Positions 1 through 64,000 of a stretch of DNA of 64,000 nucleotides are shown here, in pieces. The translations under genes and the position numbers were made by a program. Location: the NCBI RefSeq assembly GCF_000970205.1, contig NZ_CP009512.1, forward strand, positions 1,922,001 through 1,986,000. The letters are read 5' to 3'. Positions within the stretch are counted from its first letter, which is position 1; each line of letters begins with the position of its first letter. The notes under the pieces were generated by a model. The model worked only from the letters and a program-made list of their open reading frames with translations, made no database searches and was not told the origin of the DNA. The stretch comes from Methanosarcina mazei S-6 (GTDB lineage: Archaea > Halobacteriota > Methanosarcinia > Methanosarcinales > Methanosarcinaceae).

Positions 1-2452
1 ATTTTAGTTCAGCTTTAGAGATTGAGTTTGCTTCTGAACTAGTTTGTACTTGGTTTATTAAGACAATTGGTGTTTTACCGCCGAATTCATAATTCCCTTT
101 ATATTTATTTTCTATGTGTTTGTAACCATATAATAGCGACGAAATGGAAACTTGCTTGCTGCTACTAAAACATATTGTATTCTCCAATTTTTCAGTTTCC
201 GCTTTTAGCAAGCCTTCATATGGGTATCTTTGAGGACAATTAGTTGAACAGTTACAAGGTATTTCTTTATTGAGTTTTATCTTTTTAATGGAAGCGTTTA
301 TGTGGTCAAGATGATTACAGATAACGCCTAATGCTTCTCTTTTATTATCACCTTTTATTCTGATCTCAATCCGCTTCTCATCAGGCTTCATCTCTACAAG
401 AGCATGTGAATTTTCGAGCTTTAATACCACTCCTTCTCTCCAGCACATAGGCATTTCATTCTCTTTTTTCTCGATGTCAGGATGCATTCGCACAATAAAG
501 CGGGTAATTATACCAGGAGGCAAAAAGTAATCATAACAATAAAAGAAGCAAAGATTATCTTTTTCGTCCCATATAAAGTTGGGTGCGTTTTTAGGTAAAA
601 GTTCAGGAATAAGATAGCTACTTTCATCTGGAAGTTCGTAAGCAAGCTCAAATTTGTTCATTAAGTCCATTAATTGGGGATAAATATTGGATGGATATGT
701 CTCTCTATCCCATATCTGGCGTAATTCACTGTATAACAATTTACCTTCACGTTGGAGAACAGACTTCGTAGACAATATTTTATAAAATGCACCTGTGACC
801 CATTCAGGTTTTAATATCACCATACTTTCTAATCTATCATCAAAATGAAGAATTACCCCCAGTTCGTGTAAATATCCATCAAGTGTGTTAATATTTTCTT
901 CGTCTAATCCTTCCGAAACACATATATCATAAAATTCATCGAAGGAAATCCAATAATCTTTAAGCCCTTCAAGTTTTCCACGTACTTTGTACCACGAATC
1001 AAACCATGAAGCTCTCATTAAAGGAAGGTTCCAAGCGGTTTTACTAATCGCTTCTTTTAGAATAGAGATTCCTTTACCATCTTTACTATCAATTTTAAAG
1101 TTATTTACAATTTGAGGAAACTTATTTTTGAGGTCTTTTAGATTTAAATCGTCATCACTTTCGTTCATCTTGCTCATTACAAGGATTATTGGGCTATCTC
1201 CACCAAAAGCTTCAATCGTGTGCAACCATGAATATATATTGTTAAAGTCCTTTGCCTTCCGCGCGTTCCATACTAGTAAATAAACTGAACGTGTTGTTAG
1301 GAAAAACTGGTGAGTTGCATGATAGATTTCCTGTCCACCAAAGTCCCAAATATTCAGTTTGATTATACTATTACTAGAATCAGGAGCTTTAGTGCTCCAT
1401 TTTGATATATTTATTCCTTCAGTTATCCCATCTTCCGCAAATTCATTGGTAATTAATCTATGAGTTAGGCAAGTTTTCCCAACTTCCCCGTTACCAACTA
1501 GTATTAACTTTGCTTCATTGTTTTCTGTAGTTTTTGATTGCTTCAATTGTCTCAAATAAGTGAGGATTGAGCTCAATCCCATAGAAACAATTTCAGGCGG
1601 AGGTGAAATTAAAGGATTATAAGAAACGTCAAGCTGTTTAAGTTCTGTAAGTTCTGCAATCTCAGTTGGTAGTTCAGTAAACTCATTCTCAGATAAGTCA
1701 AGTTTTACAAGTTTTTTAAGTTTTTTAATTTCAGGCGGTAGTTGAGTCAGATGGTTTCCAGACAAATACAGATTTTTAAGGTCTTTAAATTTTCCAATTT
1801 CTGGCGGTATTTGAGTCAGCTGATTATAAGAAATATCAAGATCCTCAAGGTTCTCAAGTTTACCAATTTCTTGTGGTAATTGAGTTAAATTATTATGACA
1901 TAAGGAAAGTCTCACAAGATTCCTGAGTCCAGATATCTCTGGAGATAGTTGGGTCAGTTGATTATTAGAAATATCAAGATTCTCAAGATTCTCAAGTTTT
2001 CCAATTTCAGATGGCAACTGTTTTAGATTGTTATGGCACAAAGAAAGTTTTGTAAGTTTTGTAAGTTCCCCAATTTCAGACGGTAGCAAAGTCAATTGAT
2101 TGCCAGTTAAGTCAATTTCTCTAAGGTTCTTAAGTTTTCCAATTTCTGATGGTAACTGTATAAGCTGACTATAAAATGAGTACAATTTTATGAGGTGTTC
2201 AAGTTCCCCAATTTCTGGAGGTAGTAGAGTTAAATGATTTCTGGATAAGTTTAGCTCTGTAAGGCTTTTTAATTTTCCAATTTCTGGTGACAGTTCAGTC
2301 AGGTCATTTCCATACAGATTAAGTTCTTTTAGGTTATCAAGTCTCCCTATTTCTGATGGTAGTTCGGTCAGATTATAACCATCTAAATAAAGCACTATAG
2401 AATTTTTTTTAGAAGCCTCTTTGATAAGTTGAATTACCTTTTCTTTTGTCAT
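1..2452 (-). CDS. Roco-family LRR-Roc-COR GTPase (3' end beyond window)
   Basis: The frame is open from an ATG at 2452 to the window edge (about 817 codons), so the C-terminus is missing. Residues about 20-300 hold twelve 23-residue leucine-rich repeats with a recurrent LPxEIGxL signature. A Roc GTPase domain follows: P-loop GNGEVGKT (Lys326), switch-II DFGGQE (Asp370) and a G4 region MSKMN near residue 424 that departs from the usual NKxD. After that comes a COR-like dimerisation region (LHELGVILHFDD, WVTGAFYKIL) and a Cys-containing segment CNCSTNCP. Methanosarcina Roco proteins are known relatives of LRRK2. The order LRR-Roc-COR is seen directly; the cellular role, probably nucleotide-dependent scaffolding or signalling, is not known. 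The gene is AT-rich compared with its housekeeping neighbours. Confidence 0.92.
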   Translation of the reverse strand, partial: MTKEKVIQLIKEASKKNSIVLYLDGYNLTELPSEIGRLDNLKELNLYGNDLTELSPEIGKLKSLTELNLSRNHLTLLPPEIGELEHLIKLYSFYSQLIQLPSEIGKLKNLREIDLTGNQLTLLPSEIGELTKLTKLSLCHNNLKQLPSEIGKLENLENLDISNNQLTQLSPEISGLRNLVRLSLCHNNLTQLPQEIGKLENLEDLDISYNQLTQIPPEIGKFKDLKNLYLSGNHLTQLPPEIKKLKKLVKLDLSENEFTELPTEIAELTELKQLDVSYNPLISPPPEIVSMGLSSILTYLRQLKQSKTTENNEAKLILVGNGEVGKTCLTHRLITNEFAEDGITEGINISKWSTKAPDSSNSIIKLNIWDFGGQEIYHATHQFFLTTRSVYLLVWNARKAKDFNNIYSWLHTIEAFGGDSPIILVMSKMNESDDDLNLKDLKNKFPQIVNNFKIDSKDGKGISILKEAISKTAWNLPLMRASWFDSWYKVRGKLEGLKDYWISFDEFYDICVSEGLDEENINTLDGYLHELGVILHFDDRLESMVILKPEWVTGAFYKILSTKSVLQREGKLLYSELRQIWDRETYPSNIYPQLMDLMNKFELAYELPDESSYLIPELLPKNAPNFIWDEKDNLCFFYCYDYFLPPGIITRFIVRMHPDIEKKENEMPMCWREGVVLKLENSHALVEMKPDEKRIEIRIKGDNKREALGVICNHLDHINASIKKIKLNKEIPCNCSTNCPQRYPYEGLLKAETEKLENTICFSSSKQVSISSLLYGYKHIENKYKGNYEFGGKTPIVLINQVQTSSEANSISKAELK

Positions 2453-2858
2453 TATCTTCCTCAACTACAATCAATTAACCTTAGATGTATTTTCAATTCC
2501 GCCATACAGTTCCATACTTTTACTCTAAAAGCTTTTTCTTTTTATTCAATTTTATTTATCACCTTTAATTTTAGAACAATTTGGATCGTTAAAAAATAAC
2601 ATTGCAAAATAAGAAGATTGGTGTTTTGGAAAAAACTTTTAGCTATTTTTATACCATAATTTGGTGTAAAGAAATAAAAAATATTTTTGGATAGGACAAT
2701 TTTGAATAATGGTTAAAAAAATTCAAGATCCCTATTACCCCCGGGTATGGTACGAGAGGTGTAATTTGAATCAATTAGACTTCTCTTTGGCTTATAGACT
2801 TTACCCGAGGAGGGATAATATTACTGGCAGTTCTCTCCCTACCCCTTGAACAGTTGGT
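2453..2858. other. AT-rich spacer upstream of the Roco gene
   Basis: There is no credible gene on either strand. It must contain the Roco promoter. A G/C-rich patch (CCCCCGGGTATGG, about 2739-2751) stands out from the AT-rich background, but I cannot assign it. Confidence 0.5.
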
Positions 2859-3494
2859 TTATTTATGAGACAGTGCAAGTTTTACCCCTATTACAGTAAA
2901 GATACCCGCTTTTCCCCAATTAATATACCTGCTGATCCTCTGCCTCTGTAATACTTTTTCTCCTATAGCCCCTGCAAAGACAGAAATTATAGAAAAAATC
3001 ACCCACGCCTGCACAAGGAACACTATTCCAAGGAATATCATCTGCATAGGGACACTGCCTGCTCCGGTATTCACAAACTGGGGAAGAAATGCGAGGAAGA
3101 ATAGTGCAACTTTAGGGTTAAGAACGTTCATAAAGATCCCGCGCCTGTAAAGGGCGAAAACATTTCTTTCCCTGATGGGGGCAGAAGATACAAGCTCTCC
3201 GCTTTCTCTCAAAGCCTGCCAGGCAAGGTAAAGTAGGTAGGCTGCTCCGGCATATTTTACGATTTCGAAGGCAAGGGCGGATTTGTATACGAGGGCTGAA
3301 ATCCCGAATGCAGCTGCGCTGGTGTGGACAAGTATGCCTGTGCACAGACCTGTTGCTGTTGCAATTCCTGCAATTTTTCCCTGTGAGATGCTCTGTGTGA
3401 GCACAAATAAGATATCCGGACCGGGAAGAAAGGTAAGGGCTGCAGAGGCTGCAATGAAATAGATTAACTGGGATTGCTCTATCAAATTTCTCAC
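2859..3494 (-). CDS. LysE/RhtB-family amino-acid exporter
   Basis: 211 residues, the usual length for the family, almost all hydrophobic with about six membrane helices. The N-terminal segment has the LysE-family signature FLPGPDILFVLTQSISQGK followed by a Gly-rich helix. It probably exports amino acids or small metabolites through the cytoplasmic membrane; the substrate cannot be told. The start is GTG at 3494, preceded on the minus strand by a good ribosome site (AGAAGGA). The alpha/beta hydrolase gene lies upstream on the same strand, 108 bp away, so co-transcription is possible but not shown. Confidence 0.85.
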   Translation of the reverse strand: MRNLIEQSQLIYFIAASAALTFLPGPDILFVLTQSISQGKIAGIATATGLCTGILVHTSAAAFGISALVYKSALAFEIVKYAGAAYLLYLAWQALRESGELVSSAPIRERNVFALYRRGIFMNVLNPKVALFFLAFLPQFVNTGAGSVPMQMIFLGIVFLVQAWVIFSIISVFAGAIGEKVLQRQRISRYINWGKAGIFTVIGVKLALSHK

Positions 3495-3602
3495 TTTTCC
3501 TTCTAACCATTTTTACTTATAACAGTTTTCCCTTCTAGCCATGTTTCCTTCTAACCATATTCGGAAGCTGGGTTTGGATTTAATATGAATTAACATATCA
3601 TT

Positions 3603-4397
3603 TTAAAGGACATGTTTATGGATTTCATCCTCCAGCAGTTCATAAAACTTTTCCTTTGCTTCTCTTTCAATCCAGGGTCTGTGCCCACATTTTTCCAGTA
3701 GAATAAATCTGAAATCCTTCAAAACCCCGGATAAGGGTTCTTTAACTCCATTGAAAGGGTGAGGATCATAGTCTCCGTGAATTGCAACTACCGGGCACCT
3801 GACTTTTGTTCCCAGTTTCAGAAGCTCACCGCTGCTCCTTAACTGATGCGCTTCTCCCCACACGCTTTTGAACACATCATAGTTATATTTGACCAGTTCT
3901 GCATCATGGGGGAGAGGGTCGTAGGTATCGGCTTTAGACATCAATTTTCCCAGGCTGCAAAAAGCTTCATTCTTGTTTTTAGCGGTAGAATTATTGAGAA
4001 CCCCGTCCAGAGAACGGTAGTCATCCCAATCTTCCTGTCCTAGCCTGCTTATCCGGGTACTCGTTACATTTGTAGCATATCTCTGTTCATATGGGCCACT
4101 TCCGACCAGAATCAATTTTTTCACGAGTTGAGGGTGAAGAGCTGCAAAGATAAAACTTAGGGTTGCACCCCAGGAAAACCCTATAAGGTTTACCGGTAAA
4201 GCTCCATGTTCTTTCAAAATAGATTTCAGTTCCTTTATCTGGCCCTCTATGCTTGCTTTAGTCTGGAGTGGTTCAAGGATTCCGGTAAAGGAGGAAAGTT
4301 CTCTGGCGACAGATGCCATTTCTCCGGGTGCACCCGGTCCTCCGTGAATAACGGCTGTAGTAAAAGGTGAATTTCCGTATTTCCTCAGATACGTCAT
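3603..4397 (-). CDS. Alpha/beta-hydrolase fold protein (proline iminopeptidase-like)
   Basis: 264 residues. An oxyanion-loop motif HGGPGAPG lies near residue 19, a nucleophile elbow GFSWGA near residue 74, an acid in GDYDPHP near residue 208 and the catalytic His in CGHRPW near residue 238. The HGGPG plus GxSWG combination is typical of prolyl iminopeptidases and related hydrolases, but the protein is shorter than standard Pip enzymes and has a reduced cap, so the substrate is open. No signal peptide is present, so it is cytoplasmic. ATG start at 4397. It is transcribed toward the LysE exporter. Confidence 0.8.
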   Translation of the reverse strand: MTYLRKYGNSPFTTAVIHGGPGAPGEMASVARELSSFTGILEPLQTKASIEGQIKELKSILKEHGALPVNLIGFSWGATLSFIFAALHPQLVKKLILVGSGPYEQRYATNVTSTRISRLGQEDWDDYRSLDGVLNNSTAKNKNEAFCSLGKLMSKADTYDPLPHDAELVKYNYDVFKSVWGEAHQLRSSGELLKLGTKVRCPVVAIHGDYDPHPFNGVKEPLSGVLKDFRFILLEKCGHRPWIEREAKEKFYELLEDEIHKHVL

Positions 4398-4872
4398 ACG
4401 TCTATCAGGTTAGACCTGTTTAGCTTAAAAACAATTGGTTTTAGAATCATATTGTCCTTACTTTTGCTTCGTAGCTCTTATACACAAACCAGCTCTTTCG
4501 ATAACCATTCTGGCTATTTATGTGTGTTCCATATATTCTCACGTTTTTCATGCTTACCATGTTAAGTTTTTTAAATCTAGAACAACAGTTTTTCAGTATT
4601 CATTGGTTTTTATCTTTGCCTTCGCAACTGTTATATACAACTCAATTCTTTCGATAATCATCCTCATTAGTTACATATGTAACCATCTGAACTTAATAAA
4701 ATTTGTAATAAATTTTCGTAATTTGTAATAAATTTTCGTAATATGTTTGTTATAACTGCTTATATAATTATTTTTAATATTGTTTATCAAAATTGTTTGT
4801 AACGACTTCAATAATAATTGTTTATAATAGTGTTTGTAATAACTTTAAAATAGAAAACCAAAAAGGATTACT
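4398..4872. other. Divergent spacer with an imperfect internal duplication
   Basis: The spacer separates the minus-strand hydrolase and the plus-strand MFS exporter and should hold both promoters. About 4450-4560 and 4595-4690 look like diverged copies of one segment: both contain CTTTTGC/CTTTGCCTTCG, then TTATAyACAA, then TTTCGATAAyCAT, then an ATGTGT/ACATATGTA stretch. A plus frame across it (4435-4728) would encode two similar hydrophobic segments, but it has no good start signal, so I do not call it a gene. Confidence 0.45.
4701..4740. repeat. Two exact 20-bp direct repeats
   Basis: The 20-bp unit ATTTGTAATAAATTTTCGTA occurs twice in exact tandem, about 130 bp upstream of the MFS exporter gene. 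Loose relatives of the TTTGTAATAA core continue to about 4850. They could be operator iterons or simple slippage repeats. Confidence 0.8.
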
Positions 4873-6087
4873 ATGTTTTCCCATAAAAAAACAGATAGTT
4901 CCAATGAAAATTTAAAAGGAAACCTGAAGGGGACTCTGCCGCTTCTGGCTCTTCTAACCGCTTTTCCAGCACTGTCGACGGACATGATCCTGCCCGCAGT
5001 CCCGTCCCTTGCCAGGACCTGGGACCAGCCCCTATCCGTAATCAACCTGATCCTGGTCTGTTTTTTCATAACCTACGGATTTTTCCTGCTCTTTTACGGC
5101 CCTATTTCTGACCGCTTTGGCCGCCGCCGTCCTTTGCTTGCCGGGCTTTTTGTGTATATAGTGGCAAGCCTGCTCTGTGCCCTTGCAACGAGTGCTTCCA
5201 TGCTTATAGGCTTCCGGATGCTGCAGGCTGCAGGAGCTGCTGCCAGTTCATCCCTCTCCATGGCAATGACAAAAGACATCTTCTCAGGACAGGAAAGGGA
5301 AAGAATTCTCGCCTACATTGCAATTATAATGGCCCTTGCACCTATGATCGCTCCTGTACTTGGCGGGTGGATACTTGCGGACTTTTCCTGGCCCTGGATC
5401 TTCTTTATTCAGGCAGTTATGGGAGTAATAGGGATTACTGGAGTCCTCCGCTTTCCCGAAACGCTTTCTGAGGTCTCGGATGTACCCCTGTCGCGGATGA
5501 TGCACAGCTACGGTCGTCTGCTTCTCAACCCTTCCTATATTGTCATGGTTCTTGTGATGTCAGCCAGCCTTTTTCCCCTTTACAGCTTTATTGCAGGCTC
5601 TTCTGCAATTTACGTTAACGAGTTCGGCCTGAGCGAACAAAAATACAGCTACTTCTTTGCCTTCAATGCCCTCGCCCTGATGATCGGTTCCTTTTCATGC
5701 CTCCGGTTGACGGGAAGCATCAGCTCAAAGCGTCTCATGACCATAGGATTTGCCGGTGTTTTCCTGGGCGGGTTTTTTCTCCTTCTCACAGGACAGCACG
5801 GTCCATGGAGCTTTGCTCTACCCATGTTTTTGATCACGTTTTCCCTTGGCCTGAGCCGTCCCCCAAGCAATAATCTCGTGCTCGAGCAGGTGGACCGTGA
5901 TGCAGGCTCAGCTTCTTCTCTGATGATCTTCTGCTATTTTACTCTCGGGGCTGTGGGTATGTGGTTTATTTCCCTTGAATGGGCGGATAAGATTTCAGTA
6001 CTGGGGATAATTGCTCTGAGCTGCGGAGCCATGGTGCTTGCCGCGTGGTTTATTTTGCAGAAAAAAGGAATCAAAGGGGCTGCCTGA
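4873..6087 (+). CDS. Bcr/CflA-type MFS drug:proton antiporter
   Basis: 404 residues with 12 predicted membrane helices, the standard size. The first helix carries the DHA1/Bcr-CflA signature (STDMILPAVPSLA), and the loop after helix 2 has MFS motif A, GPISDRFGRRRP. Expected role: proton-coupled export of drugs or other small toxic compounds at the cytoplasmic membrane. The start is ATG with AAGGA six bases upstream. It is single-gene, oriented away from the hydrolase and followed by a toxin-antitoxin pair. This family is common in bacteria, so past transfer is plausible but not shown here. Confidence 0.88.
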   Translation: MFSHKKTDSSNENLKGNLKGTLPLLALLTAFPALSTDMILPAVPSLARTWDQPLSVINLILVCFFITYGFFLLFYGPISDRFGRRRPLLAGLFVYIVASLLCALATSASMLIGFRMLQAAGAAASSSLSMAMTKDIFSGQERERILAYIAIIMALAPMIAPVLGGWILADFSWPWIFFIQAVMGVIGITGVLRFPETLSEVSDVPLSRMMHSYGRLLLNPSYIVMVLVMSASLFPLYSFIAGSSAIYVNEFGLSEQKYSYFFAFNALALMIGSFSCLRLTGSISSKRLMTIGFAGVFLGGFFLLLTGQHGPWSFALPMFLITFSLGLSRPPSNNLVLEQVDRDAGSASSLMIFCYFTLGAVGMWFISLEWADKISVLGIIALSCGAMVLAAWFILQKKGIKGAA

Positions 6088-6159
6088 AAAAAACAAACTA
6101 TAAAATTTTATTTCTGTAAAACGATAGAACTTTATTTCTGTGTATGTATACACAGATAC

Positions 6160-6377
6160 ATGGGTACGAAGACTATCTCAATTCGGGATAATACCTATGA
6201 CATGTTAAAAAATGCAAAAAGGGAATGGGAAAGTTTCAGCGATACTATTGATCGACTGTTGAAATAGGAAAAAAAGATCTGTCAGTTTATTTCGGAGCCC
6301 TGGAAAATGATGACCTTCTTGAAGGGCTGGCTGAGGATTCCAGGAAAATGAGGGAACTGTCGAGGCTCAGAATATGA
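6160..6377 (+). pseudogene. vapB: VapB-type antitoxin (UPF0330/DUF217-like), reading frame broken
   Basis: The first frame (6160-6267) gives 35 residues: MGTKTISIRDNTYDMLKN, then a helix ending FSDTIDRLLK, then UAG. The expected C-terminal half (GKKDLSVYFGALENDD..., ending RELSRLRI) continues in another frame from 6267 and stops at 6377, overlapping the vapC start as ATGA. The whole matches the family layout of an N-terminal ribbon-helix-like DNA-binding part plus a C-terminal toxin-binding tail. Loss of one A in a run near 6262-6264 would explain both the UAG and the frame change. A slippery A_AAA_AAG (6270-6276) sits exactly where a -1 shift would restore the frame. Confidence 0.75.
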
Positions 6378-6757
6378 TAATACTTGACACCAGCGCCCTT
6401 GTCGATTATTTCAAAGGTGTAGAAAAGACCCGTGAATTCATGGATAACGATGTAACAACTACTGTTATAACTTACTATGAAATTCTCTCAGGGGTCAAAC
6501 ATAGAAAAGCCAGAAAAGAAGAACAGTTCTTCAGAAGGTTCTTTTCCGAAATCGATATACTGGACTTCAATCTAAAAGCTGCGGAGGAAGCAAGTAGTAT
6601 AATGGGCAGGCTGCTGAGCATTGGTACTCCGGTAAACAGCGTGGACGTCCTTATAACAGGCATAGCTGTGATAAACGGAGCAGAAAAAATTGTTTCCAGG
6701 GATATAAATTTTATCAGCATCGGGAAAGTTTCCGATCTGGAAGTTTTAGTCTACTAA
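6374..6757 (+). CDS. vapC: VapC-type PIN-domain ribonuclease toxin
   Basis: 127 residues, the typical PIN toxin length. Acidic metal-binding residues are in place: Asp5 (LDTSALVDYF), Glu in TYYEILSG near residue 38, Asp in NSVDVLITG near residue 95 and Asp in SRDINF near residue 113. VapC toxins cut tRNA or rRNA and are held inactive by VapB. The start overlaps the antitoxin stop, the usual translationally coupled layout. The toxin frame and catalytic residues are intact while the antitoxin frame is broken, which raises the question of how the cell tolerates it. Confidence 0.9.
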   Translation: MIILDTSALVDYFKGVEKTREFMDNDVTTTVITYYEILSGVKHRKARKEEQFFRRFFSEIDILDFNLKAAEEASSIMGRLLSIGTPVNSVDVLITGIAVINGAEKIVSRDINFISIGKVSDLEVLVY

Positions 6758-6845
6758 TTTGCATTTTTTATGAACCGCTTTCCCTTCATTTTCAGGCCCG
6801 AACCACTGATCGCGATTAAAAATCGGTTCACGCGATAAAGCAAAC

Positions 6846-7529
6846 TCAAACTTTACTGCTTTTATCCCGTGCTTCCAGACCTTTTTGCCGCTTCACAAAT
6901 CTGGAACCCATTTCAAAAGCTTTCTCACAATCCTGAGGGAACACTTCTTTTCGCCTTTTTGCTTTCTCTTCGGGATCAAACCTGTCCGCCACATATTTTG
7001 AGTAGTCATCAAACTGGTAGGTATCGGTGCTGCACAGTGATTCCGAATATCCGAAAATTCTCTTTGCAAGGTTTTCATTTAATCCAATAGTTGTTCTGAG
7101 TCCAAATATGTCGAAGAATTCTTCCTTTGCCCCCATAGTGTAGATAAAACCGACAGGGATATTTTTCGGATAAAGCGTGGGAGGCTCATCGGAGTAGACG
7201 AGATACGGGAATATGTAGCGTTCCATGAATGACCTCATTTCGCCTGTAGAGTTTCCAAGGTAAATAGGTGATCCGAGTATTAAGGCATCAGCATCTTCCA
7301 GCTTCTCCAGCACAGGTGTCAGATCGTCCTGCATTGCGCATTTTCCATAGCTTTTTCCGTCCCTTAATTTGCAGGCAAAGCAACTTATGCATCCTTTGAA
7401 ATCAAGGTCATAAAGATGGATCATTTCCGTTTCCGCACCCTCTGAGGCTGCCCCTTCAAGAGCTTTCTCAAGCAGGGTAGCAGTGTTCCATGTCCTGCGA
7501 GGACTTCCGTTTATTGCTATCACTTTCAT
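6846..7529 (-). CDS. Flavodoxin-fold NAD(P)H-dependent FMN reductase / iron-sulfur flavoprotein-like
   Basis: 227 residues. The N-terminus MKVIAINGSPRRTWNTATLL is the FMN-phosphate-binding loop, and LILGSPIYLGNSTGEMRSFMER near residue 85-106 is the second FMN loop. Between them GCISCFACK, with a further Cys ten residues on, gives a C-x2-C-x2-C-x10-C array. Iron-sulfur flavoproteins of methanogens have a compact four-Cys motif here for a 4Fe-4S cluster; this last spacing is longer, so a cluster is likely but not certain. Probable role: cytoplasmic electron transfer or reduction of quinones or oxidants. ATG start with AGAGGT upstream. Confidence 0.83.
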   Translation of the reverse strand: MKVIAINGSPRRTWNTATLLEKALEGAASEGAETEMIHLYDLDFKGCISCFACKLRDGKSYGKCAMQDDLTPVLEKLEDADALILGSPIYLGNSTGEMRSFMERYIFPYLVYSDEPPTLYPKNIPVGFIYTMGAKEEFFDIFGLRTTIGLNENLAKRIFGYSESLCSTDTYQFDDYSKYVADRFDPEEKAKRRKEVFPQDCEKAFEMGSRFVKRQKGLEARDKSSKV

Positions 7530-7650
7530 GATTTTACCTCTAATTTCCTCCTTTTAATCAGGTTTTTAATGATATGATTTCATCTACAATCAGTTTTTCT
7601 GAGTTTAATCAAAAGAACAGGTGAATTTTAAACGTGTTAATGCAGGAAAA

Positions 7651-7753
7651 GAGAATTTACATAAAGAGAATTTACAGAAAGAGAACTTAAAGAAAAAGAG
7701 AACTTAAAGAAAAAGAGAACTTAAAGAAAAAGAGAACTTAAAGAAAAAGAGAA
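7651..7753. repeat. 17-bp tandem repeats (AAGAGAACTTAAAGAAA)
   Basis: Four near-perfect 17-bp copies follow two degenerate ones (GAGAATTTACATAAA, GAGAATTTACAGAAA). They lie in the 315-bp spacer between the convergent-side 3' end of lon and the flavoprotein promoter. The rest of the spacer shows nothing recognisable. Confidence 0.85.
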
Positions 7754-7844
7754 TTTTCCATGACATTTTCATGGTGACTTTGAAAAATAAAGAAGTGGAT
7801 AGTTACGGTACTGGCAGGCCGTATACTATCCTTGCCTGCAGGTT

Positions 7845-10232
7845 TTAAATATTCTGTGCAGGTGTGAAACAGTTTCCTGAGAATGAAACTACCGGCCTTG
7901 GGAGGTCAAGGTCCAGAGCTTCTTTCAGGACTTCTTCTATGGTCTCTACAGGAACAAACCTGAGCTCGTTTCTGACTTCTTCCGGTACGTCCTCAAGGTC
8001 CCTTTCGTTTTCTTTTGGCAGGATTACTTTCTTTATGCCTGCCCTGTGGGCTGCAAGAACCTTTTCTTTTATGCCGCCAACAGGCATTACCGCACCGCTA
8101 AGTGTGATTTCTCCTGTCATCGCAAGTTTCGGGTCAACCGCTTTGCCGGTGATCAGGGACGTAAGGGCAGTAAAGAGGGTTACACCTGCAGAAGGCCCGT
8201 CCTTGGGGGTTGCACCTGAAGGCACGTGGATGTGGACATCGCTTGCAATAAAATCAAAACCTTTTGCGACGTTTGCAAGCCTTGACCTTGCCAGGCTCAT
8301 GGAGATCTGTGCAGACTCTTTCATCACATCCCCCAGCTGGCCTGTAAGCGTAAGCTTTCCGGTTCCGGGCATGAATGTGCCTTCTATGAAGAGAATATCT
8401 CCTCCGACAGGAGTCCAGGCAAGCCCTGTTACAACTCCGGGAACGTTCTCTTTTCTGGCTTCTTCCTGCCTGATTATCTCTTTTCCGAGAATCTCTTTTA
8501 GCATGTCGGCTTTGACAACGTAAGGAAGGTCGACCTTTCCTGACACAATCTTTTCGGATACAAACCTTGCAGTCTTCGCCAGCTGCTTTTTGAGCCCGCG
8601 GACTCCTGCTTCCCTGGTGTATTTGTCAATGATCACCTTCAGGGCTTCATCTTCGATCTGGAGTTTATCGGCATCAAGACCGTGGTCTTCCAGTATGCTG
8701 GGCAGCAGGTGGTCTTTTGCAATTGCAAGTTTTTCGTTTTTAGTGTAGCCCGAAATTTCGATTGTCTCCATCCTGTCAAGGAGCGGCCAGGGGATGTTCG
8801 CCACGGAGTTTGCAGTGGCAATGAACAGTACATCTGACAGGTCATACGGGACTTCCAGATAATGGTCAGAGAATGTGCTGTTCTGCTCAGGGTCAAGGAC
8901 TTCGAGAAGGGCGCTTGCCGGGTCTCCGGAGTAAGAAGCTGAAAGCTTGTCGATTTCATCAAGGATGAAGACCGGGTTTTTAGTTCCCGCCTTTCTCATT
9001 CCCTGGATAATCCTTCCGGGGAGAGCTCCAACATATGTCCTCCTGTGGCCTCTGATTTCGGCTTCATCTTTAACACCGCCGAGGCTGGCCCTGACATACT
9101 GCCTTCCAAGGGCATCTGCAATACTCTTTCCCAGACTGGTTTTACCGGTCCCCGGAGGTCCCGTAAGGAGAAGGATCGAGCCCTGTTTTTCCTGTTTCAG
9201 TTTCATTACCGCAAGGTGCTGGATTATCCTTTCCTTTACTTTTTCAAGCCCGTTATGGTTGTTTTCAAGCACACGGCGGGCTTCGGCAATGTCTATGCTC
9301 TTCTTTTCTTCGGTTACCCAGGGGAGGTCAAGCATGAGGTCCAGGTAATTCCTGATGACAGAGCTTTCAGGGTTGTGCGGTCCTCCGGTTTCAAGTTTCT
9401 TAAGCTCTGAGAGTGCCTTCTTTTTCACTTCTTCAGGCATCTTCGAGTTTTCTATCCTGTCCCGGTAATTTGCCTCGCCCGAAGCGCCATCTTCGCCACC
9501 GTTAAGCTCTTCCTGAATCATCTTAAGCTGCTCACGCAGCATGGCTTCACGGTTCGATTTGGTAATCTTATCGGTAACTTTTTTTGCCATTTCCATCTGG
9601 AAATTAATGTTTTCTTTCTGCTTTACCAGAATCTCAAGGAAAGTAAGATACCTTTCACGGACAGAAACGGTTTCCAGAAGATCCTGTTTTTCTTCAAGTT
9701 TTATTGGCATGTACGGCATGACATATCCGATTAGCTGGTCAATGGAATCCATCTTCTCGATGGGCCTGGTAAACTGCTCAGAACTCTGGAAGCGGCTGCT
9801 GATCTCACGGACTGTTTTTTTGATATTTCCCATCATTTCTGTCTGGATATCTTCGTCAAGGTCAGGAATATCAGGAACAGGCCTGAATGCAGTATAAAAA
9901 AGCCCGTTTCTTCTGTGTACGGAAACAGCCTCCACTCTCTGGATAGCCTTTGCGATGACGAGATACCCGTCGTCAGCAGGCTGCACATATCCGATTTTGA
10001 GCAGGTTTCCAATTTTATACAGGCTGTCTTCCGACATCTCCGAAGGTTTAGTTTCGCTTTTTACTGTCAGCCCAACCGCATAAACGGATTCGGAGTTTTT
10101 CATTTCATTAAGGAGTATTTCTCCGGTTACTTTATCAGCCAGGAATTTTGCCCGGCTCCGAGGATAAACCACTATATCAAAGAGAGGCATCACAAGGCTC
10201 TCTCTGTTACCATAGGTTTGTTCTGAATACAT
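7845..10232 (-). CDS. lon: ATP-dependent protease Lon, bacterial LonA type
   Basis: 795 residues, the LonA length. Order: N-terminal substrate-binding LAN domain (starting near [10 protein letters not shown]), coiled-coil linker, AAA+ module with Walker [10 protein letters not shown] (about 355-363) and Walker [11 protein letters not shown], then the protease domain with a Ser681-Lys724 dyad (DGPSAG; GGIKEK), at the same 43-residue spacing as E. coli Lon. No membrane segment is seen. Typical archaeal Lon is the membrane-bound LonB, so this soluble type is best explained by transfer from bacteria (inference). It degrades damaged or regulatory proteins in the cytoplasm. Single gene; MarR gene 180 bp upstream on the same strand. 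Confidence 0.96.
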
Positions 10233-10412
10233 TGTCTATCGTCTCAATTATTATCAAAATGTTGTCTTGGTCGTTTCAACAGTCCCGGTTATTCAATAGT
10301 TTCAGTTGCTTCTGTTGCTTCTGTTGCTTCGATTTTACAGGTATTTCGGCAATATGATCATCATGATTTATTTAGTTTGAATTAACCTAACTATCTGGCC
10401 GGACAAAAAAAA

Positions 10413-10832
10413 TTACCGTACCTTTCCCAGAATCCTGATCAGGGTCTCAATCTCTTTTTCATTGAGAGATTCTGCCATTTTTTCTATAACCCTTAATAAA
10501 GAACTCTCTTCTGCCCGGGCTATCCTCTGCCCTTTTTCTGTCAGGCGGATGTAAAAAATTCTGCCATCCTCAGGACATTTTTCCCTGTACACGCATTCCA
10601 TCCTGACAAATTTGTTGACCATCTCCGTGATGGTCGGCTTCGAGTTCTTTGTGATTTTCGCAAGCCTGCTGAACGTTACTTCTCCATGTTCATCAATGGC
10701 TTTCAGATATCCGATCTGCTTTACAGTGATATCGGATATCCCACATTCAGAGAAGATCTCACAAGAGCACTCGCTTTTGATTTTGATCAGGTTTTCAAAG
10801 ACTATGAACAAATGCTCTTTTTTCGCCGTCAT
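10413..10832 (-). CDS. MarR-family transcriptional regulator
   Basis: 139 residues, usual MarR size. The winged helix-turn-helix runs from about 38 to 100 (VTFSRLAKITKNSKPTITEM as recognition region, then the wing EDGRIFYIRLTEKG) between dimerisation helices at both ends. Such proteins are usually repressors released by phenolic ligands or oxidants. Two Cys in SECSCEIFSECG near the N-terminus could act as redox sensors (inference). It is divergent from the phosphatase gene, and the 74-bp gap contains the palindrome at 10853-10867, a likely operator. Confidence 0.88.
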   Translation of the reverse strand: MTAKKEHLFIVFENLIKIKSECSCEIFSECGISDITVKQIGYLKAIDEHGEVTFSRLAKITKNSKPTITEMVNKFVRMECVYREKCPEDGRIFYIRLTEKGQRIARAEESSLLRVIEKMAESLNEKEIETLIRILGKVR

Positions 10833-10852
10833 GTCTGGATCTGGGTTGTTAG

Positions 10853-10867
10853 TTAGGCATTACCTAA
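10853..10867. promoter_or_regulatory. Palindrome TTAGG-n5-CCTAA, candidate MarR operator
   Basis: TTAGGCATTACCTAA lies between the divergent MarR and phosphatase genes, 21 bp from the MarR ATG and 40 bp from the first possible phosphatase ATG. Odd-spaced palindromes of this size at this place are typical for autoregulated MarR proteins. Binding is inferred. Confidence 0.5.
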
Positions 10868-10906
10868 TTAAATAGTTTTTGGTCATGGCAGCTAAATTAG
10901 CAATTA

Positions 10907-11464
10907 ATGAAAATTTATATCTCTGCTTTTCATACTCCTATTATTATGCCCTCTTTGTTGAGCCCAAAGAAAATGCCTTCAATAGAAGGTATCCGAATTC
11001 CAATGAACTTCTATGTCGTACTTAAAGAGCCTGTTCTTCTTGCTGGCATGTCCCGTCCCGGGAAGGATACGCCGTGGGAGAAAATTGGTGAAGCTGGTTT
11101 TTCAAAAGTGGTCTGCCTCAGCAGTCCAGAGGTTAATTACGACCCCTACCCACTCAAAGTGCTGTTCTCTGCAGAACTGGAAGACCTTTATCATGGTTAT
11201 GACCCTGAGGACCCTGAAAGAGAGGAGCGGCTTATCAGACAGGCGACTGCCATTATAAGAAGTAAAATGGATGAAGGAGAAGGTATTGTTGTCCACTGCA
11301 TGGGAGGCATAGGCAGGACAGGCACAGTTCTCGGATGTGTACTCAGGGACCTCGGGTTTTCGGCTGGTGAGGTACTGGACTATCTTGATGAAATAAATAT
11401 GCATAGAGGCTTTGGAGGGTGGCCGGAGACTGAATGGCAGGGAGAAATGGTACGAAAATACTAA
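10907..11464 (+). CDS. Dual-specificity/tyrosine-type protein phosphatase
   Basis: Up to 185 residues. The PTP loop HCMGGIGRTGT has the nucleophile Cys131 and Arg137 in the CX5R pattern, preceded by a candidate general-acid loop and followed by a helix typical of cyclin-dependent-kinase-inhibitor-3/DSP-like phosphatases. Role: hydrolysis of phosphotyrosine or phosphoserine on proteins, possibly other phosphoesters. The first ATG at 10907 has no clear ribosome site; ATG codons at 10949, 10976 and 11003 are also possible, and the N-terminal 30 residues look least conserved, so the true start may be later. Divergent from MarR. Confidence 0.85.
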   Translation: MKIYISAFHTPIIMPSLLSPKKMPSIEGIRIPMNFYVVLKEPVLLAGMSRPGKDTPWEKIGEAGFSKVVCLSSPEVNYDPYPLKVLFSAELEDLYHGYDPEDPEREERLIRQATAIIRSKMDEGEGIVVHCMGGIGRTGTVLGCVLRDLGFSAGEVLDYLDEINMHRGFGGWPETEWQGEMVRKY

Positions 11465-11638
11465 CTGAAAGATACGAAAACACCAACTAAAATTTTAAGA
11501 TTTGTTCGATGGGTTTTTAATGAATTATGATAGAATTTGAGATGAGTGTTTTTTCGAGAGCTTTTAGTGGCAAGCACTCCAAAATTCTGGCTGGAAAGTC
11601 TGAGCTTGCTAATTCAGCATCTTAAAATCAGGTATTTT

Positions 11639-11700
11639 CTATCAATTTGATAGATTCTGATAGATTCTGATAGATTCTGATAGACTTTGATAGATTCTGA
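11639..11700. repeat. Palindrome plus 10-bp TTGATAGATT-type tandem repeats downstream of fic
   Basis: A perfect 15-nt palindrome CTATCAATTTGATAG (11639-11653) continues into five 10-bp repeats of the form TGATAGATTC. The same palindrome and repeat family stand on the other side of the fic gene (13032-13197). The rest of the 262-bp spacer shows no gene. Confidence 0.9.
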
Positions 11701-11726
11701 GAACAAACCACCCAGAGAATAGAAAC

Positions 11727-13019
11727 TCAATAAGCTCTCTTGTATACGAAAATAAACTCCTTTCCTGCCTTCCGTTTTTCAACATACCCCAGTTCTTCCA
11801 GCCGGAAAAGGTCACTTCTGGCTGTAGCATATGCCACGCTGTAAGTGGTTACTATTTCTTTAATTGTGACTGGTTTTTCAGGTTTCTTCAAGAACTGTTT
11901 GAGGATTTCTGCCTGCCTTAAAGTAAGATTTCCGGATTCTGTAATGATTTTCAGGGCTTGAACCTGCTCTTTTTGTTTTCTTTCCAGATACTCAAGGGTA
12001 TCATCAAGGGCTTTTTTTATGCAGTCCAGGTTGTATTTGATGAAGTATGTGAGATCTCCGGAATCGTTGGGGGTTCTGTCGGATTCTGTGTAAAGATAGG
12101 CATTTCGATACTGTTTCTTTGAACTGTTTATTACTCTTGAAACTGCCATATACTCAAAAAGCCAGTAATCATTTTTGAGAAGATACCAGTAAAAAAGAGC
12201 TCTTGCAGTCCTGCCGTTTCCGTCGTTGAACGGGTGGATATATCCGACAAGGAAATGGATGATTATCCCTTTAATCACGGGGTGTATGAACTCTTTATCC
12301 TTGCTACTGGCAAAATCACACAATTGATTAACCAGTTCAGGGACTTTGGTGTATTCCACGGGTCTATGAAGCAGTGTCCCATCTTGAGAATAAACGGCAA
12401 TCTCATTGGTTTCTCTGAAACTGCCTTCGTATTCGGGCTTTTCAAGCGTTCCATTCGTGATCATTCTGTGGATTTCAAGAATTTTTTCAGGGGTGATGGC
12501 TTCTTTTTTTAAATTCATGATGTGCTTTACTGTATCGTAATTATTTACAATCATTTTTTCGTCCTTACTTTTTGGTTTCCTGTCCTCCTGAAGCATCCTT
12601 TTTGCGATTTCCCTTGTGGTTGCTGCCCCTTCAATCTGGCTTGAAGCTATTGCTTCTTCCATTAAGGAACTGATAATGTATTTTCTCCTGTTATCCTGCA
12701 GGGCTTCAAGGCTGCTAAGAAGATTTCCTGCTGCGGATTTATCAAGGATATGAAGTTTTTCCTGAAACTCATCTATCAGATTATACTTGAAAACCCAGTC
12801 CCCAAATTTTATGGATTTTGCTTTTAATTCTCTGGACAATTTCATCAGGTTCCATACAGTAACAGGGTCCAGAGGAAGTTTTCTGTGTTTCAATTCCTCC
12901 CAGTGCAGATATCTCTCGTTATATCTGTGAGTTATCTCTTCTATTTGACCATCGTGCAGAAATTTTCCAGCACTTTCAAGGGCTTCTTTTGAAAATTCAG
13001 GAACTACAGGGATTTTCAT
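11727..13019 (-). CDS. Fic-domain AMPylase-like protein with C-terminal winged helix
   Basis: 430 residues from the ATG at 13019. A TTG six codons upstream falls inside a repeat and is less likely. An N-terminal DUF4172-like region is followed by the inhibitory motif SSQIEG (about 125-130), the Fic core HPFNDGNGRTAR with catalytic His262, and a C-terminal helix-turn-helix (KPVTIKEIVTTYSVAYATAR). An inhibitory motif N-terminal to the core marks a class II Fic enzyme, which transfers AMP to protein hydroxyls and is self-inhibited through the Glu. The DNA-binding tail and the repeats on both sides suggest self-regulation. Target unknown. Confidence 0.92.
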   Translation of the reverse strand: MKIPVVPEFSKEALESAGKFLHDGQIEEITHRYNERYLHWEELKHRKLPLDPVTVWNLMKLSRELKAKSIKFGDWVFKYNLIDEFQEKLHILDKSAAGNLLSSLEALQDNRRKYIISSLMEEAIASSQIEGAATTREIAKRMLQEDRKPKSKDEKMIVNNYDTVKHIMNLKKEAITPEKILEIHRMITNGTLEKPEYEGSFRETNEIAVYSQDGTLLHRPVEYTKVPELVNQLCDFASSKDKEFIHPVIKGIIIHFLVGYIHPFNDGNGRTARALFYWYLLKNDYWLFEYMAVSRVINSSKKQYRNAYLYTESDRTPNDSGDLTYFIKYNLDCIKKALDDTLEYLERKQKEQVQALKIITESGNLTLRQAEILKQFLKKPEKPVTIKEIVTTYSVAYATARSDLFRLEELGYVEKRKAGKEFIFVYKRAY

Positions 13020-13031
13020 GATATCAGCTTT

Positions 13032-13197
13032 TATCAATTTGATAGATATTGATAGATATTGATAGATATTGTTAGTTTATTTCATATATTTATTTCTATC
13101 AATTTGATAGATAGTGATAGATTTTGACAGATTTTGATGGATTTTGATAGATTTTGATAGATTTTGATAGATAGTGATAGATTTTGATGGATAGTGA
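13032..13197. repeat. Two palindromes with TTGATAGAT-type tandem repeats upstream of fic
   Basis: TATCAA-T-TTGATA (13032-13044) is followed by three ATTGATAGAT units, and CTATCAATTTGATAG (13096-13110) by about nine 10-11-bp units ending near 13197. They directly precede the fic start, so promoter control is likely. The remainder to 13364 is AT-rich with no gene. Confidence 0.9.
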
Positions 13198-13364
13198 TCT
13201 TAAAACCGTAGTTTAAAGCCTTGAAATAAACCAATAAAAACGATTAAAGAGAATTACCAAAAAAGGTGTTTATTATTTAGTTTCAATAAAGAGTTTAGTG
13301 TATAGCTAAGCAAGCTACTTTACTATACACTTATTTATCCTTTTCAGATTTTACTACTTACTTT

Positions 13365-13574
13365 TCAGGCATTATACGCATCATAGAGCTGCCAGATCCA
13401 TATAATTGTCCATATTAAAAATCCGGTCCTGATGATATGTATGGCTCCGGTAACCGCAAAGGCTATCCAGATGCAAAGTGCCTTGAAAAGATCTCCTTTT
13501 ACAAGCTGCCCCAGACCGGGCACGAAAAAAGAAAATAAGGCGGGAACTCCATGTGTTCTTTTACAATAGTTCAT
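13365..13574 (-). CDS. Small two-helix membrane protein, paralogue A
   Basis: 69 residues. It starts KRTHGVPALFSFFVPGLGQLVKG, has two hydrophobic helices and ends WQLYDAYNA. It is strongly similar to the protein at 16137-16343 (shared THGVPALFSFF, PGLGQLVKG and YDAYN). The PGLGQ motif occurs in many short prokaryotic membrane proteins of unknown function related loosely to TM2-domain proteins. ATG start at 13574. It converges with nothing close; the oligopeptidase gene is divergent. Confidence 0.8.
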   Translation of the reverse strand: MNYCKRTHGVPALFSFFVPGLGQLVKGDLFKALCIWIAFAVTGAIHIIRTGFLIWTIIWIWQLYDAYNA

Positions 13575-13575
13575 A

Positions 13576-13639
13576 GAACTCGTCTTTTTAAGAACTCATC
13601 TTTTTAAGAACTCATCTTTTTAAGAACTCATCTTTCTTT
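13576..13639. repeat. 16-bp tandem repeats (GAACTCATCTTTTTAA)
   Basis: Four copies with exact 16-bp period begin two bases upstream of the small membrane-protein gene, so they form its immediate 5' leader or promoter. The first and last copies each have one or two changes. The rest of the 375-bp spacer to the oligopeptidase gene has no gene. Confidence 0.85.
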
Positions 13640-13949
13640 AAACACTTAATGAGAGAACCGGTATAAATAATGACCTGAAGAGCCTTTCTCTTTTAAGTCA
13701 TGTGTCTAAATCACGTATAAAATCGTGATCTTAACATGTACGCAGCAGACCTGCGTTATGAATTTAAGGTTTTGATTTCATTTTAAAATACTTTTTGGAC
13801 ATAAGGTTATGGACAGCATATAAATATGAATTAGTCCGTAGACACCAGATTAATATGAATTAGTTCGTATATACTCTCAGTCACACGTGTCATATTCATA
13901 GTTCATCATGTTCACAGCAATAGTTGATAATTATTAGGGGCAGAGTATA

Positions 13950-15803
13950 ATGGGACAAAATAAAGAGCTTAATCCTGAAGAGCTTACTACGGAATGGAAT
14001 GATTCCTATCTTTTCAACAGCACAGGAGATGCCTTGGAAAAGCTTGAGACGTTAAAAAAGGGATCCAAAGAAATAAACCAGACTTTCCGCCAGGAATTTG
14101 AGAAACTTTCCGGGTCGGTATTACTTGATTACCTGGAAACTGAAAAGGAGTTTTCAAAATCTATTGACGTTCTCTATATTTACGCATATACTCAGCTCAC
14201 TAAAAACGTGAATGAACAGTTTTTTAATTCTCTCCTCGCGGAATCTCAGGACCTGGTTACTGAACATAAAAAATCGAGTGCATTTGCAGCCGTGAAACTG
14301 ACCTCGCTCAATAAAGAAGAATGGGACCGGCTCTTTTCCGAAGATCCCGGACTTGAGCTGTATCGGGCTTACCTTGAAGCAAATTATATGAGGTTTATGG
14401 AACACAGGCCGGTTAATGAAGCCCAGGCTGTGCGTCTGGCAGAGATAGAAAACAAGCGCATGAAACTGGAGACCGAGGCGCTTTCAAGGATCACAAATGA
14501 AGTCACCATGGCAGGCAGCATAACCCTTGAGAACGGGGAGGAGTTTCAGGTTAATTCCCAGTCCTACAATACCCTGCTTTCAACAGACCAGAGCCGGGAA
14601 AACAGAAAAAGGTGTTATGATAAGAGGTTTTACCACCTTATAGACGAGTCCAGCTCAATGGCATCTCTTTATTCCGAAAAATCCCGGCTTGACGACCTTG
14701 CTGCAAGGGAGCTGAAATATGCTGACTCTTACGAATCCAGCCTGTACAACTTTTACCTCACGAAAAAACAGGTTGATGATATGAATGCGGTTTTCAAGGA
14801 AAGAAAAGATGTTTTTGAGGAATATAACGAGTTCAGGAGGACAAAGCTCGGGCTTGAAAAACTCAGGCCGTATGACCTTATGCTGCAACTGACGGGCCAG
14901 CCTGCTAAAAGTTCTAAAAGTTATACTTATACGGATGCCGTGCAGGAGGTCCAGAAATCCTATTCCGGGATGGACCCCCTTTTTAATGAGATTTTCTTGA
15001 AAATGGTAACAGGAGATTTCATAGACGTATATCCTGACCCGGAGAACGGAAAACAGCCAGGGGGTTATTGTTACGGGCTCTGTGCCCTGAAGTCTCCGGC
15101 TCTGATTTTTATGAATTATAATGGCATAATCAGCGACCAGAAGACCCTTACTCACGAACTGGGGCATGGGATTAACGACTACCTGATGGGTAATTCCGTA
15201 GACTATCTCTACTGTTCAGGCCAGATCTACGAAATGGAGGTTCCTTCCACTTTCAACGAAGAACTTTTTGTTGATTATATCATTGAAAATTCCGATAAGG
15301 AGACAGCAGTTGCCGTGCTTGCCCAGCACATAGGCGAGTACCAGAATTATTTTACCCGCCAGCCCATGATCACGGAATTCGAATATAAAGCTCACCAGTT
15401 ATGCGCTGAAAAAGGGAAAGCCAGCGGAGCTGAACTCAATGCCCTATGGACAGCCCTCTCTAAAGAGTACAGGAGCGAATCCATTGAGTATTATGCTGAA
15501 GATTCTGCGGAATGGACCTATATTAACCACATTTTCCTTACAAATAACTACTATACTTTTAATTACGCAATTTCAAAAGCAATAACTCTCGCTCTCTTCA
15601 AACAATATAAAGAAAAACCGGAGACCTTCAACAAAAATTACATTGTCTACCTTTCCGCAGGTTCGACAATGCCGCCTGAAGAAAAACTCAAAAAATACTT
15701 CGGGATCGAAATTAACAGGCAGCTCTTTGAAGACGCTGTGGATATCGTGAAGTTACGGATTCGGGAGTTGAGTATGCTGGAAAAACAGACTGAGCCGAAA
15801 TAA
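13950..15803 (+). CDS. pepF: Oligoendopeptidase F-like M3 family metallopeptidase
   Basis: 617 residues, close to the 600 usual for PepF. Zinc motif HELGH at 402-406 (THELGHGINDYL), with the third ligand Glu expected about 25-30 residues later in the YEMEVPSTFNEELF segment. An N-terminal helical region matches the M3 channel-forming domain. No signal peptide: it is a cytosolic enzyme that cuts short peptides, probably in protein turnover. ATG with GGGGCAGAG upstream. Flanked on both sides by paralogous small membrane-protein genes on the opposite strand. Confidence 0.93.
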   Translation: MGQNKELNPEELTTEWNDSYLFNSTGDALEKLETLKKGSKEINQTFRQEFEKLSGSVLLDYLETEKEFSKSIDVLYIYAYTQLTKNVNEQFFNSLLAESQDLVTEHKKSSAFAAVKLTSLNKEEWDRLFSEDPGLELYRAYLEANYMRFMEHRPVNEAQAVRLAEIENKRMKLETEALSRITNEVTMAGSITLENGEEFQVNSQSYNTLLSTDQSRENRKRCYDKRFYHLIDESSSMASLYSEKSRLDDLAARELKYADSYESSLYNFYLTKKQVDDMNAVFKERKDVFEEYNEFRRTKLGLEKLRPYDLMLQLTGQPAKSSKSYTYTDAVQEVQKSYSGMDPLFNEIFLKMVTGDFIDVYPDPENGKQPGGYCYGLCALKSPALIFMNYNGIISDQKTLTHELGHGINDYLMGNSVDYLYCSGQIYEMEVPSTFNEELFVDYIIENSDKETAVAVLAQHIGEYQNYFTRQPMITEFEYKAHQLCAEKGKASGAELNALWTALSKEYRSESIEYYAEDSAEWTYINHIFLTNNYYTFNYAISKAITLALFKQYKEKPETFNKNYIVYLSAGSTMPPEEKLKKYFGIEINRQLFEDAVDIVKLRIRELSMLEKQTEPK

Positions 15804-16136
15804 CTGGATAAGCTGGAAATTGGATAAGCTGGAAATGGACCGAATAATCAAAAATAAGAATTATTAGATTAAATCCGGCCATAGGGAAGTAATTTACTTT
15901 ATTTTTCTCTTATTTTCTTTTATTTGGCATGAAAGTACTTCCAGATACTTTCATTTTTTGGGCATGTTATTCCAAGAATATCATGAGCGTTTTCTTTTAT
16001 TTTGTTTTATTTTGTTTTATTTTTTTATTTACTTAATTTAATTTACTTTATTTACTTTATTTGTTTTATTCAGGCTCTTTTAACTTCTATTTTTATTATT
16101 TAAGTTCTTTTTACCCGTTTTTCAGGCCCTTATTCA
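15804..16136. other. T-rich spacer between convergent genes
   Basis: No gene. It holds repeated TTTTATTTTG/TTTACTTTA tracts (about 15980-16070), suitable as T-rich archaeal transcription stops for the oligopeptidase on one strand; not a specific hairpin terminator. Confidence 0.5.
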
Positions 16137-16343
16137 TCATGAATTATATGCATCATAAATCTGTGCAACCCAGATGACCATCCCCATCAAAAGTCCAATC
16201 CCGATCACACTCATGAATGCACTGAATATCAGGGCTGCCCATATTCCCACCGCCTTGGAGACATGTCCTTTTACAAGCTGTCCCAGGCCGGGGATGAAGA
16301 AAGAGAATAGTGCTGGAACTCCATGTGTTTTTTTATAGCTCAT
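16137..16343 (-). CDS. Small two-helix membrane protein, paralogue B
   Basis: 68 residues: KKTHGVPALFSFFIPGLGQ, two hydrophobic helices and a C-terminal AQIYDAYNS. It is a clear paralogue of the product at 13365-13574 on the same strand, with the oligopeptidase gene between them. ATG start at 16343 behind AGAGAGGAAAT on the minus strand. Function unknown. Confidence 0.82.
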   Translation of the reverse strand: MSYKKTHGVPALFSFFIPGLGQLVKGHVSKAVGIWAALIFSAFMSVIGIGLLMGMVIWVAQIYDAYNS

Positions 16344-16860
16344 AAATTTCCTCTCTTATCATCTGTTTTATACCATACATTAGCGAGTATAGATATAAAT
16401 ATTACAGCACAGAAATATTACAGCATGACCTTCTTTAGTAGCCACTGATTTTAACAGGCCTGTATAAGCAATTTATATAAAACATATCTAAAAAATGATG
16501 TAATTGTTTGGTGATATAATTATCCGGTTCTGCAGGGAACTCTTTCTTATTTCTTTCCAATTATAAGCGAAAATTAATATATATTGTAATATTAAACCAT
16601 TGTTATAGTCTTTGCCAGCTACAAAATGTAAAATTAAGAACCTGCAGAGTGTGAAGCGTCAGTTACGGTTTTGAAAGAGGATTCTGGATGTTTTAATCAA
16701 AATATCAGTTCAGGCATTATTTTGAAAAACCGGAGTCGAAAATAATTATAAAAACTTAATCTTGAGTAGAGATCTGAATACGCTTTTTCTCTTTGATACA
16801 AATTATTTTTCAGTAACAATTGACCAGGTATGCTCATTTGCAGGTTTTCGGAGTCGGTTT
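16344..16860. other. Divergent spacer, no gene seen
   Basis: AT-rich. It should contain promoters for the small membrane protein (minus) and the Ig-repeat protein (plus). TTTATATAAAAC near 16471-16483 and TTAATATATATTG near 16573-16585 are possible TATA elements. Confidence 0.4.
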
Positions 16861-18180
16861 ATGGACGAGAAGGATAATAAAAAATCAGTATTGGAAAATG
16901 CCAAGACCTTATGGAAATCGTTACCAGAAGCGATAAAATTGCTCGGTACCATCCTGAGCATAGCCATCGCTTTTAAAGTCCTGTTCCCTGCATCGGCTGT
17001 GGGAATCAGTTTTTTTGATGCTGGCCCTGATATTATCGAACCGGGAGAATCTTCCGTTTTAAGCTGGGAAGTTTCAGGCGCTGATAACGTTACTATAGAA
17101 CCGGATCTCGGGGCTGTTAATTCAAGCGGGTCACTTTCAGTATTTCCTTCTGAAACAACAACTTACAAATTGATAGCTACGGGAGATGGAAAAGAAAAAG
17201 TAGCCATGTGCACTGTCACGGTTGAAGAACAGGACCTGCTTATCAGTTCTTTTGACGCAAGTCCAGACTCCATAAGCCCTGGAGAAAGGGCTGTCCTGAA
17301 CTGGCATGTTTCAGGGGTCTCAAACGTTACCATAGAGCCTGATATAGGGACTCTGGAACCTGCCGGAACATTGAATGTGTCCCCCACGGCCACCACTTCA
17401 TATAAGCTTACAGCTTCAAATGGTGATAAAGAAGATGTGGCTTATTGCACGGTCACAGTTGAAGAAAGCCCTCTGCCTCCTGAAGAGAAAACAGTACCTT
17501 CTGAAGAGAAGGCTTTACCTCCGGCTGATAATCTGCCAGCCCCGGAAGAAGAACAGGCTCAAAAGGATCTGCCTTCTATCGTTTCTTTTAACGCAGACCC
17601 TGATGTCATTGCGAAAGGAGAGAGTTCCAACCTCACCTGGAACGTTTCCGAAGCTGCTGATATTTCCATAGACCAGAGGATAGGGCCTGTAAGCCTTACA
17701 GGAAGCCAGCGTATATTTCCGGAAAAAACTACCACCTATACCCTGATAGCTACGAATGAGGCAGGTAGTGTCAGTGCCAGCAAAATGGTATATGTCGAAG
17801 AACCTTCCACATCACCTTCTCCTTCTGCTGTCAGTGTTCCGGAGCAGGTCTCCCCTGCAAACGGAGAAGTGTTCGATAATTCTACGGCACAGGCTACACT
17901 CAAATGGAAAACAGTTTCAGGCGCGGTAAGTTATTCTGTAGAAATCGACTCATATGATTCAAGCACAGGTAAGTGGCTTTCGGAATCCTCCAGGTCCGAT
18001 GTGGTCTCAGGCATACCAGGGATCAGCTACTCCTTCGAGTTTGATGAAGGCGTAAATCAGTACCGCTGGCGTGTCTGGGCTTCCGGTTCCGAAGGCGTGG
18101 AAGGCAAGAAGAGCGAGTGGTGGGCTTTCAGTTCTCAGGCTGGCTCTGTCACGGAAACAGGGAATACTTCAGCCGCTTAA
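16861..18180 (+). CDS. Membrane-anchored surface protein with Ig-like repeats
   Basis: 439 residues from the ATG at 16861, which has GGAG upstream; an in-frame TTG at 16762 would add 33 residues of low quality. A short charged N-terminus is followed by one membrane helix (about 25-45), placing the rest outside. Three Ig-like repeats of about 85 residues follow, each with the pattern FDAxPDxIxPGES...LSWxVSGAxNVTIEP...TTTYxLxA. Then comes a Pro/Glu-rich linker and a fibronectin-III-like C-terminal domain (about 330-430). Likely cell-surface adhesion or envelope protein; no catalytic motif is seen. Confidence 0.75.
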   Translation: MDEKDNKKSVLENAKTLWKSLPEAIKLLGTILSIAIAFKVLFPASAVGISFFDAGPDIIEPGESSVLSWEVSGADNVTIEPDLGAVNSSGSLSVFPSETTTYKLIATGDGKEKVAMCTVTVEEQDLLISSFDASPDSISPGERAVLNWHVSGVSNVTIEPDIGTLEPAGTLNVSPTATTSYKLTASNGDKEDVAYCTVTVEESPLPPEEKTVPSEEKALPPADNLPAPEEEQAQKDLPSIVSFNADPDVIAKGESSNLTWNVSEAADISIDQRIGPVSLTGSQRIFPEKTTTYTLIATNEAGSVSASKMVYVEEPSTSPSPSAVSVPEQVSPANGEVFDNSTAQATLKWKTVSGAVSYSVEIDSYDSSTGKWLSESSRSDVVSGIPGISYSFEFDEGVNQYRWRVWASGSEGVEGKKSEWWAFSSQAGSVTETGNTSAA

Positions 18181-18274
18181 TTTTTTTCTTCGGAGACTGA
18201 TAGTTCCTGCGTTGATAACTGGAAAATAATCGGATATTGACCGGAAAATAACCGAATATTCTCCGGTTAACTAT

Positions 18275-18663
18275 TTTTATCTTCTGTGATTCTTTTTCTG
18301 TGATTCTTTTTCTATGATTCTTTTCTGTGGTTCTTTTCTGTGATTCTTTTACTCCTTTTCAGTCTTTATGCCAGCCTTAAAGAATTCAGAATCGACGCAA
18401 AAAGTAATTTCTGATTCAAAAAAGCTTATATTCCCAGGTTTGCAAATACTCTCGGACCGGATGCGATAGAGAGTCTCATTATCGAGATTCATTATAGAAA
18501 CTCAGATTCATTATAGAAACTCATGTAGAGACTCATATAAAAGTTCGTTATATAGACTCGTTATAAATATGCGCTATAAATACTCCTATAGAAACTCATT
18601 ATAGAAACTCGTTATAGAAATTCATATAGAAGTTCGTTATGAATACTTATTATAGAACTCCTT
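18275..18663. repeat. Two families of degenerate short repeats in a 583-bp spacer
   Basis: 18281-18350 has five copies of a TGTGATTCTTTTTC-like 13-14-mer. 18480-18660 has about ten copies of a TTATAGAAACTCAT-like 14-16-mer with drift. No gene is seen in 18181-18763. These are probably slippage repeats; a regulatory role for the downstream TPR gene is unproven. Confidence 0.7.
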
Positions 18664-18763
18664 CCCTTATTAAGTGCAGATTCCTGCAAAATCTGAATTT
18701 CAACAGCCAGATCTTCGACATCCAGATTCTACAATTAAAAATTAAAAATTAAATACAATAACC

Positions 18764-19945
18764 ATGATTCGCAAAAAACAAACCGAAAAACCCTCTGAAT
18801 GGGACCCTCCAGCTCCTTCAACAGTCTATATCAAAATAAAAAATATACCTTACGAAACTTTCAAAACCAAGCTTAACCAGGGGCTGGTTACTACCGATCT
18901 TGACCAGATCAGATACCGGCTCGAGAAGCATATTTACTGCTGCGGGGTATGCTCAAAACATGTGAACGGGTACTGTGTCATTACAAACAGAAAGGCTGAG
19001 CCGGGATGGATCTGCAAGTCTTTCGTGCCAAAAGAGGAGTTCATATATCTTGATTCCAGGCCTGACAGGAAAGATCCGGCAGAATTCAGGTATCTTTCTG
19101 AAACCGGGCTCGAAAAAGATTATATCGAAAGCGCAGGAGCAAGAGAACGAAGACACGGAAATGAAGGTACAAAAGCTCTTTACGATGAAGGAGTAACCCT
19201 TTACAGACAGGGAAGGTTAAAGCTTGCTCTTGAGGCTTTTGACAGCGTGCTTGAGGCAAATCCTCTGGACTTTGCAGCCCTTTTTCATAAAGGAAACGCC
19301 CTTCTGAAACTCAAGCGTTATGAGGAGGCTCTTGAGGTATTTGAAAGAGCTTCGGAAATTAACCAGGAAAACGCGGGTCTCTGGACCAACCTTGGATTTA
19401 TTTTTACTAAACTCGAACGTTTCCGTGATTCTCTCGAAGCTTTTGAAAAATCGATATCATTGAATCCTGTGCAGAAAAATGCTTGGGAAGGCAGGGATGC
19501 AGTAATTGCCAGAGTTCGCCTGTGTGAAGAGAGGCTCCGAGAATCTGAAGAAGCCCTTAAGAAAAACCCTGAAGACCCTGACACTCTGTTTAAAATAGGT
19601 AAAATTCATCTCAGACTTGGAGAGCAGGAAAAAGCTATTCAGGCATTTAAAAAAGCCCTTGAAATAAAGCCTGAAAATGCCGAAGCCTGGCAGTTCCGGG
19701 GAAAGGTTCTTTTTAAAGCCGGGTCGGAAAAGGAAGCTCTGCACGCTTTTGAAAAGGCAACCCGCCTTAAACCCGATTACGCCGAAGCCTGGTTTGAAAA
19801 AGGAAATGCATTCCTTAAACTTGAAAACCTTAAAGGGGCAGAAAACGCTTTTAAGATTGCAGCCCGCCTCTGGGACAGTAAAGGGATAAAATCAAAAGCA
19901 GAAAGTGCGCGTGATAAAGTTAAAAGACTGCACTCCTCAAATTGA
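18764..19945 (+). CDS. TPR-repeat protein with N-terminal Cys cluster
   Basis: 393 residues. Residues about 48-85 contain CCGVC, then YC and ICKS Cys residues, a possible metal-binding knuckle. From about 133 to the end there are two runs of TPR repeats (34-residue units such as ALFHKGNALLKLKRYEEALEVFERA and TLFKIGKIHLRLGEQEKAIQAFKKA), broken by a helical linker near 240-265. TPRs bind partner proteins. Cytoplasmic, no signal peptide. Similar N-terminal-Cys TPR proteins are common in Methanosarcina; the partner is unknown. Confidence 0.8.
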   Translation: MIRKKQTEKPSEWDPPAPSTVYIKIKNIPYETFKTKLNQGLVTTDLDQIRYRLEKHIYCCGVCSKHVNGYCVITNRKAEPGWICKSFVPKEEFIYLDSRPDRKDPAEFRYLSETGLEKDYIESAGARERRHGNEGTKALYDEGVTLYRQGRLKLALEAFDSVLEANPLDFAALFHKGNALLKLKRYEEALEVFERASEINQENAGLWTNLGFIFTKLERFRDSLEAFEKSISLNPVQKNAWEGRDAVIARVRLCEERLRESEEALKKNPEDPDTLFKIGKIHLRLGEQEKAIQAFKKALEIKPENAEAWQFRGKVLFKAGSEKEALHAFEKATRLKPDYAEAWFEKGNAFLKLENLKGAENAFKIAARLWDSKGIKSKAESARDKVKRLHSSN

Positions 19946-20116
19946 GCCGCTTTTCGCGTTATGAAATAGAAAAAAGAGAGATGAAATAAATTGAAAACAT
20001 CGGAATATTGGAAATAGGGCTACGTGCAGGGGAATTATTTTTGGCGCTGACAGTCGGGCTGCACATTTTCTGCATCTGGCAAAGTTAACCAGTTTCAGGG
20101 CAGCCCTTCCTGAAAT

Positions 20117-21796
20117 TTAAAGATAGGCATGCGTGACGTAACGCCTCATCATCCTGTGGCTGTTGAAATAGTAGGCAATCATGCCTATTGAGTTGTTCAT
20201 CATTTTAAGCCAATCGTCTTTACGCTCGTAATACATGGGGACTATGATATAGTAAAGTTTATTGTAGAGGTCGTTAAGCTCAGCAACCCTCGCCTCTTCT
20301 CCGATGAGATTTTCTTCAGGCATTGGACCTATTGACCAGCCTGTTACTCCTTCGATCCATCCTTCGATCCACCAGCCGTCAAGTATACTGAAATTCACTA
20401 CTCCATTATGGGCTGCTTTCATGCCGCTGGTGCCCGAAGCTTCATAGGGGCGAGTTGGGGTGTTAAGCCAGAGGTCAACGCCGGAGACCATTTTTGCAGC
20501 CAGGTCCATATCATAATTTTCCAGAAAGACGATTTTTACCTCGTTCCTGAGGGTTTCTATGCTTTTGAAAATATCTCTTATGAGCTGTTTTCCTGCTTCG
20601 TCACGGGGATGAGCTTTGCCTGCAAATATAATCTGGATTTTGCCCCTCCTGTTTACCTTCCGGAGCCTTTCAATGTCGGAAAGCAGTAAGGTTGCCCGTT
20701 TATATGCCGTCATTCGGCGTGCAAAACCTATGGTGAAGGTCTCATATTCCATGCCTGCCCCGGTTCTTTTGTTGACCTCATCTATAAGGGCTTTTTTTGC
20801 TTTCCTGCGGGCTTCCCAGATTTCATCATCAGGAATTCCTCCTATCCTTACCAGGAGTTCGGGCTCATTTGCCCATCCGGGCATGTAACGGTCAAAAAGA
20901 TCCCTGAAATAAGGACAGGTCCAGGTATAGGAGTGGACGCCATTTGTTATTGCCTGGATTGAATATCCCGGGAAAAGTTCGCTTGAAACCCGGCTGTGCC
21001 TTTTTGTAACTCCGTTCACATAGTCGGATAAGTTGAGGGCAAAAAGGCTCGTATTAAAACGGTCTTCTCCGCCGTATTTTTTCAGGATTTCCATATCGTT
21101 CTGGTCCCGGATCATGTCTTCAACGAGACTGTAATCGAACTTATCGTGCCCGGCTTCCACAGGGGTATGGGTGGTAAAAATACAGAGGTCCTTTACTATC
21201 GGACATTCCTTGCCGTTGCATTTTAAAAGCTCCAGAGCAAGCAGGCTTGAATGTCCTTCGTTCATATGGTATTTCCGGATTTTAAAACCAAGCGCGTTGA
21301 GCATGCGCACTCCCCCTACCCCGAGCACTATTTCCTGCTTGAGCCTGTAGGTATGGTCTCCCCCGTAAAGGAAGTCTGTAATCCTGCGGTCTTCAGGTGA
21401 GTTCCCTTCCACATTGGTATCAAGAAAAATAATAGGTACACAGCCCCCGGTCAGGCTTTTGCAGTTATAGTGCCATGCCTGAATTTTAACATCCCGGCCC
21501 TGTATTTTAACGCTCACTTCCTGCGGGAGCCAGGTCATAAAATTTGAAGGGGTCCACTCTTCAGTCAGTTCTGTCTGTGTCCCCGAGGCATCAAGTTTCT
21601 GCCTGAAATATCCTTTATTGCTGACCAGAGTTACTGCTACAAGTGGGATATTGAGGTCTGCAGCCGAGCGGATTGTATCGCCTGCAAGCACTCCCAGCCC
21701 TCCCGAATATGTGGGAATTTCATTCCGAAGCCCAATTTCCATAGAAAAATAAGCTATTTTTTGTCCTTTTAATACTCCTTGAAGATTATTTTCCAT
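20117..21796 (-). CDS. glgP: Alpha-glucan (glycogen) phosphorylase, short form, GT35
   Basis: 559 residues, the short archaeal/thermophile type, lacking the long N-terminal regulatory part of animal enzymes. The N-terminus has YFSMEIGLRNEIPTYSGGLG, typical of alpha-glucan phosphorylases. The PLP-Lys is Lys460 in SGTSGMKAAHNG. Reaction: phosphorolysis of alpha-1,4-glucan to glucose-1-phosphate in the cytoplasm, mobilising glycogen, which Methanosarcina stores. ATG start at 21796. Single gene; no other glycogen gene lies nearby. Confidence 0.93.
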   Translation of the reverse strand: MENNLQGVLKGQKIAYFSMEIGLRNEIPTYSGGLGVLAGDTIRSAADLNIPLVAVTLVSNKGYFRQKLDASGTQTELTEEWTPSNFMTWLPQEVSVKIQGRDVKIQAWHYNCKSLTGGCVPIIFLDTNVEGNSPEDRRITDFLYGGDHTYRLKQEIVLGVGGVRMLNALGFKIRKYHMNEGHSSLLALELLKCNGKECPIVKDLCIFTTHTPVEAGHDKFDYSLVEDMIRDQNDMEILKKYGGEDRFNTSLFALNLSDYVNGVTKRHSRVSSELFPGYSIQAITNGVHSYTWTCPYFRDLFDRYMPGWANEPELLVRIGGIPDDEIWEARRKAKKALIDEVNKRTGAGMEYETFTIGFARRMTAYKRATLLLSDIERLRKVNRRGKIQIIFAGKAHPRDEAGKQLIRDIFKSIETLRNEVKIVFLENYDMDLAAKMVSGVDLWLNTPTRPYEASGTSGMKAAHNGVVNFSILDGWWIEGWIEGVTGWSIGPMPEENLIGEEARVAELNDLYNKLYYIIVPMYYERKDDWLKMMNNSIGMIAYYFNSHRMMRRYVTHAYL

Positions 21797-22526
21797 ATCC
21801 TTAAACCCCTTATCTGGTTCTCATTTGGTGATGTTCTAAAAATATTTTTAATTACGCCTCTAATAAAACAATTTCTAATTAACAATTATTCTGAGATGTA
21901 TATTCTTTAATTATTCCAGCTTAAAGCAAGTATAAACCATATTAAGAAATGTACCCTACTGTTTATTTTCTTTGTGGAGGGGTTTTAAGAATATAGGGTT
22001 TAAGAATAAGGATTTAGGAAAATAGGATTTAGGAAAATAGGTTTGAAAGTTCAGGAGGCAGGCTTTTAAGAAAACTGATTTAAAAAGTCATCAGGGAAAT
22101 AGGATGTCTTCTATCCTGAAAATAAGAGGTCAAAAAAGTATCAAAGAAGTTTATCTAAATAAGATTTCTAAAGTGCCTTCTTGATATCTTTTTTTCTGAC
22201 TTTTCCTGATATTTTCTCTATCCTTTATTGGTATTTTTATCCTTTATTGGTATTTTCTCTTACTTTTTTACTTCTGAAAGAGTATTCTAATTAAATATAT
22301 ATATTTTTCTCTTTTATTTTGGTTTTTTCTGCTTATTTCCCGAGATCTACAATCTCAAATATTTTTTAATCCATAACGCTATTAAGCCTGCTGATAATGA
22401 TATTTTATGAGGATCAAATCACAATCTTTTTAATTTATGATGCCTATCTATGTTATAGCAGCAAAAAGATTAAATACGCAAGACTTTTTTATAGCTTCCT
22501 GTAAAAGGTTTTGCATGGAGAATAAA
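21797..22526. other. Long divergent spacer
   Basis: No gene. It holds short direct repeats: GGATTTAGGAAAATA twice near 22008-22041 and a 20-bp CCTTTATTGGTATTTTTAT-like pair near 22220-22255. An in-frame ATG at 22437 would extend the PAS-GAF gene, but the added residues look non-coding. Confidence 0.45.
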
Positions 22527-23519
22527 ATGGCTAAAGTGACTTCCAGTTCTGCTAAAAACGGAAATAACGGCAGGCAGAAACCCTGCAAATATATCAATGA
22601 GATAGCTTTATGCAGTGCTCTTGAGATGGCAAAAGAGCTGATCTCAGTAATAAATAAAGTCCCCGTTACTGTCTTTTTATGGCGTCCTGAGAAGTACTGG
22701 CCTGCGGATTTTGTTTCTGAGAACGTAAAAAATTTTGGGTATACGGTAGAAGAGTTTACGTCAGGAAAAGTCCTTTACGGGAATATTGTCCACCCGGATG
22801 ACTTTGAAAGGGTTGAAAGAGAGCTTTCAAGAAGGATAGAAGAAGATTATGTCGATTTTTCTCAGGAATACCGGATACTGACAAAGTCAGGAGAAGCTCG
22901 CTGGGTTGAGGAAAGAACCTTTATCGAAGCCGACGAAAATGGAGTTGTAAAATACCTTAAAGGCATAATTCTCGATATTACCGAAAGAAAAAGAAAAGAA
23001 AAACTGCTCTATATCCAGAGGGACCTCGGGATTTCACTGAGCACTTCGAATTACCTTGATGAAACCCTTGACCTCCTGCTTGATTCGTGCCTTCAGATAG
23101 ATGAGATTAATGCCGGAGGCATCTATCTGGTTGATGAAGAAACAGGTGACCTCAATCTTGCAATTTACCGCGGTCTTTCTCCAGTTTTTATCGAGAACGC
23201 TTCATATTACAGTGCAAATTCTCCAAATGCCAAACTCGTTATGATAGGTCAGCCCGTCTACAAACAGCACATAGACCTTCTTCTCACTTCAAAAGACGAT
23301 ATTCTCAGGCAGGAAAACCTCAGAGCTACGGCAATCATCCCTGTAAAATACGGAAAAAAGGTTATTGCTGCTTTTTATCTTGCTTCAAGGATGGAGTACG
23401 AGCTCTCAGATAGTGTGCGCACGGTTATAGAAACAATTGCAACCCAGTTCGGGGTTTTTATCTCCCGGATCAGACTTGAAGAAAAACTTAAAGAGTGTGT
23501 CAAGAAGAGAAAGTCCTGA
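22527..23519 (+). CDS. PAS-GAF sensory protein without kinase domain
   Basis: 330 residues from ATG 22527, chosen for GGAG six bases upstream; 22515 and 22437 are in-frame alternatives. A PAS domain with PAC (about 45-165) shows YTVEEF, HPDDFERV, YRILTKSGEARWVEERT and ILDITERKRKE. A GAF domain (about 175-320) follows. There is no histidine-kinase or output domain, so it may act as a sensor subunit in trans or be a remnant of a longer kinase. Cytoplasmic. Ligand unknown. Confidence 0.82.
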   Translation: MAKVTSSSAKNGNNGRQKPCKYINEIALCSALEMAKELISVINKVPVTVFLWRPEKYWPADFVSENVKNFGYTVEEFTSGKVLYGNIVHPDDFERVERELSRRIEEDYVDFSQEYRILTKSGEARWVEERTFIEADENGVVKYLKGIILDITERKRKEKLLYIQRDLGISLSTSNYLDETLDLLLDSCLQIDEINAGGIYLVDEETGDLNLAIYRGLSPVFIENASYYSANSPNAKLVMIGQPVYKQHIDLLLTSKDDILRQENLRATAIIPVKYGKKVIAAFYLASRMEYELSDSVRTVIETIATQFGVFISRIRLEEKLKECVKKRKS

Positions 23520-23757
23520 AGTACAGGCCTTAATAATTTTTTATCCATGGATTCTTTAATTTATAAGAAAAATTTATAAATTTTGTCTCATAACTTGTAT
23601 TGGGAAAGAATTGCAAATATCAGCAAATTACTGTTAATTTTTCCCTTTACGGCATTACAGGATATCCGGAAAAAAGATCCGGAAATGGTTGATGTAAAAT
23701 TTCTCCGGGACCATATCTGACCGGAGAAAATAGGTAAATAACATCTGGTGGGGGAGT

Positions 23758-24198
23758 ATGACAGAACAAATTAAGAATAAGATTTGTGAATACCTTGCAA
23801 ATCACTATTATCTGAACCTGGCAACTGTAAGCCCTGATGGCAGGCCAATGGCTCATACTATGGCTTATGTTTCAGAAAGGGAAATTGTATATCTGGCAAC
23901 TAATAAAAATACCCGAAAAGTCCAGAACATCATGCAAAATCCACAGGTAGCATTTACTGTTGATGAAGATGACCCTGACTGGTTTGATATGAAGGCGCTT
24001 CAGGTCGAAGGCAAAGCGACAATAGTTGCCAGTGAGGAAGAGCTGCGAGAAGTAGGGGAAATTATGGCAGCCAAATTCCCTGTTATTGCAGATTTGCCGC
24101 CTGACCCCGATACTATCATGATAAAAATAGAGCCTGCGGTTGTCTATTATCTGGATTATAGCATTGAATTCGGGCACAGGGAAAGCGTAAATTTCTAA
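23758..24198 (+). CDS. Pyridoxamine 5'-phosphate oxidase-fold flavin-binding protein
   Basis: 146 residues. It has a split-beta-barrel flavin fold: LNLATVSPDGRPMAHTMAYV and a central VYLATNKNTRKVQNIMQNPQ are typical of PNPOx-like proteins that bind FMN, F420 or haem. ATG start with a strong GGGGGAG ribosome site. Monocistronic. Exact cofactor and substrate cannot be read; another family member lies at 27877. Confidence 0.82.
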   Translation: MTEQIKNKICEYLANHYYLNLATVSPDGRPMAHTMAYVSEREIVYLATNKNTRKVQNIMQNPQVAFTVDEDDPDWFDMKALQVEGKATIVASEEELREVGEIMAAKFPVIADLPPDPDTIMIKIEPAVVYYLDYSIEFGHRESVNF

Positions 24199-24318
24199 CC
24201 AGGATGCCTGATAAAAAGAGAGTCTCAATGGTTTTTTACATCTGTTCTCCTTTTCAGGAGATATTTTTAAATTTTAATTTTTATTGGCAGCTTTTGATTT
24301 TTAATTGTAACTATTCAG

Positions 24319-24363
24319 GTAGCCTTAACGAGGCTACACATTTTTCCTCGTTCCGAGGAAAAA
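24319..24363 (+). promoter_or_regulatory. Two hairpins in the IS66 leader
   Basis: GTAGCC/GGCTAC (24319-24337) is followed at once by a perfect 10-bp stem TTTTTCCTCG-TTC-CGAGGAAAAA (24341-24363), 30 bases before the transposase ATG. Such leader structures in insertion sequences often limit transposase made from outside transcription (general knowledge); here it is inferred. Confidence 0.6.
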
Positions 24364-24393
24364 TTGGATATAAAATGATTCCTTTTTAGCTTT

Positions 24394-25827
24394 ATGAAAC
24401 GTGATGAGATTCTTTCTTACTGTGCTTCAAATCCTGAAATTATTGTAGCTTACATTGAGAGTTTAGAATCTCAAGTTAAAGAACTCACTGAAAGACTTGT
24501 AGCCTTAGAATCTCGTTTAAATCAAAACAGTCGTAACAGCAGTCGACCTCCTTCTACTGATTATTTTGTCAAAGAGAAACCTAATCCCAAGAGTCTGCGT
24601 AAACCAAGCGGGAAGAAACCTGGAGGTCAGGAAGGTCATCCAGGCACGACTCTTGATATGGTTGATCATCCTGAGTAGGTAATAGAACATTCTTTGACCT
24701 GCTGCAAAGAATGCGGATCTACCCTTGAGAATGTTGAAGTTGAAGCTTATGAGAGAAGACAGGTCTTTGACATTCCTCCCGTAAATCTAATTGTTACAGA
24801 ACATAAAAGTCAGATTAAAACCTGTCCTTGTTGTGGAAAGTTGAATAAAGCCGTTTTTCCCGAATCAGTGAAATATCCGGTTCAGTATGGCCCTAATATT
24901 TTAGCTTCAGCTATTTACTGTAAAAATTACCAGTTTGTTCCTTATGATAGAATTTCTGAGTTATTTGAAGACATTATGGGAATAAAAATCTGTCCTGCTA
25001 CGATAATTAGAGCAGAAAGAGAATGTTTCCAGAATTTAGAGGAATTTGAAAACGTTATTAGAGAGAAGTTATTAGCCTCGCCTGTAATCAATTTTGATGA
25101 AACTGGTATGAAGATTGAAGGAAAAAGACACTGGCTTCATGTAGCTTCTAATGAAAAATACACATGTTATTTTGCTCATACAAAAAGAGGAGCAGAAGCA
25201 ATAGATGCTATGGGAATTCTTCCGAAGTTTAAGGGAGTAGCAGTTCATGATGGATGGAAACCTTACAACGTTTATGATTGTGATCATGCTCTGTGTAACG
25301 CTCATTTACAGAGAGAACTTACAGGAATTGAAGAGAACTATAAACAGACATGGGCTAAAGAGATGAATGAACTGCTCACTGAGATGAAGAAATACACTGA
25401 TGAGTGTAAAGAGCAATTAAGAGAACCTGATTTTGAGCAAATTAAAGCATTGGAAGAAAGGTTTGATGCAATTATCATTAGAGCGCTTGAAGAAAATCCG
25501 CATTCTCTAAATCCTGAAAAACAGGGAAAACGCGGTAAAAATCCAAAAACAAAATCAAGGAATCTGCTGGATAGGTTTATAGAACACAAAGAAAAGATTC
25601 TGAGATTCCTGACAGATTTGAAAGTTCCATTTGATAATAATCAGGCAGAAAGAGATATCAGGATGATGAAACTACAGCAGAAAATATCGGGAACTTTCAG
25701 AAAAGCAATGGGAGCGCAAGCTTTCTGCAGAATTAGGGCGTACATTTCTACAGGAAAAAAGAACGGTTTACCTGTTTTAGAGGGTATTCGTGCGGCGCTC
25801 ATAGGAGCGCCGTTAACTATACTCTGA
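24394..25827 (+). CDS. IS66 transposase with in-frame UAG at codon 95
   Basis: 478 codons in one frame, interrupted only by TAG at 24676-24678. Before it: a coiled-coil region (LESQVKELTERLVALESRLNQ) and the basic linker KPSGKKPGGQEGHPG. After it: a zinc-finger-like CCKECG...CPCCGK, and the DDE catalytic core with NFDETG, VHDGW and NNQAERDIRMMK. In Methanosarcina UAG can be read as pyrrolysine, and transposases with in-frame UAG are known there, so the full protein may be made. Otherwise two fragments result and transposition would depend on help in trans. Confidence 0.9.
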
Positions 25828-26021
25828 GCAGTTACTTTTAATTTTGAATTTTAATTCATAATTTTTGGATTTTATCCGTCCTTCAGTCTAATCACTCTTT
25901 AATCGTTCTACTATTTTAACCTGAAAACAGGAAATGCCTGCGTTTGCAGGCATGGAAAAGGGTAAAATATAAAAAAGAATTAAAAATTTAAAAATTTTGC
26001 TTCAAAACTTTGCTTCTTATC

Positions 26022-26666
26022 TTACGCTTCAGGAGGAATCAATACTGCATCGATTCCGTGGACGACACCATTGCTTGCGACAATGTCAGGTTCGACAACC
26101 GTTGCGGTTCCAATAGTCACCTCATCATCTGCAATACTCACAGGAAGCGTAGCTGACTGCACAGTAGTAAGCGTCTGCCCGTCTTCGAGGTCCGAAGCCA
26201 TGTATTCTCCTTCCACGACATGGTAGGTTAACACATCGGTAAGAGCCTGCTCGTCTGCAAGGAGATCTTCAAGAGTTCCTTCCGGAAGTGCATCAAAGGC
26301 TTCATCAGTAGGAGCAAAGACAGTGTATGTCCCTTCATTCAGGGTATCCTCAAGCCCTGCATCCCTGACAAGTGAAGCAAATGTGGTGTATCCTGCAGCT
26401 TCTGCAGCGCCAACAATTGTCAGGTTGCCTTCTTCTGCGGTTTCATTAACGCCAGTTTCCGGCTCTTCATCCGGCATTATTCCCTCTTCTTCATCGGACG
26501 GTTCTTCTTCAATTTCTGTCACAGCGACTTCTTCTACCGGAGTTGCTTCTTCAACACCCGTTTCTTCCTGGGTATCTTCAGCACATCCGGAAACGAAAAG
26601 TATCCCTGCTAAAAGTAACACTATGAGAATTCCAAGTTTCTTAATACTTTTTCCCCCCGTATACAA
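26022..26666 (-). CDS. Fasciclin (FAS1) domain surface lipoprotein
   Basis: About 207-214 residues. A hydrophobic signal with lipobox LFVSGC is followed by an acidic Glu/Val/Pro-rich linker (about 30-80) and one FAS1 domain (TIVGAAEAAGYTTFASL ... GTYTVFAPTDEAFDALP ... NGVVHGIDAVLIPP). It is anchored outside and probably serves adhesion. No ATG precedes the signal: the frame allows TTG at 26666 or, closer to a GGGGGGA ribosome site, ATT at 26645, so the start codon is unusual. The IS66 element sits just downstream. Confidence 0.88.
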   Translation of the reverse strand: MYTGGKSIKKLGILIVLLLAGILFVSGCAEDTQEETGVEEATPVEEVAVTEIEEEPSDEEEGIMPDEEPETGVNETAEEGNLTIVGAAEAAGYTTFASLVRDAGLEDTLNEGTYTVFAPTDEAFDALPEGTLEDLLADEQALTDVLTYHVVEGEYMASDLEDGQTLTTVQSATLPVSIADDEVTIGTATVVEPDIVASNGVVHGIDAVLIPPEA

Positions 26667-27103
26667 TTAAAAGATATACTTTATGATCTATTTTTCATAT
26701 CACATTATATGCTCTTTTTATTTAACCTTATCTGTTTTTGGTAATCTCTGTCTTTTTAAAAAAATGTCTGTTTAAAATTAATTTCTATTAAAAAATCTAT
26801 TGAATATTATAAACCTGTATGTCTCATGCGTTATCGTTTTTGTACGGCTGAAAATTGCCTGAAATATTATTCCCCATACTTTTCAATCTTCTCATTTTTA
26901 GGTTTTATTTGAAGATTGGTTCTCTGAAATGCCCGTCCATTAAAGTATCTCTGGCAATTCCGGTCAAGTTCCTGACTGAGTGAGGTAAAAGACTTTTCTG
27001 TTTTGAAAGAGAAGCTCTGCCCCTTTCTTCAGGATTTTTTATCAGGGTTTTATTACAGGTAGCTCGAAGACCCTATAGAGAGTAAATTTTCGGTTAAGAA
27101 ATA
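26667..27103. other. AT-rich spacer, nothing recognised
   Basis: No gene or clear repeat. Its left end should contain the fasciclin promoter. Confidence 0.4.
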
Positions 27104-27724
27104 TTACAAACGGCGCTTTCTTAGAATTTCAAGCAGTTCATCCGCATTTATAAGCATTATTGCTGTTGCGGCTTTTGAAAGTTCATAAGAACAGCTGGCT
27201 TTTGCAAAAACTTGAGGTTCGGAGAGTTCTTTCCAGAGGGGAGGCATGAGGTTTATAGAATCCGCCATTCCTCCTATTGAGTCAGGGGAAACATGAAATA
27301 CCCTGTTAATACCTGCTGAAATTAACCTTATAATGCACATAGGGCAGGACTCAAGGGATGTATAGAGCGTATAGTCCTTCAGGGTTGTAATTTGCGGGTT
27401 TTTTTCTTCAAAATAATTTAACGTTACCATTTCCGCGTGCAGGTCACTCCGGAAAGAAGGAGAGTACATAAGGTTGTGCCCGAAAGCCACAGTTTCTCCG
27501 TCCCGATCCACAATTATACTTCCAACCCCGTAATTTCCCGAATCTACGGACTTCAAAGCAAGAACATCCGTAAGCCAGGCGTAAGGGTCATCCGTATAAT
27601 CAGAGCAAAAACTGTACGATTGCAGCCAGCTTTTCCATTTAATAACTTCTTCGTTATTAAAGCCCTCTTTTAAACCGATTTCTCTCAGCAGTTCCTCTCC
27701 AAGACCTCTGATATCACCTGTCAT
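27104..27724 (-). CDS. CMP/dCMP-type deaminase family protein
   Basis: 206 residues. The zinc site is complete: LHAEMVTL (His ligand and catalytic Glu, about residue 102) and LESCPMC (two Cys ligands, about 131-134). The family deaminates cytosine, guanine or related bases; PCxxC is altered to SCPMC here. The N-terminal 60 residues are helical and unusual, as in guanine-deaminase-like or larger members. Substrate unknown. Divergent from the PNPOx-like gene at 27877. Confidence 0.82.
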   Translation of the reverse strand: MTGDIRGLGEELLREIGLKEGFNNEEVIKWKSWLQSYSFCSDYTDDPYAWLTDVLALKSVDSGNYGVGSIIVDRDGETVAFGHNLMYSPSFRSDLHAEMVTLNYFEEKNPQITTLKDYTLYTSLESCPMCIIRLISAGINRVFHVSPDSIGGMADSINLMPPLWKELSEPQVFAKASCSYELSKAATAIMLINADELLEILRKRRL

Positions 27725-27876
27725 AACTTTTACTCCTGCTCATGCGCAAACAACATTATATAATACTTTTTTAGCCCTGAAAGGTTATTAAAGTACACAA
27801 ATAATCTTTCAGGTACAGAATTCTAACGCTTAAATATATAAATTTATACTGCAAATCATTCTGATGGTGAAATATT

Positions 27877-28281
27877 ATGGTAAAGTTAACTGAAGAAATG
27901 AAAACCGCTTTTTCGAAAGTAAAAATCTTCCCTGTTGCAACGGCTTCAAAAGAGGGCGTCCCCAATGTGGTCCCCATAGGTTTCTGCCAGCTTGTGGATG
28001 ATGAAACAATCTGGATTGCTGACAACTTCATGGTTAAATCCCTTGCAAACCTGGAAGAAAACCCGAACGTTGCGATCTATGTATGGGGACCTGAAACAGG
28101 CGGATGCTTCCAGATAAAAGGAAAAGCTACAATCATCAGCTCTGGCGAAAAATTCGATAAAATGAAAGCAATTGTGAATGCTGCAAAACCAGGTCTTCCT
28201 GCAAAAACCCTTATCGAAGTCATGATAAGCGATGTGTTCCAGTGTGCTCCGGGCCCTGAAGCTGGAAAGAAACTTCTGTGA
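27877..28281 (+). CDS. Pyridoxamine 5'-phosphate oxidase-fold protein
   Basis: 134 residues with the split-barrel pattern: KIFPVATASKEGVPNVVPIG, WIADNFMVKSLANLEENPNV and FQIKGKATIISSGEKFDKM. This resembles small FMN-binding archaeal proteins. ATG preceded by GGTGA. Short intergenic distance to the divergent deaminase. Probably a flavin-dependent reductase or storage protein (inference). Confidence 0.82.
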   Translation: MVKLTEEMKTAFSKVKIFPVATASKEGVPNVVPIGFCQLVDDETIWIADNFMVKSLANLEENPNVAIYVWGPETGGCFQIKGKATIISSGEKFDKMKAIVNAAKPGLPAKTLIEVMISDVFQCAPGPEAGKKLL

Positions 28282-28430
28282 TAAAGAAACTGCTGAATAG
28301 ATTTATGGAAAAATAGATTTATCGAAATATTCTCTCTGCATAAGGAGCAGGTCAGGCAGGTTGTCCCCTGAAATAAGTATATCTCCAAAAAGTACAATAT
28401 ATGGATATACGAAATATCGGGAGTGAGGAA

Positions 28431-28640
28431 ATGGTTGAAAATAAAGGAAGACCTCCAATTTTTTGTGAGAAACTCTGCATTGTCTGCAAAGGCGCAAGAG
28501 CAGGCAATAGTATCTGCAAGTCTATCCAGAACCTTGAGCTTAAAATCTTCGGGAAAAACGGCTGCATCTGGGGAGCTGCAAGGACAAAATACTACGGAGT
28601 GACTCCTGATAAAAAACTTCCTGAAAGGTTCAAAAAATAA
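28431..28640 (+). CDS. Small Cys-rich conserved-looking protein
   Basis: 69 residues from ATG 28431, which has GGAGTGAGG upstream; an upstream in-frame ATG at 28401 is less well placed. Cys residues in FCEKLCIVCKG, ICKS and NGCIWG could bind a metal or an Fe-S cluster. The C-terminus is basic. No membrane segment. I do not recognise the family. Separate from the preceding gene by 149 bp. Confidence 0.65.
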   Translation: MVENKGRPPIFCEKLCIVCKGARAGNSICKSIQNLELKIFGKNGCIWGAARTKYYGVTPDKKLPERFKK

Positions 28641-29020
28641 CTAATGCAAAAAAGCAGTGAAAAACAAATAGAGGATGCGGTAAGTCATATTTTATTAACC
28701 TTACTTATTTTGTTAATGATATTTCTTCCATTTCCTCTGACCTGGCTGCTGCTTCTGATACTTCTCTGTATCAATTTTGTATCTGATTTACTTCATTTAA
28801 TCAATTTTATTTAATCCCGGCATTACTACCTAATCAAATTCTATTCAATAACAGTTTATACTCTTCAATCCCGGTTTCTCATATTAAATCATAGTTTATA
28901 CTCTTCAATCCCGGTTCACACTCTTCAACCACTTACTTCATTTTACCTGCTGCATAACCTGCTCTGACTGCCTTCAAAAACCCAAACTATAAATGTAAGC
29001 CAGAAACATCTGCGTGTAAC
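28641..29020. other. Spacer with repeated CTCTTCAATCCCGG motif
   Basis: A short plus frame at 28644-28814 begins KSSEKQIEDAVSHILL and looks hydrophobic, but I am not confident it is a gene. Between 28859 and 28935, ACTCTTCAATCCCGGTT occurs twice and a third partial copy follows. Confidence 0.4.
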
Positions 29021-29881
29021 ATGCCTGTATTAAGTATTATTGCCTGTGGGATGCTTGAAGATGAGCTCGTACATGTACTTATAAGGGATTGCGAAATCAG
29101 GCAGCTAATAGTTGTGGAGAACAATAATATATCTGGATTCCTTCGCAAGCTAAGGTCCGGAGGCCTTGTCCCGCGGGTCATATCTCTGGATAGAGTCCCT
29201 ATGCTCCTTGAAACCGGATTCAGCCCTGGTTTTAAAAAGATCTCAAAGATGCTCATGCATTTCCATTTCTTCCGGAAAATGAATGAGAAAATCGAGTCCG
29301 GGGCAGGAATTAAAATAGATGTGGTCATAAACCTGCTCAGGCTTGGGCTTCATGTCGATCTTGAGCTTCTTAAGTCTGAAGTGTATAAAAACGTCCGGGA
29401 AATGGCTAAATTTTCTGACGGGATCCTTATTTTCTATGGAACCTGCGGTCATGTTCTGGGAGGATTGGAAAGAGATTTTGCAGACCTTGAATGCCCTCTT
29501 TTTTTCCTTAAAGACAGCTCCGGAGAAATCGTTGAAGATTGCATCAGTGCAGCCCTTGGAGGAAATGATGCATATGCAGGAGCCATGCTTGAATGCAGGG
29601 GCAAAGGTACTATTTACCTGACACCCATGTGGGCTTCAAGCTGGAAAATGCTTGAAAAGGAGTCAGGAAACAGGGACTTAAACAACAGGTATTTGAAAAA
29701 CTCGAGGTACTGCCTGGCTGCAAAAATAGACTCCGGGATTTTATACGACCCTTACTTTGATAGGAATGTGGAAGACTTTGCCCTCACTTTTGGCATGAAA
29801 ATTATTAATATGAGCGGAAGTTCTGAAGTTGCAGAAAAGTCCTATCTTGCTGCAAGAAAGGCGGTTCTAAGGAAGACATAA
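29021..29881 (+). CDS. DUF1638 domain protein
   Basis: 286 residues. It matches DUF1638 features: N-terminal IIACGMLEDEL, central IFYGTCGH and ECPLFFLKD with DCISAALGG, and TPMWASSWKM further on. DUF1638 proteins are frequent in Methanosarcina, often near methylamine and corrinoid methyltransferase genes. No such gene lies nearby here. The conserved Cys and His suggest metal or corrinoid-related chemistry (inference). Cytoplasmic; ATG start; the stop codon runs into a tandem repeat. Confidence 0.8.
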   Translation: MPVLSIIACGMLEDELVHVLIRDCEIRQLIVVENNNISGFLRKLRSGGLVPRVISLDRVPMLLETGFSPGFKKISKMLMHFHFFRKMNEKIESGAGIKIDVVINLLRLGLHVDLELLKSEVYKNVREMAKFSDGILIFYGTCGHVLGGLERDFADLECPLFFLKDSSGEIVEDCISAALGGNDAYAGAMLECRGKGTIYLTPMWASSWKMLEKESGNRDLNNRYLKNSRYCLAAKIDSGILYDPYFDRNVEDFALTFGMKIINMSGSSEVAEKSYLAARKAVLRKT

Positions 29882-30017
29882 ATTAAGTATTTTTCTAAAT
29901 TAAGTATTTTTCTAAATTAAGTATTTTTCTAAATTAAGTATTTTTCTAAATTAAGTATTTTTCTAAATTAAGTATTTTTCTAAATTAAGTATTTTTCTAA
30001 ATCAAGTATTTTTCTTA
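29881..30017. repeat. 17-bp tandem array (AATTAAGTATTTTTCTA) x8
   Basis: Seven perfect copies and one variant (AATCAAG) with exact 17-bp period start at the last base of the DUF1638 stop codon. The near identity means recent expansion. It lies 235 bp before the first CHASE4 kinase gene; the rest of that spacer is AT-rich with no gene. Confidence 0.95.
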
Positions 30018-30251
30018 TTATTGTAAGGTCCGCCGAAATCCTGTCGAAAGATAATATTTAAGTTTTTGAGATTGCTTATATAAGTTCACTTTTATTTTTT
30101 CCTGAAACTAATAAATTCAAAAGAAAAAGTTAATAATATTTATGCTTAAATTTATTTAATGTGTCTCCTAAATCTTATATAGTTTCTATTCTTTTAATAT
30201 TAAATAATATATTAACCTCAGGCTCCTCTTTACTTTTAAGTTATTGGGGGT

Positions 30252-32399
30252 ATGGCAATAGATATTAGTAAAAAGGTTCTTATTATCACCCTCTTAATTT
30301 TTACAGTTCTTACAGCCTCATTTACATTCACACATAACATGCAGCTGTCCAACTTTTTGGAGCTTGAACGGGCTGATACATTTGAGAATGTAGAGAGGGT
30401 GCAGAACGCTGTTGCTACTGAGCAGAGTTACCTTGATTACATTGTCCAGGACTGGGCGTGCTGGGACGATACATATCAGTTTATTGAAGACAAAAATCCG
30501 GAATACATTCAGGTTGACCTGCAGAATCAAACGCTCAGCGGGATTAATGTAAATGTTATGATTTTTGTTAATAATTCCGGGAAAGTTGTGTATGTAAAAT
30601 CCGTCAACACCAGCACGGCAGAAGAAGCACCCGTCCCCAGAAAACTCCTTGCAATGATAGAAGATGGGAGTCTTCTTACAGAAGGTGAGAACGATTCTAT
30701 AAGCGGTTTTGTTTTGCTTGATGAAGATCCTATGTTTATTGCGTGCCACCCTATTTTGACGACAAAATATGAAGGACCTTCAAGAGGCACTCTCATTTTT
30801 GGGAGATATTTTGATGATGCTTTACTTGAATCTTTTAAAAAAGTTACACGTTCTTCTCTTTTAATGTACAGGGCAGATGAAGAGATGCCCCAGGATTTTC
30901 AGAACAAAATTAAAAACTTTTCCCAAAATTCGGACAATATTGTGGTTGATCCTCTGAATAAAAAACAGATCGCAGGTTATTTCGGCTTGAAAGATATAAA
31001 AGGGGATATTGCTCTCATTCTCAGGGCGGACTTCCCGAGGGAACTTTATTTACACGGTGAAAGAACCCTCAATTATATGTACTTTTTTTTGCTTTTGACA
31101 GGACTCATGACAGGGGTGGGGGTCAAATTTGTTCTGGATAAACTATTTATTTCAAGATTAGTCGAAGTCGATGACTTCGTAACAAGAGTCAGGTCGGAAA
31201 AAGATCTTTCTCAAAGATTGTCTCTGGAAGATAATGACGAGTTATACCGCCTGTCAAGAGAAATAAACGGGATGTTAAATGAGATTTATCTGGCAGAACA
31301 GGAGTTAAAAGCCCAGGCACGTGAAAAGAAAGTCCTGCTTGACTCACTTAACGAACTGGCAGTTTTTGTGGACACGGAACTAAAAATAATCTGGGCAAAC
31401 AAAGCTGCACTCGAATATATGAATATGGGTCTTGAGAAAGCAATTGGAGTCTGTCTTAAGGTCGCTCCGGGCATAAGCGGATCTTTAGTTGAACATCTGA
31501 ACCTTGAAGAGATCTTTACCACAGGTGAGAAGAAATCAGGGGAATATACCGCACAGGACGGAAGAGTATGGTTTGCCCAGGCAATTCCTGTACCTGACGA
31601 GCAGGGAAAAATCATAGGCATTCTCCAGACATGCAGGGATGTCACTGAAAGAAAAGAAGCTGAAAGGCTGCTCCATGAGAAGCAGATCGCAGAGATTGCA
31701 AACCGTACCAAGAGCGAATTCCTTGCAAATATGAGCCACGAGCTCAGAACCCCTCTTAATTCAATAATAGGGTTCTCTGATCTTTTATACGAAAAAGTAT
31801 ATGGAGAGCTTAATGAAAAACAGGCCCGGGCTGTTGGGAATATCTCAAGGAGTGGCAAACACCTCCTGAATCTGATTAACGATATCCTCGATCTCTCTAA
31901 AGTGGAAGCAGGAAAAATGGAACTTGATTATAAAGAGTTTGAACTTGCCGGCAAGCTCAATGCAATAAAAAGTTTGCTGTCTCCTATTGCAGACAGGAAA
32001 AACATTGAAATTGATATTGAAGTGGATAAGGGCCTTACACATATCCGTGCCGACGAAGCCAGGTTTGTCCAGATAATGTATAACCTTATGGATAATGCCA
32101 TAAAATTCTCTCATGAAAATGGACTTGTAAAGGTAAGGGCGGAAAGGAAAGGAGATCTTGTAGAAATAACGGTTAAAGATAAAGGAATCGGGATAAAAGA
32201 AGAAGACCAGTGCAAGCTCTTCAAGCCCTTCAGCCAGGTTGACTCCTTTTCTTCAAAAACATTCCAGGGTACAGGCCTTGGCCTCTCTCTGGTTAAACAG
32301 ATTGTTAACCTTCATGGGGGCGAAGTCTGGTTTAACAGCAAAATAGGAGAAGGAAGTACTTTTGCTTTTACAGTTCCCATTGACGGAAATAATAATTAA
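30252..32399 (+). CDS. CHASE4-HAMP-PAS sensor histidine kinase
   Basis: 715 residues. Membrane helix at 8-28, extracellular CHASE4 sensor (about 35-270, with WACWDDTYQFIEDKNPEYI), second helix about 276-297, HAMP linker, PAS (about 360-470, ending CRDVTERKEAE), HisKA with His496 in NMSHELRTPLNSIIGFSDLL, and HATPase with N-box NLMDNAIKFSHENG, DKGIGIKEED and GTGLGLSLV. It senses an external signal and autophosphorylates. No response regulator is adjacent. Closely similar to the kinase at 34083. Start ATG behind GGGGG with short spacing. Confidence 0.94.
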   Translation: MAIDISKKVLIITLLIFTVLTASFTFTHNMQLSNFLELERADTFENVERVQNAVATEQSYLDYIVQDWACWDDTYQFIEDKNPEYIQVDLQNQTLSGINVNVMIFVNNSGKVVYVKSVNTSTAEEAPVPRKLLAMIEDGSLLTEGENDSISGFVLLDEDPMFIACHPILTTKYEGPSRGTLIFGRYFDDALLESFKKVTRSSLLMYRADEEMPQDFQNKIKNFSQNSDNIVVDPLNKKQIAGYFGLKDIKGDIALILRADFPRELYLHGERTLNYMYFFLLLTGLMTGVGVKFVLDKLFISRLVEVDDFVTRVRSEKDLSQRLSLEDNDELYRLSREINGMLNEIYLAEQELKAQAREKKVLLDSLNELAVFVDTELKIIWANKAALEYMNMGLEKAIGVCLKVAPGISGSLVEHLNLEEIFTTGEKKSGEYTAQDGRVWFAQAIPVPDEQGKIIGILQTCRDVTERKEAERLLHEKQIAEIANRTKSEFLANMSHELRTPLNSIIGFSDLLYEKVYGELNEKQARAVGNISRSGKHLLNLINDILDLSKVEAGKMELDYKEFELAGKLNAIKSLLSPIADRKNIEIDIEVDKGLTHIRADEARFVQIMYNLMDNAIKFSHENGLVKVRAERKGDLVEITVKDKGIGIKEEDQCKLFKPFSQVDSFSSKTFQGTGLGLSLVKQIVNLHGGEVWFNSKIGEGSTFAFTVPIDGNNN

Positions 32400-32569
32400 A
32401 ATACCAGATAACAGAAAGAATACCAAAGATGAACCATAATAATGCGAAATAAAGTCGCCCGACAGTACAGAAACGGCTGAAGACCTGAAGCCTTAAAAAA
32501 GTAAAAAAGGACTCTGAGTAAGAGAGTTTTAAAAATAGCTAATCCTTATACTGAATTTCCAGTTTTTAA

Positions 32570-33268
32570 TCAAAATGTAGGCTCCTCGATTTCCGAGCAG
32601 AAATCAATGTTCGGAGATGTCACTTTTATTTCATACAATTCCATCCTACCTGTTTCTGGCTCATATGTTTCTATCTCATGGCAGGCGAGTTCCTCTTTCT
32701 GGAAGTTTAAAAGTTCTTTCAGAGTAAAGACTGCATATCTACTTTTTCCTTTTCTGGACTCTCTAAGCTGGTCATAATCAAAATAAAGGTCATCATAGCT
32801 TACCACATGCCTGAACCATTCAACCGGGACAGGAAGCCGATAGAGAAGCGGGATTACGGATTCAAAATAGTTCCTGCAAACTTTTTTTCTTGATAGCTGG
32901 CACCAGTCATCTATCGAAAATTTTACTTTTCCGGATTCGACTGTAAAAACAACAGGATAAATCTTGCAAATTACAGGTTTAAAGTCCCTGCACTCACATA
33001 GTTCAGTTTCCGTATTCAAAAAAGGGCATAATTCTCCAAGTTTTAATACATGTATAAGCGTACCATCATCCATTTCCAAAACGTCCAGGTACTTTAGTTT
33101 AAATTCCGAAAGACTCATACCCATTTTTTTTGCCATATATTCCTTTTCTCCGGGCAGCAGAGTTCCTATTTTATTATGCTCGCAGGCACCTCCGCATTTA
33201 TTGCAGACATTGAACGTATTCTGGTTACTGCCACTGAACGTCCTATGAAACTTCTCATATATGTTCAT
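32570..33268 (-). CDS. YkgJ-type Cys-cluster (zinc/iron-chelating) protein
   Basis: 232 residues from ATG 33268; a TTG seven codons earlier is less likely. The Cys pattern CNKCGGAC near the N-terminus, then ELCPFL, ELCECRDF and VICKIYP, is that of the YkgJ/CxxCxxCC family, thought to bind Fe-S or zinc. The family has no settled function; some members are linked to methylation or flagellar modification. It lies on the opposite strand between the two paralogous kinases. Confidence 0.82.
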   Translation of the reverse strand: MNIYEKFHRTFSGSNQNTFNVCNKCGGACEHNKIGTLLPGEKEYMAKKMGMSLSEFKLKYLDVLEMDDGTLIHVLKLGELCPFLNTETELCECRDFKPVICKIYPVVFTVESGKVKFSIDDWCQLSRKKVCRNYFESVIPLLYRLPVPVEWFRHVVSYDDLYFDYDQLRESRKGKSRYAVFTLKELLNFQKEELACHEIETYEPETGRMELYEIKVTSPNIDFCSEIEEPTF

Positions 33269-34082
33269 GGGTATTTTTTGGAATCTCAATATAAAAACCT
33301 CAATTCTGTTACACTGAGTATATTGGATATATTTTTTTTAAGTCATATTTACATCTATGCCTCAAAATAACTTTTTTTGTCCATTTAATTAAAAAAAGTA
33401 ACAAGTTTGATTTCAAATGAAAAAACCGCTATATTTACAGTTTTCAAATGAGGAGGAGGGTATAATAAGTTTAGAAAGTAACGCAACTTTTTTGTAATTA
33501 AAATTAAAAAATAAAAAAATTATGCAGACAGACATTTACAAAGGGAAAAAGGAGCCTGGGCTTCATTATAAAAAATTTTATGTATTTTTCATTTCATTTA
33601 CTTAAATTAAATACAAAAGTGCAGGGTAAAGTATAAGAACTACGGATTGAAGTGTAAAATCTTGGAAAAATTATTATTACCCTGACCTGTAACCTTACTG
33701 GTCATAGAAAATCTTGTATGTTTTCGCTTTTTTCTTTTTTTTAAATTTTCTTAAGTTGCGGCAGGAGTTTATATAATTTTAATGCCATCAAAATCCAGGG
33801 AAGTCAATAATCGCGACCTGAATTTCTATAAAACGTAATTATCATGATCCGAATTTCTATGAAACGCAATTATATCTATTCTTAAATAAACAATTGTATC
33901 TTATTTTTGAGTATTAGTCAAAAGCACATAAAAAATTCTGGCAGATTAGCAATCCTTATATATTTTTTGATTTTATTTTAACTGTAGATATTTGCACTTC
34001 AGCTTATAATTTCAGCTTATAGCAATAGATTATTATCTGCCAGGATGCAGTTATTTTTTCCGGCAATTTCTTGGTGATCTGG
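33269..34082. other. 814-bp AT-rich spacer, no gene
   Basis: Nothing convincing on either strand. It must hold promoters for the YkgJ-type gene (minus) and the second kinase (plus). A TTCAGCTTATA direct pair occurs near 34000-34020, just before the kinase. Confidence 0.45.
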
Positions 34083-36206
34083 ATGGATATTAGTAAAAAA
34101 CTCTTGATAGTTACTTTTTCAATATTTGCTTTATTTACTGTACTTTTAATAACTGCATCCCACTCCATCCTGCTGGAGAGTTTTTCGGATCTTGAAGAGC
34201 AGGACACCGAAAAAAATACCGGGAAAATCGAGCAGGCAATAGCCTGGGAAATTATGTCTATTGACCGAACTGCACGGGACTGGGCTTTCTGGGATGATAC
34301 TTATGATTTTGTGAATACCTTAAATCCTCAATACATAGAATCAAACCTTGACGGCAATACTCTTTACAGTCTGGATCTCAATCTCATGCTTTTTGTAAAT
34401 AAGTCAGGAGCCCTGGTCTATCCGATGTCCGTAGATCTCATAAACGAGACAGTTGTCCCGGTTCCTGCGGGGATTATGGAAGGTATTGACAGTGGAGTCC
34501 TTATAGCCCATAATGATACGGATTATATACACGGGGTCGTCCTTCTGGATAACGGACCGATGCTTGTTGTTTGCCGGCCAATTCTAACAGGTCCCGGAGA
34601 AAGTCCGCATGCCGGAACTCTTATTTTTGGGAAATACCTCGATAATTCATATAGAATGTTTCTTGAAAACCGTACCAAGACATCTCTTGAACTCTATACT
34701 TTGAACCAGGAAATGCCCCCCGATTTTCAGGAGGCATTTAATAAAATTGCCCTTGGAGAGAAAAGTCCCTTTATAATCCTTGGCAATGAAAGGGTAGCCG
34801 GATATTTTGCATTGAGGAATACTACCGGAGAACCTGTAGCTATTGTGAGAGCCGATTATCCCCGTGAACTCTATGAACAGGGCGAAAAAACTCTGTATTA
34901 TATCTACATTTTCCTGCTGATCAGCGGGATCGCTACAGGGGCTGCAACCAAGTTCAGCATCGACCGCCTTCTTGTTTCTAGATTGATTACAATTGATAAC
35001 TTCCTTAAGAAAGTAAAAAGAGATAAAGATACCTCAAAAAAGCTGGAAATGGAAGGGGAGGATGAGATCCACAGGCTTTCAAAAGGCATCAATGATATGC
35101 TTTTCAGCATCAGACTTGCCGAGCAGGAGCTGAGGGCGAGTGAATATGAAAAGAAGTTTATTTTAGATTCTCTTGAAGAAATAGTGGTTTTGAGAGACCC
35201 GGAATTTAATGTCCGCTGGGCAAATCAAGCTGCTCTTAAAAACAGGGATCTTTTAATGATCGAAAATAAAGAAACAGCTCTGAATATCCCGGTTAATGAT
35301 AGAGAAATTTCCCCTGGACTCCAGCTACCCGGGGCACCGATCTGGACAGACCATGAGTTTACTTCGCCGGAAGGAAAGACCTGGCTGCTCAGGTTAAAAC
35401 CCATATGTGGCGAGACCGGAAACATCATCGCATACCTGGAAACCGGAGTGGAAATAACTGAACGGAAAAAATATGAAATTGAACTTTTCCGTGCAAAACA
35501 GGATGCAGAGGTCGCAAACTATGCCAAGAGCGAGTTCCTTGCAAATATGAGCCATGAACTCAGAACCCCTCTAAATTCAATAATAGGGTTCTCTGACCTG
35601 CTGCATGATAAAGTATATGGGGAACTCAATGCAAGACAGCTCAAAGCTGTAGGGAATATTTCAGGCAGCGGAAAACACCTGTTGAACCTTATCAATGAGA
35701 TCCTTGACCTTTCCAAAGTAGAAGCGGGAGGATTTGAACTTCATTACAGCACTTTCTGGCTGGCTGATGTATTTGCTGAAGTCAGGGATATGCTATTTCC
35801 GTTTGCTGCCAGCAAAGGAATAAAATTGGAGCTTGAGATTGAAAAAGACCTTCCAGGTATTTATGGGGATAGGGAGAGGATCACACAGGTCCTGAGCAAC
35901 CTGATGACAAATGCGGTTAAATTTTCAAATGAAAACAGCTGTGTAAGGGTAAAAGCATCACAAAACAATAACTTTATTGAAGTTTCCGTCTCAGACGAAG
36001 GGATAGGAATTGCGGCAGAAGACCACGATAAACTCTTCAAGCCTTTCAGCCAGATAGACTCTTCTTCGTCCAGAAAATATCAGGGAACCGGACTTGGCCT
36101 TGCTCTCGTAAAGGAAATTGTGCAGCTTCACGGCGGCGCAGTCTGGTTCAAAAGCGAAGTGGGAAAAGGGAGCACCTTCGGTTTTTCTATTCCACTTCAT
36201 GTATGA
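34083..36206 (+). CDS. CHASE4-HAMP-PAS sensor histidine kinase, paralogue
   Basis: 707 residues from ATG 34083 with GGTGAT upstream. It has the same domain order as the kinase at 30252: helix, CHASE4 (DWAFWDDTYDFVNTLNPQYI), helix, HAMP, PAS, HisKA with His491, and HATPase (NLMTNAVKFSNENS, DEGIGIAAED, GTGLGLALV). Phospho-acceptor and ATP motifs are intact, so it should be active. The PAS core differs most between the two, suggesting different second inputs. Its last 216 bp are overlapped on the other strand by the transglutaminase-like frame. Confidence 0.94.
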   Translation: MDISKKLLIVTFSIFALFTVLLITASHSILLESFSDLEEQDTEKNTGKIEQAIAWEIMSIDRTARDWAFWDDTYDFVNTLNPQYIESNLDGNTLYSLDLNLMLFVNKSGALVYPMSVDLINETVVPVPAGIMEGIDSGVLIAHNDTDYIHGVVLLDNGPMLVVCRPILTGPGESPHAGTLIFGKYLDNSYRMFLENRTKTSLELYTLNQEMPPDFQEAFNKIALGEKSPFIILGNERVAGYFALRNTTGEPVAIVRADYPRELYEQGEKTLYYIYIFLLISGIATGAATKFSIDRLLVSRLITIDNFLKKVKRDKDTSKKLEMEGEDEIHRLSKGINDMLFSIRLAEQELRASEYEKKFILDSLEEIVVLRDPEFNVRWANQAALKNRDLLMIENKETALNIPVNDREISPGLQLPGAPIWTDHEFTSPEGKTWLLRLKPICGETGNIIAYLETGVEITERKKYEIELFRAKQDAEVANYAKSEFLANMSHELRTPLNSIIGFSDLLHDKVYGELNARQLKAVGNISGSGKHLLNLINEILDLSKVEAGGFELHYSTFWLADVFAEVRDMLFPFAASKGIKLELEIEKDLPGIYGDRERITQVLSNLMTNAVKFSNENSCVRVKASQNNNFIEVSVSDEGIGIAAEDHDKLFKPFSQIDSSSSRKYQGTGLGLALVKEIVQLHGGAVWFKSEVGKGSTFGFSIPLHV

Positions 36207-37364
36207 ATGAATACGAGGTAGCAAAATTGAAAATATTAAATTGTCGGAATTATCATCTTCGACCTGATTTATATTCTGATAACTCTCTGGCATGTTATTC
36301 CAGTATACAGGAGCATTTTCAAGCCGTAAATCCAGATCTATGAAATACTTATCATTATAGTAATACCAGATTTCCACAGCCGGATACGCACTGTTACGGT
36401 ATTTGTCATAGCCTTTTTCGGAAGAATCTGCAGATACCAGTTCTGAACTGTCATCATCGTAGTAGGGTCCGTCCGTGGGGTCCAGAGGGAACCATTTTCC
36501 GTCTTCATAAACCTCAACCCAGGCATGTCCACCACTGACCTCTCCGAAATCGACTTTTCCTACCACAACCCTGACTGTACTCCCATTATATTCTCCCGAG
36601 GCTATCAGAAGGGAAGCGAGGGTATTTGCCTGTTCTTCACAGTCACTGGCAGGTTCACCATATACAGGATTGCTCAAATATGAAGATGTCTCTTCCAGGA
36701 ACGCAGCTGGAGTTAGCCATTTTTCCTCTACATTATTCAATGTTTCATCTGATACCCAGACCCATGAGAGAGCTGATTCATAAATCTCATATTTATCATC
36801 AAGACCGTTTTCTTCTAGATAAGACCTCACAGCCAAGGCATCCGGGGTGACATATGCCCGGTAACTGGAGCTTATATTCTCACTCTCCATTGACTGCTCT
36901 TTCATGAAATTATTAAACTCTTCTCTTTCAGGGATTCCACTTCTTACTGGCTCTTCTCCTGCGAAAGCAGGAGGAATCTGTTCCGGGTTTCCCCTCCTGA
37001 TAAATGGACTCCTGTGCCGCATCGCATGGTCTCTATTCTTCATCCTTTCCCCCTGCCCGGGCGGCAGATCGAATTTCCGGTCCCAGTTTTCAACAATATA
37101 ACATTTGTTTTCAAAAATATCTATCAGACGGAAGTACCAGCTTCCTGAAATCCGGTTTTCGACAGTCGAACGGCAAAAACCGGTATCATTTTCAGCGGCT
37201 TCAGAAATATTACCCCCGGAGATACCCCCGGAGATAGCGTCATAAATATCAGTTATATAACCGGTTTCCCGGGCCAGGGAACTTCCTGTCTCCAGGTCTT
37301 CACAGGCAAAAAAAGATGCTGTCATTATAAAGGCAGTCAGTAAAATCATGCCATTTCTTTTCAT
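35991..37364 (-). CDS. Transglutaminase-like lipoprotein with antisense-overlapping tail
   Basis: 457 residues. Lipoprotein-like signal (TASFFACED), low-complexity middle, then a transglutaminase-like core (about 190-330) with Cys in ASDCEEQANTLASLL, His in GGHAWVEVYEDG and Asp in PLDPTDGPYY, the Cys-His-Asp triad. Proteins of this type are usually extracellular peptidases or cross-linkers. The last 72 residues are encoded antisense to the kinase HATPase region and look unrelated to the family. The native stop was probably lost and the frame now ends inside the neighbour. Confidence 0.8.
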   Translation of the reverse strand: MKRNGMILLTAFIMTASFFACEDLETGSSLARETGYITDIYDAISGGISGGNISEAAENDTGFCRSTVENRISGSWYFRLIDIFENKCYIVENWDRKFDLPPGQGERMKNRDHAMRHRSPFIRRGNPEQIPPAFAGEEPVRSGIPEREEFNNFMKEQSMESENISSSYRAYVTPDALAVRSYLEENGLDDKYEIYESALSWVWVSDETLNNVEEKWLTPAAFLEETSSYLSNPVYGEPASDCEEQANTLASLLIASGEYNGSTVRVVVGKVDFGEVSGGHAWVEVYEDGKWFPLDPTDGPYYDDDSSELVSADSSEKGYDKYRNSAYPAVEIWYYYNDKYFIDLDLRLENAPVYWNNMPESYQNINQVEDDNSDNLIFSILLPRIHSYMKWNRKTEGAPFSHFAFEPDCAAVKLHNFLYESKAKSGSLIFSGRRRVYLAERLEEFIVVFCRNSYPFV

Positions 37365-37726
37365 CCTGTTACCTGCCGTCCTGTTTACCTTTCATCTTAG
37401 TTCCTGACTGTTTTTTTTCAATTTTTTGCACAGGAACTCTCATATTTCAGCAAACTTCATGATCCGGATTTCTGGATTTTCAAGCCTTAGAATTCCAAAA
37501 TTTTTATGTTTTTCATTTTAAGCAGTATTTTCTTTTTAGGAGATCTCTCCCTGAACGGACTTTCAGCTATTGGCTCGGATATATGTAGAAAAGTTTCAGA
37601 TCCTTTCTAGCAAATTCCGGGTCATGGGTGGAATTCCCGGATACAGGAATAAGAAGATAGTGAAAATTTTCTTACCTGTTTATTGAAAAAATTAAGAAAT
37701 AAGGGTAGACTTTTTCTTAATTTTTT

Positions 37727-37791
37727 ATGTTTTCTTTTAGATGTTTTCTTTTAGATGTTTTCTTTTAGATGTTTTCTTTTAGATGTTTTCG
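37727..37791. repeat. 14-bp tandem repeats (ATGTTTTCTTTTAG) x4
   Basis: Four perfect 14-bp copies plus a partial one lie in the 504-bp spacer between the permease 3' end and the transglutaminase promoter, followed by T-rich TTTATCTTTTCG repeats. The T-rich strand could help end plus-strand transcription. No gene in 37365-37868. Confidence 0.9.
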
Positions 37792-37868
37792 TTTTTATCT
37801 TTTCGTTTTTATCTTTTCTTTTTTTATTTTTTTTATTTTTTATCCCTTGTTTCAAATTTTTTGTCAGT

Positions 37869-39107
37869 TCATTCGTATCTTAAAGCATCTACAGGCCTCA
37901 GTTTTGATGCCCTGTAAGCCGGTACCACACCTGAAATTACACCTATTACGATTGCAAGGATAAGCCCGAAAGCCATAAGGTCAGGTGCAAGATACAGTCC
38001 CGAATCCCCTCCTCCCATCATAGTCATTCCAAGCAGCGGGAAAAGGGTCGAAACAAAAGCTCCCAGGATTACTCCAAGGATGCCTCCTACAAGCCCTACC
38101 ATTGCAGAGTTGAAGAGAAAGATCATGAGTATATCCCGGTTTTTAGCTCCAATCGCTTTCATGGTGCCTATCTCCTTCGTCTTTTCAAGGACAGAGGTGA
38201 ACATGGTGTTGGCAATACCCACTGCCCCTACAAGCAGGGATACGGCTGCGATAGCCCCGAGGAAGAGGGTCATCGAACTCGTCATTTCAGTAACAGATTC
38301 AGCCATGGACTTTGAGGCACTGACAGAGAAATCCCTGTCATCTTCTCGAATAATATGCCTTGAGATCATGAGTTTGTCTTCAATATCTTCCATCAGCCCG
38401 TCCACAAGGTCTTCACTCTTTGCTTTTACCGTGATGGTATCGAAGACATCTTTTTCTGCATCGTCAATCAGGTTTACTGCTGCGTCCATTGGCACGTAAA
38501 TGCTTCTGTCACCCTGTCCCTCTTCTTCAAGAATACCAACGACCCTCACTGATTTGCCATTGATTGTTATTACCTGATTGATTCCTATTTTCTGGTCATA
38601 AGTATCACTGGCAACGCCGCTCCCTATAACTGCGACATACTTATCAGATGGCTCGAGAAGCCTTCCGGACTGTGTTTTAAGGCTGGTCATGTACTGCCAT
38701 ACCTGGGTGTCCACACCTGTGATCGTCATGGTCGCATTCTCTCCTGCGTAAACCACAGGTTCACTGCCGGAAATCTGCCCTGCAATGTACTCAATTCCTT
38801 CCAGCCCCCGAAGCGCATCAATATCATCATCAGTTAATTCGACATCCGTTGTCGTAGCTCCGGGGCCTCTGCCTCCCGGACCGGGCATGTTTGACATTGC
38901 TTTTGTATATCCCGGGGAAATGCTTATCAGAGTAAGGTCCATTTCAGCAAGCCTGCTCTGAACCTGCTCTTCCATAGCATTCCCGAGGGATAGGATACCA
39001 ACAACAGACCCTATCCCTATAACTATCCCTATAATGGTCAGCCAGCTCCTTAGCTTGCTGTGCACAAGCATGTTCAGGCCCATTTTCAGGTAGGTTGAAT
39101 TTCTCAT
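37869..39107 (-). CDS. MacB/FtsX-type ABC transporter permease
   Basis: 412 residues. One N-terminal helix (LTIIGIVIGIGSVVGILSLG), a large periplasm-facing MacB-PCD domain (about 45-240), then three FtsX helices in the C-terminal third with EKTKEIGTMKAIGAKNRDI, the coupling helix to the ATPase. Such permeases do not pump through a channel but move lipids, peptides or lipoproteins by mechanotransmission. ATG with AAGGATG upstream; 33 bp behind the COG1361 gene, the third gene of the transporter operon. Confidence 0.92.
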   Translation of the reverse strand: MRNSTYLKMGLNMLVHSKLRSWLTIIGIVIGIGSVVGILSLGNAMEEQVQSRLAEMDLTLISISPGYTKAMSNMPGPGGRGPGATTTDVELTDDDIDALRGLEGIEYIAGQISGSEPVVYAGENATMTITGVDTQVWQYMTSLKTQSGRLLEPSDKYVAVIGSGVASDTYDQKIGINQVITINGKSVRVVGILEEEGQGDRSIYVPMDAAVNLIDDAEKDVFDTITVKAKSEDLVDGLMEDIEDKLMISRHIIREDDRDFSVSASKSMAESVTEMTSSMTLFLGAIAAVSLLVGAVGIANTMFTSVLEKTKEIGTMKAIGAKNRDILMIFLFNSAMVGLVGGILGVILGAFVSTLFPLLGMTMMGGGDSGLYLAPDLMAFGLILAIVIGVISGVVPAYRASKLRPVDALRYE

Positions 39108-39139
39108 TTTACATCCTTCTGCAATATACAGGCTTATTT

Positions 39140-40543
39140 TCAGTCTCTGAGTGTTTTAATGTCAGTTTTCTGCTCTCCAGGATTCTTATTCCCAGATTTT
39201 TTATTTTTCATCAACTGTATCTTTTCCTGTATTTTCCTGCGGTACACAAGTGCCCCACCCGCGAGCAATATCACTGCAATATAAGGCAGATAAGAGCTTA
39301 TTCCTCCGCGTTTGCCCGGTCCTTCTGTCTGTGCAGGCATGCTTCCTCCGGAAAGCTCGAGTTCTACTTCCTTATCCACGGTTATTCTTTCCCCTTTTGC
39401 ATCCGTATATTCAATCTGGACTTTCAGAGGTTTGTTTTCCACGGAAGCAGCAGTTAAATTTTCTTCTTCCACGCCTGCTTTTGCCGTCCCGGGTATTCGT
39501 GAACCGCCTTCCTGAGACGCCTCTGCACCCTGTGTGCTCAAAACGTCAAAGGAAGCTATTGTGTAGTCTCCTTTCTCAAGGTTTCCTACAATTGTTGAGG
39601 AACTTCCCGATACTTTGTAATTTTCCTGTTTCGGAACAGATACTTTCACCGAATACGCTATATTGTTGCCTACATTTGCAACCGAAAGCGAGACTTCCCC
39701 CTCATCACTTTCAGAAAAGGACACATCAAAGTCGGTTTCTCCGCCTACGAAAACTCCTGCTGTGGTGTTGATAGTATTTTCATTTGATTCATAGTCTTCA
39801 AGAACCATATTTATGTCAAGTGTGTAAAGGCCCGGCTCTGCGTTCACATCCGCCATTACTGCGTAAACAATTTTTACGGACTCTCCAGCATCCAGGTATT
39901 TAATGTATTTTGTATTATCCGAATACACCGGCAGGACCACCCCTTCAGGGTCTTTCCAGGAAATTACCATGTTCTTCAGAGGCGAAGTTCCGGTGTTTGT
40001 TACTATAAATTCGAGTGTTTCTTCTTTTGCAATGTCAATATTTGCCTTGTCTATTGTCACAATCTGGGCGTATTCTTTTCCCCTTACCTCGAGAGTTATG
40101 GTTTTTCTAGTGGTGTACGTGGTTGATGAAGACCCTGACCCGCTTTTGTAAGTGGTGACGATGTCGATATCATAAGTACCTGCAGATGCGCCGGCATCTG
40201 TCATCAGTTTGAACTTGAGGACTCCTCCCTCATTGTCGTCCTGTCTTGCATTCAGATAGGAAATGCTCTTTTCAAGGGACTGCCCGGAAATTCCTGTGAA
40301 AGGATATTCAGGGTTTACTTTGACAGTAATATCTTTCAGGTCTTTTGTACCAACGTTCTGCACGCTGACAGTAAGTTCAACAGTTTCTCCGGGGCGCGCA
40401 GTGTCAGGGTTCTGTTTTGTCATGTTAACCTCCAGGGATGAAGAATTTATATTTCCGTTTGATGCCCCTAGAGCTGTTCCAGCCCCCAGGCATATGAATA
40501 TTGAAAATAACAATAAGATTGCCAGTAAAGAGAATTTCCTCAT
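39140..40543 (-). CDS. COG1361 S-layer-type exported protein with CARDB/NEW3-like domains
   Basis: 467 residues. Signal peptide (LAILLLFSIFICLGAGTALG), three or four beta-sandwich repeats with NEW3/CARDB pattern (ARPGETVELTVSVQNVGTKDLKDI, FIVTNTGTSPLKNMVISW), a C-terminal membrane helix (YLPYIAVILLAGGALVY) and a basic tail. In archaeal operons this protein stands where bacteria have the MacA adaptor, so it probably acts as the external partner of the MacB-like transporter (inference). Its ribosome site GGAGG lies in the last codons of the ATPase gene, so translation is coupled. Confidence 0.88.
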   Translation of the reverse strand: MRKFSLLAILLLFSIFICLGAGTALGASNGNINSSSLEVNMTKQNPDTARPGETVELTVSVQNVGTKDLKDITVKVNPEYPFTGISGQSLEKSISYLNARQDDNEGGVLKFKLMTDAGASAGTYDIDIVTTYKSGSGSSSTTYTTRKTITLEVRGKEYAQIVTIDKANIDIAKEETLEFIVTNTGTSPLKNMVISWKDPEGVVLPVYSDNTKYIKYLDAGESVKIVYAVMADVNAEPGLYTLDINMVLEDYESNENTINTTAGVFVGGETDFDVSFSESDEGEVSLSVANVGNNIAYSVKVSVPKQENYKVSGSSSTIVGNLEKGDYTIASFDVLSTQGAEASQEGGSRIPGTAKAGVEEENLTAASVENKPLKVQIEYTDAKGERITVDKEVELELSGGSMPAQTEGPGKRGGISSYLPYIAVILLAGGALVYRRKIQEKIQLMKNKKSGNKNPGEQKTDIKTLRD

Positions 40544-40545
40544 TT

Positions 40546-41466
40546 TTATTCCTCCGTTCCGTTTTTCCTGCGCTCCTCGATTTTTTCTATTTCCCCGTCC
40601 CTGATGTACACTACCCGTGTTGCATATTTTACCAGGTCAAGGTCATGGGTTACTATAATGATTGTTTTCCCTTCTCTTTCGTGCAGCCCGTCCAGAAATT
40701 TCAGGATGTAATCTCCTGTTTTGGTATCCAGGTTTCCTGTAGGCTCATCTGCCAGGATTATAGGCGGATTTACAGCAAGGGATCGTGCTATTGCAACCCT
40801 CTGCCTCTGCCCACCCGATAGCTGAGAAGGCAGGTTCTTTTTCTTGTTTGAAAGCCCGACAATATCAAGAAGGTATGATGCTTTTTTTCGGGCTGCCTCC
40901 CGGTTCTCTTCCTGAAATTCCAGAGGCAGGAGTACATTTTCTTCCGTGCTGAGTGTGGGAATCAGGTTAAAACTCTGGAAAATGAAGCCTATCATCTGCC
41001 CGCGGATTCTTGCAAGCTCGGATTCATCAAGTTCTGAGATATCTTCTGAGTTAAGGTACACCGTACCTTCTGATGGTATGTCCAGGCAGCCCAGCAAATT
41101 CATAAGTGTACTTTTACCGCTCCCGCTAGGTCCCAGAACAACCAGGAATTCCCCTTCGTAAATCTCCAGGTCTATTCCTTTAAGGGCTGCAAACTCGACC
41201 TCTCCCATCTGGTAGATTTTCCAGACGTTGGTCAGTTTAATTAGAGGTTCTCTTTCATCCCGGGTGATTCTGCTTATCCCCGGGCTTTTAACATAGCTGC
41301 CTGAAAAACTAACATAAGGGTTATTTTCCAGGTACGCCCCTGAATCTTTCTCACCTGACCCGCTGTCTGATTCACCGTTAAAACTCGCCGCTTTTTCCAG
41401 TGAATCCATTATTTTTGAGGAATTAAACCTGGTTTTAAATGTTTCTATTATTTCAGTAAGTGTCAT
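40546..41466 (-). CDS. MacB/LolD-type ABC transporter ATPase
   Basis: 306 residues from ATG 41466, which has GAGGT five bases upstream; a TTG 12 codons earlier is unlikely. An unusual N-terminal extension of about 70 residues precedes the ATPase: Walker [11 protein letters not shown]-loop, signature [15 protein letters not shown], Walker [13 protein letters not shown] and H-loop THD. It drives the permease at 37869. The extension has a Gly/Ser-rich stretch and could serve a regulatory contact. First gene of the three-gene transport operon. Confidence 0.93.
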
Positions 41467-42508
41467 GGATACCTCTAAAATCCCAGCCTTATTCAGGCTC
41501 AATTTTCAGGCTGAACTGAGTCTTTTCAGAGTTGTTTGAGTTTGATTTTTCTTTTTACCTGTCTTGTGTTTATCATTTTCACTACCTTTTCCATTACTCA
41601 CTACTTTTCCCACTCTTTTTCTCAGTACTTTTCTCACTCTTTTTCTCAGTACTTTTCTCACTCTTTTTCAATATTTTTATCAGGCCGGCCATATCTATCT
41701 GGACCTCATAATATGACCCTAATAATATGACCCTCATAATATGACCCGATCAGACTGTGTGCGGTCTGATGACTATTCGAGGAGTTAATGAGGCACCTGC
41801 AAGATGCATGGCGCCTCATCTTCTGGGGTGTAGTTTTTCTTTTTGACTGCCCTCTTCTCTTTTTTAGAACAGGCGGCACCTGAATGTTTTGAAGGGTTTC
41901 CAGTTTCTGGTGGCGAGGTGTTTTTTTCAGGTGCCAGTTCCCGTTTGCTCCTTTCTGACTGAAACACCTTTCAGAAAGGTGTTTTATCAGCTGACTGCTC
42001 AGGAGGGCGTGAGGCAGTCAACCCATCATAAGCATTTAAAAATAAAAGCATACTTAACTCAAAAAAGGAGATATGTGCTATGAATTTCGCAATGAACCTT
42101 TTTTCTGGATATTTTCAGCAATCTATTCTTTAATTAGCCTCTAATCAGCAATTGTACTCTCGATAAAGTATTATTTTTGTAGTACTCAATCATAATCTCA
42201 GAAAGGCTTTCTATACAAGCTGTTTTTGAAAAATGAGATATGAGGTTCCTGTATTCTATCACATGCGGTTCTATCGCTAAACTGAGTTACTAAACTGAGA
42301 GTTTAAGAATCGTTGGGTATAGATTGATCTGAACTCAACAGGACTGAAGGAAAGTAAATTCAGGTGTCTTTGTCCCCTCAGGTGTCTTTGTCCCATCTTG
42401 ACCCATGCAAAGTCGTTCTCTATATGGGTCATTTATGAAAAAAATGAAAAAAATTAGAATTTCGGGATAATAAATCCAGAGGGCAGGAGAAATTAAATTC
42501 AGGAGACT
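41467..42508. other. 1-kb spacer upstream of the ABC operon with several repeats
   Basis: 41588-41670 carries CAGTACTTTTCTCACTCTTT-type repeats with 24-bp period. 41707-41746 carries three ATAATATGACCCT units. 42360-42396 has TCAGGTGTCTTTGTCCC twice, and TGACCCAT/ATGGGTCA (42399-42431) forms a stem. A minus frame at 41785-41967 (60 residues, GTG start) is possible but unconvincing. Confidence 0.6.
41749..42020. other. Hairpin-rich segment (five inverted repeats in 270 bp)
   Basis: Perfect inverted repeats: ATCAGAC/GTCTGAT (41749-41770), ATGAGGC/GCCTCAT (41788-41819), GGCACCTGAA/TTCAGGTGCC (41875-41935), AAACACCTTT/AAAGGTGTTT with a 3-nt loop (41962-41984) and TGACTGC/GCAGTCA (41992-42020). 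Its GC content exceeds the flanks. It could be a structured RNA, the ABC-operon leader or a decayed mobile element. Confidence 0.55.
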
Positions 42509-43705
42509 TTATCTTTTCTCATCCCTCAGGATTATAACATTTCCGCGTCCCCGCTTAAATTTCTCTATCAGCTCTCTTCTTTCGAGGTCTGCAAGCATGA
42601 GGCTGACCTTTCCTTCGGAATACTTGAGTTTGCTGCGGAGGTCTTTTTGCGTAATTCTACCTCCTTGGCCCCTGATTATATCCATTATTTCCTGAAGGTC
42701 TGCCGGGAGAGGGAGATTCTTTCTGATAACGGGTTTTTCTTTCTCAGGCGGCTTTGACGGCTCGGGTTCAGCCTCAGGCTCATTTTTTTTAACAGAGGTT
42801 TCCTTTTCATCTTCAGAGCCCTGCTCTAAAGATGTCGGTTTTATTTCAGGTCTAAACTCCTCGTCTTTTCTATCCAGCTGTTTTTCTTTTTCCTCAAATT
42901 CAAGCTTCAGTTCTTCTGAGTACCGGGTTTCTACGGGTTCAGGAAGTTCAGGTTCGGATTTCTGCTCAATACTTTCCTCAGGGGTTTTTGCTGAAAATTC
43001 GGCTGTGCTTGCGGGCGTGAAGGCTTTTTCCATTTCATATTCTGCTTTTTCTTCCCAAAGCCCGCCTTTATCCGGTTTACCTGCTTCAGGCTGACGTTTT
43101 TTCAGTCCTCTGTCTTCATGCCTGTTTTTCTCTGCATTTTTATGTTTCTGGAGAGTATAACCGCCAGCCAGGAGGAGAAACAATAAAAGGGCTGCAGGGA
43201 AATAATAAACCGATGGGTTGGCAAATGCTCCATTCTTTTTATCGGTTTCAGATGTGCTTGCATTAACGGGGTTTGAGTCATTTACATCGGAATTGTTTGC
43301 AGCATCTGACTTATTACTGACCGCTTGTATGCCGGAACTTTTCGCATCCCCGGTATCGATTAATTCTTCTGAATAAACGGGAAGGAGAAAAAGGTCAATT
43401 ACATAGCTTCCTCCCTTCTTAACTTCAATAGACTTCTCGGCTGAATTAACAAGGGTGCTGTTTTCATAATAACTGGCTGTAATCAGATAATTTCCGGGCT
43501 CCAGTTCAAAAGAATAAATACCGTACTTCGCCATCATGGACTGGGACGGTGTGGAGTTTACCTCAACTATAGCATTTTCCAGAGGCTCGAAGGTATCCCA
43601 GCTATATACCACTCCACGAATTGTGGCTGTGTTGCTTTCTGCCAGGACAGGTACCGCAAGAAGTGCTACAGCAGCAATAAAGATAATAAATACTTTCAGA
43701 TTCAT
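42509..43705 (-). CDS. Membrane-anchored winged-helix regulator with carboxypeptidase-regulatory-like ectodomain (COG2512-like)
   Basis: 398 residues. Signal peptide (FIIFIAAVALLAVPVLA), a beta-sandwich ectodomain (about 25-110, IRGVVYSWDTFEPLENAIVE), a membrane helix (about 168-188, FPAALLLFLLLAGGY), a long charged Glu/Lys/Pro-rich cytoplasmic linker and a C-terminal winged helix (DIIRGQGGRITQKDLRSKL, then VSLMLADLERRELIEKFKRG). The layout means an envelope signal may pass directly to DNA. It lies upstream of the ABC operon on the same strand and is its plausible regulator. Confidence 0.87.
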   Translation of the reverse strand: MNLKVFIIFIAAVALLAVPVLAESNTATIRGVVYSWDTFEPLENAIVEVNSTPSQSMMAKYGIYSFELEPGNYLITASYYENSTLVNSAEKSIEVKKGGSYVIDLFLLPVYSEELIDTGDAKSSGIQAVSNKSDAANNSDVNDSNPVNASTSETDKKNGAFANPSVYYFPAALLLFLLLAGGYTLQKHKNAEKNRHEDRGLKKRQPEAGKPDKGGLWEEKAEYEMEKAFTPASTAEFSAKTPEESIEQKSEPELPEPVETRYSEELKLEFEEKEKQLDRKDEEFRPEIKPTSLEQGSEDEKETSVKKNEPEAEPEPSKPPEKEKPVIRKNLPLPADLQEIMDIIRGQGGRITQKDLRSKLKYSEGKVSLMLADLERRELIEKFKRGRGNVIILRDEKR

Positions 43706-43798
43706 TTTTATCAGGAAACCCGGATGCGGTTTGAATTTTTTATCTTTTTAATTATACTTCTATACTTGCCCTACTTTATGGACTCTCTTTTAATAAAG

Positions 43799-44899
43799 TT
43801 AATTCTTCTCAGTAAAACCGGCTCTCACCATTAATTTTTCTCTTATCCCGGTTTCCGGATCGTGTACACCTATCGGGGGGACTCTGCTCTCCGTTTTTCC
43901 TGGTCTTCCCGGAGCTATTTCTTTAAGAAATGAGTCCAGCGCCCATTGTCCTTCTCTCTTCATACCATCGGCATTTTCAACGCTATAGGTTCCGTTTCCA
44001 AAGAAAGACGCATATCCTTCGCCATCTGCCTCTACAGTGATGTTTTCTCCATTCAGCAAAAGTGTTTTGTGCCTGCCGGAAACCTCCATGTCAGCGGATT
44101 GTATATGGTAAATGAATATGTTTTCCGGGCCGCTTTCTTTAATTTCAAGTACGTAATCCCCTTCAATAATTATTATGGAATCAGGGGACATTACTGCAAT
44201 TTCACCTTCTTCCAGGTGCAGTTTGATATCAAAACCGCCCATAAGGGTGACTCTTCCCTCACCAGTTGCACTGAGCCGGTCTGTTTCGTTCAATTCTTCA
44301 TTTCCGGGCATCAGGAGCTTGAATTCTTCAAATATGTCTTTAAGAACCATGCTTGCCTGGATCATCCTCTTCTGCGACTGGATCAGATACTCCTTTTCTG
44401 AGCTTTCGACCTGAGATCCGTCTTCTGAGACCTCATTTTTTCCGGCAGTGCCTTCGTCTTTTCCTGATGAGGATACCGCAAGTTCCAGGTAATATTTTGC
44501 CTCTTCTACAAGACCATTGTATTCTTCGAGAAGAGACTCAAGCCTGTTCACGTCTTTTCCCTGGTCTCTCAGGTACTGAACACCCGGCTCAAGTTTTGCA
44601 GATATAGCTTCTGCCTTTACGATGTTCCTGGCAAGCATGAATGCTGCATCCTGCATAGAGCGGGATGAGTCCTTAATTTCAGGCATACCCGGAGGATGGT
44701 CCTGATAACCTATTCCTGGTATCACGTCGCCTTTAAGGAGTCCGGCGTAAGGATAAAAAATGCTCCTGTAAAGGTCTCCGTGATATTTGTAATTAACAGG
44801 CTCTGCCTGTGACGAATCAGCACAACCTGAACTTACAATGACTCCTGTAAGTATAATAACCAATGGCAGGAGTTTAAGGGACAAAAATTTAATTTTCAT
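43799..44899 (-). CDS. Secreted lipoprotein of unknown function
   Basis: 366 residues. Signal with lipobox VSSGC. Helical N-terminal half (about 60-200, with RSMQDAAFMLARNIVKAEAIS) and a beta-rich C-terminal half (about 205-330, IIIEGDYVLEIKESGPENIFIYH). No known domain recognised. It lies 93 bp ahead of the membrane-bound regulator on the same strand and may be its signal-sensing partner. Confidence 0.7.
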   Translation of the reverse strand: MKIKFLSLKLLPLVIILTGVIVSSGCADSSQAEPVNYKYHGDLYRSIFYPYAGLLKGDVIPGIGYQDHPPGMPEIKDSSRSMQDAAFMLARNIVKAEAISAKLEPGVQYLRDQGKDVNRLESLLEEYNGLVEEAKYYLELAVSSSGKDEGTAGKNEVSEDGSQVESSEKEYLIQSQKRMIQASMVLKDIFEEFKLLMPGNEELNETDRLSATGEGRVTLMGGFDIKLHLEEGEIAVMSPDSIIIIEGDYVLEIKESGPENIFIYHIQSADMEVSGRHKTLLLNGENITVEADGEGYASFFGNGTYSVENADGMKREGQWALDSFLKEIAPGRPGKTESRVPPIGVHDPETGIREKLMVRAGFTEKN

Positions 44900-45047
44900 A
44901 CCGGTCTACGCTTCTGTTAAATAGTCACTGGGCTCTACATTGATTTATTGTTTTTATATGTTATATCAGGTTTGAGTCCGAAAATTTTCCTGACAAACCC
45001 CGGGAATATGTTATAATCTACTATAATCTGTGAATCTATTATGGTTT

Positions 45048-45159
45048 GATATTGATATAATCTGATATCAGTATAATTTGATATTGATATGATCTGATAT
45101 CAGTATGATCTGATATTGATATGATCTGATATCAGTATAATTTGATATCAGTATGATTT
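45048..45159. repeat. 16-bp tandem repeats alternating GATATT/GATATC
   Basis: Seven 16-bp units of the form GATATyrrTATrATyT follow each other with exact period, then degenerate TATGATCTGATAA-like units to about 45240. They lie between the ArsR-like gene and the lipoprotein gene (spacer 44900-45281), just upstream of the lipoprotein, so a DNA-binding array is possible. Confidence 0.9.
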
Positions 45160-45281
45160 GATAACCAATTATGATCTGTGAATCAATTATGATCTGATAA
45201 TCTATTATGATCTATGAATTTATTGTGATTTGATAATCAATTATGATGTAAATACATTAATCAGGTCTAATCCGCATCTTT

Positions 45282-45698
45282 TCATATTCCATGCTCACAA
45301 CATAGTCCCGAAATCTCTGAGGTATCCTTCTTTTCCGGACTTTTCAGATTGTAATGCCGGAGCAATGTTAATATGAGGGACATATCCGAATTCTTTTTTC
45401 CGGACAGCAGGATTATTGTTTTTCCTACTGTCTCATATACCTTTATTTCTCTTCCTTTCCTGCTCCACTTTACCTGCCTCACCCTTATGAGTTCGATTTC
45501 GAGAAGAGAATCAAGGTTGTATTTGAGGGTGTTCAGGCGCACTCCAAGCTCGTCTGCAATATCACTTGCAGACATCGACTTTCTGTCAAGTAATTTGAGA
45601 ATCCTGATCGAAATCTCATTAGAAAGGATCCTGGAAATTTTTCGGGAGTCTTCGGAAAGTTGCAGGATCAACAGTTTTTCCTCTGGTTTTTCAGGCAT
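45282..45698 (-). CDS. ArsR-like winged-helix transcriptional regulator
   Basis: 138 residues. Helix-turn-helix with KLLDRKSMSASDIADELGVRLNTLKYNLDSLLEIELI, followed by a basic wing VRQVKWSRKGREIKVYE. C-terminal SEISGLCCEHGI has a CCxxH cluster that might bind metal. It heads a run of same-strand genes (lipoprotein, membrane regulator, ABC operon) and may control them or itself through the 45048-45240 repeats. Start ATG at 45698. Confidence 0.82.
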   Translation of the reverse strand: MPEKPEEKLLILQLSEDSRKISRILSNEISIRILKLLDRKSMSASDIADELGVRLNTLKYNLDSLLEIELIRVRQVKWSRKGREIKVYETVGKTIILLSGKKNSDMSLILTLLRHYNLKSPEKKDTSEISGLCCEHGI

Positions 45699-46635
45699 TT
45701 TCTATCTCTGGTACGTCTGAATAATAAATAGACTGCGACATTTCAGGTTTTATTTCTAACAATTATTTTAAAGTCAGAAGCATCCTGAGCCGTCAATTTG
45801 CAGGTATGGACAACATGGTTTCGATCATTTTTTTCAGCCTGGCATTTCATAACCACAGGGTATTGAATTGTCGGCGTTAAAACATATTTGGGGTTTATCA
45901 GGCGAGAGTGGGCTGAATGACGGATCACCAGGATGTTCCTGACTCAGATTCTGTATCTGTATATAAAGATAAAAGCATACTTACTCTCCTGTTATCCGTT
46001 AACTTTCAAAATTACCCTTTAAAAGAGATTATTTTCATGTTTAACGCTTTATGATCCTTAAGTATAGGATTTTGGAAGTTTAAAATCCCGAAAATTTTTG
46101 GAACTGGCAGATCTGTCAGCAATATTAGATTCCTGTCCTAAACTATCCCCGGTTTGAGGAGTAGGTCATGGTCATTTCTTTCAGGACAGGTTGAGGGCTT
46201 CAACATGCAAAATCCTGTAAGAAATAGTGCAGGGAAAGAGTCAAAATCATTAATTGCAGTGCTGATCTATTGCAGTGCTGATCTGTCAGTTTTTTTGTTA
46301 CTTAAAAACTCAGAGTAAAATTATCATTCTGTCAGAGAGCATGTTTTCGGTTTGTTCAGGAACCGGCATACTATCAAAAACTATAATATATTTTTAATTA
46401 TGAAATATTGCCTATTTGGCTTCTGATTAGTATTAAATCAGATATATTTGCTTAAATTTACTAAAAATGCTTAAAAAAAGCTTATTTTCTAAATTTAATC
46501 TTATATATTTCCTTATTCCTGAAAGTAAGCTTATATTTAAGCCAGTTTATTACAGAAATGTCAGGCGGTGAAAACTTGCCTGGATTAAACAGAACAAAGT
46601 AAGATTAAATGAGTAATTTATGGAGACGTTATACT
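45699..46635. other. 937-bp divergent spacer
   Basis: Mostly non-coding. The minus frame 45743-45928 (GTG start; ends HTCKLTAQDASDFKIIV) might be a small gene or gene remnant, but it lacks a ribosome site. TATTGCAGTGCTGATCT occurs nearly twice at 46254-46288. No other feature. Confidence 0.4.
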
Positions 46636-47595
46636 ATGAAAAAACAAGCAGTAAAATCAGTTGCCGGTTTTGCGGTAGTGCTGATGGTCTTAAGCATTAT
46701 TCCTTCTGGTGCTATTGCTTCGGAAAATGCTACCTATGCAGATCAAATAAACTCTGCAAATGGTAAGGGGTCTGGAAAAATGATGTCAGGAGGTATGAGG
46801 CACTGGGCAGAAGGACCTGATGGAATGCGTGGTATGGGCTTTTGTCCTGCTGAAAACATAACAGAAGAAAACTTCACAGAGGTTCAGACTGAAGTGCTTA
46901 ATTCAATCACCGAAAAGATTGCTGAACTTCAAAGCCTGTATAACAATGTAAGCGAGACTTCAACCGCAGAAGAATTGCAGGAGGTTTTACTTGCAGAAAG
47001 GCAGGCAAATGCTGAAGGTGCAGGTCCGTGTGGAAAAAATGGATTTCCAGATAAAATGTGCGGACCCTGCCTCTTTAGAGTTGAGGACTTAACAGATGAA
47101 AACTTTACTGAAGTACAGACAGAAATAGTTGATACCCTCGGCAATATGACCGATATGCTTAACGTGCAGCTTGAAAAGTCAAGCGATGAAAACATGACTG
47201 AAATGCTTAAAGGACAGATATCCGAGTTTCAAGACCTGTCCGCCAGCGTAAGTGGAGCTTCCAGTGCTTCTGAACTGCAGGATGTCGTGTTAACTTATAT
47301 GAAAGCTCAAGCGGTTGACTCAATTGAAAAAGAAATTGAACACCTTGAAACCGGAGTAAGCGAGAATGAGAACTCAGGCGAAGATACGGCCGGGGAAGTT
47401 ACAAAACTCAACGACAAAATTAAAGAACTTACCGCTCTTAAAGAAGATGTCAACGCAGCTGAGTCCTTTGATGAGTTTAGAGAACTAATGTCCTCTGAAA
47501 TGAAATATGGTAAAGGCCCTGTGAGGGGAGGAAGAGGACAGATGCATGAAGAAAGGGGTTCTGAGATGCAGGGCAGCCGCAGAAATATGTCCTGA
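46636..47595 (+). CDS. Secreted protein with internal duplication
   Basis: 319 residues from ATG 46636 (GGAG upstream), which starts a standard signal peptide (SVAGFAVVLMVLSIIPSGAIA); an ATG at 46609 would precede it by nine residues. Met/Gly-rich segment, then two helical repeats starting ENFTEVQTEVLNSI and ENFTEVQTEIVDTL, each after a Cys (FCPAENI, PCLFRVEDL), and a basic Gly/Arg/Met-rich tail. The Met-rich parts and Cys could bind metal such as copper (inference). Family not recognised. Confidence 0.75.
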   Translation: MKKQAVKSVAGFAVVLMVLSIIPSGAIASENATYADQINSANGKGSGKMMSGGMRHWAEGPDGMRGMGFCPAENITEENFTEVQTEVLNSITEKIAELQSLYNNVSETSTAEELQEVLLAERQANAEGAGPCGKNGFPDKMCGPCLFRVEDLTDENFTEVQTEIVDTLGNMTDMLNVQLEKSSDENMTEMLKGQISEFQDLSASVSGASSASELQDVVLTYMKAQAVDSIEKEIEHLETGVSENENSGEDTAGEVTKLNDKIKELTALKEDVNAAESFDEFRELMSSEMKYGKGPVRGGRGQMHEERGSEMQGSRRNMS

Positions 47596-47758
47596 AAATC
47601 CTGTTCAGATGATCTCTTTCTCAGGGAAATATCATTCAGGGATAAGCCTGAAAAAATGCTTGAAACAGATTTTGCCCGGAATTGATCCGGAGATAGATCT
47701 GCTGCTGGACGAGACGGATTTGCCTTTCAGGTAACTTTATTCCGAATGTTTGATAATT

Positions 47759-49132
47759 TCATTCCGAAATATTGAAGCCCGAAATTTCAATATTTTTTGC
47801 TTTTTCCAGCGGGAGACCGGATTTTTTAATTTTTTCGAGAGATTTTGCTGCAGCTTTTCTTACCATAGCATCAGGGTTATTAAGTGCACGTGAAAGACCC
47901 GCAACTGCTTCCGGAGTGCCTATTTTTTCAAGTGAAAATATTACGGATTTATGTATCAGCGAATCAGGGTCTTCAAGAATTCTGAGAAACTCAGGAACGG
48001 CTTCTCTCGCCTTCATGTCTCCAAGTGATGTGGCAGCAGCTTCCTGCACAGTATTTTTGGGATCATGCAGGGCTCTCAGGAGCCCAGGGACAGCTTCCAC
48101 TTTTCCTGTTTTTCCAAGCCCCAGAGTTGCAGCTTCACGGATCGAGTTGTCAGGGTCGTCAAGGGCTTTGACAAGTCCTTCGATTGTTTCAGGACTTCCT
48201 ATTTTTCCAAGTGCACTCACTATCAATTTTCTTACAGGTGCATCGTGCAGATCAAGGGCTTTTACAAGACCAAGAGCTGCTTCAGGAGAAGCGATGTCCG
48301 CAAGTACATCTGCAGCCCGGCTTCTCAAATACCAGTCATCGTCATCAAGCTCCTTCAATAGAGCAGAAACAGCTTCTGAATTACCCGCTTTCCCGAGGGC
48401 TTCTATCGAAGCCTTCCTCACCTTCCTATCAGAAGCTCCCAGTGCCTTCACAAGAACTGGTACCGATTCCGATCCTCCTATTATTTTGCAAAGCGCTTCC
48501 GATGCTGCTTCCTGTACTGGCTGTCTCGAGTCCTTAAGAAGTTCCATTAATTCTTCAAGGACATCAGAAATACCTCTCTTCCCAAGAGTTTCCACAGCCT
48601 GCTGTCTGACCCTGTTATCCGGGTCTTCAAGGGCTTTTACAAGCCCGCAGGCTGCTTCATAGGTATTTATTTTTCCAAGTGCTGTTATAGAAATTCTTTT
48701 CAGGGGGCTGTCCGGGCAGGTAAAAGTTGCGGTAAGCCCTGAAACTGCTTCTGGAGACCCTATTCTCATCAATGCTTTTACCGATTCTTTACGTATCAGT
48801 TTATCAGGATCCCTGAAACCTTTCACGATCCCTGAAACCGCTTCCTGGGTCCCTATTTTTCCAAGGGCGATTATTGCAGCTTTTTTGACATAACTTTCAG
48901 GGTAGTCAAGCATTTTCATCAGGCCGGGCACTGCATCAGGGTCATTGATTTCCCCGAGGGCTTCCGAAGCAGCAGCTTTCACCTTCGAACTGGAATCTTC
49001 AAGCGCTTTAAGCAGAACAGGTACAGCGTCAAAGTCCCCTATTTCCCCAAGTTCTTTTGCAGCAGCTGCCCTGTTCCCTGCAAAAACAGAGCGTTCCACT
49101 TTCTTTATCAGGTTCCTGGTATTTTCATCCAT
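47759..49132 (-). CDS. HEAT-repeat (PBS-lyase type) protein
   Basis: 457 residues made almost wholly of about fourteen 31-residue HEAT repeats, each of form AVPxLLKALEDPDSxVRxAAAxALGKIGxPEA. Such proteins are binding scaffolds; some methanogen members sit with chaperone or phycobilin-lyase-like systems, but no such partner is seen here. Cytoplasmic. ATG start with GGAAAGAG directly before it. The regularity of the repeats makes sequence exchange between them likely. Confidence 0.9.
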   Translation of the reverse strand: MDENTRNLIKKVERSVFAGNRAAAAKELGEIGDFDAVPVLLKALEDSSSKVKAAASEALGEINDPDAVPGLMKMLDYPESYVKKAAIIALGKIGTQEAVSGIVKGFRDPDKLIRKESVKALMRIGSPEAVSGLTATFTCPDSPLKRISITALGKINTYEAACGLVKALEDPDNRVRQQAVETLGKRGISDVLEELMELLKDSRQPVQEAASEALCKIIGGSESVPVLVKALGASDRKVRKASIEALGKAGNSEAVSALLKELDDDDWYLRSRAADVLADIASPEAALGLVKALDLHDAPVRKLIVSALGKIGSPETIEGLVKALDDPDNSIREAATLGLGKTGKVEAVPGLLRALHDPKNTVQEAAATSLGDMKAREAVPEFLRILEDPDSLIHKSVIFSLEKIGTPEAVAGLSRALNNPDAMVRKAAAKSLEKIKKSGLPLEKAKNIEISGFNISE

Positions 49133-49556
49133 CTCTTTCCATCCCCCAATTAATTTAACAGTTCATTAGAAATATCTTAAACTTTGTATCCTGTATAAAA
49201 CTTCATACGATTTTTTAAGCATAAGAACATGCTCATATGTTAAAAATTTAGTATATGAAAACCCTCAAAACATATTTTTTAAGAGCACATTTTTCCCGCT
49301 TATACCAGCTAAGAATAAGGCTTCAGTGAATTGAAGCCGTAATTTTTAAGATTCGATCTTAAATAAATAGTATAATGTCCCCTGTTTGACCCTGTAACTA
49401 AATTTTTCTCTGACATTTTCTATTTTTTAATATTATTACTTTCAAAGATATAAGAACTTTTAGTTTATCAACTCTGAATATTTAAAAAATAAACTCTGGA
49501 TATTTAAAAAATAAGTAGACTTTTAAGTTAAACTTCAACAAAAGCAACTGAAATAA
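49133..49556. other. AT-rich spacer
   Basis: No gene. TATTTAAAAAATAA occurs twice (about 49480-49515) close to the 3' end of the polyprenol kinase-like gene. Confidence 0.4.
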
Positions 49557-50255
49557 TCAATAAAAAGAAACAGTAGACGAAGGGAAATAATAGTAGGCTC
49601 CGACCAGAATAAATAAACTAACAGCAGGCACCGTAATATTATCATCTATGTTTTCTATTCTTTCTACAAATGAGCATAAAATTCCCGCAATAATTCCTGC
49701 AATCCCCATCTGTGCACCAATAATTATGCAAAGCATTAACATGCCTGCAGTTCCTTCCCAGGCTTTAGTCCTTTTATTGTATTTCAGGTTTCTGATTATT
49801 CCGGTAATCCCGTCGCCAAATGCCATAAAAAGCACAGGGATTACACCAAGCCAGAAGCTCTTATCAATGTACCAGGTGAGAAATATTATCAGCCCCCAGC
49901 TTAACGTGAAATCCACATCATATATGTTTTCCGGGTCCTGAAACCAGTACATGCGCCTGTTGAGTTTATGCGGCACATATGTTGCAAAAGCAAGCCCCAG
50001 AGCCATCAGTGCTGGCAGTATGGGTTCGCGAGCGAAGAATGGAAGAAGCAGTGCCGTTAAACCGCCTGCTAGAAAATGTATTGTCTTTCTGGAAAAATAC
50101 ATTGAAGAACTGGTTGACCTTCCTTTTTTTAAAGAAAACTCATATACTTTTTTTGAAATAACGAAGAGAACAAATAAATTCCAGACTGCAAGCACTACAA
50201 ATACAGGAAGGTCAGCATATACGGACTCTATGGGAACCTGAAGTACAGCCTGCAT
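49557..50255 (-). CDS. Dolichol/phytol kinase-like membrane protein
   Basis: 232 residues with six or seven membrane helices. The signature FGDGITGIIRNLKYNKRTKAWEG matches the CTP-dependent polyprenol-kinase/SEC59/VTE5 group, where the Asp-Gly motif binds nucleotide, and FSRKTIHFLAGG is the other conserved stretch. Likely phosphorylates an isoprenoid alcohol for lipid or glycan-carrier recycling in the archaeal membrane. Substrate unknown. ATG start at 50255, divergent from cam by 207 bp. Confidence 0.83.
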   Translation of the reverse strand: MQAVLQVPIESVYADLPVFVVLAVWNLFVLFVISKKVYEFSLKKGRSTSSSMYFSRKTIHFLAGGLTALLLPFFAREPILPALMALGLAFATYVPHKLNRRMYWFQDPENIYDVDFTLSWGLIIFLTWYIDKSFWLGVIPVLFMAFGDGITGIIRNLKYNKRTKAWEGTAGMLMLCIIIGAQMGIAGIIAGILCSFVERIENIDDNITVPAVSLFILVGAYYYFPSSTVSFY

Positions 50256-50420
50256 GAAACTCTGTATATCTTTAAATTATAAGGATTTTTGGATTTAATC
50301 AGGTTCCCGGCTTACCATGTCTACTGACCTGTTATTTTGAGGTCCTATCAATGCCTGTCTTCATATCAAAATAAATTCACTTTTATTTTTTTATCTTTTT
50401 TCAAATAAAAATAGAAATGC

Positions 50421-50456
50421 CTATATATTTTACAATCTTCACACTGTGACTGGAGG
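50421..50456 (+). promoter_or_regulatory. TATA-like element and ribosome site of cam
   Basis: CTATATATTT (50421-50430) is a good archaeal TATA match and GGAGG (50452-50456) sits six bases before the cam ATG. If the TATA is used, the transcript leader would be very short, so an upstream promoter is also possible. Confidence 0.4.
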
Positions 50457-50462
50457 ACTCTT

Positions 50463-51215
50463 ATGAAATTTAACAGGGTTTTTATGGCCCTTCTTCTGTC
50501 CCTGGCAATTACCCTTGCAGGAAGCGGGTGTGTTTCCCAGGGTGAAGGAGCAGAAGAAGGAGAAAATATTGAAGCAGAGGAAGTCGAGGCTAATGTTGAG
50601 GAATCTAACATCCGGGCGAATCCTGTGACCCCCTGGAATCCGGAACCTACCGAACCGGTTATTGATCCAACCGCTTACATACATCCCCAGGCGTCAGTTA
50701 TAGGGGATGTGACGATAGGCGCCAGTGTAATGGTGTCTCCAATGGCTTCTGTCCGGAGCGATGAAGGCATGCCGATATTTGTAGGAGATGAATGCAATAT
50801 CCAGGACGGTGTTATACTCCATGCACTTGAGACCGTTAATGAGGAAGGCGAACCCGTAGAGGAAAACCAGGTTGAAGTAGACGGCAAAAAGTATGCTGTT
50901 TATATAGGAGAAAGAGTTTCCCTTGCCCACCAGGCTCAGGTTCACGGCCCTTCCCTTGTCGGAAATGACACATTCATTGGAATGCAGACTTTCGTTTTCA
51001 AAGCTAAAATAGGAAATAACTGTGTGCTTGAACCGACATCTGCAGCGATCGGTGTAACTGTCCCTGATGGAAGGTACATCCCGGCAGGCACTGTAGTAAC
51101 CTCTCAGGATGAAGCCGATAAACTGCCCGAAGTTACGGATGATTATGCATACAAGCACACAAATGAAGCTGTGGTGTATGTAAATACCAACCTTGCTGAA
51201 GGGTACAACGCATAA
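50463..51215 (+). CDS. cam: Gamma-class carbonic anhydrase Cam
   Basis: 250 residues. Lipoprotein-like signal (LAGSGC), acidic linker, then the left-handed beta-helix. All active-site residues of the M. thermophila enzyme are present at a constant offset of 39: metal ligands His120, His156, His161 (H81, H117, H122), proton-transfer Glu123 (E84) and Glu101 (E62), in HALETV, SLAHQAQVHG and SDEGMP. It hydrates CO2 outside the membrane and is thought to aid acetate uptake or CO2 removal during growth on acetate. GGAGG ribosome site. Confidence 0.96.
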   Translation: MKFNRVFMALLLSLAITLAGSGCVSQGEGAEEGENIEAEEVEANVEESNIRANPVTPWNPEPTEPVIDPTAYIHPQASVIGDVTIGASVMVSPMASVRSDEGMPIFVGDECNIQDGVILHALETVNEEGEPVEENQVEVDGKKYAVYIGERVSLAHQAQVHGPSLVGNDTFIGMQTFVFKAKIGNNCVLEPTSAAIGVTVPDGRYIPAGTVVTSQDEADKLPEVTDDYAYKHTNEAVVYVNTNLAEGYNA

Positions 51216-51413
51216 TAACATTGCTGAAGTAAAAGAATATCGGGTAGATTGATCTGAAAATCATAGATTACCGGAAAGATACGAAAGATCAATCCTGCAG
51301 ATGAAACTCTCTTAACCGAAAAAACCTTTAATAAATACTTTCTTCTGCCCGAAACTGCCTGAATTGATCTGTTATCGGGCAGTCTTATTTTTTCCCACCC
51401 TATTCTCGTCTCG

Positions 51414-51505
51414 CCCGAATTGCGCATCGGGAGGACGGTGTCCTTTTCTCCCCGAATTGCGCATCGGGAGGACGGTGTCCTTTTCTCCCCGAATTGCGCA
51501 TCGGG
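51414..51505. repeat. Three 37-bp repeats, each with a near-palindromic hairpin
   Basis: CCCGAATTGCGCATCGGG occurs at 51414, 51451 and 51488, exactly 37 bp apart. The first two copies have identical 19-bp tails (AGGACGGTGTCCTTTTCT). CCCGA/TCGGG with a central TGCGCA forms a hairpin. Clearly GC-richer than the surrounding spacer (51216-52008), which has no gene. No variable spacers, so it is not CRISPR. Confidence 0.9.
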
Positions 51506-52008
51506 AACAAGCGGTCCTTTTCACTCGCTTTGCTTGCTCAAGAGGACTGAAGGACTGATTTAGAAGAGGAAGGGTGAACTTCATAAGAACGGAGATAAAG
51601 CTTTTATACTTGACCAGAGAAAACATATTCACTTTAGCTATTTGTTCTTTTCCTGCTCGATAAAGGGAACGGCGTTTTCCACAAATAAGAACTGACATAC
51701 GTAGATACCAAGTTAAGTCTGTTTTAATGTCTGATATTTGTTTGACTTTTTTGTTTTGCGTTCAGACAATTTTTTGTGTTCTCTAACAGTAATCAATATT
51801 TATTAATGATGTACTTGAGATGGGGGAGGGATTCTGGTTTTACGAAGCATTTTCGGTAAGATTGCCATTAATTTGAGAAATTAAATTTATGCTCCCTTAT
51901 TTCCTAATTTCAGTTTACGATGTATAATATGGACTAGAATTTCTATACTATATATGATTGAGAAATTATATTTGTAATATTAATTTTTTAAGTTCACGGT
52001 GAGGACTC

Positions 52009-53367
52009 ATGAGAAAAATGCTCAAAGATTTATTTTTGTTGATATCCGTTTTAATTATTATCCTGCCCGTAGGAGCAGTTCCTGATGAACTGTCCGGGTT
52101 CGGCAATCTTACAGAAGGACCCGGATTGAACAGGATAGAAAATGCTTCAAGAAACTACTTTGATTCCGATTCCGGTCTTATATGCATTGCTGCAGGAAAG
52201 ATCTCGAATAATGAAGAGGTTGTTTCTGCAGATGATTTTGTAGAAGATGTTACTTTTCTAACTGATAGTCCCGAAAAGGAGCTGTCTCCTGTATGGTCAG
52301 CAGACGGTGAATATATCTTTTATACTGTTGAAGGAAACGGATCAAATGATTTTAAATCATACAGGATGAAAGCAAACGGTAGTGAAATAAAGCGGACAGG
52401 CATCGGTGAAGGTAACCTTACCGGTTTCAGTGATTTGAGCCTTGATGGAAGAGACCTAGTTATCATAAAATCAATGGGTTCTCAACTTGATCTTTATCTG
52501 GCAAATCTGGAAAACGGAACTGTAACTCCTGTTGCCAGCGACTCTCAGATCTCCGAAGGCTGGGGCTCATGGTGCCGCTTTGGAAAAAAGATTACATATA
52601 CTCAGGAATCTGCAGGTATGCCGCCCCAGTTATGGATAATCGATAGGGACGGAAACAACAGAGCCAGACTTGGAACATCGGAAAACGTGGGGACTGGAAA
52701 GGACTGGTGCCCTCTTGGACTGAGAGTTATATACAGCTCAAAGGATTCGCAGGGCAAATATGACCTGTGGGTAATAGATTACCACGGCACAAACCAGACT
52801 CAGTTAACAAATACATCATACAACGAATGGAACCCGTCTTTCAGTCCTAATGGAAAATGGATAGCATATGTTTCAGATGAAGGAGGAAGCCCTGATATAT
52901 GGCTCAGGGACATAGAAGGAAACTACAGGTCCAGGCTTACAAACAATACTGGAAGATATGATTCCATCCCAAGATGGAGTCCTGAAGGGTCAAAAATTAT
53001 GTTTGAAGGGTATAATCCCGGGAACAATTCTATATCTGATATTATCACAGCTGAAACTATAAACTATCCTGACAGCAGTGTTTCAAACATTACCGGTTCA
53101 AATCTTGATGGTTCTGTTACTGACGGGAAAAATAGCTCAGAAATTGCTTTAATGAATGGCTCGGATGCTGCTTTAACAAACGGTCTGGACGTTAGTTTAA
53201 TTAATGAATCTGGCACAGGTTCGGTAGCTAGTTCAGACATCGACCCTCTTGATATTTCCGAAAATAGTCCGGGAGCTACCCCGGATAGGGTTTCGATAAA
53301 TGATTCGGATGCAGCCAGTACCGATAATTCGGAAATTATCATAATAAAACTCTTTTCTGCATCTTAA
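52009..53367 (+). CDS. Secreted TolB-like beta-propeller protein
   Basis: 452 residues. Signal peptide (LFLLISVLIIILPVGAVP), then five or six TolB/PD40 blades with patterns such as LSPVWSADGEYIFYT, WNPSFSPNGKWIAYVSDEGG and PRWSPEGSKIMFEG. The C-terminal 90 residues are Ser/Asn/Asp-rich low complexity and lack a visible anchor. Extracellular, probably binds protein or glycan. ATG with GGTGAGG upstream. Confidence 0.87.
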   Translation: MRKMLKDLFLLISVLIIILPVGAVPDELSGFGNLTEGPGLNRIENASRNYFDSDSGLICIAAGKISNNEEVVSADDFVEDVTFLTDSPEKELSPVWSADGEYIFYTVEGNGSNDFKSYRMKANGSEIKRTGIGEGNLTGFSDLSLDGRDLVIIKSMGSQLDLYLANLENGTVTPVASDSQISEGWGSWCRFGKKITYTQESAGMPPQLWIIDRDGNNRARLGTSENVGTGKDWCPLGLRVIYSSKDSQGKYDLWVIDYHGTNQTQLTNTSYNEWNPSFSPNGKWIAYVSDEGGSPDIWLRDIEGNYRSRLTNNTGRYDSIPRWSPEGSKIMFEGYNPGNNSISDIITAETINYPDSSVSNITGSNLDGSVTDGKNSSEIALMNGSDAALTNGLDVSLINESGTGSVASSDIDPLDISENSPGATPDRVSINDSDAASTDNSEIIIIKLFSAS

Positions 53368-53379
53368 TTTCTTCTTACC

Positions 53380-53716
53380 TAAAAATTGTCGGTGTTAAGG
53401 TGGATCACTCTGAAGGGCTGTCTCAGAGAGGGAATGTCACAATTTCCATAGCAGTGATATATGGGGAGGGCATGCAAGTGAAGGGTATATCTCAGTTTAC
53501 TTACCCGGGAAAGAGAGAATTGAAAGAATAGACGGTACAGGCAGCAGTATGATAGTTCATCTGAAGGAGTCCTGTCTGGAGGGAAAAGAAGGAGAAATAA
53601 TTTCACATTACCCGCCTGTCGAACTTGTGGAATATGAATGGGGTGCAGGAAAGGAAGAAATCCTCAACGTGAATGTAATGCCAGATAACGTACCAAATAA
53701 TTTGACTGAAAGATAA
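53380..53716 (+). pseudogene. Decayed fragment of a surface-domain protein
   Basis: Two plus frames look coding in sequence. The first (YLKIVGVKVDHSEGLSQRG, then NVTISIAVIYGEGMQ) resembles the start of a CARDB-like domain and stops near 53531. The second continues with RIDGTGSSMIVHLKES and ends NNLTER at 53716. A frame change near 53500-53530 separates them, and no start is present. Probably the remnant of a domain once fused to or following the TolB-like gene. Confidence 0.45.
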
Positions 53717-53950
53717 TTTTTTTGTAAGGGCGGGGCGGAAAGATGACCACATGGTAACTTACAGGAAAGACCCTCTGCTCTCGGGAGATGAAGACCAGTG
53801 GAGTTTAATGTCTTAAGGTATTCATTGAAGGTGGCTGAAGAGAGTTTCTCTTTTTGCTTTCTTAACTGTCTCTTTTTTCTCCCTTTTTACTTTCTTACTT
53901 TTCTTTTTTTCCCTCTTTTTTCTCCCTTTTTCTTCAGTCCTTCTTAAAAC

Positions 53951-55171
53951 TCATTCATCCAGCCCTTTCCTTCCCACAATGTAATTTGCAACCCTCAGAG
54001 CATCTCTTTCTCCGGTTTCTTTTTCTGGAGAGTCGCTCAGTTTCACAACAGGAATCCCGTTAATGCTGTGCAGTTTTATCACCATGTTCAGGGGGGGGCT
54101 TTCCCGGAAGAATTCGGAATTATTGGTAAGGCTTGTCCCTATACCGAAACTGCAGTTGATTTTACCTTCACAGTATTTCTTGAGTTTAACTGCTGCTTCG
54201 GCATTGAGGGCATCGCTGAAAACGATTACTTTTTTCATCGGGTCTATGCCCATTTTCCCGTAATGCTCTATCACCCTGTCAACAAAGGTATAAGGGTCTC
54301 CACTGTCGTGCCTGAAGCCGTCATAGATTTTAGACAACTTGAGGTCCATATCCTTGAAGAAAGCTTCAGAACCGAAAGTATCCGTCAGGGCAATTCCAAG
54401 ATCTCCGTTGTAAACATCAACCCAGTTTTCAAAAGCGAAGCGGTTAGCGTACCTGAGCCCTACCAGGGCGGAAGTGCCCATAATCCATTCGTGCCCTACC
54501 GTACCTATGGGCTTTACACCATATTTTTTTGCAAAATAAACATTGCTTGTACCTGTAAGTGTTTTTATCCGCACAAGACTTCTCATTACCTGATCATGGA
54601 GTTCAAAACTTCTCCGCCTGCGGGTCCCAAATTCAGAAAACAGGCAGCCATTTTCCTCAAGAACCTTTCCTATTTCCAGGATTTTTTCTCCATAGGCTTC
54701 AAGTACGGATTCCAGTGTTGCGGATTCTGGTGTTCCCGGATTTTTCGTGCTGCCGTTCCATTCTTTCTCTATAGTTGTGAAATAGAGTTCGGAAACCGCA
54801 GCCATAAGGACAATTTCCCACAGGATCGTGCTGTGCCAGGGGCCTTTTATGCGCATGTCCAGATCGTTTTCCCTGGTAAGGCAGATTTCTACCTCTTCTG
54901 GCTTGAACCGGAAATTTTTGAGGTATTCAAGGTACATCGGCTTCAGAAAAGGACATTTTTCGCCAAGCCAGCGGTATTCTTCTTCTGTCAGTCTTAATCC
55001 TGAGATCTCTTCATCTATGACCCTTCTGAGTTCTTCCACAAACTCTCTGGAAAAGCGCTGTAATCCCCGGTTAGTAAAACGGTATTCGGCTTCTGCTTTT
55101 GGAAATAACTCCAGAACAGCCATCTGCATGGTGAACTTATAAAGATCGTTATCAAGTATGGATTTTATCAC
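53951..55171 (-). CDS. pncB: Nicotinate phosphoribosyltransferase
   Basis: 406 residues, the bacterial PncB length. N-terminal [21 protein letters not shown] and TNRGLQRF are the family hallmark. [16 protein letters not shown], the catalytic His region GTVGHEW, and the phosphoribosyl-binding part with [14 protein letters not shown] and [11 protein letters not shown] follow. It makes nicotinate mononucleotide from nicotinate and PRPP with ATP, salvaging NAD. GTG start at 55171. Single gene; T-rich tracts follow it. Confidence 0.94.
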
Positions 55172-55423
55172 GGAAGGCCTTCCTTTAACGTTTTAGGTTG
55201 CTTCTGGCGCAACATCCGTAACTTCTTTTTCCCTATTGAAGCTTTTACTTCACGTATATGGCATACTGTATTTTTAAAATTTCTGATGTAACTGCATAAC
55301 TCAAGTTTTCTTTATTAAGTTACTGATCCTTTAAGTCTTTATCCTGCCCCTGACGCCAAACAAATAATTACCGGAAAAACAGATACTTATCCTGGTATTA
55401 ATTTAAACAGGAGATTTCGGGAT

Positions 55424-56608
55424 ATGGAAAGGAAATTTAAGTTCGCAACCCAATGCGTTCATGCGGGAGAAAAACCGGATCCGGTATTCGGAGCTCATAC
55501 AACTCCAATATTTCAAACTTCAACTTTCATTTTTGATAGTGTTGAACAGGGAGCTTCAAGATTTGCAGAAGAGGAAGACGGGTATGTCTATACGCGCATT
55601 CCCCCGAACACGCCCACACACGCCGTCCTGTCAGAAAAGTTCGCTGCACTCGAAGGAGGGGAAGCAGGGCAGACCTTTGCTTCAGGAATGGCAGCAATCA
55701 CTGCAGTTGCTCTGACAGCCCTCAAAAAGGGAGACCACCTGGTCTCAACTGATGTGGTCTACGGATGCACCTACAGCCTTTTTTCAGAAATTCTTCCCGG
55801 GCTCGGGATAGATGTTACTTTCGTAGACACAACAGATGCGGAAAACGTGAGAAAAGTTCTCAGGCCGGAGACTAAAATGGTTTTTCTGGAAACTCCTGCC
55901 AACCCTACCCTGAATGTATGTGATATCAGAATGATTTCCGGGCTTGCAAAAGCACAGGGAGCCATCTGTGTTGTGGATAACACATTTTCCACGCCTTATT
56001 TCCAGAAACCTCTTCTTCTTGGGGCAGATATTTCCCTTAGCAGCTGTACAAAATATATAGGCGGGCATGCAGATCTGCTTGGCGGAATCATTGTATGCGA
56101 CAAAGCTTTTCTAAAAAATCTGGCAAAGGTTGCCGGATATACGGGCGGAACAATGGGCTTGCACGAAGCCTGGCTCTGCATAAGAGGGCTGAAAACCCTC
56201 CATATCAGGATGGAAAGACACGCCGAGAACGCGCTGAAGGTTGCTAACTTCCTTGAGTCTCATCCCGCAGTTGAATGGGTAAGATATCCCGGGCTTTCAT
56301 CCCACCCGCAGCACGAAATCGCAAAAAAACAGATGAGCGGGTACGGAGGGATGCTTTCTTTCGGAGTAAAGGACGGGATTGATGCCGGAAGCAAGCTCAT
56401 GAACAGCGTCAGGCTCTGTTCTCTCGCAGTAAGCCTCGGGGCAACTGATACCCTGATTCAGCATCCTGCTTCCATGACGCATGCCTGCGTCCCGAAAGAA
56501 GTAAGAGGAAAAGTGGGCATTACTGACGGGCTTGTCAGGCTTTCCATAGGAATCGAAGACCCTGAGGACATAATTGCAGACCTCAAACAGGCGCTTGAGA
56601 AAATTTGA
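55424..56608 (+). CDS. Cys/Met-metabolism PLP enzyme (methionine gamma-lyase / cystathionine gamma-synthase-like)
   Basis: 394 residues, usual size. N-terminal FATQCVHAGEKPDPVFGAHTTPIFQTST, PLP-Asp in VVDNTFSTPYFQ, Schiff-base Lys in SSCTKYIGGHADLLGG, and the phosphate-binding ASGMAA. The family includes MetB, MetC, MetZ and MGL; the sequence alone does not decide. A methionine gamma-lyase or trans-sulfuration enzyme is likely. ATG with GGAGATTTCGGGAT upstream. Neighbours pncB (divergent) and PfpI give no clear pathway. Confidence 0.9.
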   Translation: MERKFKFATQCVHAGEKPDPVFGAHTTPIFQTSTFIFDSVEQGASRFAEEEDGYVYTRIPPNTPTHAVLSEKFAALEGGEAGQTFASGMAAITAVALTALKKGDHLVSTDVVYGCTYSLFSEILPGLGIDVTFVDTTDAENVRKVLRPETKMVFLETPANPTLNVCDIRMISGLAKAQGAICVVDNTFSTPYFQKPLLLGADISLSSCTKYIGGHADLLGGIIVCDKAFLKNLAKVAGYTGGTMGLHEAWLCIRGLKTLHIRMERHAENALKVANFLESHPAVEWVRYPGLSSHPQHEIAKKQMSGYGGMLSFGVKDGIDAGSKLMNSVRLCSLAVSLGATDTLIQHPASMTHACVPKEVRGKVGITDGLVRLSIGIEDPEDIIADLKQALEKI

Positions 56609-56753
56609 GCCGTAAATCAGGGGCCTGCTTTACCTGTCTTATTTTCATAATCAGACAAAATATATTTGCCTCTGGACTAATCTTTTGTTTGCACCAGCAC
56701 GTAATAAGCTCTTAAGGCAAAATCAATAGCATACATGAACCGGGGGGATTTAT

Positions 56754-57269
56754 CTGAAAGCGCTCGTATTCGGAGCTGATGGTTTCGAGGATGTTGAACT
56801 TATTTATCCTTACCACCGTTTGAAGGAAGAGGGCATAACCACACACGTGGCTTCAATGAAGAAAGGAAAGATAAAAGGAAAGTACGGGTATGATGTAGAG
56901 GTTGATATCGCATTTAAGGATGTGAACCCTGAAGATTACGATATCCTTGTAATATCCGGAGGGAAAGGGCCCGAAAAAATGAGGCTGGATAAAGATGCAC
57001 TTGAGATCACAAAACACTTCTTTGAAAAGAACAAGCCGGTCGCTGCAATCTGCCACGGCCCGCAGGTCCTGGTCTCGGCAGGCGTAATAAAAGGAAGAAA
57101 AGCTACCTGCTGGATAGGGATAAGAGATGATATCATAGCTGCAGGGGCGCTTTATGAAGACAGTGAAGTCGTTATTGATGGGAACTTCGTTTCTTCAAGA
57201 AGTCCTGATGACCTTTACGCCTTCGGAAGAGAAATGATAGCTATTTGTAATCATTTGTCTCAAAAATAG
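56754..57269 (+). CDS. PfpI/DJ-1 family protein, apparent CUG start
   Basis: 171 codons, the usual family length. The frame opens CTG-AAA-GCG, giving KALVFGADGFEDVELIYPYHRL, the first strand and conserved Glu of the fold. The nucleophile is Cys100 in AAICHGPQVLVSAG. No ATG, GTG or TTG occurs at the expected N-terminus; GGGGGGA six bases before CTG is an excellent ribosome site. Starting at the TTG at 56820 would delete the first strand. Likely a deglycase, protease or chaperone-like stress protein. Stop is TAG, backed up by TAA two codons later. Confidence 0.8.
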   Translation: MKALVFGADGFEDVELIYPYHRLKEEGITTHVASMKKGKIKGKYGYDVEVDIAFKDVNPEDYDILVISGGKGPEKMRLDKDALEITKHFFEKNKPVAAICHGPQVLVSAGVIKGRKATCWIGIRDDIIAAGALYEDSEVVIDGNFVSSRSPDDLYAFGREMIAICNHLSQK

Positions 57270-57381
57270 TTTTAAATGTTATGAGTGTTTTGGGATGCTT
57301 TGAAATATTGTAAAAAGTAAATTTCTTGTGTTCTTAATTAAAAAGAAAAATTCTTATGCTTTAACTGTTTTTAAGAATTAG

Positions 57382-57394
57382 GTGTTGTGTCTTG
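57382..57394. repeat. 13-bp direct repeat, left copy (GTGTTGTGTCTTG)
   Basis: The same 13-mer is found at 60382-60394, so the copies bracket the two-gene island. The left copy ends in the TTG start codon of the TPR-nitrilase gene. Confidence 0.6.
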
Positions 57395-58717
57395 GACTCG
57401 GAAAACAATAACTCACTACGAGACAAGGACACTGCATTAAACGAGAAACTCTATGAGTTAAGAGATAATGGAATTTATTTAAACTCTTTACGACAATATG
57501 ATGAAGCTATCGAGTGCTTCGATCAAGCTCTTAAAATCAAATCTGAAGATAGTTATACTTTAATATTAAAGGGTATTTCTTTAAGTTTTTTGAATCGACA
57601 TGATGAAGCAATTAAATGTTTCGATCAAGCTCTTAATATAAAATCTAATGATAATTATTCTTTAATATGTAAGGGTATTTCTTTAAGTTTTTTAGGACGA
57701 TATGATGAAGCTATTAAATGTAACAGTCAAGCTTTTAATATCGAGATTCAATCTGACAACAGTGATGAGAATTTAAATTCAAATGAAGAAACAAGTTGTC
57801 ATCAATATATTTCATTCAATCAAGATAATTCTACTAAGAGTTCTGAATTTTTTTTTAAACCTGTAGATATTACCTCGGTTACACTTTCCGAAAACAAAAG
57901 AACTGTCGTAAAAGTTGCTGCAATACAACTTGATTTTAAATTATCTACAAAAAGTTTCCCATTTCAAATCATTAATAAAACAGAGTTAAAAGCTAAAGTT
58001 CTTAAAGCTTTGGAACAAGCGAGTAAAAGAAATGTTGACATTGTATGCCTCCCGGAGTTATGTGTATGCGAAGAATGGCTTCCACTGATCCAAGCGGTAT
58101 CTAAGGATATGGTAGTGATTGCCGGAAGTTATTATGATGCTAAAAGACACAATGTTTGTAGGCTCGTGATAGATTCAAAAGTAATTGATTATTCACAGAT
58201 GAAAATAAATCCTTCATCTCTCGAAAAAGGAACTTCATATAAAAGCCTGATGACCTCTGGAGATAAATTATACATTTTTAAGACAAAGGTTGGAATATTG
58301 TCCATACTTATTTGTAGGGATTTTCTTAACTATTGTCACTTCCTTCGCGATTTTGTAGATATTATCTTTGTTCCTTCCTACAATAGAGAAATAAACTTTT
58401 TTCAAGAAACTGCACATGTTAACGTCAAGGCCAGTCGCACATATGTTGTTATATCAAATACATCTGTCTATGGGGGTACTTCATTGTTTGGGATAGTTCA
58501 TAAGGAAAGTCATAATGAGTTCATAGATAAAGGGTTTAAAAGGGAAGGAGACGACACTTATAAAGTGTGTGAACTAGAAGCTGGAGTGGAGGGTATTATT
58601 ACCGCAGATTTGAATCTAGTTTTCAAGGCTATCCAAGTACCGAGTTTAGCTAACTCCTTTAGAGACCCGCTGCCTGTTTCGAATATAGATAAGGAAGTGA
58701 TAAATTTTTTAATTTAA
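57392..58717 (+). CDS. TPR repeats fused to a nitrilase-superfamily (CN hydrolase) domain
   Basis: 441 residues, TTG start. Residues about 15-120 carry three TPR repeats (YDEAIECFDQALKIKSED and near-identical copies). A linker (120-165) leads to a CN-hydrolase domain (about 168-430): VAAIQLDF, then the catalytic triad Glu222 (CLPELC), Lys271 (YSQMKINPSS) and Cys308 (LICRDFLN). The fold hydrolyses or forms amide C-N bonds. A TPR fusion suggests the enzyme is recruited by or controlled through another protein. AT-rich and unlike the flanking housekeeping genes. The next gene starts 50 bp on and is likely co-transcribed. Confidence 0.85.
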   Translation: MDSENNNSLRDKDTALNEKLYELRDNGIYLNSLRQYDEAIECFDQALKIKSEDSYTLILKGISLSFLNRHDEAIKCFDQALNIKSNDNYSLICKGISLSFLGRYDEAIKCNSQAFNIEIQSDNSDENLNSNEETSCHQYISFNQDNSTKSSEFFFKPVDITSVTLSENKRTVVKVAAIQLDFKLSTKSFPFQIINKTELKAKVLKALEQASKRNVDIVCLPELCVCEEWLPLIQAVSKDMVVIAGSYYDAKRHNVCRLVIDSKVIDYSQMKINPSSLEKGTSYKSLMTSGDKLYIFKTKVGILSILICRDFLNYCHFLRDFVDIIFVPSYNREINFFQETAHVNVKASRTYVVISNTSVYGGTSLFGIVHKESHNEFIDKGFKREGDDTYKVCELEAGVEGIITADLNLVFKAIQVPSLANSFRDPLPVSNIDKEVINFLI

Positions 58718-58767
58718 AGCAAAAACCACTAAAATAAATAAAATTACAATGTCGGATAGTGATAAAC

Positions 58768-60309
58768 ATGAAAACAGATAAAACTCAATATAGAAGCAAT
58801 GACAAATCAGCTTTTAATTCAACTCTTGATCAAATTTTATCTTTACTCCAAACACAACAGGAAATTCTTCAAGAAACGTCAAATATTAGTAAAGAAATCT
58901 TGGATTCTAATAAGGAAATCATACAATCAGAGAATGATTTGAAAGAAGAAACATTAAAGATAATGAAAGTAAATTTTCTGTCGTTATTAAACCAAACCCA
59001 AGAGAATATTCGTCAAATTACAATATCAGATATTAACAAATATAGATCTGAAAATGATATAGAAAGATCAAAAATTAATGAAAAAATTTTTGAACTTAAT
59101 ACAGAGATCTTACGAGCAGAAAATACTTTCAAAGAAGAAATATCAAACATAATGAAAGTAGGTCTTAATGAATTATCGAATGAATTATCAAAAAATTTGA
59201 TCTCTAATCTTTCAATTGGAATGACATATAGTGAGTCCATTTTTGGGAGTAGGTTAAGCCATTTCTTTTACGAGAAAAAAGCGATAGCTAAGAAAATGAT
59301 TGATATTCTACATCAGGAACTGACAGCTAATAAACAAAAGAAAATTTGTCTTTTAATCGACTCTGGCACTACTACTTATCATCTATTTAGCGAAATATGT
59401 GATAAAATCAAGAAACCTAGTGACACTGATGATGAAATTAATCCTTGGAAAGATCGAGTTTTTATAATTACTAATAATTTGCCAGGAATTCAGCATTTTA
59501 TAAACCATTGCAGAAAAGGATCTGGTGAATATTCTGATTTGTCTATTAAATGCTTTCTTCTTCCTGGGAAACCTCTTCCAGTATATGCGGCTGTGACGGG
59601 TCCTGAAGCAATTGCTTTTATGAATAAAGCTCGTGTCAAACAGCTTATAAAACGAGAACTGAAAACAGAAAATGATACTGAGTACCAAATAATAAGTCTC
59701 ATGTCTGCGAATTATATTGTTAGGCATCCAAAAGAAATTGACAGTAAGATAATTTTTTGCCCTACCGCTAGAGGAGGAGGAAAAGGTGGACATTTTGAGA
59801 TAAAAGAAGAATTTGCCAAGTTAAGTGATAAAATATACTTGATTTCTCCATTAACAAAACTATCGTTTGCCACATGTGAGTGTCTCAATAAAATAAATGA
59901 ACTTACGATTGATGAAGAAAAAATCCCTGAGGATTTAAACGAATATCATGACAAAGTTAAGTATCGTGAAATTAAATTAACAACTCCTGAATTAATAGAA
60001 AAATGCAATTTCGTCTTAACTGACAGAAAAAACACTGATACTTTTGGGGATTTTGCACATGATATTCTCTTAACATTAAAGAACTCTTATGGAGAAAATA
60101 AAATACATATTGCAGATTATGATTTAGGAGCTTGGATCCCTAATGGGACGAAGAACCCTGAGTATTATAAAATTGCAATGGAAATGGAAATACCTCATGA
60201 GAACCTGAGAAATGCATACTATCGAAATAAAAAAATTAATGATCATTTTATATGGGCTCATAACTGGATGATAATTGACGAAAAGTGCAGACAAGGAGAT
60301 CACATGTAG
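58768..60309 (+). CDS. Coiled-coil protein with DeoR-sensor/ISOCOT-like C-terminal domain
   Basis: 513 residues from ATG 58768; an in-frame GTG lies three codons earlier. Residues about 15-150 are coiled coil with an internal duplication (SENDLKEETLKIMKV and AENTFKEEISNIMKV). The C-terminal part (about 170-500) has LLIDSGTTTYHLFSEI (Asp198), ITNNLPGIQHF and LLPGKPLPVYAAVTGPEAIAF, the pattern of the DeoR sensor and sugar-phosphate-isomerase (ISOCOT) fold, with large inserts and no helix-turn-helix. Possibly a ligand sensor or enzyme acting on a sugar phosphate or nucleotide. Stop is TAG-TAA. Confidence 0.7.
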   Translation: MKTDKTQYRSNDKSAFNSTLDQILSLLQTQQEILQETSNISKEILDSNKEIIQSENDLKEETLKIMKVNFLSLLNQTQENIRQITISDINKYRSENDIERSKINEKIFELNTEILRAENTFKEEISNIMKVGLNELSNELSKNLISNLSIGMTYSESIFGSRLSHFFYEKKAIAKKMIDILHQELTANKQKKICLLIDSGTTTYHLFSEICDKIKKPSDTDDEINPWKDRVFIITNNLPGIQHFINHCRKGSGEYSDLSIKCFLLPGKPLPVYAAVTGPEAIAFMNKARVKQLIKRELKTENDTEYQIISLMSANYIVRHPKEIDSKIIFCPTARGGGKGGHFEIKEEFAKLSDKIYLISPLTKLSFATCECLNKINELTIDEEKIPEDLNEYHDKVKYREIKLTTPELIEKCNFVLTDRKNTDTFGDFAHDILLTLKNSYGENKIHIADYDLGAWIPNGTKNPEYYKIAMEMEIPHENLRNAYYRNKKINDHFIWAHNWMIIDEKCRQGDHM

Positions 60310-60381
60310 TAACACTGTTACAAACAAAGACTTTTTTAAATTTTAAGTTCGATTTTGTTTTCAGGAATCTTAACTTACATA

Positions 60382-60394
60382 GTGTTGTGTCTTG
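60382..60394. repeat. 13-bp direct repeat, right copy (GTGTTGTGTCTTG)
   Basis: Matches 57382-57394 exactly, 73 bp after the end of the coiled-coil gene and 20 bp before the IS1634-type element. Confidence 0.6.
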
Positions 60395-60413
60395 AAATTT
60401 TTTTGCAATACAA

Positions 60414-62005
60414 CCTGACTTTGACAGTAATATAAAAATAAGTGCTCTTTGTTTTGTGTTGTTTGGTAAAATGAACATCACAAAACATAGAGCCTTCCCT
60501 ACAATTCCTAACAAGAATATATGTGTTCCTATCGGACCGATTCTTGCCGTCCAACTCTTTTATGAAAAGCTTAATTTCTGTGACATTTTTAGCAAGCATA
60601 AAAGCAAAGGTCTTGACCTCAATAGTTTAATAATCGGTTTGTTAAGCTATAAATTAACTGAGAATTTCAGTATCAAAGAAGCTGGCAAATGGTTAAATCA
60701 GAAAGAGATTCTCGATATCTTAAATCTTGAACAGTTTCATGAAAGAGTTCTTTACAGAACTCTTGAACTTTTAGGACGTAACAGAGAGGAAATTCTCTCT
60801 GATATTCTGGATTCTCTGTTTTCTGTATACGATTTTGAAGAGACAGATATAAACCTGGATTGGACGAGTATAGTTCTTTTCGGAACTAAATCCAAACTTG
60901 GTAAATACGGGTATAGCAGAGATTACAGACCTGATAAGCTACAGATAACCGTTGGAATTAGTGAATTAGCTAATCCCATTAACATTCCTATTGGAGTTAC
61001 AGTGAATAGAGGAAACGTTCTTGATCTGGAGCATTTCTCTGACACATATAACCAGGTAAAAAGTAAACTTAAAAAAGGTTCTCTTATTATTTTTGATAAA
61101 GGAGCTAATACCACTGATAATCTCAAGAGTATACAGGATGCTGAGATGGAATATCTCACTGCCATGAAACTGAATACAAGTGACGATAAAATAATAGAGA
61201 ACTTTTATCTGGAAAAAGCAGAACTAATAGATTCCGAAAAAGGTATATATGGGATAAAAATCGTCAAGCCTAGCAGCATCAAATACTTATATTTCTCTGA
61301 ATCTTTACAGAAAAGACAGTTAGAGGCAAAAGCAAGAGCTGTTATGAGGAAGTTAAAGGAAGCAAAAGAGATTCAGAAAGCTGTAGTAAACAAGAAAAAG
61401 CTTCCTAAGAAATTCAGAATAAATAATGAATTGATTGAGATTGATTACTCTTTTAAAACTAAGCTCGAAGAGCTTAGTGACGACGAAGCTATTGAACTCC
61501 TTAAAGCTTCACTGATTAACGGAAGAGAAGGATTTTTTTGTCTGAAATCAAACAGGAATTTGACACTTCAAGATGCGTTAGTAACATACAGAAAAAAGGA
61601 TTCTATTGAGAAAATATTCCATTCATTGAAAAACGAAATTCAGATTAAGCCGTTAAGAGTGTGGTCGGAGGATAGCATTTATGGAGCTATTATCCTTGGA
61701 TTTATCGCTCAATTATTCATATCGCTGATGCGATATGAATTTGAAGAGCTAAAACACACCTCTACAAAATTCATTAAAAAAAGCTTGAAGAATTTGACAC
61801 TTACAATCAAGTTCAGGATAAATGGCGTCAAAAACTATATTTTTGCGAATTTTGACAGGATCAATAGCTTAATAGTAGCAAAAAGGAATGGAATTACATA
61901 GAATATGTAAGAAATTTTTATAAAATTGAACGAATTGTCAAGTCAAATTGGGACAAAAAAGAAGGGAAAATAAAGTATCAATTAGTGGTAACTGTCAAAC
62001 TTAGG
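60414..62005 (+). mobile_element. IS1634-type insertion sequence (IS4 superfamily), complete, 1592 bp
   Basis: Inverted ends CCTGACTTTGACAGTAA (left) and CCTAAGTTTGACAGTTA (right, read inward) match at 14 of 17 positions. A 6-bp target duplication ATACAA flanks the element (60408-60413 and 62006-62011). One intact transposase gene lies inside. Perfect duplication suggests recent movement into the edge of the accessory island. Confidence 0.9.
60471..61901 (+). CDS. IS1634-type DDE transposase
   Basis: 476 residues from ATG 60471. Catalytic acids: Asp in NLDWTSIVLFG, Asp in IIFDKGAN and Glu in YRKKDSIEKIFHSLK (the Y-(2)-R/K-(3)-E-(6)-K block of the IS4 superfamily). GYSRDYRPDKLQI is typical of this group. 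The frame is intact. It ends TAG, with an in-frame TAA three codons later, so pyrrolysine read-through would add only three residues. Confidence 0.93.
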   Translation: MNITKHRAFPTIPNKNICVPIGPILAVQLFYEKLNFCDIFSKHKSKGLDLNSLIIGLLSYKLTENFSIKEAGKWLNQKEILDILNLEQFHERVLYRTLELLGRNREEILSDILDSLFSVYDFEETDINLDWTSIVLFGTKSKLGKYGYSRDYRPDKLQITVGISELANPINIPIGVTVNRGNVLDLEHFSDTYNQVKSKLKKGSLIIFDKGANTTDNLKSIQDAEMEYLTAMKLNTSDDKIIENFYLEKAELIDSEKGIYGIKIVKPSSIKYLYFSESLQKRQLEAKARAVMRKLKEAKEIQKAVVNKKKLPKKFRINNELIEIDYSFKTKLEELSDDEAIELLKASLINGREGFFCLKSNRNLTLQDALVTYRKKDSIEKIFHSLKNEIQIKPLRVWSEDSIYGAIILGFIAQLFISLMRYEFEELKHTSTKFIKKSLKNLTLTIKFRINGVKNYIFANFDRINSLIVAKRNGIT

Positions 62006-62070
62006 ATACAAAGTGAATATAATTAAACTGAACTTTAATATTTAGGCTAAAGAAAAATAAAATTATATAT

Positions 62071-62200
62071 GAGCTCATCCCAAAACCAATTTTATTCTCA
62101 AACAGTCAGATTTTCAGGATCATTATCTAGGATCAAAAACTTTATTGGACATTCATAATGCCAAATTCAGAGAAATAATTTTAAGTTTTGGGATAGGTTC
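62071..62200. mobile_element. 130-bp MITE-like element
   Basis: Ends GAGCTCATCCCAAAAC (left) and, inverted, GAACCTATCCCAAAAC (right) share a perfect ATCCCAAAAC core. The inside is non-coding. A 5-bp TATAT stands on each side, a possible target duplication, though the region is AT-rich. Size and ends fit a miniature element moved by an IS with ATCCCAAAAC ends located elsewhere in the genome. Confidence 0.65.
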
Positions 62201-62413
62201 TATATTTAATAAAATATAAGGTAAAATGATCACTAATACTATTCATTTGGAAGAGAAATGATTAAATTGCTGAAATAAAGAAGAAATATGTTCTGTTTTT
62301 AACTTCTTTCTTTTACTTTAATCATTTCTCTTTTTAATGGGCTTTTTAACTACTCTTTTCAGTTCTTTTGAGCTTCTTTTTCTTGAATTAACATCTCCCC
62401 GGATCTTCTGCAG

Positions 62414-62461
62414 TTAGCAGAAATGTATGTTAACAGAAATGTATGTTAACAGAAATGTATT
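62414..62461. repeat. 16-bp tandem repeats (TTAACAGAAATGTATG) x3
   Basis: Three copies with exact 16-bp period; the first has TTAGCAG and the last ends in T. They lie in the spacer after the MITE, where no gene is seen between 62201 and 62554. Confidence 0.85.
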
Positions 62462-62554
62462 TCTGAATGACGGGTAATGGAATTACGCATTTCGAAATAT
62501 TCCTGCGCTTTTCAGCCTGGTCTGGAATGATCTTTTCATCTGAGCCTTTCAGGT

Positions 62555-62785
62555 TCAGTAACGGATCGGATTGGAGCCGTACCTTGAACCCTTTCGTTCT
62601 CCCTCTTCTTCTTCTACTTTTATTGTGTGTGATCCAGTTGAACTATCCGGTCCTTCATCTTCTACTTTTATTTTATGCCAGCCAGACCAGGAGCGGCATT
62701 TTTCACACTTTAAGACTTGTTTTACAACATAAGCAGACCCTATTATCGCTAAGGCATAACCCGCTGTTTTCATTAATTTCTGCAT
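62555..62785 (-). CDS. Small membrane protein with CxxC
   Basis: 76 residues. N-terminal helix (TAGYALAIIGSAYVVKQVL), then CEKCRSW, then a charged tail with duplicated KIKVEDE/TIKVEEEE stretches. An excellent ribosome site GGAGTGA precedes the ATG at 62785, which argues for a real gene. CxxC directly after the helix could bind metal at the membrane. Family not recognised. Confidence 0.65.
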   Translation of the reverse strand: MQKLMKTAGYALAIIGSAYVVKQVLKCEKCRSWSGWHKIKVEDEGPDSSTGSHTIKVEEEEGERKGSRYGSNPIRY

Positions 62786-63084
62786 GATTATTCACTCCAA
62801 GCTATTAATGTACTTCATAGTTTATGAAGATAAGCAAAGAGCCGAAAGACAGCATTATCTGAAATGGGAGACGTATAAGGCTGCAAAAACAGATTGATCA
62901 ATATCAGTATGTGGGGATTTCAGGGTAAACATATAAAAAAGGCTATTATTTGTTGCTTATCTATGTTTGCCTGAGAGATGGCTCTGGCGGCAGATAATAT
63001 CATCTTCCAGGCATTTTATAGGAAAGGATCGGAGATGTAACGGCATACTTATTCTTAAAAAAGGCAATTCCAGTTACGGTTCAA

Positions 63085-63330
63085 CTAGGGAGCCTGTTTT
63101 TCCGGATTTGAACACAGTACAAGAGTGCACTCTGTGCCGGTATAGAAGCTAACGCAATTTTCCGTCATTTTAAGCATGTCAACACGCTGATAATACATCT
63201 TATCAGATAGTTTCTGTTTATCTGTCCACAGCGTGTTTAAAAGGAAAGAGTATACTGTGGCAGGGTCCTTATGTTTGGCAAAATATGCCTGTACTGCATT
63301 GAAATATTCTTTTGATTGTATTCTCTGCAC
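63085..63330 (-). CDS. Small hypothetical protein
   Basis: 81 residues from a GTG. The first 60 residues (EYFNAVQAYFAKHKDPATVYSF, LWTDKQKLSDKMYYQRVDMLKM) look like an amphipathic helical protein; the last 20 are Cys-containing and less convincing. No clear ribosome site. It ends in TAG. Could be a real small gene or a fragment. The 299-bp spacer before it (62786-63084) shows nothing else. Confidence 0.35.
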   Translation of the reverse strand: MQRIQSKEYFNAVQAYFAKHKDPATVYSFLLNTLWTDKQKLSDKMYYQRVDMLKMTENCVSFYTGTECTLVLCSNPEKQAP

Positions 63331-63589
63331 TTTAAATCCCTATCTGTCATTATACTGTTTAAATAAATACCTTTGGGAAAGACGAAAACTATGTTAGGAA
63401 GTTGTTTTTAAACATTGATTTTCAATTGGTTTTTTCTATTTATTTACTTAATTTTTTTGGAATATATTGTCCTATTTATAAATACTTATAATATAATATC
63501 TTTTATAATATTATAATGGCTTTAAAACTGAAAGAATTTTCTTAAACTGAAAAAAGCAACTAAATTCTTAAACTCTGAGAGATAGGATA

Positions 63590-63680
63590 AATATACAGAT
63601 AAATATAGAATAAATATAGAGCAAATGTAGAATAAGTATACAGAACAAGTATACAGAACAAGTATACAGAACAAATATGA
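63590..63680. repeat. 15-bp ACAAGTATACAGA-type tandem repeats
   Basis: GTATACAGAACAA recurs three times with 15-bp period (about 63635-63675), preceded by related AAATATAGAATAA units. Situated just downstream of the partial gene at the right edge; the spacer 63331-63589 shows no gene. Confidence 0.75.
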
Positions 63681-63714
63681 CTAATTAACTTTCTGATTAA
63701 GTCATTACCCTCGG

Positions 63715-64000
63715 TTACCAGCCTTTTTTATATTTCTTTGGAAGCTTCTGTTCCTTTTTACTGGATTTTTTTTCATGCATCGATCTCTTCTCATTTTTAC
63801 CAGATTTATCATTCTTACCAGATTTTTCCAACTCCAAAATATTTGAATCCGGAGATTTTTCGGTTTTAGATACTTCAAAAGAAGACGGATTATTGTCTTC
63901 TTCATCCTTTTTCATAAAATTTTTCATATTACTAAATATTTTCTTGAAAGGACTGATCTTTTTTCCAGGATTTTTATGAGAATTATGAGAGCTATTATCA
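63715..64000 (-). CDS. Lys/Ser-rich C-terminal region of a protein starting beyond the window
   Basis: The minus frame is open from the window edge to TAA at 63715, about 95 residues. An internal ATG at 63927 exists, but the frame continues upstream without a stop (SSHNSHKNPGKKISPFKKIF), so the start is probably outside. The tail is highly charged, with SGKNDKSGKNEK-type repeats and no fold, typical of a disordered cytoplasmic extension. Function unknown. Confidence 0.55.
   Translation of the reverse strand, partial: DNSSHNSHKNPGKKISPFKKIFSNMKNFMKKDEEDNNPSSFEVSKTEKSPDSNILELEKSGKNDKSGKNEKRSMHEKKSSKKEQKLPKKYKKGW

Follow-up and report, generated by a model that had tools for sequence, protein, structure and literature searches.

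A TPR-nitrilase and a coiled-coil protein with a predicted DeoR-like domain share an inserted segment in Methanosarcina mazei S-6

In the window, the stretch of 64,000 nucleotides analysed here, two adjacent genes of Methanosarcina mazei S-6 encode a TPR-nitrilase (gene 1) and a coiled-coil DeoRC-like protein (gene 2), and both entered as a cassette of ~3.4 kb at the 3′ end of pfpI. The two-gene unit is a new arrangement, in which a known effector stands beside a rare and unnamed sensor-like family. At roughly even odds (a probability of about 0.5), we read it as a small mobile conflict cassette that combines a nitrilase effector with a DeoRC-like sensor and serves as an abortive-infection module. 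The exact pair was found here only, and each half turns up elsewhere with different partners of a defence type. We infer both a defence role in M. mazei S-6 and a joint function for the two genes, on the evidence set out below.

A mobile segment at the 3′ end of pfpI

The open reading frames of the window place the two genes on the same strand with a gap of 50 bp (Table 1), just as a first-pass annotation of this DNA had described them. Nine relatives of the genus have an empty site, at which pfpI continues directly from its 3′ end into the homologue of window position 62246 onward. The two genes occupy 2.9 kb of the cassette once the IS element is subtracted. Because both are missing together in the relatives, joint arrival is suggested, and this is the best evidence for their acting together.

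Table 1. Features of the inserted segment and of the two genes that it carries (window coordinates).
Feature	Coordinates	Strand	Remarks
Left copy of 17-bp direct repeat	57222..57238	+	3′ end of pfpI; left edge of insertion
Inserted segment	57239..62245	.	5,007 bp, ~3.4 kb minus later IS; empty site in nine genus relatives
TPR-nitrilase gene (gene 1)	57392..58717	+	441 aa, TTG start
Three TPRs	57458..57763	+	also seen as three 102-nt DNA repeats
Nitrilase domain	57872..58708	+	residues 161-439; E222, K271, E278, C308
Coiled-coil DeoRC-like gene (gene 2)	58768..60309	+	513 aa, ATG start; GTG at 58759 possible upstream alternative
Long helix / duplicated coiled coil (predicted)	58801..59211	+	residues 12-148
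ISOCOT (DeoRC-like) domain (predicted)	59248..60111	+	about residues 161-448
IS1634-family insertion sequence	60414..62005	+	transposase 60456-61901; terminal repeats CCTGACTTTGACAGT / ACTGTCAAACTTAGG, duplicated ATACAA
Right copy of 17-bp direct repeat	62246..62262	+	16/17 identical to left copy

Site-specific integration by an integrase was considered and set aside: the segment holds no integrase gene, and no mechanism can be read from the 17-bp repeat by itself. The left edge of the insertion (window 57225-57302, about 80 bp made up of ~64 bp of insert and 14 bp of the 17-bp repeat) recurs intergenically in at least three further Methanosarcina genomes (L110, L118 and L119), a hint that a repeat mediated the insertion. 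Inside this recurring sequence lies a short inverted repeat, AAATGAT...ATCATTT.

The fresh insertion sequence reported beside the genes is an IS1634-family element of ~1.59 kb. Its insertion is recent, as judged from a second copy elsewhere in the genome that is 99.5% identical and from the 6-bp target duplication, ATACAA, on both sides, and the element entered after the cassette. The island setting noted at first pass was upheld, and the AT-richness was borne out for the two genes (GC 0.31, against 0.40 for the window), but the native DNA immediately downstream is likewise AT-rich (0.33). On either side of the two-gene unit, at 57382-57394 and 60382-60394, stands a 13-bp direct repeat, GTGTTGTGTCTTG, whose copies match exactly; gene 1 has its TTG start codon within the left copy. 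A second nitrilase gene, starting at 60382 and broken by the IS, was considered on account of a gene 1-like succession of GTGTTGTGTCTTG and GCAATACAA, and was rejected when tblastn beyond the IS found no nitrilase remnant.

In another relative (G008, L114), the open reading frames downstream of the same pfpI gene read as a P-loop (KAP-like) NTPase and as a DUF262-like protein, and conflict genes may thus have inserted at this site repeatedly. Searches of plasmid and phage collections matched neither protein of the pair, and viral contigs likewise gave no match.

A nitrilase domain behind many triggers

Gene 1 combines its TPRs with a CN_hydrolase domain that scores 24.1 bits against a Pfam cut-off of 23.2. 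The unit had been presented as undescribed, and for this half that does not hold: the nitrilase is not of a new kind, and its family is already in PADLOC. Residues 163-434 match positions 182-454 of 457 in PDLC01989 (CARF_m7--CARF_nitrilase), the nitrilase half of that model, at 1.1e-85, and the protein also matches RT_UG5-nitrilase at 7e-17. The Glu222-Lys271-Cys308 triad noted earlier is present, and conservation among relatives, proposed as a check on it, was found: the catalytic E/K/C residues are kept in 25/25 aligned family members and the second Glu (E278) in 24/25. The N-terminal half of the protein is TPR, with no CARF match among Pfam and PADLOC profiles, and a profile search found no reverse transcriptase domain in either protein.

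Across the relatives searched (60, then 238), we found 22 close homologues of the nitrilase in 17 genomes, plus a few distant ones. In fused proteins the nitrilase is always C-terminal and the N-terminal part varies, the partners being DUF4062-NACHT-HEAT, CARF, CARF with TPR, TIR with TPR, HEAT, reverse transcriptase and KaiC, and, in a distant homologue, an AsnC ligand domain. In three genomes (G005, G014 and G117; loci L029, L031 and L077), nitrilase proteins stand in tandem directly after csm genes, next to csm5, each pair combining a CARF-nitrilase with a TIR- or CARF-TPR-nitrilase. The loci of G005 and G014 gave matches to Cas10, Csm2, Csm3 and Csm5, and that of G117 to Csm4 and Csm5; repeat arrays adjoin the G005 and G117 loci. 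These tandem genes place the family among the ancillary effectors of type III-A CRISPR systems, and those in Methanosarcinaceae type III-A loci are likely to form a two-tier nitrilase effector of cyclic-oligonucleotide signalling.

The family profile also matches the solved structure of DRT1 (PDB 9yfd, 7.5e-6), as well as a metabolic protein of the nitrilase superfamily (2vhh). DRT1 uses its nitrilase as an abortive-infection effector, which is switched by oligomeric state (PMC13275509). Among the fusions in the family, one is an 822-aa protein (G127, L081:7433-9901) that joins a retron-like reverse transcriptase to a nitrilase domain, with RT_III-A and RT_XIII as its best PADLOC models and no Rfam RNA detected at the locus; another joins a KaiC-type ATPase to a diverged nitrilase domain (G108, L082:8344-9996). 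In the family tree the window nitrilase groups with NACHT-HEAT, reverse transcriptase and lone copies, at a fork supported by only 89/99. Its branch is long, so it may be drifting.

A DeoR-like domain behind a coiled coil

Gene 2 residues 12-148 are predicted, at low-to-medium confidence, to form a single uninterrupted helix, with a heptad signal that peaks at residues 15-56. The coiled-coil duplication described at first pass was recovered as a 111-nt DNA repeat, 74% identical, with a spacing of 63 codons. No family profile scores above its cut-off on this protein, the best being DeoRC at 17.2 bits (E 0.005) against a Pfam cut-off of 31.8, and a sequence search of the PDB gave no match. A model of the C-terminal domain built from four sequences (pLDDT 73, pTM 0.79) is closest to the sensor domain of E. 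coli DeoR (7l6l), with Z 15.2 and 2.5 Å over 183/183 residues; ribose-5-phosphate isomerases and eIF2B give Z 9-10.5. In a Foldseek search with the model RpiA ranks first, at 1e-4, and hhalign of the gene 2 family gives 94.1% with seven DeoR-family C-terminal domains (five from E. coli and two from other genomes) and 1.7% with RpiA. On the model and the profile comparison, then, the domain is predicted to have an ISOCOT fold closest to the DeoR sensor domain, in agreement with the first reading of the sequence. That reading also held that a helix-turn-helix is absent, and none was predicted or matched by profile.

Five members of the family share invariant D-x-G-T-T, T-N-N-L-P-G and L-L-P-G motifs and a late lysine, and all of these except L-L-P-G align with DeoR motifs in hhalign. 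By analogy with DeoR, the invariant motifs would bind a phosphosugar-like ligand. The family also has invariant residues of its own, R-G-x-G-H and E-I-P-H, which could be catalytic. These polar residues lend something to a reading with the roles reversed, whereby the ISOCOT protein is either the toxin or an enzyme for the synthesis or removal of a sugar-phosphate signal, and its ligand is produced or cleared by the nitrilase; the ISOCOT fold includes many enzymes, and the best Foldseek rows are ribose-5-phosphate isomerases. The hhalign profile, however, agrees with DeoR sensor domains and not with RpiA, and in a relative in which the domain is fused to NB-ARC it is placed C-terminally, where STAND proteins usually carry their sensor. 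We regard reversed roles as improbable.

Still less probable, in our estimate, is an ordinary metabolic pair of an amidase and a sugar-phosphate-responsive regulator for the use of nitrogen compounds. Nitrilase-superfamily proteins are mostly metabolic and DeoR proteins regulate sugar use, but the window nitrilase falls in a defence branch, gene 2 lacks a DNA-binding domain, the surroundings hold no gene for a transporter or a pathway, and the segment is missing in relatives.

Four relatives of gene 2 were found, none of which adjoins a nitrilase. One (G004), of 508 aa, has a hydrophobic stretch and a coiled coil, and its neighbours, as read from open reading frames, are type I restriction genes. 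The second (G020, L025:4581-7442) is an HD-CE--NB-ARC protein of 953 aa that carries the DeoRC-like domain C-terminally, an unusual STAND arrangement; this domain is 37% identical to the ISOCOT domain of gene 2. The third (G090, L046:8309-11792) is a 449-aa TM/coiled-coil DeoRC-like protein encoded 190 bp downstream of an EEP-family (Exo_endo_phos) gene, possibly another enzyme-sensor pair. The fourth, from a betaproteobacterium, is a 445-aa protein at a contig end, with no match in the plasmid collection. A weak match in G043 (9e-4) was dropped, as it contains eight internal stop codons. No new members appeared in the phylum (393 genomes), nor in the class (369) or order (399) of the betaproteobacterial relative; the whole-collection scan used two peptide patterns only and will have missed members. 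The family is rare in what was searched and is unnamed. In the papers searched we found neither ISOCOT in a defence context nor DeoR-type sensors in STAND systems.

Occurrence of the pair

The nitrilase family is present in 17 and the gene 2 family in 4 of the 238 genomes of the class, and the window genome alone has both, where chance would give 0.29 shared genomes (P of at least one shared, 0.26). The pair is therefore not a conserved system in what was searched. The first-pass annotation had suggested a two-gene system and had named near-absence of co-occurrence as its own refutation; near-absence is what these counts amount to. They also agree with a somewhat unlikely alternative, in which the two genes are separate conflict parts that share a segment by chance, the nitrilase answering to its own TPRs and the DeoRC-like protein working alone, as its lone relatives seem to. 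The G004 homologue of gene 2 has no nitrilase beside it, and nitrilase relatives occur without gene 2. Against chance carriage stand the 50-bp gap and the common strand, a cassette with little else in it, and the pairs that relatives of gene 2 form with genes for other enzymes.

For the abortive-infection cassette, the supporting evidence is as follows. The nitrilase matches PDLC01989, its family is linked to CRISPR, NACHT, TIR and reverse transcriptase proteins, and its E/K/C residues are invariant; the ISOCOT domain is DeoR-like, is fused to HD-CE--NB-ARC in one relative and lies beside apparent type I restriction-modification genes in another; and both genes share one segment that is missing in nine relatives. 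The link to conflict systems proposed for these genes has thus gained ground, through the effectors of type III-A CRISPR loci and DRT1-type proteins on the nitrilase side and through the HD-CE--NB-ARC fusion on the other. The reading is weakened by the lack of a second pair in the 238 genomes, by the long and perhaps drifting nitrilase branch, and by the possibly catalytic residues of the ISOCOT family.

Proposed mechanism and significance

We propose that the DeoR-type ISOCOT domain of gene 2 would bind a phosphosugar- or nucleotide-like ligand that is altered on infection. The long coiled coil may then meet the TPR platform of gene 1, either turning the nitrilase on or holding it off, and activation of the nitrilase would probably proceed through oligomerisation. 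Once active, the enzyme would hydrolyse a vital small metabolite of the amide or nitrile type, and growth would stop. More tentatively, gene 2 and its relatives may represent a new class of conflict sensor, cytoplasmic or membrane-tethered, in which a DeoR sugar-phosphate-binding domain is coupled by a coiled coil to interchangeable effectors (the nitrilase here, HD-CE--NB-ARC and EEP-family proteins elsewhere), and a phosphosugar- or nucleotide-like metabolite would be the alarm that triggers a defence nitrilase.

In Methanosarcinales, one catalytic nitrilase domain stands behind CARF, TIR, NACHT, reverse transcriptase, HEAT, KaiC and TPR triggers, including in three type III-A CRISPR loci. 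A small stand-alone TPR-nitrilase could be a good handle on the substrate of the defence nitrilase. If the DeoRC-like partner is a sensor, it would extend the small-molecule alarm sensors of prokaryotic immunity to a sugar-phosphate fold.

Comparison with known systems

With the CARF_m7 nitrilase (PDLC01989), a cOA-type effector of type III CRISPR, gene 1 has the nitrilase domain in common, at 1e-85 over the C-terminal 270 residues and with all catalytic residues kept. Unlike that effector, it has three TPRs in place of CARF and lies outside any CRISPR locus. The highest identity to the window nitrilase, 50-54%, is found in the DUF4062-NACHT-HEAT-nitrilases of other Methanosarcina (L026 and L027), which are single STAND proteins of 1,466-2,005 aa, whereas the window has a 441-aa TPR protein and a separate partner gene. 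The DRT1/UG5 reverse-transcriptase-nitrilase (PDB 9yfd), an abortive-infection effector, is a distant homologue of the gene 1 nitrilase; since the window pair has no reverse transcriptase, its activation must differ.

Gene 2 is modelled with the same fold as the DeoR-family regulators (PF00455; E. coli DeoR, 7l6l) over 183 residues and has the D-x-G-T-T and T-N motifs in common with them. It differs from these regulators in having a long coiled coil, with a TM-like stretch in some relatives, where they have a helix-turn-helix, and in scoring below the Pfam cut-off; an RpiA-type isomerase does not fit its sequence profile (hhalign 1.7%). The HD-CE--NB-ARC--ISOCOT protein of another Methanosarcina (L025) resembles gene 2 in its ISOCOT domain, but there the domain forms part of one STAND protein, and no nitrilase accompanies it.
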